This document shows, one piece after another, positions 1-64,000 of a stretch of 64,000 bases of DNA (its first letter is position 1; each line of letters starts with the position of its first letter). The DNA is taken from the NCBI GenBank assembly GCA_001599295.1, contig BCGN01000001.1, positions 1,426,001 to 1,490,000 on the forward strand, in the 5' to 3' direction. The notes under the pieces are model-generated. The model made no database searches. It worked only from the letters and a program-made list of their open reading frames with translations, and had not been told where the DNA came from. The DNA comes from Sporopachydermia quercuum. Its lineage: Eukaryota > Ascomycota > Sporopachydermiomycetes > Sporopachydermiales > Sporopachydermiaceae. The position numbers were made by a program, and so were the translations under genes.

Positions 1-2795
1 CAACAGGACCCGGCTTCAGTTTTTTGAATGGGCTGTATTATATTTTATAATATTCTGTATTCATGGAACTCCTACTTCGCTTAAGTGAAGTTACTGCTCA
101 TCGGTTTCAAGTACGTTTAGACGCTTAAAAAAGATGATCCTCCAAAAGAAAGCCATCTAAAAGTTTACTCAGCTTACAAATAAAGTTTATATTATAAATA
201 AACGTTGGAGTAACCTAAAATGAACCACTATTTTGAGTCAACCTAAACAATTAATAATAACTTCATACAAACTAATTATCAATCATTATTAAAAATTAAG
301 GTTTCTCCTTTCTCAAAACTTATATAAACATTGCTCAATTGACGCATTGGCTCAATATCATTATCATCTAATGCGCTCGAACAATATGAGATGAATTTAT
401 GTAGAAAAAAACTGAAAACAAGAAGAATCAAAATGTTTTGAGACATATAATCCATATGTTCTGAGATGCGTGTGCAACAAATCAGTTTATTATGAGGTAA
501 AAGTAAAAGAATAATAGACAGTTTATCGCCTCAGTATATGCTTGTAATAATGTCAAACGACGTACAACCAAGAACCACAGACCCTGGCAGATCAAAATAT
601 ACAATACAATTAGTAGAGATTGAGAGAGGGATGACTGAGACTATTATATATTCATTATATATTTTTGAGAGGACGGAAAAAAATGTTGTTATCTATTTTG
701 TATGAAAGTTCTTCATGAAAAGTGTCCATAATATCATTGATAAATGATAAAGATAAACGTGAGACATCCTCAACTTTCATTATCATTTTCAACGTTCTAT
801 TTTGTTCTATTATTTAAGACTGTTGTTTCACAGTTATATATTTACCCCAGGCCAAGAGATTTAGTTTAAGTTGATACGTACAAATTGGTGTTTTTGATAA
901 GAAATTCATCACAACCTACGCAATCGAGAGAATAATAAATTTTAGTCCAATACTATGAATTGAATGTTTCGTTATTAAGCTCCAAATCATTATCTGTTTA
1001 GAATATCAAAAATTCTATCGATAGTGTTTTATTTTTTACTTTCAGGTGTTTTTTTGAACTAGCAATCAATCAACTTGACAGCACCTCCTACCATATCTTG
1101 CTATTAATTAATATTGACGTTTAATAGTACATAATTTAGTTAATAATCAGATACTTTACCGACGAGCTGCTAAGATGTGACAATAGTATAAACGACAATT
1201 TTGATTACTTTACTTCATTCAGGAAGTATTTCAAAGTTTATTCACATTTCCATTCAACGTATGTGAACCCGCAGCCATAAGCTTCCTTCATAAGTTTGAA
1301 ATTTTGCATTTAGCTACCATCAATATGGTTTAAGGTTAAACCATTATTACTATATTTAAAAAAATTTGGTTAAGTTTAACTATTGATTACCCTTTTGATG
1401 TTTACTGAATTAATCTATTTTAAGTTGCGATAAATAACCATTCGGTAATAATATCAACCAAGTAGGAGCAAAAATTGGAACTGGGTTTAACCCTCAAACC
1501 TAAAACGGATCAATTTTTTTTGACTGAATGAATTAAGAAAAAAGGGATGTTCAAGGTTTTCACTGTTACATCTATTTCCGCTCAATTTTAGTGATTCAAC
1601 TGAAAGCCACAGACCGCCGTTTGATCTTGAAATTGTTATATGATTCCCTTTTCAAAAGTTTTATCGTAGGGCATGGCATTGACTTCGAGAGTTATAGAAA
1701 ATTTTTTAATCAATACCACACAAACATTCCATCATTAGGTAAGATCAATTTTTTTAGGGAGTGAGAGAGGCAAAAGTTTCCGCATCCTAAAATCACTGCA
1801 GAAGATGAAAAATCCTCGATAAGACAGTTGAACATCAATAGAAAGAATGATTCAATGATTACGTAATAAACAAACCATACATTCACCTTATGAACCGCGT
1901 TTTACTGAAAAGTCTCTTTGAAATCCAAGCTCTCGCGTTTCCGTGTTTTCTGAAACCATTTCCATTGGTAGTGGAGGAAATAATATATCAAATAACGGTC
2001 TCTTATAAGTGAATTATTTATCCAAGTTAGGATATAAACGTCAATAGAACCCAAAACGCATTAATTGAAAAGACACGGAAACGTGAGTGCAAACACGGTA
2101 CGATACACTTGTCTTACATGTGTGAGAGTTGACGCGATCGCGAAACTAATCTCTTGAACGCGCGTGTTTATAGTTCAAACGACCAAAAAATGAGAACTCG
2201 ATTATTAATTATTAAGTGGCTTGATGATGTAAGAAGTTATTGTATTGAATACTCCGATCTAAAATTAATACATATATATGCCTATTTGTAATTGTAATGA
2301 AAGTCTAATCTTATACCAGCTTTAGACTCATTCCCACTAATACAAACCAAGCAAACTTAATCCAAGTCCACATAGGTTCCGTCGTTCTATTTTATTTGTC
2401 AGATCTATCAAGAGCTTTCAAAATAATCTGTGATGAGCAGAGAACAATCAATTTTCCCCATTCGAATCAACTATAAATTGCTTTACTATATAAGTCCAGC
2501 TAGTGCCTGTGGTAACAGTATAAATCCAGTGCCGTTCCAGAGTTTATTGTCATCCTAATCGATCTCTTGTTGATTAGACTGCCGGTTCGTTATTTTTGAC
2601 CTGTAAACAATACTATTCTCCATCAGAATACAACCCTAACCGCAAGATACACCGGTTCACATCATCTTCAGTGCGACTTTCACCTTTTTTCTAGTAACTC
2701 TACAAATACAATACGGTAATGATAACTCACTACCTATCATTACCACTGATGGTTGAAAAATACATAATCATTTGTTTTTTATACAAGTTCACATT
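1..2795. other. Gene-free interval at left edge
   Basis: No open reading frame of convincing length and no tRNA-like T-arm was seen. The DNA is AT-rich. The GC-rich patch near 1930-2160 holds an 11-nt inverted pair (ACACGGAAACG type, 1936-1946 and 2073-2083). The 700 bp nearest position 2795 should include the TAF6 3' UTR and poly(A) signals. The rest may be the promoter of a gene beyond the left edge. Confidence 0.6.
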
Positions 2796-4220
2796 TTATG
2801 CATCACCAAAGAAGATACCATTGACTATCTCAACAGTATCATCTTTATTGAGAATTTCCTCCGTAAGATAATCACCAAAGCGATCATTCAGCTTTTCAAT
2901 ATATTCATCCTTGATGAGAAGCTCACCATCTTCATTAGGCTCTGCAACTAGATTGAAACGTTCTTTTCCTTCATTATCATCTCCACTTCTTGCCTCAGGT
3001 TTCAAAAGTCGCAAGGCATCAATTAGAGTATTAATTAACAGGTCTTGTTCTTCTTTCGATATATTCTTATTTTCATCCATTATATTGGCAACCCAAACCT
3101 TCAGGTTCCCTAGTAAAACAACACGAACAATTTCCCCACCTAATGCCTGGAAACCCAATACTGAGCCATACAAAGTACTAACAGGTTTCGTCGGGTCTAG
3201 GAAAGCCTTGAGTAAAGTACGGGTTATTTTTGGTTTCAATGTTTGGTAATTATCTCCATATTTCTCCACTATATGCTTTAAAAGAGCAGAAGCGAATTGT
3301 CTTACAGCATAATGGTCATTAGATGTAGAGTCTCCAATTTTTTTGGCTAACAATAACGTTAAAACAGAGGGAAGAAGTGAATGGATATAGGGAGCAATGA
3401 ATATCGTTGGATTCTCAACTAAAGCATAAATGGTTTCAAGCATGGTTGATAACAGACCTATTTGTTTCAAGTTATGAGTAATCTTCTCTGCAACAAACTG
3501 TATGAAATAAGGTATCAACTGATGTAAACCAGAATCCGATCTTAAACTTGTGATAGCAGCATTCTTAAGATGATCATTATTCGCATCGATTGATACTAAA
3601 GCTGAGACAATTTTGTCAAAATAGATCTGCAGTTCTTTTGAAAGGACATGCTTCACCAGAGGTTTAACTTCAACGTCTTTATCCTTTAGGTATGATATAG
3701 CTGAAACAGGAGAATGATTAACCATAGATCCCCTGACTGTAGATGGCGTACTCTTTATTTCAGTCTTTGAAGGATTCTGAGGTATGTTTGGCTGAACCCC
3801 TTCAATTGCCAACCAGTGACAAGTAAAAGATGGTATTCTAGGAACTGCTGGTAGAGGTTGATTAATGAGCTTTTCAAAATCAACTTCTTGATCATCTATG
3901 TAATAAAGAGTTTGACCTGGTCCAACTAAAGCTTCCTTGAAGTTCACAGGAGTAAGATTGCTGGATTCGTATCCATAAAGTGGTTCACAATTCAATACTT
4001 TCAATGCTTTACTAATATCTTGAGTACCCAATGTTCTTCGTTTGCTATGTCGCATGAATTTCATCGCCTGATCCAATATTTCGTGTATACGATACTCTAC
4101 ATCCATAGCAAGAGCTTTTGCTACTTCATCTGGCAAGTTATTCAACCCCAATGATTCTGATACATCTTTTACGGTATCTGCTGGTGACCATAAAGTATGA
4201 GACAGTTTTATTGATGACAT
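2796..4220 (-). CDS. TAF6: TFIID/SAGA subunit Taf6
   Basis: This is a TATA-binding-protein-associated factor, a histone-fold subunit of TFIID that is also shared with SAGA in yeasts, acting in RNA polymerase II pre-initiation complexes. The 474-residue product begins with the TAF6 histone fold (about residues 5-75, with motifs VSESLGL, DVEYRIHEI and MKFMRHSKRR), which by family knowledge pairs with Taf9. A linker follows, then the conserved TAF6 HEAT-repeat region (about 190-370, including PYFIQFVAEKI and the KIGDSTSNDHYAVRQFAS stretch). The acidic C-terminus is less conserved. Length is close to the roughly 500 residues of the family. The ATG directly precedes the histone fold, so the start is secure. 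The gene is intronless and diverges from RMD9 across 1.3 kb. Confidence 0.95.
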   Translation of the reverse strand: MSSIKLSHTLWSPADTVKDVSESLGLNNLPDEVAKALAMDVEYRIHEILDQAMKFMRHSKRRTLGTQDISKALKVLNCEPLYGYESSNLTPVNFKEALVGPGQTLYYIDDQEVDFEKLINQPLPAVPRIPSFTCHWLAIEGVQPNIPQNPSKTEIKSTPSTVRGSMVNHSPVSAISYLKDKDVEVKPLVKHVLSKELQIYFDKIVSALVSIDANNDHLKNAAITSLRSDSGLHQLIPYFIQFVAEKITHNLKQIGLLSTMLETIYALVENPTIFIAPYIHSLLPSVLTLLLAKKIGDSTSNDHYAVRQFASALLKHIVEKYGDNYQTLKPKITRTLLKAFLDPTKPVSTLYGSVLGFQALGGEIVRVVLLGNLKVWVANIMDENKNISKEEQDLLINTLIDALRLLKPEARSGDDNEGKERFNLVAEPNEDGELLIKDEYIEKLNDRFGDYLTEEILNKDDTVEIVNGIFFGDA

Positions 4221-5530
4221 TGTTACTCGGAGTTATTACTAAGCCCAAACACCAAACTAGCATTTCAAATACTAGTTCTTCAGGTTTAAATACTAGCACA
4301 ACTGCCGCAACCATAAATGGAATTCATAAGAAAGTGTCGTTTTTCCATCACTGTATATATCATTTTCACACAACTACACAACAAAATACAACATGTAGAG
4401 AATAAAAAGAGATCCTATGTCCACTCACCATAGTAAAATGTGAGGCAAGGGTGTAGGTTTTCTCGCGCGCAAATGAAACGATACGTCAAGTTAGTATATC
4501 ACATGACTCAACATCAAACCGGATAAATTCAAAAGAGGGGAGAAGGGATCGAGATAGTATTAGACGTCCGCTGCAGACACATTTAGAAAGTTGATTGAGA
4601 AGGAGAAGAGACATTTATCAAATGAGCTCAGTAAGTTTTTGGTAAGAATTTTGAGCAAATTTATTCATAGAAATCGTTGATGAAGCAGTGATAAATGTTC
4701 TCATCATAACCATTAATGAAACATGAAACAAGAGTGAGCCTTTTATTGTACGGAAAGAGATGAACATTATTGGGTACAATTTTGGCAGTTCAGCACAAAG
4801 AGTGAATAGTGAATAGCAGCAGCATTTAAACAGCAAATAAAATAAATTATTTCTTTGAGAAAACTAATAAGCAATATTAAGAAATCGTTTTAAAAACGTT
4901 CCTGTTTTATAAATTTTCTCAAATTCTAACACACCAATATCTTTTGTATCACCGTGTCTTTCTTTGACGAAAAGTAGACCTGTCTCATGCATACCTTATG
5001 CACACCATCTTCCTCAGCTCTTGATTAACTCATTTTTTTCCTCATTTTTGACGCTCAAAGAAGTCAAACCTGCAAAGATTTTGCTCGTTTATACTAAAAT
5101 ATACAATCGGGAAATCCCTCTTCCGTACACCACTTTTCCATTCAACATCAAAAGAAATTTTCTAGTAAAGCAGTGCCTGTGATAAAAATCACTACAAATC
5201 ATTTCGCCATCAGTAAACAAGTGTTTTTTGTTTCGTTTAAATAAGGCCCCCAACCCACAAGATCTAGTTGTTTTTATGAATCTGGATTAGTACTATTTTG
5301 GAATTTCACTAGGATTATTATAACAATTTGTTAGCAGAAATTTGCAATTAATTCGTTCCATTTTGAGATAGTTCTTGATCTCAAGGGTATCTTGAAACCC
5401 ATCAGATATCTTACAAATTTGTATCATTATCGAAAGGTATATGGTTGAACTTGTTAAGAAGTCAGCTCATTAAATTAGAGGTTTTAAACTCTAAGGTTGA
5501 AGTAGTCTTGTTTTAAGGAAGCTAATCATT
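4221..5530. promoter_or_regulatory. TAF6-RMD9 divergent upstream region
   Basis: This 1.3-kb interval lies between two divergent start codons and must hold both promoters. A Gcn4/AP-1-type TGACTCA occurs at 4504-4510. Short ORFs here (72 and 95 codons) show no recognisable domain and I do not call them. No RNA gene was seen. Confidence 0.5.
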
Positions 5531-7477
5531 ATGTTGAAGCAACCGTTAAAGACATCAACTGTTTACATTAGACAGACTCAACCAAGGGTGCTTTCACCAC
5601 CACAGCAACAGCAACATCCGACACACCCAGGTGGCGAAATACCGCCTGGTGTTTACAGTACAAATGGTATGGTGAATGTCATCACTGGCTTTCCAAGAAG
5701 CTTTTCAACTGTACCTGTTCACTGGGACAGAAGATCGCATCTTCGTGAAGAAACTGGTGAGTTTTCACATAGGGGTTCTCAACCTCAAACAATAACTGAA
5801 TTAATACAACAAACGCAGGGACTTGGTTTGAATCAGGTGAAAACGAATGGAAAAGCTCTTTTGTTTGATGAAGTTTATTCGCAACATATGAATGCATCAG
5901 ATTCATTTCCTACGATTTGGAAAGGTTGCAACAGGTTGTTTGAAATTTATAGAAGTCAAAGAGGCGAAGGCCAACTATATGCTCGTCAAGTGAGTGCCTT
6001 ATTGCAAACTATCAATGAATCTGCAAGATCATTAAGGAAATGGGATATAAATCGATCAGTTAAATCACATAATGATGCTGTTGATCAGAAAAGAGCCTTT
6101 ACACAAGAAATGGTAGATATGCTATCATGTATCTCGGATGATGTGATTGAAGGCATTTCTTTGATAACAAAGTATGGTGCAATGAGACTTCTATCCGCTT
6201 ACTGTGAACTAGGCCTGTCAAAGGATGCTTTTGGTGTTTGGCAAAGATCTCAACAAGGTGTATTTCCGCATGGTAATCCTTTCAATTCAGCAAAGGCTAT
6301 TGGTTCATTATTGATTATAATGACAGATTTACAAATCAGTAATGAAGCTGTGGAGAATTTATATATGAACAAATGCAACGACGATAACGATTCAGGCAAC
6401 TTGAGGAAAGGAATGATTTATTATTCACTTCATAGAAATCAAGTGGCCAGAGCCTGTGAAGTATTCAACGAACTAGTAGGAACCAAAGCGAGCCCTCAAA
6501 CACTAGCGCAATGTCACAGTTATTTTATTGCTTATTGCAAAGATGTTGACATTGCTACTCAGTATTTTGATATTGCTATGAAAAAAGGTGTTTTGCCTTA
6601 TCGGGTTCCATTATATGTCAATGTAGTTGCCCAGTATATTTGGAATGTCTATGAGGCTACTGGCGATATGGACAGAATCACCCGTATTTACCTCGAATAT
6701 GGAGCGGCTTTGGAAAACACAGCTATTGGCATTTTCTCCAGGTTGCATTCTTCCTACTTCGATATTTTCTTCGCTCATTATCCTGAAAGAACAGACGAAG
6801 CAATGGACAAACTAAGATATGTTATCAAAGAAAGCTGTGGTTATAATGAAATTTCCACACGTGCTTTCTTAAATGTATTGCTCTCCAAAGTTGTTATTTG
6901 GAATGATGGAGAAATTATCAGCTCAATTAGAGAAGCATATGATCTATATGGTATCAATCTAGACCCAGTCAGTGTTCGTATTTATCTTAATTCACTTGGA
7001 AAACTTGACGTGTCTGATGATTTGATCATCAAAGCATGGAATGATTTGTTGTATGTTCGTACTCAAACAACTGACAGATCAGTTGTTTATCTTGATTGGT
7101 CAGCTCTTACTTCAGCTTGCTTTGGCTATAGACTTAACGAAGCTGTTCAGCCACAGCAAATCATTGATGTGCTTGAGTCAGCTGGTATCTCTTCAACAGA
7201 ATTTCAAAATCAATACCCAGATATGACCATAAAACGAGAGTTGCATTTGGATTTATTTGCCAGACTGTGGAAGCTTTACTCTTCTAAATCCTTCTCGTCT
7301 CTTGACCTTCAAAGAGCCAAAAACCTGGTTGTCAGTAGAATCGGACGTTCAAACGCATCAATACTAGACAAATTGAACACTCTTTCTGCCGATGGCATTA
7401 CTGTACCTGATTACGCTTCCAAACTGGTGGAGAAGCCACATCTTGTCAATCAAAAAACTGGCTCCATCAATTATTAA
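5531..7477 (+). CDS. RMD9: Mitochondrial PPR-type mRNA stability factor Rmd9
   Basis: The product is a 648-residue member of the Rmd9 family. In S. cerevisiae Rmd9 is a mitochondrial pentatricopeptide-repeat protein that binds the 3' dodecamer of mitochondrial mRNAs and protects them; that role is known from the family, not visible here. The N-terminus is basic and Ser/Thr-rich with few acidic residues until about residue 65, as expected for a mitochondrial presequence. A Gln/Pro patch lies at about 22-35. The body is all-helical with repeat-like segments (YGAMRLLSAYCELGLSKDAF, LPYRVPLYVNVVAQYIWNVY, FNELVGTKASPQTL). The order of blocks (IWKGCNRLFEIYRS, PYRVPLY, FLNVLLSKVVIW, RIYLNSLGKLD) and the length match the family. 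No intron is seen. Confidence 0.85.
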   Translation: MLKQPLKTSTVYIRQTQPRVLSPPQQQQHPTHPGGEIPPGVYSTNGMVNVITGFPRSFSTVPVHWDRRSHLREETGEFSHRGSQPQTITELIQQTQGLGLNQVKTNGKALLFDEVYSQHMNASDSFPTIWKGCNRLFEIYRSQRGEGQLYARQVSALLQTINESARSLRKWDINRSVKSHNDAVDQKRAFTQEMVDMLSCISDDVIEGISLITKYGAMRLLSAYCELGLSKDAFGVWQRSQQGVFPHGNPFNSAKAIGSLLIIMTDLQISNEAVENLYMNKCNDDNDSGNLRKGMIYYSLHRNQVARACEVFNELVGTKASPQTLAQCHSYFIAYCKDVDIATQYFDIAMKKGVLPYRVPLYVNVVAQYIWNVYEATGDMDRITRIYLEYGAALENTAIGIFSRLHSSYFDIFFAHYPERTDEAMDKLRYVIKESCGYNEISTRAFLNVLLSKVVIWNDGEIISSIREAYDLYGINLDPVSVRIYLNSLGKLDVSDDLIIKAWNDLLYVRTQTTDRSVVYLDWSALTSACFGYRLNEAVQPQQIIDVLESAGISSTEFQNQYPDMTIKRELHLDLFARLWKLYSSKSFSSLDLQRAKNLVVSRIGRSNASILDKLNTLSADGITVPDYASKLVEKPHLVNQKTGSINY

Positions 7478-8518
7478 ACGTATATCAAGTAATGATACCG
7501 AACTGACATGTTTTCTCACACAGTTTCTATCCCTCTTCTTGTACATATTTTTACGTTCTAATTATTTGTTTTCATTCTCTTGTTCTTGGGGCATTATGTA
7601 TTCTTTTTACTATTTTGGGTTTTCATATGCTTGTCTCTATATATATTTTCATGATCACAGCGTCACAATATTTCATCTAAACATTTAATTTCAGCACTCA
7701 TTAACATCTCATACTAATTCATATCGAAAGCTGGAGAACTACAGAACCCAATAGTTTCTCTTACTTTTGCTCCTTCTTGTATATATTTATCAAATCCCGT
7801 CTAATAAACATTATCACGTACTACTGGTTGTACCTTGTATAAATCACATTCATACCTACTCTGTTCTTCTTAGACTTATCATCTGATATTCTCTCCTCTG
7901 CATCATCAAGGTAATTAATGTTATGAATCCCGAAGATAACAGAAAGAGAACAGAAGGTGTCTGTTTTGATACAGAGTGTACATTGGCTATCTCAAGTCAT
8001 TTTCGAAGGTTGATATACTGTTTTGAGATTTGAACTAGATCCAATAATCTGTTACCTGCAATTCCAATAAAATTCAAAGAAACAATTTCTGCACTATTAA
8101 ATATCTCTCAACAATCATATATTATAATAGATTATTATGAATTATTATCATCGCTTGAACTTCCATACTGCTTAAGATCTCCGTTATTCTTATCTGGTAC
8201 AGAGTTACCTCTTTGGCTCACAAATGCATTTGTCAAATGACAGCACTTTTCTTTGGGCTCTCCTGATTACTGGGATTATATGTATATTTATATACAGGTT
8301 AAATACTATTATTGTAATTACTATTATTATTATTATTATAATGATTATTGATAAAACTTGCTATTAATTAATTTTGGAAGTAAATATTAAACTAGAAAAC
8401 CGAACAAAAATAAAAAATTGCTATTCACAAGTTGATCTTTACCCTGCTGCTGGAATCCTTGCTCCTCTACTAGCTAACCACTGTTCTTTATATGTATTTG
8501 ATAAACTGACAGATTAGA
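7478..8518. other. RMD9-P450 intergenic region
   Basis: This 1-kb stretch holds the RMD9 3' end and the P450 promoter. It contains a 36-codon ATG ORF from 7923 with no recognisable feature, and an ATT/TTA-rich microsatellite-like patch near 8310-8345. No gene is supported. Confidence 0.5.
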
Positions 8519-10394
8519 ATGCAATCGATAGATCAGGGATTGTGGAGACTGATAGAAGTTTTGAAAGGCACAAGAGCTATCGAGTGGAATTTCATGCAAG
8601 CGGATCTTGAAGAGCATGTTGATGCACTAAAAAGGGCAGACACCTGGGGGAATTTTATGAATAAATTAACAGTAATTGACCTATCAATTGCTTGTCTGTG
8701 TTTGGCTATAACATATTTGATTTATGATTATGTTTATGAGCCGTCATTTCCGGACAAAATAAAAGGAATCCCTTCAGTTCCGGGATTACCAATTGTAGGG
8801 AATCTATTACAAATATCTAAGAAACCAGTAAGAACATTTGATGAATGGAGTCGCCAGTATGGGGAAGTGTTTCAAGTTCGATATGGAAACAGGAGAGTCG
8901 TAGTTGCAAACTCTTACGATTCTGTTAAGAACATATGGGTTGAGAATTCTCGTGCAAGCAATTCTCGGCCAACGTTTTACACATTTCACACGATATTGTC
9001 ATCCACTCAGGGTATTCATTACCTCTACTAGCTTTTATATGTGACAAGAAGAAACTGTAGACATCTTTGTTATACTAATATCATAATAGGTTTCACGATT
9101 GGTACAACTCCATGGGGCCCCTCATTTCTAAGGAAAAAGAAACTGGTAATGTCAGCGCTAAATAAAGTGAACACTCAGTCATATTCTCCAATTATTGATA
9201 AAGTAACCAGACGACTAGTCAAAAAGCTATGGGAAACATCTACCGATATTTCGTTCAGAAGTCATCCCACGGGCATTTATTTCAGAGATATAATACGGAA
9301 GTTTGCTTTGACAATTAGTCTGAGACTTACCTATGGTAATGGGTACAATGAAGCTTCAACTGATTTATACCCAGAGATTGTTGAAGTTGAAGCTGAAGTA
9401 CTGAAACTGAGATCACATACGGGTAAGAATTTACAAGACTTTATACCGTTATTGAGATTCGTCAACATATTATGTTTCGGCAAGTGTGAGAGGCCTCAGG
9501 ATATAAGAGACAGACGAGATAAGTATATGAACGAGTTGATGGTCAGTTTGAGAGAAAAAATTGACAATGAAACAGATGAAATGTGTATTGTAGGGAACGT
9601 CCTAAAGGATATTAAGAAAGAACAATCCCCAATAGCAAAAGGTATTATAACTCCTAATCTATTAGTTCAAAGAAAAATCTATCTCTGATAATTGAGCATG
9701 CCATTAACACAAATTACTTCACCCAGATGAGTTGAATAGTATATGCCTCTCCATGGTATCTGCTGGAATAGATGGGATATCTACAACATTAACGATAGCT
9801 TTAGGAATGCTATCACGACCTGTTTCGGGGAAAAGAATTCAAGATAAAGCATACAAAGCAATTATGCAAGAATACCCTTTTGGTGTTATTGAAGCTTGGA
9901 ATAAATGCCCTTATGAATCCAAAGTCCCATATATTATAGCAATGGTTAAGGAGAGTTTAAGGTACTCATCAGTTATAACTTTAGGCTTACCACGAGAAAC
10001 AACAGCAATTATCAACTATAGAGGCTCCATAATACCGAAAGGTACGATGCTAATCTTAAACACTTACACTACAAACAGGGATGAGAAATATTACGCGAAT
10101 CCAGATGAATTTTATCCTGAAAGATACTTGGATTGGGATAAAGGCATTGAACATTTTTCTTATGGAGCAGGGTTAAGAATGTGCGGAGGTTATAATCTAG
10201 CAAACAAAGAACTATATGTGGTTCTTTGCCGTTTAATCTGCATGTTTGAAATTCGTAGAGCTGATACCGAGACAATGCAATACGATATACTTGAAGGTCA
10301 GGATGATACTGGTGGATTAGTCCTCAATCCGAAAGAATTCAGGTTGAAATTTGTTCCTCGTAGTTCAAATGTTCAAAAAGCAATATTTAGTTGA
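8519..10394 (+). CDS. Cytochrome P450, CYP504 (phenylacetate hydroxylase)-like
   Basis: Three exons, 8519-9011, 9090-9641 and 9727-10394, join in frame to 570 residues. Introns are GTATTC...TACTAAT...TAG and GTATTA...CATTAAC...CAG, both phase 1. P450 hallmarks are an I-helix AGIDGIST (about 361-368), ExxR as ESLR (424-427), PERY, and the heme loop FSYGAGLRMCGG with the cysteine ligand near residue 501. The SRPTFYTFH and GFTIGTTPWGPS blocks resemble CYP504 phenylacetate 2-hydroxylases of filamentous fungi, which feed homogentisate catabolism; that assignment is by recalled family similarity. A membrane helix lies at about 50-69 after an unusually long 49-residue leader, so Met47 (8657) is a possible true start and would better fit the usual length of about 520. 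A different substrate is possible. Confidence 0.8.
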
Positions 10395-10481
10395 TCTATT
10401 TTGTTAATGGTTAATATACATTATATGTTCAGACATTAAAAAAGTAAATATATAAAGAACAGTACAACAAAAAAAATATGA

Positions 10482-10595
10482 TGATTGCTGAGAGATTCGA
10501 ACTCTCGCCTCTTACGAGATCCGAATGCTCGATGTTTGTTAACACCTAAGAATAAATCTTGAGTCGGACGCCTTAGACCACTCGGCCAAACAACC
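10482..10595 (-). tRNA. tRNA-Leu(CAA) with intron, copy 1
   Basis: Reverse-strand reading gives acceptor GGTTGTT pairing with AGCAATC, a D-arm with GGCCGAG, anticodon stem TCCGA/TCGGA, anticodon CAA in loop CTCAAGT, a 13-nt variable arm typical of leucine tRNAs, and T-arm GAGAG-TTCGAAT-CTCTC. A 32-nt intron sits one base 3' of the anticodon, the canonical nuclear position. The mature tRNA is 82 nt before CCA. A run of T on the transcribed strand just past the 3' end is a Pol III terminator. It decodes UUG. Confidence 0.96.
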
Positions 10596-11012
10596 TCTGC
10601 TGCTCTTTTCAAATAATTATGCTACATTAGCGTATTAATGTGTCCCATGCAGAACCTTGCATAATGCTCCTTCCTTATCTTTCTTTCAATTATATGAAGA
10701 GAAAAGAAAGCATGATAAGGTTAAATAGGGTGCTTGATAATATTCTGTACTACTGTTGTTCTTTTTAAAATTGTGACGGCTGCCTAAGAATTCGGAGTCA
10801 AATAGCGTTGAAACTACATCCACATATTGGTTTGATGGTATGACAGGTTCATGTTACGAACATTTATTTATACTAGAAGAATGTTCTTATGAAAGCTTTT
10901 ATATCTATTTCTTCATTGGGATTCACTACCACTAAGATGATAGATTATTGAACAATGAGAAAGAATTGCAGTAATATCTGATAGAGCAAAAACGTAACTA
11001 AAAAAAAGATAA

Positions 11013-11126
11013 TGATTGCTGAGAGATTCGAACTCTCGCCTCTTACGAGATCCGAATGCTCGATGTTTGTTAACACCTAAGAATAAATCTTGAGTCGGAC
11101 GCCTTAGACCACTCGGCCAAACAACC
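11013..11126 (-). tRNA. tRNA-Leu(CAA) with intron, copy 2
   Basis: This copy is identical in sequence, including the 32-nt intron, to the one about 530 bp away at 10482-10595, and lies in the same orientation. The flanks are unrelated beyond the T-tract terminator, so the repeat unit is the tRNA itself. The internal A and B boxes are intact. Confidence 0.96.
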
Positions 11127-11302
11127 TTGGTAATAAGACAATTTAAAACCTACGTATAAAAGCCAAAGTAAGCAACACATGTATATTTTTATGTTTAAAT
11201 AAGAATTTATTTTCTTTGATCGCTGCTTCATATATACTTTTCCTTATCAGAACATCGACTATTATATCTTTATTGGTATAATAAGAATCAGTACTTACGA
11301 GG

Positions 11303-12616
11303 ATGAGACAAGTTAAACCATTTTATTTGATTCCAGTTGGTTTCCTTGTCGCTTTTTTATTTGCTAGAACAGTCAACGTAATAATGGGTAATTGCATTGG
11401 AATTCAAGGCGCAGATAATAGCAACGAGAAGATCGATTTGATCAAACAGGGCCAAGTGAACATAGAGGAGAAACTTACTGGGCCTGTAACAGACACTGAT
11501 GCTGTATGGAAGTTTGAAACGGTACTGGGCATGTTTTGGCAGGATGACACTGAGACTGATGACAAAACCTTTGATTACTCCAAAGATTTTGGGCTTATTG
11601 GAGACTGGAAGCAACTGCTGAATAAGCTTCAGCAATTAAATGAATCTTCTGACGAAAATCAACGCTACAAGTTGTTTTTTGTTGCTCGCCATGGCCAAGG
11701 ATATCATAATTTGGCCGTCGAAATATATGGTATGGCAATCAATGTCTGAAAATAATGGAAATAAAAACGAGATACTAACAATTGTTCTTAGGTGAAAGCG
11801 AATGGGATGTAAGTTGTTATTCTTGATATAAACAGTCATTAAACCTTGTGTTAGTGATATTAACTGAATAGCGCTATTGGTCTAAAATTGAAGGCGATGG
11901 GAAAATCATTTGGGTATGTGAATTGCATGCGATTTCCTTTTTCATGTAGATATTATTACTACTTTACTAACCTAGATCTTAGGGACCTGACCCTTTATTA
12001 ACTGATAAAGGTGTTGAACAAGCAAAGTTCAACAACAAAATTTGGAAAGAACAACTCAAGAAAGGAGTAAGTGGAGGGATCCTTTCCCAATTCAGCATCT
12101 CATTCCAGTTTTTTCTCCCTCATGATAATGCCGAACACTAACAATTTTTAGGCTCCTTTACCCGACATATTTTACAGCTCGCCATTCACAAGATCAGCTG
12201 ATACCTTGGTGTACACTTGGAAAGACATTGTCTTGAACACTAAAGAAAGACCAATTGTCGTTGAGAAACTTCGAGAAACAATTGGTGAGCATACTTGCGA
12301 CAAGCGAAACACTCGCACTTTCATTGCTCATAGGTATCCAGATTTCATAATAGAAGATGGATTCACTGAGAATGATGAATTATGGCAAGAAGATTATCGT
12401 GAGACTCGTCAGGAACAAGCAGAAAGAATACAAAAGTTCTTCAATTTTGTTTTTGAGTTGGATCATGATAAGCCATCAAACCATCAAGATTCAGTAATCA
12501 GCATCACAGCACACTCAGGAGTAATCAATGCCGTGTTTGATATTACTGGACATCGGCAGTTTGAAATTGGCCCTGGTGGAATGGTTCCTCTATTGATGAA
12601 GGGCACTAGATTATGA
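11303..12616 (+). CDS. Membrane-anchored histidine phosphatase (Pmu1-like)
   Basis: Five exons (11303-11729, 11792-11808, 11872-11913, 11983-12066, 12152-12616) join in frame to 344 residues. The product belongs to the phosphoglycerate-mutase/histidine phosphatase superfamily. It has the RHG catalytic loop FVARHGQGYHN (His130), the PDPLLTDKG block typical of yeast Pmu1, SSPFTRSADT, and the second histidine in TAHSG. Pmu1 itself is a putative phosphomutase of unclear substrate, so function stays open. Residues about 6-26 form an uninterrupted hydrophobic helix, suggesting a type II membrane anchor or signal. Exon 2 is only 17 nt, encoding most of GESEWD. Introns are 62-85 nt with ACTAAC or TTAAC branch sites close to the acceptor. 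It starts 177 bp past a divergent tRNA-Leu. Confidence 0.85.
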
Positions 12617-12809
12617 TCTAAAATTTACAGTAAGGCATAGCAAGATAGAAACATAAAGTTATATATAATCATTCTAATTCATTAATCTACATACATAATA
12701 CATGCTCAATCGACCGGTATCTAGTCTAATTCTAATATTCGACCCATATACACAGTTTCACTTCTTTTGTTCTTTCACCCGACAACTCTGTTAAAGAAAT
12801 ATTTGACAC

Positions 12810-13610
12810 TTATTTAGAATACACAGGCCTTAAGGCATACATTCTCACAGGATATAACTCCTTTGGCATACCTTTCTGTAAATCTGTGGCTATTAATTTG
12901 AGCCCAGCTTTTTCAAATAAGTCTCTATAAGACTTATCACACCTTGTCAAAGAACTATCTTCAGCATCATAACTATCACTCAAATGTCCATTGTTTTCCT
13001 TCACAATAATCATACCAGTAGGTAGTAATCCTTCAGCGCATCGAATCATGAATGCAACTAAGTTCTCATTATTCAAATGTCCTAAACACCACTGACACCA
13101 AATTATCCAATATTTGCCTTTTTCAGGAACAAAGTCCTGCATACTTATCGTACTAATTCTACCGATTTTACCGTTAGCTTTCAAATCTTTTAAATCTATT
13201 TCTGCTTGATCAATAAAAGACTTAACAGGCTCAACTAAGTCAACTTCATCACAGAACTTTGATAATATATCCTTTGTGACTCTACCAATACCTGCACCCA
13301 TATCACAGCCAATCTTCTTCTGTCCTGGTGGAACTTTCATTCTGGCAGCTAGCTTTCTAATGAAGGTAGATGAGCCCACTACATCTGCTTTCGGTACTGA
13401 TGTGTTTCCATATCCTCCTAAAACACCGTCTACAGTTGCAGGAACACTTTCCCAGTAATTTATTCCTTTCTGGTATTCAATTTGCGCATCAAGCCTACCT
13501 TCAGCTATTTCGATGACTACATCTTTTTTAGCCCCTCTCAATTTTTTACTGTTTGGTTGATCTGACGGTGAAGGAGACTTTGATGCCTCATGCGTGGTTC
13601 CTGTTGTCAT
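12810..13610 (-). CDS. TAE1: N-terminal X-Pro-Lys methyltransferase Tae1/NTMT1
   Basis: This SAM-dependent alpha-N-methyltransferase methylates the N-terminus of proteins starting X-Pro-Lys after Met removal; in yeast the targets are ribosomal proteins uL2-type Rpl12 and Rps25. The 266-residue product has the NTM1 signatures YWESVPATVDGVLGGYG, SAM-binding motif I GCDMGAGIGRVTK, motif post-I VDLVEP, WIIWCQWCLGHL and the ENN-containing IVKENNGHL strand. Codons continue upstream in frame to 13673 but only from a GTG, so I chose the first ATG at 13610. The N-terminal 45 residues are Ser/Pro/Lys-rich and poorly conserved; S. cerevisiae Tae1 is about 232 residues. The gene is intronless and converges on the Pmu1-like gene (193 bp apart). 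Confidence 0.93.
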   Translation of the reverse strand: MTTGTTHEASKSPSPSDQPNSKKLRGAKKDVVIEIAEGRLDAQIEYQKGINYWESVPATVDGVLGGYGNTSVPKADVVGSSTFIRKLAARMKVPPGQKKIGCDMGAGIGRVTKDILSKFCDEVDLVEPVKSFIDQAEIDLKDLKANGKIGRISTISMQDFVPEKGKYWIIWCQWCLGHLNNENLVAFMIRCAEGLLPTGMIIVKENNGHLSDSYDAEDSSLTRCDKSYRDLFEKAGLKLIATDLQKGMPKELYPVRMYALRPVYSK

Positions 13611-14815
13611 TATTATACTCCAATTTTTGTCCTGAATCCTACCAAAAATAACTCCCTTTGATTTACCCCACACAGTTCCAAATGTCTGGATAGCACTATG
13701 CTACAATCTTTTCTCGTACCTTTTTTGCTAAACCTTTATCTACCAAAAACATATTTTATCACACATAGTAGATAGATTTTTTCTCAGACAGATGAACAAA
13801 GCATAAAATTTTCATGATAGGAATCAACAGAACTCTTCCGATTATCTAATCAGTAATAAGTTGTCCTGCATGTCCAGATGACAATCCCGATGACAGTTGT
13901 CGTTTCACGTGACCTTCATCTACTTTGTCACACAAGTCTCAATTACGTGTTCACTAAACTAACCGAAATAGTACTCAGTTAGGGAAGAAGTTCCACCCCA
14001 ATATGAACAATGGTACTAATATTAACAACCGCGAGGAACATATTTATCGTCACTAGTGCTTTAACAGAGTAATAATAAATCAGATCAGAGTTGAAAACCA
14101 GCCAAATTCAATAAATAAAAGACCAGTAGCGAAAGTTCTTCTAGCTTGACATTGTTACCAGTCAATTCGCATATTCTAGCTGTTCAGCTTTCAGCTATCA
14201 ATTAACTTTGATAGGGAAATTGCAACTGTGAACTTTAAATCTCGGACTGAAAAATTCATGATTTGGGCGAAATGGCAGGTAGGGACGACGGAGTGGAGAG
14301 TTATCGATCATGAGTAGCTTAGATGTAGTTAGGTTTGAGCTATTGTAGTATAATAAGGAAGCAATATATAATGGAACAGCTGCCATTCGATTGAGATTTG
14401 TTAGTAGGGAACATCAGTGGTTTCATTAGTTGTGATTGCTAGAGAGAACTAGTATATATAGTTGAGAATAAGTTGTGGAATTGTTGACGGGATTGAAAAT
14501 AAACAATAATCGGGAAAATGAGTAGCTGTAAGTGTTGATGGTATTGTAAGAACGAGAAAAAAAGAGTGTCAGAAAATGTAACAGGAGGCCAATTTTGATA
14601 GTTTGAAGAATTGGTTAATCGTTAGCATTTGATCATCTGAGAGTTTTTGTTTTGAATAGATGGAAATGGAAGCGGTGTGTAGCAGATCGAACTGTGAAGT
14701 TAGAACTATGCATTCATGATGGAATAGTGTTTCTGCTCACGATTTCAGAATCTCAAAATCATATTAGTATTCAGACGTTGAATACGAATACTGTTTTATA
14801 CGAGAGACTAACAGA
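13611..14815. promoter_or_regulatory. TAE1-SSH1 divergent upstream region
   Basis: This 1.2-kb interval separates two divergent genes. It holds a TCACGTGA octamer at 13905-13912 (Cbf1/bHLH-type E-box CACGTG at 13906-13911), preceded by two GATGACA heptamers at 13878-13884 and 13889-13895. A 62-codon ORF at 14198-14386 has no support. Confidence 0.5.
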
Positions 14816-16481
14816 ATGTCAATAGTCCGTTTATTAGACTTGGTAAAGTCATTTTTACCGCTATTACCAGAGATTGAGACTCCTTATCAAAAGGTATGAT
14901 TGAACTGCTTTGCAAAAGAAAGCGGAAACTTATTGGACAAATCAATAAAATTTGATACAGGATAAAAATGGTGCTAACTCTAATGTTTTAGGTAACTTTT
15001 GATGACAAGGTTCTCTATACTATGGGAGCGGCATTCTTTTTCTTTATCTCCCAAATTCCGTAAGTATTTTGTTATTACGACTACCATGGAAGAGTTGATA
15101 GTTCAAAGTCTATTTCGGTTTTGTTATCAACAAAAACATAACAAAAAATGCTCAAGGCTTACTAACGTATTGATAAATCAGTATTTTTGGAGTCAAAGCA
15201 GTTGCTGATCCTTATAGTTTCTTGAGACCTATTTTTGCAACTGGCCCAAGCGGTTCATTACTTGAGTTTGGAGTTGCTCCAATTGTATCTGCTGGATTCT
15301 TATTTCAATTATTGGCAGGCTTGCAGTTAATTGATGTAAATTTTGACATTAGGACCGACCGTGAGCTTTTCCAATCTGCTCAAAAGCTTTTTGCTCTCTT
15401 TATTACTTTTTTTAGTTCGTTGGCTTTAGTTTTCGGAGGTTATTATGGTGATGTTTCTGAATTAGGCACTACCCAAGTTGCCTTGACTGTTCTTCAACTT
15501 TTCGTGACAGGATTTCTCCTTATTTTAGTTGCTGAAATTTTAGACAAAGGATACGGATTTGGCTCTGGTGCTTTCACTTTCATTGGACTGAACGTTAGTG
15601 AAAAATTCATTTCCAACACTCTATCAATCCAGTCAGTTAAGATCATTGGCCGTGAAGAGTTCGTTGGAGCTATTCCTGCTCTATTCAGTTTGATTAGAAA
15701 TAGATCTTCCTTTGCTGGAGCTATTCTTGAAGCATTCACAAGAACTTATGCACCAAACTTGTTCTTGCTTTATGTTTCAATTGGTATTTTGTCTCTTACT
15801 ATCTTCTATCAAAGTTATAGATATGACATATCTTTAAGATCAACCAAGGTCAGAACAACATCAACAACTTACCCAGTTCGCCTTTTCTACACTGGTGCTT
15901 TACCATTGTTGAGTTATGCTGCTGTTATTTTCAACTTGCTGATTGTCTCATATATTTTATATGCTTTGTTCCCCACGAATGCATTAGTTAGACTCTTGGG
16001 AGTATGGTCAATTAATCCTACAACTTCAACTTCAGAGATTACATCTGGCCTTTTATACTACATTTTACCTACGAAGGGTATCTTTGATGCCTTATTCCAT
16101 CCTATCAAGGCTGTCTTATATTCTCTTGTATTCCTCTACATTTCTGCTCTTTTTGCATCTATTTGGGTGGAAATTTCTGGTGCTGCGCCAAAGGATATGG
16201 CCAAGACTTTCAAAGAACAAGGTGTTGTTGTAGCTGGTCATAGAGATACTGCTATCACCAAAGAGCTGAAGAAAATCATTCCTCCTGCTGCTACCACTGG
16301 TGCTCTAGTATCTGCTGGTATTGCCATTGCTGCCGATCTTATTTTTGGAACTGATGGTATGGGAATTGCTCTGGTATCATCTGTTGGTATTATCTTTTAC
16401 TTTATGGAAGTTTTCGCTCAAGAGTCCCAAAATGGTAACATTAATGGTGAATTTGCTAGATTTTTAGGGGGAAGTGCTTAA
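14816..16481 (+). CDS. SSH1: Sec61-like translocon subunit Ssh1
   Basis: This is a SecY/Sec61-alpha family channel of the ER membrane. Exons 14816-14893, 14992-15059 and 15182-16481 give 481 residues. It matches the Ssh1 paralogue better than Sec61: the start MSIVRLLDLVKSFLPLLPEIE, then FDDKVLYT, LLEFGVAPIVSAG, FQLLAGLQLIDVNF, DRELFQSAQKLFA and the C-terminal FMEVFAQE region follow Ssh1 as I recall it, whereas the Sec61 C-terminus is not seen. By family knowledge Ssh1 forms an alternative translocon with Sbh2 and Sss1 that favours co-translational import. About ten membrane helices are present, with ISGAAPKDMAKTFKEQG and the basic ITKELKKIIP loop before the last helices. Both introns have CTAAC branch sites 15-20 nt from the acceptor. 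Confidence 0.9.
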
Positions 16482-16775
16482 GCAATTTGGTCTAAACAGA
16501 ACTTATATTGTACAGTATATATTCAGGTTTTATTCTCTTTGCATATCACAGATTTCAACTTCACTCTTGATGATTTATCCTCAATACAAAACGCCTGATT
16601 TCTTACCATTTTGAAACAGTGCGTGAGTTTTTTTCCTTCAATTAACAGCATTTGTTTCGTTTTCAATTACAAATATTGTCCATTTTCTGGAAGTTGAATA
16701 AAAGAAATACCAAAATTCATATAATATTAATTATCATTATAACTTTAAAATATATATAACTAATAACACACTATT
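16482..16775. other. SSH1-SPC105 convergent 3' region
   Basis: These 294 bp between two convergent stop codons are AT-rich, with TATATA-type elements that could serve as yeast 3'-end formation signals for both transcripts. Nothing else was seen. Confidence 0.5.
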
Positions 16776-19700
16776 TTACATTTGAACACTTAGATTTGTT
16801 CTTCTCTCAAATATTCTGTAGATTTCTTGAGACTGGAACTCATCTGTATCTCCATGAAGAATGTTTACTTTATACTTCTTCAATAGGTCTTCAACATTAT
16901 TGGAAAAAATATCATGGAAAGCAAATTCAAAATCAATGTTAGCTTTAAATTTGATACCTGTCAGAGAGACTAGTTTGTATGAAATTTTCAGTTTGTCATT
17001 TGTCGAATGAACTTTCATAGGAAAGAACAAACCTAAGTCAGTGAATCTCTTGTTCAACAACAGCACAGCATCCCATTTGTTTTTTACTTCTTCCCATTCA
17101 AAATCATGACTATCGCTTTTTTTGAGTTGCTCCTCTTTCATGAAATTTAAAACAAGATTAACTATACTTTGATTACCAAGGTACAGCACATCTTGTAATT
17201 GTATGGCTCCTTCAATGATGGTAAAGAATAACTGCAAGCCCTTATAATCGATCTGCAATACATTATTATTGTTACAACTGATCGATTGACAATGAGACAA
17301 ACACTCCATCCAGTTAAACTTCTTTCGCAAGTCATTGATCTCCTTAGAATTGAATATCTTATTATCTTCATAAACAGCTTTACTTTCACTAATGCTTTCA
17401 TTCAACTTTTTTATTTCACATTTTAATGATTCATTACTTTCTATGAGAAATTTGATGTTATTGTCAGAATCATTCTTTTCTGAAATCATCTTCTGCACAG
17501 CTTGGCGTAAATCAACTAATTCTTCTCTTTGGTGGTTCAATTGCTCATTATCGCACTTCGCAAATTCACATTTTCTCTTTCTTAGCCTCTCAAGAGTATC
17601 CTTGACTCTTTGATGCTTCAATACTAGAGATTCATGTTCCTTTCTAGATTTAGATAATTCCTCTTCCAAGACTTCCTCATCTTCGTTCAGCTTCTTCAAG
17701 TTCTTCTCACATTCTAAACTGACCCCATTCACCAATTGACTTTTCCAATTATACCATACTGTTTTTGATTGTTGTCGAGCATATGATTTGATAAGTTTGA
17801 ATTGGGTATCCATGTGCCTTTGTACTTCAGGAGATGCTTGGAAGTATTCTTTTATCAGCGTTGGGTTTTCCTCCAGGACTTCTACTTCTAACTGGTTAAA
17901 CTGATCACGGCCTTGCTTCATGTTTTCTATCAGTTCTTTACAACCAAAATCAAACATATCGGCGTTGCTTAGTTTGATGGCCGCAGTAACATATTCTACC
18001 ACTTTGATTTCCTCTTCAGTGGTAAAACTTGATGCTGACATTTCTGGTCTTTTCTCGTGTACAGCTAGATCATCAAAGAATTCCACTTGGATTGCATCAA
18101 GGAATTGTTTCAGGCTAACATTGACATAATCTGACGGTTGAGGTTCATTAGTAGGTTTGGTTCTAGTCAATTGTAACGACAGTGTTGATAACTGCGGTTG
18201 GGCTAAGCCAATTCCTTGCTGGATTGTTGCTTTCCTTTGTGCAGATCTTAATGGTGTAAAAGCAGAAATAAACCCTTCTGACAAAGAGAATTTAGGAGTA
18301 TCAAAGGATATTGATGTTGATTTTGGTTTCGTACCTTTAATAGGTGTTAACATCCCAATTTTTTCTTTTAATGAGTCAGCCATATCATTGATAGTTGAAT
18401 ATTTGATTTTTCTCGCAGTTCTATCAACCGATTTAGTACCCTTTGGTGTTGTAAAATTAACATTTGTTGAACTATTGCCAAACACTGGTGATGACATACT
18501 ATGTATTCGCATCTGGGTAGAATATGAACTACCGTTTATTTCATTATTTGTCTCTGTTTCAGAATGTTTACGCTTCTTAGAAGGGGGAGTTTGCGCTGAT
18601 AATGACCTAAGCTCCATAAGAGGTTTCCGTAGTGGTGAGTTGTTCAAGATGGTATTCTTCACAGGTGAACCTAGTGATTTCCTTCCAATGGAAGCTTTCG
18701 GCTTCAGTGGAGAAAGACTCATTGAAGGTTTCATCATAGCAGAAGAGACGGCATTGTTTCCACTTACTAGGCTATTTACTTTGTCTCTTGGTATCGATGG
18801 TATCGTATTTGGTATTACTGTCATATCCATATCAGATGTGTCAGAGTTATTATCATCAGAAGGAGGAGCAAATATAATCCCACCAGTGGGCTTCGTCATA
18901 TCCATTGTCATATCCATATTCGTATCATCATCAGCTTCCTCATTTTGACTAGGGTAAAGAATGTTTTTATAGCTATTATTGCTATTGAGATTGACAAAAA
19001 GATAGTTGCCGCCAGAGTTAATGCTCTGATTAATTGTCCCCAAGGCTTGAGTCATATCCATCTCTTCTTCAAACACATTCGCCACATCTTCGTTATTGTT
19101 GTCATTCGTTACTTCATTTAACATTCTAGAACTCAAGATAGACCCAACATCTTTTGTCATTTCCATTGTGTTTCTATCCTCATCAGACTCATGATCGGAC
19201 AATCTTGACTCGTTCTGATTACCTGTGAAAATTTGTGTTAAACTCATATCTTCGCCATCCGATAATACATTCGATCGGCTGTCTTCATTTGATCCTTCTG
19301 TTCTGGTAAGTTCCATATCAATTGTTTCATTATCCTGACCATTGATGGTAGGAATAACATCAGTAAACTCCATCGTTTCTCCTTCGTCACTTTCCATATG
19401 TTCTAGCTCAGGTTTCAGCGTTTGTTGAGATAACTCATTTTCCACCTCTTCATCCATTTCCATATCGCTGCTATCTTCCAAAACTTCTGTCCCGAAATCT
19501 GGTTGAAAATCTTTGAAATGATTGGGTGAAGGAGGTTTGGCTACTGCTGGTTGGTCTGAGAAAATATTTACCGCTGGACCAAAAGAGATGGTTTCTCTTC
19601 TCCTGGGTTCTCTTTCAGTTAGTTGAGGAGCTATTTCTGTAACAATGGTGTGCAATGTTGCTTCAGGAGCAAAAGAAACCCTTCTTCTATTAGCTTTCTT

Positions 19701-19889
19701 TTGTTCCCCATCTTGATCTCTCAAAGGAACCTGAATGGCTCCTATAACTGTATGATTTTCATCATATCTGTTATACCCTTTGAGAATCCCACGAGTAGCT
19801 AGAGAGTGTCTATGTCTTGGTTTGCTCTTCTGGAATACAGTTATGGCTTGAGGTGCCGTATTTTCTTTTTCAATTTCAAACGCAACCAT
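16776..19889 (-). CDS. SPC105: Kinetochore scaffold Spc105/KNL1
   Basis: This is the outer-kinetochore KMN-network scaffold that recruits PP1 and, through phosphorylated MELT repeats, Bub1-Bub3 for the spindle checkpoint. The 1037-residue product has two PP1 docking motifs near the N-terminus: a SILK-type GILK (34-37) and RVSF (70-73). A MELT array follows: MEFT 173, MELT 192, MSLT 215, MEMT 242, MDMT 277, a doublet MDMT 325/329, and MDMT 354. A basic, Ser/Pro-rich segment spans about 385-620, then coiled coil (about 740-870), then the Spc7/KNL1 C-terminal RWD-like region that binds Mis12 complex. It is intronless, slightly longer than S. cerevisiae Spc105 (about 917), and diverges from RTT10. 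Its ATG is the first in frame. Confidence 0.95.
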   Translation of the reverse strand: MVAFEIEKENTAPQAITVFQKSKPRHRHSLATRGILKGYNRYDENHTVIGAIQVPLRDQDGEQKKANRRRVSFAPEATLHTIVTEIAPQLTEREPRRRETISFGPAVNIFSDQPAVAKPPSPNHFKDFQPDFGTEVLEDSSDMEMDEEVENELSQQTLKPELEHMESDEGETMEFTDVIPTINGQDNETIDMELTRTEGSNEDSRSNVLSDGEDMSLTQIFTGNQNESRLSDHESDEDRNTMEMTKDVGSILSSRMLNEVTNDNNNEDVANVFEEEMDMTQALGTINQSINSGGNYLFVNLNSNNSYKNILYPSQNEEADDDTNMDMTMDMTKPTGGIIFAPPSDDNNSDTSDMDMTVIPNTIPSIPRDKVNSLVSGNNAVSSAMMKPSMSLSPLKPKASIGRKSLGSPVKNTILNNSPLRKPLMELRSLSAQTPPSKKRKHSETETNNEINGSSYSTQMRIHSMSSPVFGNSSTNVNFTTPKGTKSVDRTARKIKYSTINDMADSLKEKIGMLTPIKGTKPKSTSISFDTPKFSLSEGFISAFTPLRSAQRKATIQQGIGLAQPQLSTLSLQLTRTKPTNEPQPSDYVNVSLKQFLDAIQVEFFDDLAVHEKRPEMSASSFTTEEEIKVVEYVTAAIKLSNADMFDFGCKELIENMKQGRDQFNQLEVEVLEENPTLIKEYFQASPEVQRHMDTQFKLIKSYARQQSKTVWYNWKSQLVNGVSLECEKNLKKLNEDEEVLEEELSKSRKEHESLVLKHQRVKDTLERLRKRKCEFAKCDNEQLNHQREELVDLRQAVQKMISEKNDSDNNIKFLIESNESLKCEIKKLNESISESKAVYEDNKIFNSKEINDLRKKFNWMECLSHCQSISCNNNNVLQIDYKGLQLFFTIIEGAIQLQDVLYLGNQSIVNLVLNFMKEEQLKKSDSHDFEWEEVKNKWDAVLLLNKRFTDLGLFFPMKVHSTNDKLKISYKLVSLTGIKFKANIDFEFAFHDIFSNNVEDLLKKYKVNILHGDTDEFQSQEIYRIFERRTNLSVQM

Positions 19890-20406
19890 CTTGATAAGCC
19901 CGTATTATTCTATTCCTACACGGAAAAAATCGTCTTTCAGCAAGTTACCAGATATCGTTTAGTAAATTTTATGTTGTACTTATAGCAGTAGTATTTTCCC
20001 TTTGTAATGGCTTAAATGATACTTTCTAGCTCCTATCAACGGTGGTACATGATATTGGTATGTCATATATCATATATTCCAAGCAATATAAACAACTAAT
20101 CAAAAGCATCAACGACCCTTCACAACACAATAACCTTCTAATGAAGTACTTGATGAAAAACTATCAAAGATTGACACAATTGATGATTATGCTACCGCGC
20201 AGATGATTCTATTTCCTGAAAAAAGAGAAAGATAAACATGCTTTAATCGGAAAATGTTGTCATAGCAACTGCAGAGATCCTTATCTTTCTCAGTATGATG
20301 ATATAATCATAAATCATAAGATGAGATCTAAAGTGCCATTTTTGAAATACAGTTTCCACGCTAGTGAATTTTGATCTTTATAAATTTTTCTCTTTATACG
20401 ATTGAT
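19890..20406. promoter_or_regulatory. SPC105-RTT10 divergent promoter
   Basis: A 517-bp divergent intergenic region. No ACGCGT (MCB) site was found despite the cell-cycle role of SPC105. In-frame non-ATG codons extend the RTT10 reading frame upstream to 20371, but its first ATG is at 20407. Confidence 0.5.
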
Positions 20407-23400
20407 ATGAATATTGAGAATACTTTATATAAGAATACCGGTCGCCACTGCAGAATCCAGGCTACTGTATTGTTGGAAGACCACTGCGAGAAAATGAAGT
20501 ATTTGGAGCATCTTGGACCTGTGACTGCTCTAAAGTTTGTTCCTCGTAGTTCTGGGCTTGAGGATCTCTTAGTGGTAGGTCAAGGGAATCAACTGAAGGT
20601 GTTTAGTTGGAGGTCGGGTATTCTATTAAATGTTTTAGATGTTTTCAAAAGAAACAAAATACACGGAATTGAAATTGGTATGTTCTAGTTGTGAATTTGG
20701 CGGATTTACTATTAAATTTGATAGATCAATATGGAGTAAAGTAGTATAAGTACAGGTGAGATGAACAATCTATTTAATTGCTAACCAAACGTACAGGAAA
20801 TGGAGTTATTGCATGCTGGGGAGGTAGATCTTTGGCTTTTATGTCACTGGCAGGGCTATTAGAAACTGGACAGAAATTTGTCGATAAAGAACTAGCTTGT
20901 AATGATTGGATCATCGCATTCTCCTTCGGTACTACTGATAGTTCTGGATATATACTCAATGGCCATAATGTGGTTATTATATTAGATATAAGAATCAGTG
21001 AGAACGGAGAAATTGAGGGAATAGTTAAAAACGTGAAGCACTGCGGAGAGAAAAGTATTTTATACTCAGGAACGATCCGTGTGCTGAAAGATACTGGCAA
21101 AGTGCTCATTGGAGCAGGAACAGTCATCAGTGGGGCCATTGTATGGGATTTAGACTCAGAACACCTATGCAGATTTCAAGGACATGAAGGGTCAATTTTC
21201 AACGTTTATATCTCTCGCGATGGTACTAGAATACTTAGTTGTTCGGATGATAGATCTATCAGGCTTTGGAACTGTGAACAGAACTCTTCTACTCAAGGGG
21301 AATGCATAGCTGTCGGTTGGGGTCATACAGCAAGAATTTGGGACTTGGAATTCATCGGAGACTCTTGTGATACATTTGTTAGTGTTTCCGAAGATGCAAC
21401 AGCTAAAGTTTGGAAATACAATGCTCAAGAATCTGGAAAGTTATGCATTGAAACTTCCTATAATGCGCATTTAGGTAAAAACAGTTGGGCGGCTGCCGTA
21501 AATGAATACTCGTTAATATTAGCAACCGGTGGTCAAGATGGGAGAGTTTGTTTATTTGATCTAGAAACAGCCAAGCTTAATGATAAGGCATTAGATAAAA
21601 GACAATGGAGTCTAGCAGGTTTATTCTCTAGGCTAGGACTTACAGCAGTCAAAGATGAACGGTTTAAGCAGTTTTCACGTTTTGGTGATTCAAAACTCAT
21701 TGTGACCTCTTCTATGGGAAAAGTGTTACTATTGGATATACCCTCGTTAACCTGGAAATATTTATTTACAGATGACTCCCTAAGCAACCTTTCAATTGTC
21801 AAAGGTTGGAAACATGTAAGCTATGGTTGTATCGGTAACAGAGAAGGTGATGTGTTTGTTTATAAATGTTCAGATCAGAACAACGATTTAATATTGCACC
21901 AGAAGATTGAAAATGGTGTTTATTTTAAGGGTAAATTGTCTGATATCTTTTTAACAGATACTGATTCCAAGCTATTCTTGCTTTGCGAAACCCAAAATCC
22001 GAAGGATCCTTTTGTTCTTCAGAGTTTTACGATAGATAATAAAGGAGACATAATACATAGTGAAGGTTTAGTTACGGAAACTCTTGGTGCGCCTGTTTCT
22101 TTTCTTGCAACGTCAGTGTCATACTCCAAAGAGTTCAACCTTCTTATTTTAGGTTCAAGATTTGGCGCTATTGCTATTTACAATTGGGGTGGTGCACATC
22201 AAAAGTCTGTTGACTATACAGCCTGCTGGCGCCAAATAATGGCTGAAGATACTGTAACTAGCATAAGCATTGTTGACAGTGATACCAACAAAGGTCATTT
22301 AATTTTATTGATATCGGGAAGAAACGGCACCTATCTGTACGCTAGACTTACTGTAAATCAGAATGCTACCGGTGGTTCGCGAGACACCAAGGAAGGAAGA
22401 GCAGGAGATGTTATTCATACGTTCAAGCTAGATATCATCCATGATAATAAGATCCAAAGAGGATTTTTAGAAGGTGCCAGAACAATCAACAAAGAATTAG
22501 TTCTTTATGGATTCAAGTCCGACTCCTTTTTCATTTATAATGAATCCAAGAACCACGAAGAGTTATTACAGGTATGTGGAGGGTCGCATAGAAGCTGGGA
22601 ACTCGTATTTGATGAAACAAGCTCTGAAACATTATCGTATCAATTAGTATTCATCAAAGCTGGTTGTATATACGTTTTTGACTCTAAATCTATTTCACCT
22701 AAGTTTTCCAAATCAACAATCCAGACTCATTCGCATGGTAGAGAATTAAGGTCAATTGCTATGGCTGGAAGACGTGAGACTGACAGTAAAGGTTCCTACC
22801 GTCTTTTTGCAACTGGTGCAGAAGACACTTGTATTAACCTTGGTAAGGTTTATGAAGATGGAAGTGTAATGAACCTGTGGTCTATGAGGAAGCATGTCTC
22901 TGGATTACAACAAATCAAATGGGCAGATGTACTTTTTCCACCGGAAGATTTCGATGACATATACTTGATTTCCAGTAGTGCAAGAGAAGAATTATTCATC
23001 TGGAAAATCACTAGAACAAGAACAAACCATTTTATAGCATTTGTTGGTGAACTTCCTGTTGGAAGTGTTAATCCGGACTTGCGGGTAATGAGTTTTGATT
23101 CAATCGAATATATAGAAGACAATACTGGAGTCAAATGTTTATTACTTCTCACAGTGTATTCAGATTCTACTATTAAAATATGGTCTTTCAATAAGCTAAC
23201 ATGTGTGACAAAACTTCTAATCAGAGGACGCTACAAGACGTGCTGTTTGCTCAATACATCCTTTATAAGAGTTGATGAAAAACCTAGAAAAACTATTGGC
23301 TTCATAACAGGTGCTACTGATGGTCATTTGGCTATGTGGGATGTAGGGAGCTTGGACCAAATAATAAATGAGGAATTAGACGAAGGTCGAGACTTACCTG

Positions 23401-23822
23401 ACCCAGTGAAAATCTTACAAATACACCAGTCTGGAATCAAAGCAATGGAAGTTGATACAAAGAACGGAATTCAAATAGTTACAGGTGGTGATGATAATGC
23501 CTTAGCGCTCACCAAGTTCAAATATTCAGATGGTGAACCATGGGATTTGATTTTGGCTGATAAGGTTGAGTCAGCTGCATCATCTACTATATCTGATCTT
23601 GCAAAAACCACTTCTCACAAGAGTGAATTTGTTGTTGTAAGTGTTGACCAAACAATTAGAAAGTGGCAGATTGAAAAAGATAAGCTAAAGCTAATCGGAA
23701 GCTCATATACCACTATTGCTGACACTGGTTGTGTTGATTGTTGCCAAATCGGATCTCAAAAGTTAGCTCTGGTTGGTGGTTCAGGATTCTCAAGTTGGAG
23801 TATCGATGAGGATGAGTTCTAA
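20407..23822 (+). CDS. RTT10: WD40 protein Rtt10/Trm734 (WDR6 family)
   Basis: This large WD-repeat protein is the partner of the tRNA 2'-O-methyltransferase Trm7 for position 34 of the anticodon loop, and is also linked to endosomal recycling in S. cerevisiae. Exons 20407-20677 and 20797-23822 join in phase 1 (intron GTATGT...GCTAAC...CAG, 119 nt) to 1098 residues. The WDR6 pattern is clear: an N-terminal GPVTALKFVP repeat with VGQGNQLKVFSW, then GNGVIACWGGRSL, GHEGSIFNVYISRDGT, SCSDDRSIRLW, GHTARIWDLEF, SEDATAKVWKY, and late repeats RELRSIAMAG, ATGAEDTCIN, HQSGIKAME and VTGGDDNALAL. Length suits the family (about 1000-1100). The gene converges on RTC6. Confidence 0.92.
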
Positions 23823-24034
23823 TTATAACTTTGTATATATATAACGTAGAAATAATTATAGAATAATAATACAGTATCTTCTTTCTTTTATAGAGTCTGT
23901 ATATCTTCTCACTAAGAGCTTCATATGCTCCGCTTTATTATACTATGTACAAGGAAATCACAACCACCTTTCTTCAGTTGACACTACATCGATGACCTCA
24001 GCTTATTTGATAAGTTTGGTAATATGTCTGGTAT

Positions 24035-24399
24035 TTAACCCTGCCTTTGCTTATGTTTTCCATTAGTTTTGCAGTAGACATAGAGTCTTCCCTTTCGTCT
24101 AACAAACTATCAAATAAGTTAGTCAATTATTCAATTGAATCAATATCTTAGATCCTCAAGAACATCCCTCGTTCTTTTCTCTTTCAATTACTTACATAGC
24201 AATCTTTACATCTCTTCCTCAAGGAGGAATATGTTTTGAATCCTCTAGTTGAAGTCAAACCAACGCAAGAGGCTATTTGGCGGGTATGACTTATGCTAAC
24301 TGTAGTAGGTTGGCTCAATCTACTTGCTGAAACCATGGCATTTGATGCCAGGCTTCTGACAACAACTTTGGGTACTTGTGTTCGTAATAATGCAAACAT
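24035..24399 (-). CDS. RTC6: Mitochondrial ribosomal protein bL36m (Rtc6)
   Basis: This is the mitochondrial large-subunit protein bL36m. Exon 1 is 24399-24196 (68 codons) and exon 2 is 24106-24035 (24 codons including stop), separated by an 89-nt phase-0 intron GTAAGT...GACTAAC...GATAG. The 91-residue product has a basic presequence-like N-terminus of about 50 residues, then the bL36 zinc ribbon: CKDC, FVRRKGRLYVYC, KTNGKH and the C-terminal KQRQG. The spacing C-x2-C-x12-C-x5-H matches the zinc ligands of the family. Exon 2 is too short to appear as an ORF; without it the gene looks like an unremarkable 71-codon frame. A competing AG 6 nt further inside exon 2 would break the frame. Confidence 0.93.
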
Positions 24400-25007
24400 T
24401 TCAATACTTCACTCTACCCTCCAAACTGAAAATGGTGCTAACTAAAAGAACCAATAGCAAGTATATAGAAGAAGATCTATTATAATATAATTATATTGTT
24501 CATAGGAGTATCATGCTGTTTTCCTTCTTCACACAGATATTACTGATTAAATTTTGTAGTTTTCTCAAGACCTCAACACAAACAATGTAGACCCTTAGGT
24601 GATTTGGTGCATTTGAAAGAGGGTCTGACTAGGTATGTCCCATCAGTAAATTGTTGAACATCTCGCCCCCTGATATCAGACAGTAGATTTCATTAGATTG
24701 TGTTGGAATGAATACATATATGTAAGTGTAATGAGTGAGTGTTAAGATGTTAGAGAAGCTCAAGCTGACAATTGAATAATAATTGCAAGAACGACCACTA
24801 AGGCAAATACTTAAGAAGCAGAGTCCAGGTTGTAGATAGAAATCTGCATCAAGCTAAATGCTTCAAAAAAGGTCAATTAGTGAAGGAAAATGATAGATGA
24901 GCGCAGTACATTCAATCGAAGACCCCATTGATGAATAGCTGGATGGAGCCGAATATTGAATTATCTTAGGAAGATCATCGAAAGACTGTATTGAATTGTC
25001 GCCCAAG
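24400..25007. promoter_or_regulatory. RTC6-PAN2 divergent upstream region
   Basis: A 608-bp divergent region. Antisense ORFs at 24863-25164 overlap the short first exon of PAN2 and are not supported. No RNA gene seen. Confidence 0.45.
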
Positions 25008-28000
25008 ATGGAACAGTGGCATGAAGTATGTGAAACTGACTCAATTGACATGAAGAAATGCTTGTATCTACGTTAGTAGTTGAATTCATATTAACACATT
25101 TGTATCTCTTTCCTATAGATAGCCGCATTCGCTGCTCGACAATCTGGTGATTACGTTTCACCATATGGAGCAGAAGTCACAAGTCTAATATTTGATTCTT
25201 ATAGTGATCTTTTATGGACCGGTGACGCAGAAGTAAGTTAAAATCTGAGATTCACTCTATTGGGCCATCTGTCATCCTTATATGATGAACTGATATGCGA
25301 TTGGAACAAGCCAACAACATAATGTATCGAACTAACCTATTTTTCTCCAGGGAAGAGTTATCTCATATATAGGCAAATCATTCAGTCCGTATACCAAATT
25401 TAGACCTCGTACGAATGCAACGCTTCAGTTTCTTACTAGTCCTAAAGGTATTGTGTCTATAGGTTACGATTCAGTTACATTATCTAATAGAAGAGGATTT
25501 GCTAAAGTCAATGTACAAGATGAATCATTAAAAGACCTCCGATGTATGTCATTTCTGAGAAATTCGTTCTCCGATGTTTATGTTGCGGGAGGGGGTGGCC
25601 GCATATCATTGGTAGATCTTGATAGAGTTTCTGTTACAACAAAAGTTGAGTATCCTCATATTGCATCTAAGATTGCCAGCTGTAATAGGTATTTAGTAGT
25701 TGGGCGCGATGATGGGATGCTTGATGTACTTGATCCTAGAGTTTTTGGATCTCAAACCGTTAAATCGATTCAAGCACACGGAGGAAAATTATCTGATATG
25801 GATGCCAATGACAATCTTGTTCTAACTTGTGGTATGGCTAGAAGAAACAACTCTACTTACCTCAGAGATCCATTAGTAGGGCTATTTGATTTACGAATGT
25901 TGAAACCATTACCTCCTATCCCATTCTCTGCTGGTCCAGCATTCGTGAGATTATTCCCCAAAATGACTTCCTACTGTGTGGTTGCTTCGGAAACAGGTCA
26001 ACTCCATGTTTTAGATATAATGAATCAAGCAAATGTTATAATATCTCAAATGCCCCTAACTCCTGATCCTACAATTGGAACTGGTATTGCTCAAGGAAGC
26101 TATTTAAAAGGCATGGAAATAAGTCCTAATGGTGAATTCCTTGCTTTCCGTGATGGGTTCAATGTTGTTCATTTATGGGGTAAGGATGAAAAGAAGGATA
26201 TGTGTGTATATCCATCACCACTAGAATATCCTAGTATGCCACAAGAGAATAATCCACCTGTACCAATTAATTCTAATGTTCCTTTAAATTCTGTGGGTAT
26301 GCCTTACTATAAAGAGGCATTACTATCATCATGGCCCTATAATATCAAAGCTAATAGCTTTCAACCAACAAGACAGATCGATCCTCAAATACTGAAATCC
26401 ATGAAGACTGTTGATTTCATAGGCTATGCAGCATACGACCCAAAGAAATATGGCTGTAGAAATCAAGCAATTGACATTAAGAAGTATATTCGTCAGAAAA
26501 CAAAGATCGACGATATTCCCAAGTTCAAGAGTCAGAAGAATAAGTCTAATAATCTAGACGGAAAAGGTAAGCCAGGGTTTAATAATGAAGAGTCTGAATA
26601 TGAATTACTATCTAAAACATTCTTTGGTGATGATTTGCCTTTACTACAAAGAAACAGTATAAGGAAACCAATCGTCAATAGACAAAAAGGTCCTGGGGAT
26701 CTTGATGTGTCTAAAGTATCGTCATCTACCATATCAACAACTAATAACGAAGTCGAAGTGATAGTACCAAGTTCTTATAAGAAGCTAGAAATACTTTATA
26801 GCAGATTTGGGGTTGAGGATTTTGATTTTGATTTCTACAATCAAACTAAGCATTCAGGCTTAGAGACTCATGTTGAAAACTCATATTCCAATTCACTTAT
26901 TCAACTATACAGATTTAGCTCCATTATGTTTAATTACTGTCTCGATCAACTTGTTGAAGAAAACTTAAATGAGAAAAGTCTTTTGACTCAATTAGGCTAT
27001 TTATTCGATATGCTTCTGAAAGGCAATGGAAGACATTGCCGATCAAGCAATTTTCAAAATGTTTTCTGTTCGGTTAGTCAGGCTAAAGCATTAAGGCTAC
27101 TGGACGATGAAGCCGATGAGCAAATTAATAAAACTGAGCTTATTCATTCTTTCAACAGGTTTTTGTTGGATAGACTTGCATATGATGAGAACGCATTTAA
27201 AGGCAATAGTGACCAGTTTGATGCAATATCAGGAATGAAGACTAATTCAATCAGCTACTGTATGACTTGTAAACGACATACTACTAAACAATCAACAATA
27301 TATTCTATTGATTTAACTACGGTGGGTGGTGTTTATAGTACATTTATTTCTCCGACTGATTCGAAAGAAACTGTCACAATTCCAGCATTATCAGAATATT
27401 TGAATACTGCTTTCAACAAAAAGTCAACAACAAGAGGTTGGTGTGAACACTGCAAAAAATATCAAATGTTGTCGCATACTAGAAAAATCAATAACTTACC
27501 TAAATTGCTATCTTGTAACATAAATTTGAGTGACAATGAATTGAATCTATTAAGACTTTCCTCAGATGATGTCTCATGGATACCATTAGAATTTGAAGCA
27601 GGAATAAAGAATGAAGAAGTTGTTGTATTCAATCCTAACCAACATATTAAAGGTATTAATGGACTTAACGAACGATACACTTACGAACTTGTGGGTTATG
27701 TTGCAGAAATAGAAGGAGAAATGGATTCAAAGAGAGATCAGCATCTTATTTCGTTCATTCGTATAAAAGAAGATGATGAAACAGTACAGTTTTATATGTT
27801 CAACGATTTCTTAGTTAAACCAATAAGTGAAGAAGAGGCGCTGAAGCTTGATTTATCGTGGAAAACACCATCAATTTTTGTCTATGAGAGAAAAGACTGT
27901 ATTCCGGAACCATTCCAGATTGAAAAATACAGGGAAAAACTTGATACGTCGATATTGTATCGAGATAATTTGATAGAATCTTTGAGACATCAATGTCAAA

Positions 28001-28704
28001 TTGAATATGAGCTTTTAACAAAAGAAGAGGCACCAAAGCCAGGTACATTGATTGCTATTGATGCTGAATTCGTCTGCACAAGGCTTGAAGAAGCTGAAAT
28101 TCGATCAGATGGCACCAAATCGATTATCAGACCTCGGAAATTAGCTTTGGCCCGTGTATCAGTATTGAGAGCTGATTTAAGTTCTGAAAAGGCTAACAAA
28201 TTCGCAGTTCCTTTTATTGATGATTATATTGCAATAGATATTCCTGTGATTGACTATCTAACAAGTTTTTCTGGTATAGAGCCTGGTGACCTTGATCCTA
28301 ATACAAGTACCAAGTCTTTGGTTTCAATGAACACAGCCTATAGGAGATTATGGTTGTTATTGAATCTTGGATGTGTTTTCATTGGTCATAGTTTGGTCAA
28401 TGATTTCCGAACAATCAATATAATGGTGCCACCATCACAGGTTAGAGATACAGCTGATTTGTTCTACATCAAAAAGTATAAGAGGACTCTATCACTGAAG
28501 TTCTTAACATACATGCTGTTAGATGGTGAGCAAATTCAAATGGGCAATCATGATTCAATTGAAGATGCTAGATCGACTCTAATGATTTATAAGAAGTATT
28601 TGGAGCTAATTCGAAGCGGAGAATTTGAAGATGTGTTGGAAAATATATACTATTTTGGCCAATCTCTTAAGTTCAGGCCACCCCCCACCGCAAAGAAACA
28701 ATGA
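25008..28704 (+). CDS. PAN2: PAN2, catalytic subunit of PAN2-PAN3 deadenylase
   Basis: This poly(A)-specific 3'-exoribonuclease trims mRNA tails in the cytoplasm with Pan3 and poly(A)-binding protein. Three phase-0 exons (25008-25025, 25119-25232, 25351-28704) give 1161 residues. Exon 1 encodes only MEQWHE. The second exon gives the start of the WD40 propeller (GAEVTSLIFDSYSDLLWTGDAE), and exon 3 continues with GRVISYIG. Next come a linker with the TVDFIGYAAYDP block, a catalytically dead ubiquitin-hydrolase-like domain (about 490-800), and the C-terminal DEDDh exonuclease. Its acidic residues are visible as IDAEF (Asp948, Glu950), HSLVNDF (Asp1062), and HDSIEDA (His1111, Asp1116). Intron 2 has CTAAC; intron 1 has a TTAAC about 25 nt from its acceptor, farther than in other introns here. 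Confidence 0.95.
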
Positions 28705-28920
28705 TAGTTGGAAAGGTTTATATTTTCAATCATGAGCATAATAGCGAGCATGGTGACAATAATAGAGCATTTTATAGATTTGTTACTGTAGATGTTGACA
28801 ATAGTTGGTGATCTAATATTTTTATCCCACGTCTGCCGTAAAGTATATACCCTAACTAATGATGTGTGCAATATTGCATAGTTATCACTTGAATTCGCTA
28901 GTATTATAACGTATAATACG

Positions 28921-29517
28921 TTAGTCTTGAAAGGACTTATCTAATATGTAATATGAGGGCTTCAGAGTCCTCCCTGATCTCAACTGAGTATCCATAGGGG
29001 AATGTGATGCGTAAGTGAACCCTTGTTTCACATACCAATTGAATGCAACTTCGTTACCAGAAAACACAGTTAACATCAATGACTTTAAGTCAGGTTTCAG
29101 ACTTTTCTTGATCTCAATTCCGCTTGAATATAATGCATCCATCAGAATCTTGCCAATTGATTTGTTCTGGTATTCACGTGCCAATTGGATTTCATACAAA
29201 TAAATTGTCTCCTGTTCATTTTCTTTGGTAATCATAAAACTAGTAAATCCTGCTAACGATTCTGGCCATTTGCTGGATAACTTTGGGTAAACTAATGTAT
29301 ATACTAATCCCTTATCATTCATTTCAACCAACTTATCCAGCTTCCAATTCTTTCCATATAACGAGGAATAGAGGGATCCAAGGTTATTATCCAAAATGTT
29401 CAAACAACTGCGAAGCTCATTTTCATCTAGTTCTCCTACTGGTTTTACATCAATTTCAAATTGATCATTTAATTTCGTGTTAGAGAACTCGCGTTCGAAA
29501 ACGTTTAGAAACCCCAT
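28921..29517 (-). CDS. NAT4: Histone H4/H2A N-terminal acetyltransferase Nat4 (Naa40)
   Basis: This is a GNAT-fold N-alpha-acetyltransferase of the NatD type, which acetylates the N-terminal serine of histones H4 and H2A. The product has the Naa40 blocks YLYEIQLAREYQ and a divergent acetyl-CoA loop QNKSIGKILMDAL, followed by LMLTVFSGNEVAFNWYVKQGF and PSYYILDK. The open frame continues to 29622 only from a TTG. The first ATG is at 29517, giving 198 residues; S. cerevisiae Nat4 is longer (about 285) and human NAA40 is 237. An unrecognised upstream exon or an abbreviated N-terminus are both possible, so the 5' end is the weak point. The gene converges on PAN2 (216 bp between stops). Confidence 0.85.
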   Translation of the reverse strand: MGFLNVFEREFSNTKLNDQFEIDVKPVGELDENELRSCLNILDNNLGSLYSSLYGKNWKLDKLVEMNDKGLVYTLVYPKLSSKWPESLAGFTSFMITKENEQETIYLYEIQLAREYQNKSIGKILMDALYSSGIEIKKSLKPDLKSLMLTVFSGNEVAFNWYVKQGFTYASHSPMDTQLRSGRTLKPSYYILDKSFQD

Positions 29518-30362
29518 AAGCAGAATAAATCCAAAAGTAATTGTATACTCACAGAGTATATTCTGCGAGATGAGCAATATGATGTAGCAATATTTTCTAT
29601 TTCTATAGCAACTTTCTCTCAACTACGTCCATTCAAAGGTAACGTATTCTCAAGCGGTAAATCTAGTTACTCTGACTCTATAAAAGTAAGAATAAATAGT
29701 TGTATGTTAATGAGTACAGAGAGATAAATTACAGGAAACTTCTGCAGATCATCTTGATATCTTGATAGACAAACTCAGCCTGGACCCTATCGCGATGTGT
29801 ATTGTACTTATTAACTGATTACCTAATATTGAAGCACTTGACACATAACATTAGATCTCATCTCATAAAATAAATCCTCTTCCTTATGCTTCAGGTCTCA
29901 TTTCATATCTTTACCCGGCTGTTCACGGGACTTTCACCTTCCGAATTTAGAACAGTATACAAAAAGAAAAAATTTTTATTATGTATGAGAGGAAAAAATG
30001 GAATAAGGAAAAGATAATGCGATGATTAACAGTAATTAAATGATAGTTACTTCTATCGAGGCAATGAGTTAGACGGTTTTTCTTTATGTTCTGCTACTGT
30101 TTTACACTGATATAGCAGTAGGAAAGTGGCACATCAAAGGTTTGTAACATAAATTTAATCTTTATCTGCCGAATCAGTTATTCCTTTATTGTTACTGTCT
30201 CTGTTTCTTCTTCTAGGTGAGATCACAAGCAATTCTAACAAATAAGAATCGATTTGATTTGATCATAGTGTGCAAATACAAGTGATACACCTGAATATTG
30301 AATCGGCAATCAAGGATTATTGTTGGAATAGATAGGAAAGTGTAGAAGAATTGGAAGTAACG
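29518..30362. promoter_or_regulatory. NAT4-NOG1 upstream region with RRPE and PAC-like elements
   Basis: This 845-bp divergent region contains AAAAATTTTT at 29968-29977, the ribosomal RNA processing element core, and GCGATGA at 30019-30025, the core of the PAC element. Both lie 340-395 bp upstream of the NOG1 ATG. In yeasts this pair marks ribosome-biogenesis genes bound by Stb3 and Dot6/Tod6, which fits NOG1. The site calls are by eye. Confidence 0.55.
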
Positions 30363-32414
30363 ATGCAGCTCTCTTGGAAGGACATTCCGGTTGTTCCAAC
30401 CGCCCCAGAGTAAGTATTTCACAAGTAGACAGCTGCACAGACAGTATAATCTTATGATAGCATGAAAGATTAGAAGAAACTGTTGTTAACAGTTGCTTCA
30501 TGAAACAGATTTACTAACATTGATAATAGTTGTCTGGATATTGTTTTGAACAGAACTCAAAGAAAAACTCCAACAGTTATTCGACCTGGTTTCAAGATTT
30601 CAAGAATCCGAGCATTTTATATGAGAAAGGTCAGATTTACCGCTGACGGATTTTGCGAGAAATTTGAAGAACTTGTTGAAGGATTTCCCAAGATTGACGA
30701 AATTCATCCATTCTACAGAGATTTGATGGATACATTATATGAGAAGAATCATTATAAAATCTCTTTGGCTTCAATCTCTAGAGCCAAGTCATTAATTGAG
30801 CAAGTTTCTCGTGATTATGTTCGTTTATTGAAGTTTGGGCAATCATTGTTTCAATGTAAACAATTAAAGCGTGCAGCTCTTGGTCGTATGGCTACAATCG
30901 TTAAGAAATTAAAAGATCCTTTACAATACTTAGAGCAAGTTAGACAACATTTGGGTCGTCTTCCATCTATTGATCCTAACACTCGTACTTTATTGATCTG
31001 CGGTTATCCAAACGTCGGTAAATCATCATTCTTGAAATGTATTACCAGAGCTGATGTTGATGTTCAACCTTATGCTTTCACAACGAAATCTTTATATGTT
31101 GGTCATTTTGATTACAAATATTTACGTTTCCAAGCTATTGATACTCCAGGTATCTTAGATCGACCTACAGATGAAATGAACAATATTGAAATGCAATCTA
31201 TTTATGCTATTGCTCATATTAGATCAACTGTTTTATATTTTATGGATTTGTCTGAACAGTGTGGGTTTTCTATTGAAGCTCAAGTCAAATTATTCAATTC
31301 TATTAAGCCTCTGTTTGCTAATAAATCAGTCATTGTTGTGATAAACAAAATTGATATTGTTAGACCTGAAGATCTTACTGAAGACAGACAAGAATTATTG
31401 AAAGAAATTACTGAAACTGCTGGTGTTGAGATCATGCAATTATCTTGTCACGAAGAAGAAGGTATTATGGATGTTAGAAACAAAGCTTGTGAGAAGTTAT
31501 TAGCTTCTAGAATTGAACAAAAATTAAAGGGTACTTCAAGAGTGAATAATGTTTTGAACAAGATTCACGTTTCCAAACCTCAACCTCGCGATGATATTGT
31601 TAGAGAACCATATATTCCTGAAGAGATCAAGGCCTTAAAGAAGTACAGTATTGATGATCCTGAAAGAAGAAAATTAGCTAGAGATATTGAGGCAGAAAAT
31701 GGTGGTGCCGGTGTATACAATATCAATCTTAAAGACAAGTATTTGTTGGAAGACGATGAATGGAAAAACGACATTATGCCTGAAATGCTTGATGGTAAGA
31801 ATGTTTATGATTTCTTTGATGCTGACATTGCTGAGAAGTTGAAACAGCTTGAGGAAGAAGAAGAAAGACTTGAAGCAGAAGGATTTTATGAATCTGATGA
31901 AGAAATTGACGATGATGAAGCGCTTGATATCAAAGAGAAAGCTGAGTGGATTCGTAATAAACAAAAGGTAATGAGGAATGCTGCTAGATCCAAGAAGGCT
32001 CTTAAGAATAGGGCGTTGATTCCTAGAAAGCAAACCAAAAAGTCCTTGGCCGAAATGGAAGATCATCTGGAGTCTATCGGTGCATCTACATCTATCGTTG
32101 AAAAGAAACGGAAAGCCGCTGTACTTAAAAGAAGAACAAGAGCCAGTGGTGCTGATGTTGTTATGGATGAATCTACTGAAGCTGAATCAACTCTTAGTGG
32201 TAATGCTGTTGTACCTAAGTATCAAGCCAATAAATACACTAATGGTGTAAGTGATGAAAATATGAGAAGCAGATCAGAAAGATTGAAGAAGATATCTCAA
32301 AGGGAACGTAATAGAAATGCTAGAGTTGGTGAAGCTGATCGTCATCAAACTGTAGCTCTTCCAAAACATTTGTTTTCAGGTAAACGGAAAATGGGTACTA
32401 ATGATTTCCGTTAG
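30363..32414 (+). CDS. NOG1: Nucleolar GTPase Nog1, 60S biogenesis factor
   Basis: Essential Obg/Era-type GTPase that binds pre-60S particles in the nucleolus and leaves in the cytoplasm together with Rlp24. Exons 30363-30409 and 30530-32414 join at phase 2 to 643 residues. Exon 1 encodes MQLSWKDIPVVPTAP, matching the known Nog1 start, and exon 2 resumes with LDIVLNRTQRKTP. A four-helix N-terminal region precedes the G domain: G1 GYPNVGKSS (174-182), G3 DTPG, G4 NKID. The NOG-C block KLARDIEAENGGAGV and the tail FSGKRKMGTNDFR are intact. The CTG at 31311-31313 sits at the invariant Leu of IKPLFANKS, so CUG reads as leucine. Intron: GTAAGT, TACTAAC, then TAG. Confidence 0.97.
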
Positions 32415-33099
32415 ATTGGGGGTTTTTTGTTATATTGTTTAGTATTTCTTTACATATCTTATAATGGTTCTTTCTTTATCTTTTACATCAATTTTGTCTT
32501 CATTTGCATATAGTCTTCATGTTGTTTGACATTGGGAAGATTGATTGTTTGTCATATCTTCTTTATTCGCTCTTGTATTATGTGAAAGTTTTACAATTAT
32601 ATCTCGGTTTGGCACCATATATTTTGTTAATACTTACTAGACTTGAATTTGTAAGAATAATCAAAGCTAAAGCACATCTCAGTTAACACAAAATAGTACT
32701 ATTTGTGTATTTGTAGTATTTACACATATAAGAGAGAAGAATCAAATCATATAGTACAAGATCTATTGCACAGGCGAAAAAAATACATACACATATATAC
32801 ATTGACTTGAAGAACTGAAGTATAACATTATTCAAGTTCATTCCTAAATACCAATAATTGAATAGACACAGTCTCATCAATAACGGTATAGATATTAATT
32901 ATTTTTGACATGTTTTTGGCAGTCGTTTTAATTTGCTTTGGAAGTGAGTTCTAACAACTTTTTTGAACTGAGGGTCTTCCTGATCCATAATTTGATGTCC
33001 AAGACGTTATGTATGGTCATTTATTAGATAAAGGTAACAGTGGCTAAACTTATTCTATCAGCAGCCGGTATTAATCGTTGAAGGTACAGTTAGCACTTA
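32415..33099. other. NOG1-EPL1 convergent 3' region
   Basis: 685 bp between convergent stop codons, AT-rich with TATATA repeats near 32740-32810 suited to 3'-end formation. ORFs of 60-65 codons here show no support. Confidence 0.5.
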
Positions 33100-35367
33100 T
33101 TATGCTTTGGGTGCCTTAACTGTAGCCTCGTTGGGTGTAGTTAATGAGTTTCGTTTACTAGCCAACTTCGGTTCATGATTCAGTGATGCAGATGATCCTC
33201 TTCTCGATTGCACTGAAGATTGATCACCTGATGCCCTTCCAGTATCTGATTTTTGATTTGTAAGATTAGACCGTGGGCCGAATTGCATATGTTGTTGATA
33301 ATTATCACCATGATGAGCAATTGCTTTGAGATGTTGTCTGAACCCATCATACGCTTTAGTTAAGAGCATAGATCCAAATCTAATAGATTGTGTATCATCA
33401 GAAATGCCATTCAAATAGCTAGGGTCAGACGCTAAGTCCATTACACCGGAATAATTCGATTCCGAGTCAAACTTGAATCTATCATTCAGACGATCCATTA
33501 TCCATGGATCAGCCAAATCATTTATTGAAATACAATGGTCATCAAGTTTCTCCTTTACCAAATCTAACGGCTCTTGTCCAATATCTTCAACAACTTTCTC
33601 CTTTACCTCTTCACCAAGAGAGCTCAAATCTAGTAGCTCAGTTATAGGATCTAAATCTGGCTTTTCAACAAGACCTCTTCTATCAAAAAGTATGCGACCA
33701 CCTCTACCAACACGTCTTCTGAATTTTCGAGTCCTGAAAGTGCTTGCTTCCATAAATCCGCCAGAATGTTCTCCTTTTTCTTCCTTCAGTGTAGCGTATT
33801 GTTGCTCTTCGGGAGGGTTAACAGACACTCGGAAAACAATTGGTTTAGGAACCCGAACTTTCTTATCTTCCGGCAGATAATGGGAAGCTTTCAATTGCGG
33901 GTAAAAGTTTGATATGGAAGAAAACGGCACATGTTGATTATCCACAATAGGGTTACGCTCATCGTATAAAAAGAATGGATTGAATGGATCATCAGTAAGG
34001 TTAGTCCAATTTTTATCGATTTCTTTCCTTCTGGCTAACTTCTCGCGCACAATTCTATTGATAGAATCATTCTTTTCTGAAAGAACTTTTTCAACTGTAT
34101 GAAGTTCCAAATCGGGAATTTTAGAGGCAGGCAAGCGAAGATACGCATGTAATGATCCACTACTAGGAGTATGACCACTGTGAACCGAGACAGGCTTACC
34201 ATTAAGTCCAGCTTTGAGTGCGACTGCTTGTTGCGACAAACTACCATCTTTAGTTGAGCCATTAACGGTAGCAGCAGCTTCACTGGTTTCATCAATTTTA
34301 CGTTTCTTGTGAGCAACCAGATCTTCATCATCTCCCTTGATATTAAGATTCCGTTTCAATTCTTTAATGTAATATCGATGAGAGAAGATATTCCATTCGG
34401 CTTGAAGACATTCGCTTCGATTATATTCACGTTTGGCAACCAGTTCAACGAGTTTTCTGGCAGCTTCGAGTTCTACTTGAAGTTTTCGAAGACGCTCTGG
34501 ATTTTGAAGATCGTTTCTTCTTGTTTTACGAGCAGCACGAAACTCTCTTCTTCTGAAGCAAACATAAGGATCACTGTCATCTTTTTCATTATCTTCAAAA
34601 CGAAGAGTAGGAAAAATTGATTTGCCTCCTCTTTCGATTTTTCTCTTTTTCCAGTGAGAATATATTGTTTCACCATATAGATTGAAAATCTCTATGAATT
34701 TCCGCTTAGTTCTTGGTTTAGATGTTATTATAGTGGTGAAGTTGGGTATCGTTTCTTCTAGTTTCAGTAAGAAATCGTTGGAATATTCTCCATCTCTGAA
34801 AGGCCTTTGCAATGATTCTAAAACGTATGTTTTCAGTTCCTCGAAAGACAGAATGTGTGATGGCTCCATAGAAAGAAATGGTTGTTTTTCATTGATAATG
34901 ACTTCATATTTATAACAAATCATTTCAAATTCGTCCTCCGAACATTTCTTTGAGCCAGTCAATTCACTGTTCATCTTGATCAAAAACTCATCATCCTCTT
35001 CATCCAAGTTATATGGACATCCGGAGCAATCCTCTAGAGTTGACGTTGAAGCGGTATAAGTCACCGGCTCATTGTACTTTCCATGGTAAAACTTTTTGAA
35101 CTCATCCCACGTCTTAGAAGCATCTGGAGTTGGAATGTAAATATGTTCAACTTTAGCACCAGCAGCAGCCGCAATAGAAGCGTTAATAGCTGCTTGTAGA
35201 TGATGTTCTTCTTCTTCACCTTTTTCTACACCAGTCTCTATTTGTTGTAATTCACGCTGTTGTTCTTCATCCAAATCAGGAATATCACTTTGCTTGATTA
35301 ACTGAAGCGTTTGTTTGACAGAGATCTTCCTCTGCCTAAATCTAGCTCCAACAGCAGTTGGAGCCAT
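33100..35367 (-). CDS. EPL1: NuA4 subunit Epl1 (Enhancer of Polycomb-like)
   Basis: Epl1 is the scaffold of the NuA4 and Piccolo-NuA4 histone H4/H2A acetyltransferases and tethers Esa1, Yng2 and Eaf6 to nucleosomes. The 755-residue product opens with the conserved ARFRQRKISVKQTLQ. The EPcA domain follows with HIYIPTPDASKTWDEF, a tyrosine/acidic segment, and YNLDEEDDEFL, then LRFEDNEKDDSDPYVCFRRREFRAARKTRRND and a helical segment to about residue 350. The C-terminal half is Ser-rich and low complexity. The frame stays open to 35379 only via TTG, so the ATG at 35367 is taken. It converges on NOG1 and diverges from TEF4 across 1.5 kb. Intronless. Confidence 0.95.
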   Translation of the reverse strand: MAPTAVGARFRQRKISVKQTLQLIKQSDIPDLDEEQQRELQQIETGVEKGEEEEHHLQAAINASIAAAAGAKVEHIYIPTPDASKTWDEFKKFYHGKYNEPVTYTASTSTLEDCSGCPYNLDEEDDEFLIKMNSELTGSKKCSEDEFEMICYKYEVIINEKQPFLSMEPSHILSFEELKTYVLESLQRPFRDGEYSNDFLLKLEETIPNFTTIITSKPRTKRKFIEIFNLYGETIYSHWKKRKIERGGKSIFPTLRFEDNEKDDSDPYVCFRRREFRAARKTRRNDLQNPERLRKLQVELEAARKLVELVAKREYNRSECLQAEWNIFSHRYYIKELKRNLNIKGDDEDLVAHKKRKIDETSEAAATVNGSTKDGSLSQQAVALKAGLNGKPVSVHSGHTPSSGSLHAYLRLPASKIPDLELHTVEKVLSEKNDSINRIVREKLARRKEIDKNWTNLTDDPFNPFFLYDERNPIVDNQHVPFSSISNFYPQLKASHYLPEDKKVRVPKPIVFRVSVNPPEEQQYATLKEEKGEHSGGFMEASTFRTRKFRRRVGRGGRILFDRRGLVEKPDLDPITELLDLSSLGEEVKEKVVEDIGQEPLDLVKEKLDDHCISINDLADPWIMDRLNDRFKFDSESNYSGVMDLASDPSYLNGISDDTQSIRFGSMLLTKAYDGFRQHLKAIAHHGDNYQQHMQFGPRSNLTNQKSDTGRASGDQSSVQSRRGSSASLNHEPKLASKRNSLTTPNEATVKAPKA

Positions 35368-36880
35368 AATTGCTAACAAATATGGCTACTTAGAAAAACC
35401 TAAACCGAATTAGGTACCGAATCCAGAACCACCATGAAAACTTTGATTTGATTCTTTTTCTGTGATACAAAAGATTTCAGTTTCCTTATCAAAGCAAATT
35501 ATTATCAGATTATTTAATCATATAAGAATGCAAGTCAAACTGGAAATAATGAAAACACGGAGACTTTAACACCTAGTCACCAGGCTTAGTAGTCCAAATA
35601 ACGGAAAAGATAAGAAAAGTTTTCTTCCTTAGTTTGTCCAACAAGAGAGCAAAGAGCAGGTTTTAAAGGTGCAGAGTGTCGATAAATAAATAATCAAATC
35701 AATGATTATTATTGTTAAAGGCTTTAAAATATCAATACTAATTAAATAATATCAAGCTAGTATTAACATTAATAACCACGAAACAAAAATCCTTCCTTAC
35801 TGGTGTTTGGGGTGAACGTGGATCTTCACTGTGTTCAAATGTCCGGAATTATAGGGGTGGCAACGGCCCAAAAACTCCTAACAAATAATGAATAACTTGG
35901 TTACGCTGGTAACTCAGCCGTTAATAATCAATGTGCGAATAGGAATAACAAATATATCCGTGATATTTACCATTTATTTGAACAATTAGGCCGAAAAATG
36001 GCCTTCTCTTTGATAATATTTTCCCGTTATTTGGTAGCTTGCAATCTCTTGTTTACACCTAACAACCAGACGTTACAATTAGGAGCACTTATTGCCACGC
36101 CAAAGGAAGAAAAGGGTTGGCTATTTGTGTTTATGCATGTTTTCGTAATATGGAAGGAATTCCTTTTCGCACCCGAAATTAATTACATGGAGAAAGACCT
36201 GATGTCACAGCATGACGGGGGTGTTTCTGAAGCTTTAGTAACAGCTGTTCCAGAAAATACACACAGTGCTCCCAGTTTTTGGACATCTTGGGACTTCAGG
36301 TGTGAGTGTGCAAAGTAGAGATACGTTCTTGATTATGTAATCTATAATATTATCTGACAAGTTAGTCACAGAGATATATGAGCTTCTTGGAACTCAATCT
36401 TTTAGATAATGAGGAATAAATTTCAACTTTTAGTGATCAGCTAAACTATTTAAGAATGTATTGTCTTCGTGAATTCAACGCTGCTTTACATTTCACTCAA
36501 GGCCTATGCGGTATTCTCCATTCGATATCAAAAAGTAGTCAACTCAACTCAATTGTAGAACTGATGAATACCATCCAATTCTCTAGCTGGCTGCTTACGC
36601 AATCATCCTGCAACAAACGCAATCATTGCAGAGCTATCAGGGCTTTATTTTACATGTAATCATTGAGTCACAAAGCGCTGAGAACGCTGAGAATTATTCT
36701 TCACCCAAATGCGGAAGTTTCGTTTTGATGGACAACAAATTCAAGCTGGCAAAAAAATCTTTCTTTATTTCTCTTACTTCAACAATGGAAGACTTTAGTT
36801 GAGTTTAATAGTAGGTATATGCTAATTGATTCATCAATCGTTTAATACGAGCATCACTGGATTGAAATCTTATATACAAA
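35368..36880. promoter_or_regulatory. EPL1-TEF4 divergent upstream region
   Basis: 1.5 kb. Near TEF4 there is a Gcn4/AP-1-type TGAGTCA at 36664-36670, followed directly by a perfect tandem of CGCTGAGAA (36676-36684, 36685-36693), about 190-220 bp before the TEF4 ATG. A 106-codon ATG ORF at 35998-36318 has no recognisable domain and I do not call it a gene. Confidence 0.5.
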
Positions 36881-38468
36881 ATGTCTCAAGGAACATTATA
36901 TGCTTCTTCTGTAAGTGGATTCATTAACGGTAGAATACTGCTGACAATGTATAGGAGTGTAATCTGGTCAGTGATCTCTATCTATGATATTGATTCGGAA
37001 TACTAGTAAAATTTATAAATGGTCTTGAAAACGGACATATCACTAATATTTCAATAGAGCTGTCGTGCCTTTTCTGCTAAGGCATTGATCAAGTACTTCA
37101 ACCTTGATATTGAAGTCAAGGACAGAGACGATGTCTATGCAAAGAATTTTCCTTTAGCAAGAGTGCCTGCCTTCCTTGGCCCCAAGGGATTCAAGCTAAT
37201 CGAAGCTCTTGCCATCAACTTTTATAGTATGTTTTATTTGGACAAAGTATACACTATTGTTTTAACTGATTTCGTAACTGGAATTTAGTTGCTTTTGCTT
37301 TGCTATGATGAAAAAATTCTTATTAAAACAGTTATCCCTGTCTTAATCACCATGTGTTGAGAATTTATACTCTGAAACAACAAACATCAGTTACAACTAT
37401 TGAAAATTCTTCCTTTCTATGATTTTGTTGCTAACACGTTATTTAGTTCTTTCTTTGGTTCCTGACAATAAGTTGGAAGGTAAGAATGATATTGAAAAAG
37501 TTGAGATCTTGAAATGGTTATCACTTTCCAATAGTGATTTCTTAGGAGCTATTGGCGAAGGTTTCAAGGGCGTCATCGGAAGAGCACCTTACAATAAGAA
37601 GACTACTGATGCTGGTAATGAATTGGCTCTCAAGATTGTTGATGCATATTTCGAACCTAGATTGAAGGAATACACTTACTTGGTTGGTGAAAGACTCACT
37701 ATCGCTGATTTGTATGCTGCTGCCCTTGCTACTCGTGGTTTCAACTATCTTTGGGGCGATGAATTCATCAAGGCCCATCCTGGTTTTGTCAGATGGTTCA
37801 AGACTATAATTAGCACTCCTATACTTGCTTCTCTTTATGAGGATTTCGAATTCCTCAAGGAACCTATCAAGTACACTCCTCCTAAGAAGGAGTCAAAGAA
37901 GAAGGCTGAACCTAAGCCCAAGGCCGAAGTCAAGAAGGAAAAAGATGCGGAAGATGTTGAAGACGCTCCTGCTCCTAAACCTAAGCATCCCTTAGAAGCT
38001 TTAGGTAAGTCTAAGATCCCTATTGATGAATGGAAGAGAACTTACTCCAACGAAGAAACAAGAGAAGTTGCCCTTCCATGGTTCTGGGAACATTATGATC
38101 CTTCTGAATGGTCTCTCTGGAAAGTTGCTTACAAGTACAACGATGAACTTACTTTGACTTTCATGTCCAACAACTTAGTTGGTGGTTTCTTCAACAGATT
38201 GAGTGCTTCTACCAAATACATGTTTGGATGTATGGTCGTCTATGGTGAAAACAACAATAACGGTATCATTGGTGTTTTCCTAGTCAGAGGTCAAGAAGCT
38301 GCACCTGCTTTTGATGTTGCTCCTGATTGGGATTCTTACACTTACGAGAAGCTAGATGCTTCTAAGCCTGAGGATAAGGCTTTCGTTGAAGACTTATGGG
38401 CCTGGGACAAGCCTATTGAGGTCAACGGTGAAAAGAAGGAGATTGCCGATGGTAAGGTCTTCAAATAA
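36881..38468 (+). CDS. TEF4: Translation elongation factor eEF1B gamma
   Basis: This is the gamma subunit of the eEF1B nucleotide-exchange complex for eEF1A; S. cerevisiae has two copies, TEF4 and CAM1. Exons 36881-36910, 37058-37226 and 37447-38468 give 406 residues. The start MSQGTLYASS is family-typical. A GST-like N domain (PLARVPAFLGPKG) and C domain (YTYLVGERLTIADLYAAAL) span about 1-215, then a Lys/Glu/Ala linker, then the eEF1-gamma C domain (EEWKR-type start, PWFWEHYDPSEWSLW, LVGGFFNRLSASTKYMFG) to the end, ending DGKVFK. Codon use in exon 3 looks biased (AAG, GGT, GTC frequent), as expected of a highly expressed gene. The 220-nt second intron, the longest in the window, carries a snoRNA, as in S. 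cerevisiae TEF4. Confidence 0.97.
37300..37380 (+). ncRNA. SNR38: Box C/D snoRNA snR38 within TEF4 intron 2
   Basis: Box C ATGATGA is at 37305-37311 and box D CTGA at 37372-37375. A D'-like CTTA lies at 37342-37345 and a C'-like GTGTTGA at 37354-37360. A short terminal stem (TTGCT 37300-37304 with AACAA 37376-37380, one mismatch) closes it. The 13 nt before D' (37329-37341, CAGTTATCCCTGT) are perfectly complementary to the conserved 25S rRNA stretch ACAGGGATAACTG beside the peptidyl-transferase centre. The base five positions upstream of D' pairs with the middle G of GGG, which corresponds to yeast G2815, the known snR38 target. S. cerevisiae snR38 also resides in the TEF4 intron. The rRNA sequence is recalled, not present here. 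Confidence 0.9.
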
Positions 38469-40576
<2,108 letters not shown>

Positions 40577-42187
40577 GTATCTAGTTTAAATACACAGTAT
40601 ACATTAACATTTTTCTTTTAAAACATTGGATAGAGTACTTACAATGACACATGGTAGAAAGTATTTGTTTGAATAAGTATTGATATTTGATTCCATAATA
40701 AGAGAGAGCAGAGTCAAATAGGATAGCAGGCAAGTTGAAAGCCTATCAAAAGAACCGGTCTCAATCACGCTACTATAATAGTAGCATACTGGTTGGTTGG
40801 TTTTTTTTCCAATTTTTACCCTGAACGCGATTCAAATGCATTCAACGCTGCTGTTCTTTTTCATTGTACCAATACAATCAATCAAGCTTCCTGAAATGGT
40901 TCGTTACCTATTATGAGTCTAGAATGTATTTACTCTCGTCAACCTGTATAAGATTCCAGAGACATCAAATCCCCTAGAGTTTCTCTAATTCTCTTAATAT
41001 GTCCCTTATGTCCCAAATACACCCAACCATCTACTATCTTCTACATCCCCCTCCCAAACTATTGTCCGTTAAACCTAAAACATGATTTTCCGCTCTCGGA
41101 CTGTCTCTTTTCCATTTTGGTAATAAACAATTTATTCTCTTTTGATCACGTGACGTTTGATAAGCAATTGACAGCATTTTAAGCTACTGATAACAAATTA
41201 CTATCGATAGTCGAATAATATACCTACTGTTACATCACAATTTATTATACAATTTACAATTAAATTAATTTATTTAAATATAATCATTACTATTGCTGTC
41301 ATGAAATTGTAGTTCCTTGTGCATGCTATATCAACTGTAATTCCCAAAAGCACGACATAGTTATAGTACCTCTTCACCAATTACCAAGATAATAACAGCC
41401 TAACCTCATCTTATCTTGGATGATCTCATCTCCTCCTTGTTTTAAATGATAACGGACAATTTCCCTTATCGTAAATGCAAAGCCAAAAGAAAGCAAATCA
41501 AGTATCCTATTATCTCTTTATCATACTAATCAAGAGATGTATCGATAGCTTCGATTTGATGATTTATAGAAATAGTATATCTGATAGTTTGTTTATTTGA
41601 TATTGCAATTGAATATCTTATATGATTGTTGGTCACTATTGACATCTGAGTCAAAACATGCCATTGTGAAGGAGATAACCATTTGGTATAAATCTTTACG
41701 TTTACTTTACAAGTTTTTCTGATAGATTACATTTTGAGAGCTCGTTGATGTTCGATCGGAACAGTGGCTATTTGAAAGCATTGGGTTTTCACTGTACTAT
41801 ATATGTTGGAGATTAAATAGGATAAATGCGATAAGACGATAAAAGAAAACGAAGGAAAGTAAAATACAACAGAATAAAATAATATAATATAAAGGGAGGA
41901 AAAAAAGGAAAGGAAAGGAAAGGAAAAGGAAAAGGAGGAAAAGAAAGAAGAAAATTGATTAAGGGCTCAAAGGAATAGAATAGCTTACTGTCACTTGACC
42001 ATTTTGATTATCATTAAAGGTAGCACAAGCAAGAGCAAAAACAAGAAAGAGTGTGCGTCAAGTCTTCAGTTAGATTTAATTCCTTTGATCCGCAGACAAA
42101 TTTTTGATACTTATATCTGGTGATGAGCAAACAACCGAATTCTAGTTTTGTTTTCATATTTGATTGGCTTATTTTAAAGCTCTCGAA
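40577..42187. promoter_or_regulatory. MNN9-CCCH gene intergenic region
   Basis: 1.6 kb with no gene. It holds a TCACGTGA octamer (CACGTG at 41147-41152) and a 64-nt uninterrupted purine tract at 41891-41954 built from GGAAA units, 234-297 nt before the downstream ATG. The length suggests a long regulatory region or 5' UTR for the zinc-finger gene. Confidence 0.5.
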
Positions 42188-44022
42188 ATGAGTTTACATT
42201 CTTTATCGTCTACAAGGAGCTTGCTCGCTAGTAATGAACATATAATGAATACTCCAACAATTGACAATGCTAATCTTAGTGTTGCTAGTTCCAGCAATCA
42301 GAATGGTAATAGCGCACCTAGAGGACTAGGCTTTTCGTCATTATCGTTCAATCAAACTTCTAGTTCTAACTCTAACGCTCATCAAAATGTTCATCATAAT
42401 CAGGATTCTGCCAATCCTGGAAATAGTAGAGGATCATCAAATGGTAGCCATAGCACTAGCAGCAATAAGATAAATGAATTCGCTGGTAAAACCTCTTCCT
42501 CTTCAGCATCATCCTCTTCCAAAAGTATGTGTTTTTCTTTGTTTTCTTGTTAGTGCATTTCCTATGTAATCGATTATATTATTATTTCATTGTTGAGACT
42601 AACCATTATTCCGTCCTATTAGACTTATCACATGTTCCATGCAAGTTTTTCCGCCATGGAACCTGTCAAGCAGGAAATACGTGCCCTTTCTCACATTCTA
42701 CAGATGTTCAAACAACGCAGGCTCCTTGCAAGTATTTCCAGAAAGGAAATTGTAAGTTCGGGGTTAAATGTGCTTTGGCTCATATTCTTCCTGATGGTAG
42801 AAAAGTTAATCCACGGACACTGGCTCAAGTAATGCCTCAGTCTAATGGAAACATTAATTCAAATAATAGCAACAGTAACACCAGCGGCAGTAGCAATAGC
42901 ATTGGCAATGGTAATGGTAGAGGTAGTAGTAGTAGCAGCATCAACATCAATATTAATAAAGCACATCTTGGAAAATCGAGGTACTCTGAGTTGGAGCATA
43001 CAACTACTAATGCTCATATCAACAACAACTATATCAATGGCTACTCAAACGGCTTTAACAACGGTATATATTCTTTGTCAAACACAATAGATGTCGACAA
43101 CGGTAAATCATACTTCACTACGAATGAATCAGCAATCTCACCGATTGATTATAGTACCAGAAGGCTGAGTAATGGTAATCAGCTATTCAGTAATTCTTTC
43201 AACTCCGGTACTATTTCAGGCTTGAATAACATATCATCGTTATCAAATCAATCTCCCATAGAATCGTTTTTTATTTCCGCAGCAACGGCTCATCAGTCAC
43301 CATTCAATAACTCTACACCGATGATGTCTTTACCAACCATCAATCAAATGCCTTCTTCTTCTTCTTCTGCTTCTTCGGCTGGTGCTTTAATGTCTATCAA
43401 TGAAACGTCTGTTATTCTTCCGTCTTCTGCATCTTCATTCTCACCTATTCCCATCTCACAAGGTCCGATGGAATTATCGTCTTCATTAATAACGCATTCA
43501 GACTCTATAAATGGTATTGGTCCAAACAACGCTAGACGACAATCAATTTCTAAGCCAATGCCAATGTCAATGTCAGTGCCACAATCTGCTTCATCTTCGT
43601 CCTCTGCTACTTCCTATGATATATTCCATACGAGAAATTCTGTCTGGCACAATTCTCAACATAATTACACATCATATACATCAACAACAGGACTTCATTC
43701 TGGTACTTCTGGAGGCATTAATTATAACGAAATCTCTCCTATTGGGACTATTGACGATGAGTACGAAGAAGGTTGTGATGATGGTGCTGATGGTATCAAT
43801 GATGACCATACGTTTCAATTTGAAGAAGATTTTGTTCCTTCAGCACTTTCTGACTTATTAACACCCCAAGAGCTAAAGAGAAGGTCATCGAAGTCAGCAA
43901 CAACTCCTGCTGCAGTTTTGTCTATAAGAAACCAAAGCATGAAAATGAATATCGCTGAAGATCCTTTTTATATGGATGATGAGCAGTTAGTTCATCAGGT
44001 GGATAGAATGGAAATACAATAG
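42188..44022 (+). CDS. Tandem CCCH zinc-finger protein (Lee1/Cps3-like)
   Basis: Exons 42188-42524 and 42623-44022 join at phase 1 (intron GTATGT...GACTAAC...TTAG) to 578 residues. Two adjacent C-x7-C-x5-C-x3-H fingers lie at 119-137 (CKFFRHGTC...CPFSH) and 148-166 (CKYFQKGNC...CALAH), followed by ILPDGRKVNPRTLAQ. This arrangement is that of budding-yeast Lee1 and fission-yeast Cps3, a poorly characterised family presumed to bind RNA. The rest is low-complexity, Ser/Asn-rich sequence, with an acidic patch and FVPSALSDLLTPQELKRRS near 430-460. The intron falls just before the first finger, separating a disordered N-terminal exon from the folded part. The reading frame extends upstream to 42164 only from TTG. 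Orthology to LEE1 is likely but not certain. Confidence 0.85.
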
Positions 44023-44628
44023 AAGAGCGCAAAAGAATAATAAGGCAAAAAATAAAATAAAACATAGAATAAAGAAATGTTTGGTTTGGTTTGGTTTGGA
44101 AAAGTAGTAGATGGTTATGTTAGTATAAAGACTGTAAGGATAAAGAAACAGTTTGATAGAAGGAGTATGATGTTACATTAAGGCTATTTATGCACACCTT
44201 CAAAGAAGGATATTAGGACAAGATATGATACAGTATTGTATAGTGATTTAGTAATATTATATAATGCACTTGCTGGTGAATAAAATATAGTATGAGTAAT
44301 GAAGTCTGAAAGGGAATGTAATCATTCATTTGTAGTTTATTATTATATCTGCTGTTACTATCAAAGTGTCGTACTTATCACTCCTCATCTACTAACAGCA
44401 GCATTTGACCTTGTCATTTGCAGTTTCTTTCCTTTTTTAGCTCATGATACCGAACTCCTATCTATATAGCTGATCACAATATAAAAACATTAATATATAT
44501 TAATTATTATTCACATGATGATTATGCCAAACCTATTTACCTCTATCATACTATTTATAAAACACATTTCACATTTCCCTTTCACACTTCAAATTTTCAT
44601 TTCTCCATAAAAAGGATTTATTCTATAA
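44023..44628. other. CCCH gene-SAS3 convergent 3' region
   Basis: 606 bp between convergent stops. Contains a (TTTGG)4 microsatellite at 44080-44099 and AT-rich TATATA elements near 44470-44510. No gene seen. Confidence 0.5.
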
Positions 44629-46377
44629 TTAATCCTCATCATCACTTACAATTACACGAGCTTTGGGGTGCTTTATTGATACCATCTCCATACCAGGATA
44701 ACAAATGCTAAACGCTTCAAGATTTTCTATATCTGATATGATATCATAATCCTGGGCTACTTCTTCAATACCTTGCCAAATCGCTTTCTCTTGTTTATCA
44801 GCTGAATCTAAATTTTTACGTTGCAACAACATATTAAACACTTTTTCATTCATAAGTTCATTAGTATTTTCATTCAATCCTCCTATCTCGGGCCTTCCAT
44901 CTTCAATTGATATATTCTGTCCACCTAACATTAGATTCCCTATGGTATTAATTCCTCCTGATCTACCAATAAGCAAAGGTCTCCATAATAACCCGCTAGG
45001 GTCCACCCTTACGTACGGCTTGGCTTCCCAGTTCTCTATGACGCCTTTGATTATTGTTTTATCAATTCTGATACCGTATTGACCGGAATAATTGCTTCTC
45101 ACCAGAGCATTCAATGACTCTAATCCGCATACGATATCAGAAGCTGTCATTCCTGTAAGCTGACTGAGAGATTCAATCGATAGGCATCCAATCGCAGAGT
45201 GTTTCTTCCTCTCTAAATCATTTGATGAGATCCGCTGCAGAAAGTGCTTAAGCTGATACGCCACTGCAAGTTTCCAATAGTTGCGATACGACAACAATCC
45301 TAAATCCGACAAGGGCTTTTCAGGAGTACCCGACTTGCCTTCATTCTTGCTCAATAGATATGAGAAATCAATGAGAAAACTCCCATAGCCTCTCCTTTGA
45401 TACACTGGAAGAGTTAAAATACATGATAGATTATATCCATTAGCACTTAATTTTTCTTTGGAGAAATAGCCAACAAAATGGCATCCTTCGCTATCATTTT
45501 CTGTTAAAACGTAAAACGTAAATGGTTCAACATCATAATACAGCGTTTTAGAATTGAGAAATAGCTTTGCTAATAAACAGAGATTTTGAGAATATACAAC
45601 ATTCTTCCTACCATCAACTTCCCATACCGAGTTGACTCCACAACGGTATATTTCAACACCAGGTGGATGAGTCATTGAGCACTTCAATTTATGTCTCCAT
45701 TCTACATAAGGACTGCTCATATACTTTAAACAGAATTCGCATATATAAAGAGGATTTGAGGTGGCATATTCCTGCGGGAAAGGCGCTGTGTACCAAGTAG
45801 ATATATTGAACTTACCAAATTGGATCGATTTCAACTCGCTAGAGAATTCTAATAGGCCAGAAGATACTTTTGAAATGTGCTTATAAGCTGCTAATTGAGA
45901 ATTTCTTGTTGCACCAATGTCTAATGCTGCACGGAATCTATTTCTGTCTTGTAGTACAGGATAGGTAGTAGCTGTTGTTTCATTAATAAGCAGTCCTCTG
46001 TAAGGAATACAGTCCATATCGTTCTCTGGTAAAGGTATGATGTTGGAATCTGCTAAATTTTTCAGTGCTTTGGACGATAATCTTATAATTATATGAAATT
46101 GATCGTCAGTGTTCGATATTGATACCAGTTCGTTCACTTCTTTCTCTATTCTTGACTTCTTTATCTTTGGAGGTGCGGATTCCTTTGCTTGCCAGTAATC
46201 TTCGTCATCTGAAAACTGGTTGTAATCGAATTTGTATAATGGTGGTGTATTTGCATTAATGGCTCTTCTTCTTCTTTTCCTTGATGGTCGATTATCATCT
46301 TGTAAATCCTGTGGAGAGATGCCTGCTTCCCTTTGAAGGGTTTCCAGGATTGAACGACGTTTCTGACCAGGTTTCAT
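44629..46377 (-). CDS. SAS3: MYST histone acetyltransferase Sas3 (NuA3)
   Basis: This is the catalytic subunit of NuA3, which acetylates histone H3 (mainly K14, K23). The 582-residue product has a basic N-terminus (RKRRRRAI), then the MYST domain from about residue 185. That domain starts IQFGKFNISTWYTAPFP and has the C2HC zinc finger Cys213, Cys216, His229, Cys233. Next are LNSKTLYYDVEPF, the SCILTLP strand with the autoacetylation-pocket Cys319, the acetyl-CoA loop QRRGYG (327-332) and the catalytic Glu353 in GTPEKPLSDLG. Wording in these blocks (GKFNI, CEFCLKYM, FLIDFSYLLS) favours Sas3/Mst2 over Esa1 or Sas2. It is shorter than S. cerevisiae Sas3 (831), lacking most of the long acidic tail. 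It diverges from AIM10. Confidence 0.92.
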   Translation of the reverse strand: MKPGQKRRSILETLQREAGISPQDLQDDNRPSRKRRRRAINANTPPLYKFDYNQFSDDEDYWQAKESAPPKIKKSRIEKEVNELVSISNTDDQFHIIIRLSSKALKNLADSNIIPLPENDMDCIPYRGLLINETTATTYPVLQDRNRFRAALDIGATRNSQLAAYKHISKVSSGLLEFSSELKSIQFGKFNISTWYTAPFPQEYATSNPLYICEFCLKYMSSPYVEWRHKLKCSMTHPPGVEIYRCGVNSVWEVDGRKNVVYSQNLCLLAKLFLNSKTLYYDVEPFTFYVLTENDSEGCHFVGYFSKEKLSANGYNLSCILTLPVYQRRGYGSFLIDFSYLLSKNEGKSGTPEKPLSDLGLLSYRNYWKLAVAYQLKHFLQRISSNDLERKKHSAIGCLSIESLSQLTGMTASDIVCGLESLNALVRSNYSGQYGIRIDKTIIKGVIENWEAKPYVRVDPSGLLWRPLLIGRSGGINTIGNLMLGGQNISIEDGRPEIGGLNENTNELMNEKVFNMLLQRKNLDSADKQEKAIWQGIEEVAQDYDIISDIENLEAFSICYPGMEMVSIKHPKARVIVSDDED

Positions 46378-47630
46378 TGTAGGTTTCCCTATCTAACGCA
46401 TTTGTTGTTATATTTATATGCTGCTTGAAGCGGTTCAAGAGGGTGAATTTGATGCGATGGTTAATATGAGAAAAATGAAGCTCGCATTGTTCGGTAGCTA
46501 GCAAAGTTTATGTTCTTGTAGAATTGAGAGTTGATCAACGGTGAGTGCATAAGCTTTTGCAGAATAAATACGCTTAATTTATCTGGTGATGTAAAAGCTA
46601 CTTTTTAGCTCTGTCAATTATTTGAATGGTCAATCAATGATAGGAAATGATTACCTTTGTTTATTGGGAATCAGTATAATCAACGAATTTGATGATCTGA
46701 AACTAATGTTCAATGTGAAAGACAAGTTTAAAGTGGATCAGCAACACAACTATTCTGTCTTTTCTTCGTTTGACGAAACCATACTAGTAGTTTGACTATC
46801 ACCAAAGCTCTTGAAGACGTGTTATTACTTGGATGTTTATTTACTTACATATATCCTTTGGCATAAATTACAATAATCTGTTATCAGCCAGTTGATCACC
46901 ATTGTTTATACAGTAGTGACAAACACCTTATAATAAAATTTGGAGTTGATATGTATCGTTATGCGGGTTTCTATGTACATGCAGATTTGGAGTATCTAAT
47001 TGGAAAAGCTGAGGCCGTTCTCCTTATCATATGCTTGGAAACCTGATGAGACGTTAGTGGAATAGAGAATTATTCACAGTTGTGGGACCGAAAATTCAAC
47101 TGAGAATCCAAAACTTTGATAAATTTATTAGTCAGAAGATTTTGAATATTCCTATGGGATAGTTTTTGTTTCTGATTATCTGATGTTATGTAGATGAAAG
47201 ATCGAGAAAATCCCGGGTTCTCCCAAAAAATTATAAAACAGAGATATCCACATTCCCATTGTGCTTGAGTACAAGCGTGTGATCGAATTAACGGTAGATA
47301 GTATACGATAGTATACAATTGATCAAAGCGTGTGGAATAAACCTTGCTTCTGATGTTTTAGTTATTGAAACTAAAGAATGAATTCTTCCGAGCGAATCCG
47401 ATAGTAATAACTGTTGTCCAAGTATCTCTTCTCTACTTGCAGCAGTATTGCTTCTTGTACTAGACCACGTGACCGAAAACAGGAAAATCTATCTTTTCCC
47501 ATCAGATTTTCACCTATCAAACTCGTACTTACAGATACCTCGCTTAACTACCTGTCAATTGTCCAAATGGTGAATAAAGATCAATCATCAAACAACTTAT
47601 TCAATCATTATATCATTTGAAAGACCTAAA
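46378..47630. promoter_or_regulatory. SAS3-AIM10 divergent upstream region
   Basis: 1.25 kb between two ATGs. CACGTG at 47466-47471, in context CCACGTGACC, lies about 160 bp before the AIM10 start. An 82-codon ORF on the minus strand (47070-47318) is not supported. Confidence 0.45.
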
Positions 47631-49467
47631 ATGTCTTCTCGGCGTTCAATGCTACTCAGATCTGGCCTATCGTTGGCCAGATCTTACTATGTATGTTGCA
47701 TTTCAAATTCTACGTTCTATTTATTATCATCTCACCAAATCTTCACAATTATCATTTTCTAACATAACACCACTAGACCATGTCAAAACTATTTGTTCCA
47801 ACTGTTAAAGGCTTGAAAACATCAATTGATAGTAAGTCAAGGTGATTTCACCTAAATTTTTGGCTCTCTTGAATATTCATTTTGTTATCTAAACTGTGTC
47901 TAACATGAGCTATTCAGCACCTGTTCATGAAATATTGATAAACGCAGGGTTCGTGAGACAACCAGCTGCCGGACTTGTAAATTGGTTACCTTTAGGATTA
48001 CGAATTCAGCAAAAGCTTGAAAATCTAATACGAAAACATCTTGATGAACTAGGAAGTGAGGTTTCGTTAACCACATTATCAGGAGCAGATTTATGGCATA
48101 AAACTGATAGGTGGAGCAATCCTGAATTATTCAAAGTGAAAGTCAGTAAGAAACATGATTTCTGTTTAGCTGCTACCGCTGAAGAAGATATAGCAGTCAT
48201 AGCGAAAGAAGATGTAACGAGCTTCCGTGATATGCCTTTAATGTTATATCAAATCACTAGAAAATATCGCGATGAGAAAAGACCCAGAGCTGGATTATTA
48301 AGAGGAAGAGAATTCTTAATGAACGACTCTTATACTTTTGATGTTGATGAAAAGTCAGCTTTAGTTTCCTATAATAATATGCAAACTACCTACAACAAAA
48401 TTTTCAATGAATTGGGATTAACATTTACTATTGCTGAAGCCGATTCTGGTACTATTGGTGGTAATATGTCACACGAGTTTCATATCCTTCATGATTCAGG
48501 TCAAGACACAGTTTTGTGCTGTGATCATTGCAATTACACTGCAAATGTCGAACGAGCACCTTCTTTTCCTAATAATGAAACTGCAAGAGAACCAGTTGAA
48601 ACCGCTGCTGTAACATATGCTGTAACAGCTGATGCTTCAACACTAGTTGCTATGTATTTTCCTCCAGATAGGACAATCAACGAACTATCAGCTAAAGAGC
48701 AAGTCCCTGATATCGACACATCAATTCCAACCCAGGAAGAAGTTTTGGCTTTTTATATGGGGCAAAATCAATCTGATAGCAATGGTGATTCAGATAACGC
48801 CCCTGATTTATTCACCAAGAGAATAATAAGATTAATGGATGCCAGAATTAATAGCTCAACAAATTTGCCTGACTTTCCATTCAAAAACTATCATAGAAAC
48901 AACATGACAACTTTAGTGGATGTACCACTGGTCTTTGCAGAAGAAGGAGAAACTTGCGGTAAATGTGAAGAAGGAATTTTACGAGGTCATAGAGCTATTG
49001 AGATAGCTCATACCTTTTACCTTGGAACCAAGTATTCCGATCCTTTGAACTTCACTTACATGACTAAAGATAATAAAAGAGCTCTGGTTCATATGGGTTG
49101 CTATGGGATTGGTGTTTCAAGATTGATTGCTTCTATTGCTGATGTAATGAGAGATGAGAAAGGATTGAAATGGCCAGCTGCCATTGCTCCTTTCCATGTC
49201 AGCGTTATCCCAGTTTCTGGCGAAGTGGATTCCAACGTTGATGAAGCTGTTAAGAAGCTTGAATCATGGGGATTGGATGTTCTAGTAGATGACAGGAAGA
49301 AATCCAAAGGATGGAAATTCCGTGATAGTGAAGTTATAGGAATCCCCTATAGAGTTATAGTTAATGAAGCTGGGGTTCGAATCGAGAGTCGTATTGGAGA
49401 CGGCTACAGTGGAGCGAAAGAGCTTGAATTAGAAGATTTGCCAGCTTTGATTTTTGGTAGAGAATAG
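47631..49467 (+). CDS. AIM10: Mitochondrial prolyl-tRNA synthetase
   Basis: Class II, bacterial-type prolyl-tRNA synthetase that charges mitochondrial tRNA-Pro. Exons 47631-47690, 47777-47831 and 47918-49467 give 554 residues; S. cerevisiae Aim10 has 576. Exon 1 encodes a classic presequence (MSSRRSMLLRSGLSLARSYY: Arg/Ser/Leu, no acid). Exon 2 adds TMSKLFVPTVKGLKTSID. Exon 3 starts at PVHEILINAGFVRQ and carries the motif 1 region (AGLVNWLPLG), motif 2 RDE (156-158) with LLRGREFLMNDSYTF, a small Cys-pair insertion (CCDHC, CGKC), and motif 3 GCYGIGVSRL (from 432), then the anticodon-binding domain. Taking the AG after TATTC as the last acceptor keeps frame; the earlier AG (CATGAG) would not. 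Introns are 86 nt each with CTAAC branch sites. Confidence 0.94.
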
Positions 49468-50621
49468 TTGGGGGACGTCAGAATGATGACTGAGGTGAAG
49501 TGAAGAGAGAAACGGGGCACAAATTAGAGCGACGAGGAGAAAATGGTATTAAATGTAAATATATAATAGATGATATAAATATGACTGCCGTGATATATCA
49601 CTGTACTGTAAAACTGCCGATTCTATTGAAACAAGAAAGATGGAGAACTCACTAGCAACAATAGAAGCTTTTGGATCTGCAACGTTGTAGTGGGGGTTGA
49701 ATGAACTCGAATAAATGGAAAACTGAGACCAGAAGACTTGTGGTATTGTAAACAGAGAAGACATCTATTATGCTAGAAGCAACGTCAACCTGCAATTGTT
49801 GCTAATAGTATTTTAGATCTATAAAGCCTAGGAGAAACTGAGTTGTCATACACGGGCATTACGTGCGTAATTATTATTAGAAGTATTGTTTGGATAGAAG
49901 TTGCAATATCAGCAACAGCTAAATTACCCTAGTTATGCAGAAATGCTTCATGTGGAGACCGTTCAACTAATACCGAATAGCTAACCAACTCATTATTCAT
50001 TGTTCAGCAAGTCTACATTCGCCATACTGCATCACAAGTGTTGTAGGAGATAAATCCATCTTGCACTTCATCAGAACCAGTTTTTCTCTGTTCACCACTA
50101 GCAGTCAATCATTTATATATAGGCGTATTATCAGCTTCAACTACTTCCTTATTTGTAACTTCTATGCCCCCAACTAACTGGAGTGTTTCTGGCTCACGTT
50201 CAACGTTACTTTGTTTCGCCTTTAATCTTTATAATTCTCATATTATTTTACCTGTGTGAATATTTCAATAGCTGTATAATCATGTATCAACATACCACCA
50301 TGCTCAATTCTCTTTACCAATGCTAACTCAAACCATACTTGCTCAGGATCTAACACGTCTCAAATTGTACTGACACAAGAAGGCCTTTACTACTACTACT
50401 ACTACTAAACCATCTAATATATACAGTTGATGCTATTAATTATTACTATACCATATGCTCAATAAGGAATACTAAGAAGTATACTTATGCTAAAAAACCC
50501 CAAATACCCAAAATAAAACAAACATAAATAAGATAAAATAAAATATGAAATGAAATGAAAAATAAGGAAGAATATTGATAATCATTGAAACTGATCCATT
50601 GATAGTAATACAATAGGTAAC
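49468..50621. other. AIM10-SOK1 convergent intergenic region
   Basis: 1.15 kb between convergent stops, long for two 3' UTRs. It includes a (TAC)6 microsatellite at 50388-50405 and AAATGA-type low complexity near 50540. A 71-codon ORF (49549-49764, minus) has no recognisable feature. No gene is supported. Confidence 0.5.
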
Positions 50622-52760
50622 TTAGTCAGTCAGTTGCATATCTTTCAATACATTAACTGCAACATCATTGCCTCTAACAGGGACTACTAAGTCTTTACCC
50701 ATATATAGATCACCGAACACATTCCAATGGAATTTCACCAATAACCTGATTTTGCTCAGTAAACGAGTTAATGCCTGGGCAAAAACTCCTTGAGGAGTTT
50801 CCTCATTCTTAACTCCATTTTCAATCAAACAGAAAACCCGTTGTTCCATCAAACGATAAACATCAGATCCGGGCTGAGTTTGTTTGATAAGCCACGAAGA
50901 AGCAAATTTGACCTTCTCAGGTGAAGGTGTAGTAGACGATGAGTTTGAATCATTAATTGATTCAACAGCCTGAACGACTTGCATAGAAATATGCAACCAA
51001 TTTCTTGTCCATTTAACAGAACCATTGTCATCGGTGATGATTGCAACAATCTGGGACTTTAATAATAACAATTCTTCAGTTGTTGGTGGTCTATTGCACA
51101 TTTGCTTGAATAGATAAAGACATAATTGTAAACAAATCAGCTGTCTGATTTCAGTTCTTAACAACACCAATCTTGAATGATCAAATGCTAGTGTTGGCGG
51201 GAATTCTGATGTGAGTTTTCTGCAGGTTAACAGATTCAACAAAGCTTTGACTAAAGTTGATTGAACTTCGGCTTTCGATTCATTTGAATCATCAATTTCA
51301 GACTTTACTTCTTTCTTAGCATTCAACCATTTTTCACAGTCTTCTCTGGTCAGTTTTCGCTTCTTCATTAGAGACACGAAATAATCTCTTTCAAATTCAA
51401 CAGCTGTTTCAACTAAGACAGGTCTTAGAACTCGAATTTGATGATTGGCAACGTCTAATTTCATAGCTTCTAAAATTGAAAATACAACTCTGAAAGCAGA
51501 AACTAGCTTTCTTACTGATAATTCATTAACCGCCTGTGAGAACTTTTCCTTCATGAAATCAACCCAGGAGTCTCTCATCGGTGCACAGTGAGCTTTGAAA
51601 ACATCACCCAACCAGTTTGATAATTCAATGAAATTCAAACTACCGTTTTCTAGTTGTTGAAGTAATAACTCAACGTCTAGAATGTCATAAACACATGTTC
51701 TATCTTTTGTTGGTAGTAATGATAGCAAGATATCNCGTAATGTTGAGAACAAACCAGGGATTCTTGAGGTTTCTCTGTTGAATTTAATGTTACTACTGTT
51801 ATTATTAAAGTTGACTAGGTTTCTGTTTCGCTTGTTTGAACCTAAATGTTGCGGCTGTTGCTGCATTTGTTCTTTGTTTAAAGCCAATTCTTCCAACTCC
51901 AACTGAACCGCATCCCAGTAAGAATCAACGAATTGCTTCTTCCTTCTTCCTCTTTCACCATCCAGATTTGGTCTAAACTGTAACTGAGGATCGAAAACAA
52001 TATCGTGACGCAATTGAGGGTTTTTGAGAATTTCGTGTAGGTCAATTTCTCTTAAAGATTGTAAATTCACTGGTGGTAATTCTGTTGTGGTGGTTGATTT
52101 TTTGGAAGAAAGACATGATACTGTACTTAACATTGAACTTGAGCTAGTATCACTTGTCTGGACATTTGAATGTTTTCTGGCACCTGTTGCTGAATACAAA
52201 TTTGGTAATGAGCGAGATCTGAATCTTCTGAATGGAACGTTTGATTGTTGTTTTGCTGAAGAAGGTGTTGACGTTGTGGACGTTGACGTTGATGAGGTAG
52301 CATTTTCTGAAGAGGTGATGAATTGTTGTGTAGTATGACTATGTGAAGGTCTAGTTTTGGTAAAGGATGTCATCTCATCGACATGATGACTGCAACTCGA
52401 ACTTGGAGGCGATTGCAAACCAGTGACAGTAGCTATTGGGCTGCTTTCGCTGGTAGAATCTTGTACTAAATGTAATTCTGGTTGAGGTTTATCTACACAA
52501 GGAGAACCCACATCAACATGGGAATGAGTATCAGGTGATAACCCATCTTGTGATACTTCAGAATTAAGACTTGGTGTTGAATGAGCCTCTGGGCTTGAAG
52601 GTACACCTAGTAAGGACACTGTTGAATCAAATCGAGCTCTTTTTGAACTTGGCTCCACGGGTGAGGTTGACAAGGTTCTCTTTGAATCATATGATGGTGA
52701 AGGGCGAGGAGCAAATAGCTGCTCTTGCGTTTTAGCTTCTGATTCGTTAGAAGAAGTCAT
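50622..52760 (-). CDS. SOK1: Sok1, TCP11-family protein
   Basis: S. cerevisiae SOK1 was found as a high-copy suppressor of loss of protein kinase A; the biochemical role of the TCP11 family is unknown. The 712-residue product has a disordered Ser/Thr/Pro-rich N-terminus (about 1-225). The family block HEILKNPQLRHDIVFDPQL precedes QFRPNLDGERGRRKKQFVDSYWDAV, and an all-helical TCP11 domain continues to about 700. One ambiguous base (51735) falls at the third position of a CGN codon, so the residue is Arg whatever the base. Intronless; the ATG at 52760 is the first in frame. Upstream lies the 5.6-kb empty interval. Confidence 0.93.
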   Translation of the reverse strand: MTSSNESEAKTQEQLFAPRPSPSYDSKRTLSTSPVEPSSKRARFDSTVSLLGVPSSPEAHSTPSLNSEVSQDGLSPDTHSHVDVGSPCVDKPQPELHLVQDSTSESSPIATVTGLQSPPSSSCSHHVDEMTSFTKTRPSHSHTTQQFITSSENATSSTSTSTTSTPSSAKQQSNVPFRRFRSRSLPNLYSATGARKHSNVQTSDTSSSSMLSTVSCLSSKKSTTTTELPPVNLQSLREIDLHEILKNPQLRHDIVFDPQLQFRPNLDGERGRRKKQFVDSYWDAVQLELEELALNKEQMQQQPQHLGSNKRNRNLVNFNNNSSNIKFNRETSRIPGLFSTLXDILLSLLPTKDRTCVYDILDVELLLQQLENGSLNFIELSNWLGDVFKAHCAPMRDSWVDFMKEKFSQAVNELSVRKLVSAFRVVFSILEAMKLDVANHQIRVLRPVLVETAVEFERDYFVSLMKKRKLTREDCEKWLNAKKEVKSEIDDSNESKAEVQSTLVKALLNLLTCRKLTSEFPPTLAFDHSRLVLLRTEIRQLICLQLCLYLFKQMCNRPPTTEELLLLKSQIVAIITDDNGSVKWTRNWLHISMQVVQAVESINDSNSSSTTPSPEKVKFASSWLIKQTQPGSDVYRLMEQRVFCLIENGVKNEETPQGVFAQALTRLLSKIRLLVKFHWNVFGDLYMGKDLVVPVRGNDVAVNVLKDMQLTD

Positions 52761-55700
52761 TATTGTATTGGAATGTGATGCTATGAGGGACTATGAGGAT
52801 TGAAATTAAATGNCTTAATTTCGACTGGTATTCTTGCCCTCTTCTGGTTCTTGTTTTTTGTTATAATGAACAATAAACACAAATCGATCTTTGGATAAAC
52901 TATTATTCGATAATGGCAAAGTTCCTATGATGATATATCATCAGCTTGATTAAAGATCTATTTCTGATTTCTGTCGAAATATACGATATTTCTCTTAATT
53001 TAAGGAAACAATCGATTGTTGTATAAATATAATGCAATAAAAGAGTGGAATAGTTACTTTTGCTAAATAATATTACAAGCAAACGCTTATAGTCTCTGGA
53101 CCATAGAAGAAAAAAAAAGTCAAACTCTTCAAATGAAAATCAGAAGCCTTCCGTTTGAAAACAAATTAGAAAANTTAGAATCAGGGAGGGAATAGAAGGA
53201 TATAATAAATGATCATAACACGGAGGAGTAAATCGGTTGTTAATAAGGCGTTGCAAGAAAAAATTTGAAGGTTTGGAAGGAAAAGGAAACTAATATATTA
53301 GGTTCATTTAGGAACTTACGTATAGGCTCAGAGAGGGCCTATTTCGGGGTTTCATTGTACATTAAAGTTAAGACAAAAGCAAAATTGGCGTAAACTTGAA
53401 TAAGGTTTTATATCATATGCAGCGAGAGTCCGGCAGATAACTAGTATAGTATACTGAGGAAGGCGAGGAAAAGTGTAAAGCCTGTAATAGATTTGAGAAC
53501 AATAGCAATACAGAGAAAGTGTAAGAAAAAAGGAACAAGACTTGGAGTTACGCGCAATACAGGGCAGAAAGAAAGTAGGTTTAAGTAGATCATTTATTTG
53601 TTGGTAATTTAATCACCAGAGATCCATTTTAATGGACACCAGAAGTGCAAAAAAAAATGAGATGTGATTGATATAGATTATTAACCCGAGGTTGTAAGAG
53701 GTTGAAATTTCAAGTAACTATCGAATAATACAGCGAACAAACCTTGAAAAAGGTTCTTACTACCTCCACCGCGTTTCAACCTATTTTTTTTGCATTTGCT
53801 CACCTTGAAGCTATAATTTACGACCGTTGAAAGGTTAAAGAAAGTTTCAAACATTAATCCTAAATGACATCACTTAATTGACTTTACATTAAAAATTAAA
53901 ACCTTATCTGTACGTAATTCTCTGTGGCTCAGGAAAGCGTCACCATATGTCAGCCAAGTTGAACTCAAGAAACACTATAGAAAAGACAAGAGGGAAAGAA
54001 TAAGCTTGAGCAATCATACAACAGGGAAAGGAATCATCATCTTTTCCATGGAGCCTGTAACATTCATAACTTAATAGAATAAATTGACTTATACTGGTTG
54101 GCTGAATTAACAAAGTTCATATGATCCTTTTTATTTTTCTTTCCATTTTCACTTCATGCTCACTTTCTCTACTATGATTCATTGAATTGTTGGTTGAACA
54201 TTCACTTTTAGATGACTAATAATTACTAGATGTATTATAACCAGGTGATAAATTCCATTACATAAATTATGCTATTTGATCCAATAGTTTAATTTCACTA
54301 AATTGAACACGTATATCATAATATGTAGTGTAGATTCATTCATTCATTTTTTTCAAACATTTTTTTCAAACATTTTGTTGTATCTATTCACTAACAAACC
54401 GCTAATTAGATTGTAATCACTCATTCCAATCGTTCAGTCATCTAAGTTTTTTGAACAATTAAGCTATACATCACAATTCTCTTGCCTTAAACAACCCCTA
54501 TAGTCGATTCCACCCGTTAACCCGGTCATTTCCTTCTATTCTTAACTATTTCTTCTTACTTTTAATATCACACAGTTAGAGTGGCTATTCTTACCTTTAA
54601 ACATGAACCTAACTAAACTTTACACCATCAGTGTCTTGTATATCTTTGGAATATTGATTTATTCTTGATTCGGCTCTTAGAACTCGTAAATTGATCAATT
54701 GATTCATGCGAATCAGGTCAGTTCCGTTTTTGTTTCTTATTATTTAGTAGACATATACACGTCATTTTTCATTGCTGCAATTATGTTGACCGGTGATAGG
54801 TATCAGGGTCTGGATACCTTATTTCCTTCTAACAATGACTATTTACTCATAACTTCGTCTCAAAACTGCTATCGCCATCATCTTAGTCGGAGGTTGCTAT
54901 CGAGTATCTATNCCAGACCCTCTATGGCTTTTAAAAATGCCGCTGAGTTTTAATTGCTTACGTCCATTTTCAGGACACCTTCAACTTGTATCCGTCCTGT
55001 CAAAATCCAAAAGTAGCCAGGTCCGAAAACGGAAAGAACTGATGTTCCTTTAGTAGCACTTGCCTTATCGTCTTGCATCTGTTAGTGGAAACCATACGGA
55101 GTTGTAGGAAAAGGGAGCCAAGAAGGAGAGAATTGNAAATAGTCAGAAAGAAATGAAACAGGTTTGCCTTTAACATGTAGCTAAGAATGCTGAGTTTAAT
55201 AAAGAAACTGAAAAGGCAACGAAAACGCCACACGAGTNATTGAATGGACGATTTAACAAACGAACTTGAAGGTAATAGGCGTTGATGTAATTATGAGGGT
55301 CTTGGGTGGCTAAAAGTCAAGCGGCCTTTCTTTGAATGATTGATTGATTGAACGATTGAAAGGCTAGCTCTCCCTGTTAATAATTCTAGGTTATACTGCT
55401 ATAAATATAATTAACTAAAACTATTATTGGTATAATTAACTAAATGAAGTATGGTTATTTTTCCGTTTAGTGAAACTACTATCTGTCAGTGATATGTTGA
55501 CTATATTGCTGGCACTAGTCCGTTCTTCAGGGCCATACGATATGATATTTATAAGAGACACATTATCGATCAGTTTTAGACATCGGTAGTTAACCTTTCG
55601 GATTGATAGATACTTTATCCATCTGCTCCTGGAGGTACTTAATAAATCTAATTAGTCCTTTTGTTTACAGAGAGAAAATAACAATGCTGACAGCTTTCTT

Positions 55701-58373
55701 CAATGATCTCATGTTCATTTTATTTCGCTGTATCCTTATTGTTTTATGTTCTAAGTTTCAGCTTGGAAGCTGCACTAAGTTTTTCTTTCACTTTCCGTTC
55801 TCCTATTGCAACCAAATTCCGATTACCAATTTAATCGAATTCCAACGGCTAACAATTTCCAACTCTCAGCACCTAATTTTAAACAGGGCCAATTGAAATG
55901 TGATCTAGAAGGAGTAGTTTCACTATTCCATCAACGTTACTTTACAGTGAGCTATTAATTAGAATATTTCACCTTATCAGTTTCAAGCTAATTAAGTTCA
56001 GATTAGGAAACCAAACCCTCCGAAATCCTTTCTCAGTGATTATTCTGACACGGCACAGAAGTTAAATATGGTAAAGCTTTTGATTCTATTAATTTCACGT
56101 AGCTTAGTATCAGTGGATGTATTTATTAAACCAGAATGTTATTATCAACCTTGGATAATTATTTCTGTTCTATTATATACCAATTAGGTTGTGGTGACTG
56201 AGCGAGTGACTCATCCATACCAATGAACAGCTAAAAACTTAAGATCATATGAATATTTATCACCTCTGTACCTGGCTTGATCAACAACAATAATGCTACA
56301 GGAAGCGATAAATCATTACTTTGGTGTAAGCTTTTAAAAAATAGTTCATGATGAATCTCATTTTCTACAAATTAATTTTGCTGAAAATGGGCAGAGAAAA
56401 AAGTTCAGTAAAGATTACTTTCAAGAGGAACGTACCAAAGTAATTACGATACAGAGACACTAATATCTGTTGTTGTCAGTTACTTCCAGATCACCAACAA
56501 ACAATTGAAACCACTTATTAACTTAAATTGTAACGATAGGTGGAAATTCACTCCAAAGTCTATTAATGGGGCACATGAAAAGAGTTAAATTCGTTTCGCT
56601 TCTTTATTCATCACCCATTACCATTGGATAAATTTCGGAACAACTAAAATTAATTAAGCCAATTATTTGTATTCCTCTCCCGTACTTGATTGATCTTGAT
56701 CGGCTCTTCCTTGTTCAACGTACCGAAGAAAGATTTCATGCTATTGTATACATTTTTTCATATCCCCACCGGCCGTTAAGAGGAGTTATACGGTTGGGAA
56801 CTGAAAAATTATAACAAAGCTTGTCCCTAAGAACATAGTGTACGAGACCACTTGACCTTACCAGCACTGGGTACATAAAGCTAGTACCAAAATTAACTAA
56901 TTTCGGTTAATGAAATTTATTCTCCGTAGATACGTTTGATTGAGATTTGGTTTCATACTTTGCTAGCTTCATAATCTCTTAATGCTTTCTTTCGATAACT
57001 TGAAACCGGGACACTTTATCTTACATGGTTCCTGTGAACTTAAAATCAAACTACAATGAAGTTATAATGATTCAGCAAAATATCAACATTCGACTAATTT
57101 TTCTTCTTCTTTTTCTTTTTGAGATTTGATTTTTGATTTGAGAACTTCGTTGATAGACATACAAAATTGATAGGAATTATAATTATCCTACCAATGACAA
57201 TTGTAGAATACCCAAGTGGAGTCTCGTTACGTATTTACCTAGAAATGATCACTGCATACTAAAAGCAAACTAACCAAATGGAGCATAATTGAACGCGAAT
57301 TTTTTTTTGATTGAAAGGGTCTGAACATTGGTCGATCTTTCATGATTTTCTTCCGTATAGTGAAGCTGATGTCTAACTCAGAGATTCGATTCACTTCAGC
57401 ATACTTCATCCTTTCTGTCATTCTTGGAGAGTTCATGTTGGGTATGTACTATAGGAATAGGAATTACGACGCTACCTTCTGTTTCTGACAGCTAACAAAG
57501 AGAATATGAGTAGAAATTGAGTACGAGTAGTTGCGGAAATACCTGAATATGGTAGGTCATTCTCACAGTTAGTTCAACAGTCGATATAACTTTTTTAGTA
57601 AGGAGATTGGAACCATGAGAGCGAGAAAAATAGTTGCTAATACCGGGGAGGAGTGATTAAGTTGCAGTAAATAGAGAGTTTTTATTTATTATGGCTTGTT
57701 CCATCTCAATCTTAATATCAGTCTCAAATATCAATGATTATTTTGCTATAATTGATAGAATTTGATATCTCTTTACTCTGCTGAACAAGCAATTGCCCAG
57801 ATTGTTATCTAGGGCCTAATAAAGAGTTCAAAGGGTTTACTTTGAATGTTGACCCAACTAATTTCACATTGTATATTTGGTGCCCTACATGATACTATAT
57901 GAGAGCAATTTGTTGTCTCATGTTTGAAACATAACAATCACTTGAACAACAAACAACAAACAACAGCAACAACACTATTGGAAAGTGATTAACTGTAATT
58001 ACTATTAAGGTTGTAGTCAACAATCGTATTTACATAAATGGGCGGTTAATTACATAGTTGTTCTTTTTAATTGATATGCCGATGTGTGTCTTCAATTACC
58101 ACATGATTGATCGATCAAATACTAATNCTCAAAACAGATGATCTCACCAATATTATACAGATAGGCTAACGGCTAACCATCAGTAAAGAAACCATTGATT
58201 CCAGTATGACTAGTCATAGATAACGGTGAAGAATATAACTCAGTTGAATTAATACAATTGTATTATTGTTTTTATGTTGTATTATATTATAGTGAATTAC
58301 GCCCTGAATACTTATGCATAATGATACTTCGAATGCTACTGACCGCATAGGTTTATTCTAATTCTTATTTTTC
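52761..58373. other. 5.6-kb gene-free interval upstream of SOK1
   Basis: The longest empty stretch in the window. It lies between the SOK1 start and the RER1 stop (both minus strand), so only one promoter and one terminator are expected. The longest frames are under 100 codons and show no domain. Seen by eye: a 16-bp perfect palindrome TGATGATATATCATCA (52928-52943), an inverted pair AGGGTCTGGATA (54805-54816) with its near-complement at 54909-54921, a CAGGAC/GTCCTG hairpin (54971-54999), and a 14-bp direct repeat TATAATTAACTAAA (55406-55419, 55431-55444). Single ambiguous bases occur at 52813, 53174, 54912, 55136, 55238 and 58127. It could be a long SOK1 regulatory region, a non-coding RNA locus, or a chromosomal element such as a centromere or origin; nothing decides among these. 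Confidence 0.7.
52928..52943. promoter_or_regulatory. 16-bp perfect palindrome upstream of SOK1
   Basis: TGATGATATATCATCA reads the same on both strands. It lies 168 bp upstream of the SOK1 ATG, a normal promoter distance, and could be a dimeric activator or repressor site. No known factor is assigned. Confidence 0.4.
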
Positions 58374-58937
58374 TTACTTGCGACCATACTTCACCTTACC
58401 CAAATCAAATGGTAGATAACGATATTTGATCATATGTTGAATCTGTCGACGCATCGTCAAAGTAAACAAAATCAAGAAGTACATTACCAAGATTGGCCAG
58501 AAAACTGGGATATCAAATATAGAGAACCATGTACACACGAATCCAATTAAGGTGGCTCTCATCGCGTTGTACCAGAACTTGAATTCAGGCAATCTTCGAA
58601 TGAATGGTCTGAATTCTCCATCACCATCTCTGCTTGTTCCTTCAGCTTCTTCACCACCAACACCTTCTTCAGTTTCTTCATCTCTTAATTCTTGTTGAAG
58701 ACTTGGATCAAATTTAGGTTGTAAGAACGCGAGAAATAAATTCAGTAGATAAATGAACAATGTGTAACAGACGATATACCACCCTTGTCCTAGTAAAATT
58801 CTCAACACGAAGATTGTTATTGCTAGAGCAAATGAACCCCATCGTTCCTTTGTATGCGGAACTGTCTTGTCCACATATGTGCGATAAAGCGCTCGGTAGG
58901 CATAAGCTTTTTGACGTAATTCCTCCACTTTCTCCAT
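58374..58937 (-). CDS. RER1: ER retrieval receptor Rer1
   Basis: Rer1 is a cis-Golgi membrane receptor that returns escaped ER proteins (for example Sec12 and unassembled subunits) through COPI vesicles. The 187-residue product matches the family in length (188 in S. cerevisiae). It opens with MEKVEELRQKAYAYRALYRTYVDKTVPHTKERW, has four hydrophobic segments, and carries the conserved LFLAFLQPKFDP, EFRPFIRRLPEFKFWY and the C-terminal YLPFDLGKVKYG. An acidic Gly-rich loop (EEGVGGEEAEG) precedes EFRPF. Codons run in frame to a TTG at 58943, but the ATG at 58937 gives the family start. SCH9 lies 784 bp upstream in the same direction. Confidence 0.96.
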   Translation of the reverse strand: MEKVEELRQKAYAYRALYRTYVDKTVPHTKERWGSFALAITIFVLRILLGQGWYIVCYTLFIYLLNLFLAFLQPKFDPSLQQELRDEETEEGVGGEEAEGTSRDGDGEFRPFIRRLPEFKFWYNAMRATLIGFVCTWFSIFDIPVFWPILVMYFLILFTLTMRRQIQHMIKYRYLPFDLGKVKYGRK

Positions 58938-59721
58938 ATTCAATTGTTCTTGTTACTACTATTGAATGACCTCCGAATCACCGTTACTATCTACCATGAA
59001 GAAACACGTCGTTTGAACGCACGCTAACAAACAGTTATCTTCAAAATATCGTTATCGTGTCGTGTCATCCGATAAGTATTTACACCACGCAAAACCTCGT
59101 AATGCTTTGTTTAATGGTGTCTACAATTAGTTTGAGCGTGAAAATCGAATGACGTTACCCGGGACTGAAAGATTCATTGAGCTGAGATGTGATGTTGATA
59201 TTTTTTTCTCACACAGAGATCAATGGATCTCACGTGATGGTAATAGAAACATTCTTGAGGAAAGACCAAGGATGATCGTCTATTTGACTTGTGACAGGGA
59301 AAATAATGAACGGATTGGTAATTAAAATACTTCAATAATTATTATTGGATGTCGATCTATTTCTTTCGCTGGTTTCCAGAGGAGATATTAGCATGATTGG
59401 ACGTCAAAAGCTCCAATGTGTCCAACAATACTGTTCTGTGCACTTACTGCAAATCAATCAATTACTTTATAAACCATTTTATTGATTAACTATTATTAAC
59501 TGCTGATGTATAATCGCACCAAAACGAAAAGACGGGAAATAAATACACTAAAAAAATTGAATCAAAAATTGAAGTTAGGTTTAAGAAACAGCTTGTTAGC
59601 ATAAGTTTCTCTCAACAACTTCAACCGGAATAATAATAAAACCAAAAGGGATTAAAAATGAAATATGACAAGAAAATGAAAAATAATTAATATGAAACAG
59701 CATTCCTAACCCCTTTGACAT
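58938..59721. promoter_or_regulatory. SCH9-RER1 tandem intergenic region
   Basis: 784 bp holding the SCH9 3' end and the RER1 promoter. A TCACGTGA octamer (CACGTG at 59231-59236) is about 295 bp upstream of the RER1 ATG. No gene seen. Confidence 0.45.
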
Positions 59722-62226
59722 TCAATATCGCCTATATTCATCTATATCCATATGATCCTTCACCATCATATCCATTCCCATTTCCATAGGTAATCCCATA
59801 GATTCTTCTTCATGATTAATTCCACCAATTCCACCATTTCCAAAAACAAAATCTTCATCTCCATGATGTATTCCAACTCCTTCCATATTATCATCAAAAT
59901 CACGACCAGCTTCACCCATTCCAACATCATCATCGTCATCTTCAACGGCTTCTTCCATATCTTTAGAATTAGATCTCGTCTCATCAATAAAGGGTTTATA
60001 TGAGTTGGCAAAATTCTTGTAATGATCATCAATTGAGGATTCATCAACATATGTAAATCCTTTAAACTTGTCTTGCATTCCTGGTGACAAAGGTGTTGAA
60101 TCCATCAAGAAATTAGAATTTATAACTGATNCTGATGTGTTGGTAAATTCAGGATCAAAGTTTGATGTATCTAACTCAGAAGATAAATGAGGTTTGAAAG
60201 GTGGTGGAATCTTCTTTTGGATTAATAAATCCCAGTTAACGTCATTGAAAAAAGGATGCTCTCTTAATTCTCGTGCATCGCCAATTGCTCCCAGACGATG
60301 CTTTGGGTTTCTATTCAAAAGTCCTTTAACAAAAGAACGTCCTTCAGGTGAGAGGACTTCTTTAGGAAACCTTACTTTACCAAATGCAATATTCTTGTAC
60401 ATTTGTTGAGTATTATCAGCATAAAAAGGGCTCCAACCACAACACATTTCAAATATCAAAACACCCAATGACCAGAAATCAACCATCTTAGTATATCCCT
60501 CTTCATCCAATAGAACTTCAGGAGCTAGATATTCTGTAGTACCACAGAAAGTATGGGTGATTCCATCGCCTGTATTTAGATTAGCCTTTGATAATCCAAA
60601 ATCACATAATGCGATATGTCCATTGGCATCTAGTAATATATTCTCTGGTTTCAAATCTCTGTAAACAATTCCATTATCATGTAAATGTTCCAAGGCGACA
60701 ACCAACTCTGCAATATAAAACTTGGCTCTGTCTTCACTAAATCTAAACTCCTTCTGTAGATGCCAGAAGAGTTCACCACCGCTCATAAAATCAGTCACCA
60801 AATACAAATCACTAGGTGTTTGGAATGAAAACTTAAGACCGACAATAAAAGGTGAATCAGTTAGAGCTGTACGAACGAGAATGTTCCTTTCACCAATTGT
60901 ATGAGCAACTTCTTTCTTCCGCACAATAACTTTCTTACTTAAAACCTTCATTGCATATATTCGTTTAGTGTCTTTCTTTCTCACTTGATAAACTTGTCCA
61001 AAGGTTCCTTTACCCAATAAACGTAAGATTTCGAAATCTTCTGGTCCAAAATGTCTTTTACTGATTTTCTTATAGCAGTATTCAACTCTTATATATCCAG
61101 AAACTTTTTCTCCTTTAATACGAGGTTCTAATTTAAACCAACTGTTGTAGATAGCCTCATTTTTGAAGTTTGGTCTGATACTGACATGTCCAAGAAACAT
61201 TTCATCTAACTTGGAATCATATATACTAATATCCAATTCAGAATTGGTAGAAATGACATCAAAAATGGCTTCATGCTTCCATGTTGGATTTGTAGCGGCT
61301 GTGTTACCATCACTAGATTTTCCTTGACCATTTCCTTCACCGTGATCAATTCCCTGAATAGCAAGATTCAGACTAGAAGCCTGTTTGGATCTCATAGGAA
61401 TAGCCATAACAGATGGTGTTCTACTGTTTGCTAAATTCGCAGAGATACTTCCCGATTCATTGGAAGAGTCTGAGCTTTTTAACGAACTTGGGCCATGAGT
61501 AATGGTTTCACTACTTTCAAATGTGCAAACGACATAAGGTGAAGAGATGACTGATGAAATATGAAGATCCTTTGCTTCAATAATACGAACACTCAACTTA
61601 CCTAGTGAAGTTACTGATTGTTTACTACCGGCTGTTCCTGTCATTGGAACAGGCTCAGAAGCAGTTATGGTTGGAAGTGCTTCACTGGAACTAGAGTTTG
61701 TATCAAACGCAGCGTTAGTGCCAATGGATGCTGTTGAATCTGTAGTCAAATTATTAGCTGACTGTAAGGTACTTTGATTTGATTGCAATGTAGCGTCAGA
61801 ATCATGTGCATAACGATGACTAGCAAGCTCTTGATTTAATACAGGAGGAATTGCTGAACCTCTACTACTTAAGTTGTTATCAGGATGGAAAATTACAGAA
61901 GGATCACTTAAAGATATTGTTGGAGCTGCTGGTGTGATTCTTCCTGGTGTTGTTGGATTATTCGAGCCTGAAAATCCATCAATTGATTGACTGAAATAGT
62001 CCTTTATACCACTGTGACTATCGTTGACTTTTCTTCGATAACTCTCATTTTCGTTTTCGTTTTCGTTGTTGTTACCGCTGCTATTACTTATATTGCCATT
62101 GTTACTCCCGCTGCTCCCATTACTACCCCTATTATCATTACTGTTATTACCGTTGTTATTAGTGTTATTATTATTCTTGTTGAAAGCACCAAAGCCTCCA
62201 AAAAAATTCCTAGCAAACTCAGCCAT
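59722..62226 (-). CDS. SCH9: AGC protein kinase Sch9
   Basis: Sch9 is the TORC1-activated S6-kinase/Akt-like kinase of yeasts, acting at the vacuole to control ribosome synthesis, lifespan and stress. The 834-residue product has a low-complexity Asn/Ser/Gly N-terminus, a C2 domain (about 205-390, starting GKLSVRIIEAKDLHISS), and the kinase domain. Kinase motifs are LLGKGTFGQV, AMKVLSK, YRDLKPEN, CDFG and activation loop THTFCGTTEYLAPE (Pkh1/2 site). The C-tail has turn motif STPLSPG and hydrophobic motif FKGFTYVD (Thr725), which TORC1 phosphorylates in the family. An acidic, Met/Gly-rich tail of about 100 residues follows. One ambiguous base (60131) leaves one residue undefined between kinase and turn motif. 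Frame continues to 62256 without ATG; MAEFARNFFGGFG at 62226 is the start. Confidence 0.96.
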   Translation of the reverse strand: MAEFARNFFGGFGAFNKNNNNTNNNGNNSNDNRGSNGSSGSNNGNISNSSGNNNENENENESYRRKVNDSHSGIKDYFSQSIDGFSGSNNPTTPGRITPAAPTISLSDPSVIFHPDNNLSSRGSAIPPVLNQELASHRYAHDSDATLQSNQSTLQSANNLTTDSTASIGTNAAFDTNSSSSEALPTITASEPVPMTGTAGSKQSVTSLGKLSVRIIEAKDLHISSVISSPYVVCTFESSETITHGPSSLKSSDSSNESGSISANLANSRTPSVMAIPMRSKQASSLNLAIQGIDHGEGNGQGKSSDGNTAATNPTWKHEAIFDVISTNSELDISIYDSKLDEMFLGHVSIRPNFKNEAIYNSWFKLEPRIKGEKVSGYIRVEYCYKKISKRHFGPEDFEILRLLGKGTFGQVYQVRKKDTKRIYAMKVLSKKVIVRKKEVAHTIGERNILVRTALTDSPFIVGLKFSFQTPSDLYLVTDFMSGGELFWHLQKEFRFSEDRAKFYIAELVVALEHLHDNGIVYRDLKPENILLDANGHIALCDFGLSKANLNTGDGITHTFCGTTEYLAPEVLLDEEGYTKMVDFWSLGVLIFEMCCGWSPFYADNTQQMYKNIAFGKVRFPKEVLSPEGRSFVKGLLNRNPKHRLGAIGDARELREHPFFNDVNWDLLIQKKIPPPFKPHLSSELDTSNFDPEFTNTSXSVINSNFLMDSTPLSPGMQDKFKGFTYVDESSIDDHYKNFANSYKPFIDETRSNSKDMEEAVEDDDDDVGMGEAGRDFDDNMEGVGIHHGDEDFVFGNGGIGGINHEEESMGLPMEMGMDMMVKDHMDIDEYRRY

Positions 62227-64000
62227 AATGTTAATACGCCAATATTCTCCCTTCACCTAAATGCACTATTAGGAGCGAGTACTTAAAAAAATTGCGTATA
62301 ACAATTTAATATTTCGTAATCTATCAATTCTCAATAAACCTGATCCCCCAGCTACTAGTTTGATTACCACTTATTGATTTCTGATACAGTTCAAACGTCT
62401 AAATCGTCAGATTACCAATTGTTCTTCAAAAAGAGAAAAAAATCTTGCAGCCTTGGTTATCTTACTACTTGTAACGCTGCTTTTTTCTTACTTCTTGACA
62501 GTAAAGACTCAATCCGATATTTCCTATCTTAATGTATTTCAGTTTTTTCTCTCTGAATTCTTCTTGTCAGTCTTCTCTATTTCCTGCTTTCCTGCTTTCC
62601 TAATTGCTCCTTTATTACCTAATTTTATTCCTGTTCACCTCACTTATCAATACCAAACAGATTGACTCTGACACCTGCAATCAAAACGGTCAATCTACTA
62701 TTTACCTAACAGAAATTTTAACTATTACTGAAAACGTCCTAGTTTCTAGTTACAGTTTTATTCTCTACCCATGATCTTATTCAATCACTATTGCTCTTTG
62801 CTTAGTAACACATTTCCTGCAAGTTGTTTATACAAATAGCTTCTTCTCTAATCAACTACTAAATTTTCTTCTTTTGTTATCGCTGCAAATATGTTTGGGC
62901 GTTTCTTCTGTACAAATAGGAAATAAGAAAATAGAGTCAAACGTTAAATGTACTTAAGCGTTGCTTGTGAGAGTTTGCAAAAGGAACAATCAGTATTGAG
63001 AAACGAGGAGACAATTTAGGGGCCATTCTTTGAGAGGTTGGAAACATCTGGTCATAGTAACAAATAAATAATTGGTTGAAATAACTGTTGTACGAGAGGG
63101 AAAACATAGTCATAACGTACGAACTAAGTAGTACACTCGTATGCATAGGAAGCAAATTTTTTATATGGAAAGGAGAATGCGTAGGCATTTCTATGTATAC
63201 CGATAAAGTTCTACATATTAATACATGACAATGCATATTAGGAATTGGAGGGGAGTTCTGGAGAATAGGATGGAGTGAAAGGATAACTTTGAAATATGAT
63301 AAAGGAACCAATAACAGGATACTGCAAGAATTCAACAACGCTAAATTATATATAATGCAAGTTAGTATACTGGTACGAATTTTCAATTTCAGAATATTAT
63401 GAATTGTTGAAGGTGTCATCCTAGGTAATAATTCCCCACTCTGACAATAGGATGCAGTCAGTAGTCAACGAGTGTACTTAATATTCTGCATCTATATGCA
63501 TTGATATGCACAAATACTAACAAAGTTCTTGCAATTTCATTTAAACGCATCATATTCGGTTAATAGAAACTATTCACATGAACCTTTAGGGCATTAGGAA
63601 GCTTTATATACTTGATTCTCCACCAGGTTCCAGCTTCATTTGGAAAATATGATTAAATAGAATCAAGTTGAGTTTCAAAAAAAAAAAAAAGTTCAGAGCT
63701 AAGCTTATCACAATCTTATGTCGATAACTTCGTTATAATATAANCAGGGGTAACTGCCATCACATTGGCTAATGTTGATAATCATTGTCATGTATTCCTA
63801 ACAAAGAAGCTCATTTTTTTTACAAATTAAAGTGCCTTCAGTTGAAAGTTAATCCATGTTTACAAATCTGTTAATACCTTTTCCGTTTGTTGAAAAGTGT
63901 ATCAACTATTTGTAAATTGCTTTTTAAAAGTAAGTAGACATGTAGATCTAAGTTGTATAATGATTATCTCCGAAAAGAAATTATATCTTCCGATTCAATT
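62227..64000. promoter_or_regulatory. SCH9 upstream region to right edge
   Basis: 1.8 kb without a supported gene. It is pyrimidine-rich on the plus strand near 62440-62640 and has a run of A near 63678-63691 and an ambiguous base at 63744. A 160-codon ORF (62937-63419, minus) is hydrophobic but without domain, and I do not call it. The region likely holds the SCH9 promoter and possibly a long 5' UTR. Confidence 0.5.

Follow-up and report, generated by a model that had tools for sequence, protein, structure and literature searches.

The closest described system is that of Saccharomyces cerevisiae, where the TEF4 intron is reported to host the box C/D RNA snR38 (PMC2705663, PMC3454408), with the modified site given as Gm2815 (PMC5199042; PMC8307265) and the complementarity of the snoRNA situated around nucleotide 2815 (PMC8527467); a table value in PMC3511168 is printed as 2812. 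The corresponding Rfam family, RF00213 (snoR38), spans plants, human and fungi, and Arabidopsis, human and yeast members are tabulated in PMC3511168. In Fusarium, the snR38 level is described as dropping on deletion of the gene for the debranching enzyme, i.e. as being Dbr1-dependent (PMC9606315). The Neurospora crassa homolog of snR38, named CD23, is described as intronic. Hosts of snR38-family RNAs vary between kingdoms, the human host being SNHG16.

Here we describe an snR38 locus in a window of 64 kb (the whole stretch of DNA that was analyzed). A sequence-only reading had placed this snoRNA in the second intron of the eEF1B-gamma gene, an assignment now borne out by a match to RF00213 and by identification of the host gene. 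The locus shares with snR38/TEF4 of S. cerevisiae the host gene, the reported target and, to about a nucleotide, the position of the intron.

The host gene and its snoRNA

The host gene has three exons (36881-36910, 37058-37226 and 37447-38468), which when joined encode a stop-free protein of 406 aa containing EF1G (163.5 bits) and GST domains. The best two PDB chains for this protein, 1nhy and 1pbu, are both named elongation factor 1-gamma. The gene is organized as follows.

36881..36910 (+), eEF1B-gamma (TEF4/CAM1-like) exon 1, with start codon and GTAAGT donor
36911..37057 (+), intron 1, 147 nt, with GTAAGT, CACTAAT and AG
37058..37226 (+), eEF1B-gamma exon 2, an open frame linking exons 1 and 3
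37227..37446 (+), intron 2, 220 nt, host of snR38, with GTATGT donor, TGCTAAC branch site and TTTAG acceptor
37431..37435 (+), CTAAC core of the branch site TGCTAAC, with the branch A at 37434
37447..38468 (+), eEF1B-gamma exon 3 including the EF1G domain (open frame, domain match)

The host frame is intact only when both introns are removed: retention of intron 1 leads to a stop after 41 residues and retention of intron 2 to a stop after 86. The TEF4 passages of PMC2705663 and PMC3454408 speak of one intron, whereas the gene here has an extra upstream intron of 147 nt, in which no snoRNA was found and which (36911-37057) gave no Rfam match at gathering thresholds. The earlier remark that intron 2 is the longest in the window is at most provisional; a consensus scan of the window returned longer intron candidates on both strands, as signal matches and not as gene models. 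Elsewhere in the window, an intron-like stretch of 120 nt (30410-30529, +), with GTAAGT and TACTAAC, stands immediately upstream of a frame that resembles the GTPase NOG1 but lacks its first residues. Three consecutive open frames at 8519-10394 (+), which together resemble a single cytochrome P450, may reflect either introns or a broken gene.

The snoRNA within intron 2 comprises the following elements.

37298..37382 (+), snR38 box C/D snoRNA (RF00213), score 65.6 bits (gathering threshold 45), E 5.8e-9
37305..37311 (+), box C, ATGATGA, read in the sequence
37329..37341 (+), 13-nt guide CAGTTATCCCTGT, predicted antisense to 25S rRNA around Gm2815, from complementarity to rRNA letters not taken from this species
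37342..37345 (+), box D', CTTA, from the sequence and the Rfam alignment (RF00213 consensus CUGA)
37355..37360 (+), box C', TGTTGA, from the sequence and the Rfam alignment
37372..37375 (+), box D, CTGA, from the sequence and the Rfam alignment

Scanning of the 64 kb window with cmscan (Rfam 15, gathering thresholds) gave three matches, snoR38 and two tRNAs. The snoR38 match is full-length, covering positions 1-91 of the 91 in the RF00213 model. The four boxes C, D', C' and D that had been read inside 37300-37380 were all located there; C (ATGATGA) and D (CTGA) are both present, with 71 nt spanned from C to D, and the branch A of intron 2 lies 59 nt beyond the end of box D. Box D' is indeed degenerate, as had been noted, with CTTA where the RF00213 consensus has CUGA. 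The RF00213 outer stem is poor at this locus, three of its seven pairs being non-standard. An external stem that might replace it was considered and rejected: the 30-nt flanks share no complementary word of more than 6 bp, a length that was reached in 2318 of 5000 shuffles and is at chance level. A strong terminal stem is missing from many intronic C/D RNAs.

The two tRNA genes (10482-10595 and 11013-11126, both on the minus strand) are identical over 114 nt, lie 531 bases apart start to start and have an intron each. By our own reading they are probably tRNA-Leu(CAA); ARAGORN, run with bacterial settings, reported none.

Guide, target and copy number

The guide at 37329-37341 directly adjoins the D' box on its upstream side and forms a perfect 13-nt Watson-Crick pairing with ACAGGGATAACTG, which we take to be the peptidyl-transferase-center target of snR38 in 25S rRNA, the letters not being taken from this species. 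Against the same letters, the D'+5 base is the C at 37337, opposite the middle G of GGG. Both the perfect antisense element and the claim that the D'+5 rule lands on the equivalent of G2815 thus hold for these letters. Even when up to 2 mismatches were allowed, a 22-nt pattern of the peptidyl-transferase center had no occurrence in the assembly, nor did the 5.8S rRNA family match there, so the rDNA seems to have been left out of the assembly.

We consider it about 96% probable that intron 2 of eEF1B-gamma carries an snR38 that is processed from the lariat and guides methylation of the G2815 equivalent. From what is known of the family, we infer that the locus is transcribed and processed, assembles into a snoRNP and directs methylation. 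Intron 2 would be spliced out and its lariat debranched, after which exonucleases would trim the debranched intron up to the box C/D snoRNP. The D' guide would then anneal over its 13 nt to 25S rRNA in the peptidyl-transferase center, and fibrillarin (Nop1) would add a 2'-O-methyl group to the G that corresponds to S. cerevisiae G2815.

We searched the whole genome (16,393,282 bases in 12 contigs, with full scoring for 62 of 5747 first-look candidates) for RF00213 and found a single locus over the cut-off. A separate snR38 gene elsewhere would have spoken against the assignment, and none over the cut-off was found; the 15-base guide word CAGTTATCCCTGTCT likewise has one exact occurrence genome-wide, at the snR38 locus. 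The sole other match at E ≤ 1, of 24.9 bits on C6, lies on the strand opposite a 735-codon open frame and was rejected as a second copy. Of 14 prokaryote genomes used as controls, 4 likewise gave RF00213 matches at E ≤ 1, all short of the cut-off, and scores of about 25 bits are therefore attributed to chance. A guide word with one mismatch on C4 was also rejected as a copy, since such words amount to no more than the reversed-pattern control (2 forward, 1 reverse); an Rfam scan of its locus, taken up to E 1, gave nothing.

Counting against a functional snR38 are CTTA instead of CTGA at D', the poor outer stem with its non-standard pairs (3/7) and the chance-level external stem. A degenerate D' box and weak terminal pairing could mark a decayed copy, the working gene lying elsewhere or in unassembled sequence, and given that no rDNA was found, the assembly may be incomplete in other places too. 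However, no second match over the cut-off was present among the fully scored candidates, and the guide (13 nt), box C (7 nt) and box D (4 nt) are all intact; we regard decay as very improbable.

The intron site relative to S. cerevisiae TEF4

The functional snR38 favored here can be compared with its S. cerevisiae counterpart at the level of the intron site. The TEF4 intron-removal primers in Table 3 of PMC2705663 stop at the codons for Ala-Leu-Ala-Ile-Gln-Phe-Tyr and resume with GTGGCTAATCAA, and intron 2 of the present gene comes after Ala-Leu-Ala-Ile-Asn-Phe-Tyr plus one base. The snoRNA-bearing intron of this eEF1B-gamma gene therefore matches that of S. cerevisiae TEF4 in position, give or take about one nucleotide, the amino-acid reading of the primers being our own translation and the exact S. 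cerevisiae intron phase not being fixed by them. Given the same gene and the same codon boundary, common descent appears to be the simplest reading of the shared eEF1B-gamma/snR38 pairing, in support of the earlier suggestion that it predates the split of these lineages. Independent entry of snR38 into this intron, once in the present lineage and once in Saccharomyces, would draw on the reported mobility of snoRNA genes within genomes (PMC3511168; PMC8476143), but is scarcely credible in view of the identical gene and codon boundary and the retention of three other S. cerevisiae host-guide pairs, two of them by sub-cut-off matches.

Further host-guide pairs described from S. cerevisiae

Five pairs were examined, snR38, U18, snR191, snR39/59 and snR44 with their respective hosts. 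ASC1 (U24) and IMD4 (snR54) are further host-guide pairs of S. cerevisiae. Four of the five (snR38, U18, snR191 and snR39/59) are kept, two of these (U18 and snR39/59) on matches below cut-off, and since most of the tested pairs persist in this way, retention of snR38 is not special among the S. cerevisiae host-guide pairs in this genome.

The ortholog of eEF1B-alpha (EFB1) is located at G000:C4:402083 and has a second intron of 398 nt in phase 2; the primers of PMC2705663 place the S. cerevisiae EFB1 intron at the same codon boundary. Within this intron we detected SNORD18 (U18-like; L006:975-1062, G000:C4), with a score of 29.9 bits (E 0.016) where the cut-off is 41; it was the sole match in a scan of two loci, eEF1B-alpha and the C4 guide-word locus. 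U18/EFB1 is thus found here too, as a sister-subunit arrangement equal to snR38/eEF1B-gamma but with a different guide and target. One could speculate that the alpha/U18 and gamma/snR38 pairs were kept by selection coupling elongation-factor output to rRNA methylation, and not merely by the cost of intron loss, although we consider this unlikely.

The snR191 RNA is kept in NOG2, in an intron of 608 nt (L007:883-1104, minus strand, G000:C7; 75.2 bits, E 1.1e-15). In RPL7, an intron of 430 nt that precedes the main exon contains three overlapping snR39/59-like C/D matches (L008:2250-2364, minus strand, G000:C3), all below their cut-offs, with scores of 36.6, 30.1 and 28.2 bits and E values of 0.19, 0.37 and 0.056, respectively, and these carry ACCATCTTTCGG. 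Since the scan table also contains matches that are surely due to chance, to a miRNA family (E 0.24) and a tmRNA family (E 0.21), the snR39/59 call is based on place and guide letters and not on score. A second RPL7-like gene (L009) gave no snoRNA match.

For snR44 in RPS22, scans of L010 (to E 1) and of L013 (G000:C1:475300-476500; to E 5) gave no snoRNA match; L013 includes the RPS22 intron, of 264 nt. Neither SNORD18 nor SNORD2 was matched genome-wide at E ≤ 0.001, and the controls were also silent; scans of the expected hosts gave the sub-cut-off SNORD18 and RPL7 C/D matches that the genome-wide searches had missed. The non-detection of snR44 is likewise no proof of absence.

The locus is a newly identified example of a guide RNA that is already known and conserved, and represents ordinary biology. 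It adds one more genome with snR38 retained in an eEF1B-gamma intron, where three more of the host-guide pairs of S. cerevisiae have apparently survived as well, and the retained pairs agree with the tendency toward retention of snoRNA-bearing introns described in PMC4202332 and PMC8476143. The finding leaves current views of snR38 unchanged, and its value is one of annotation.
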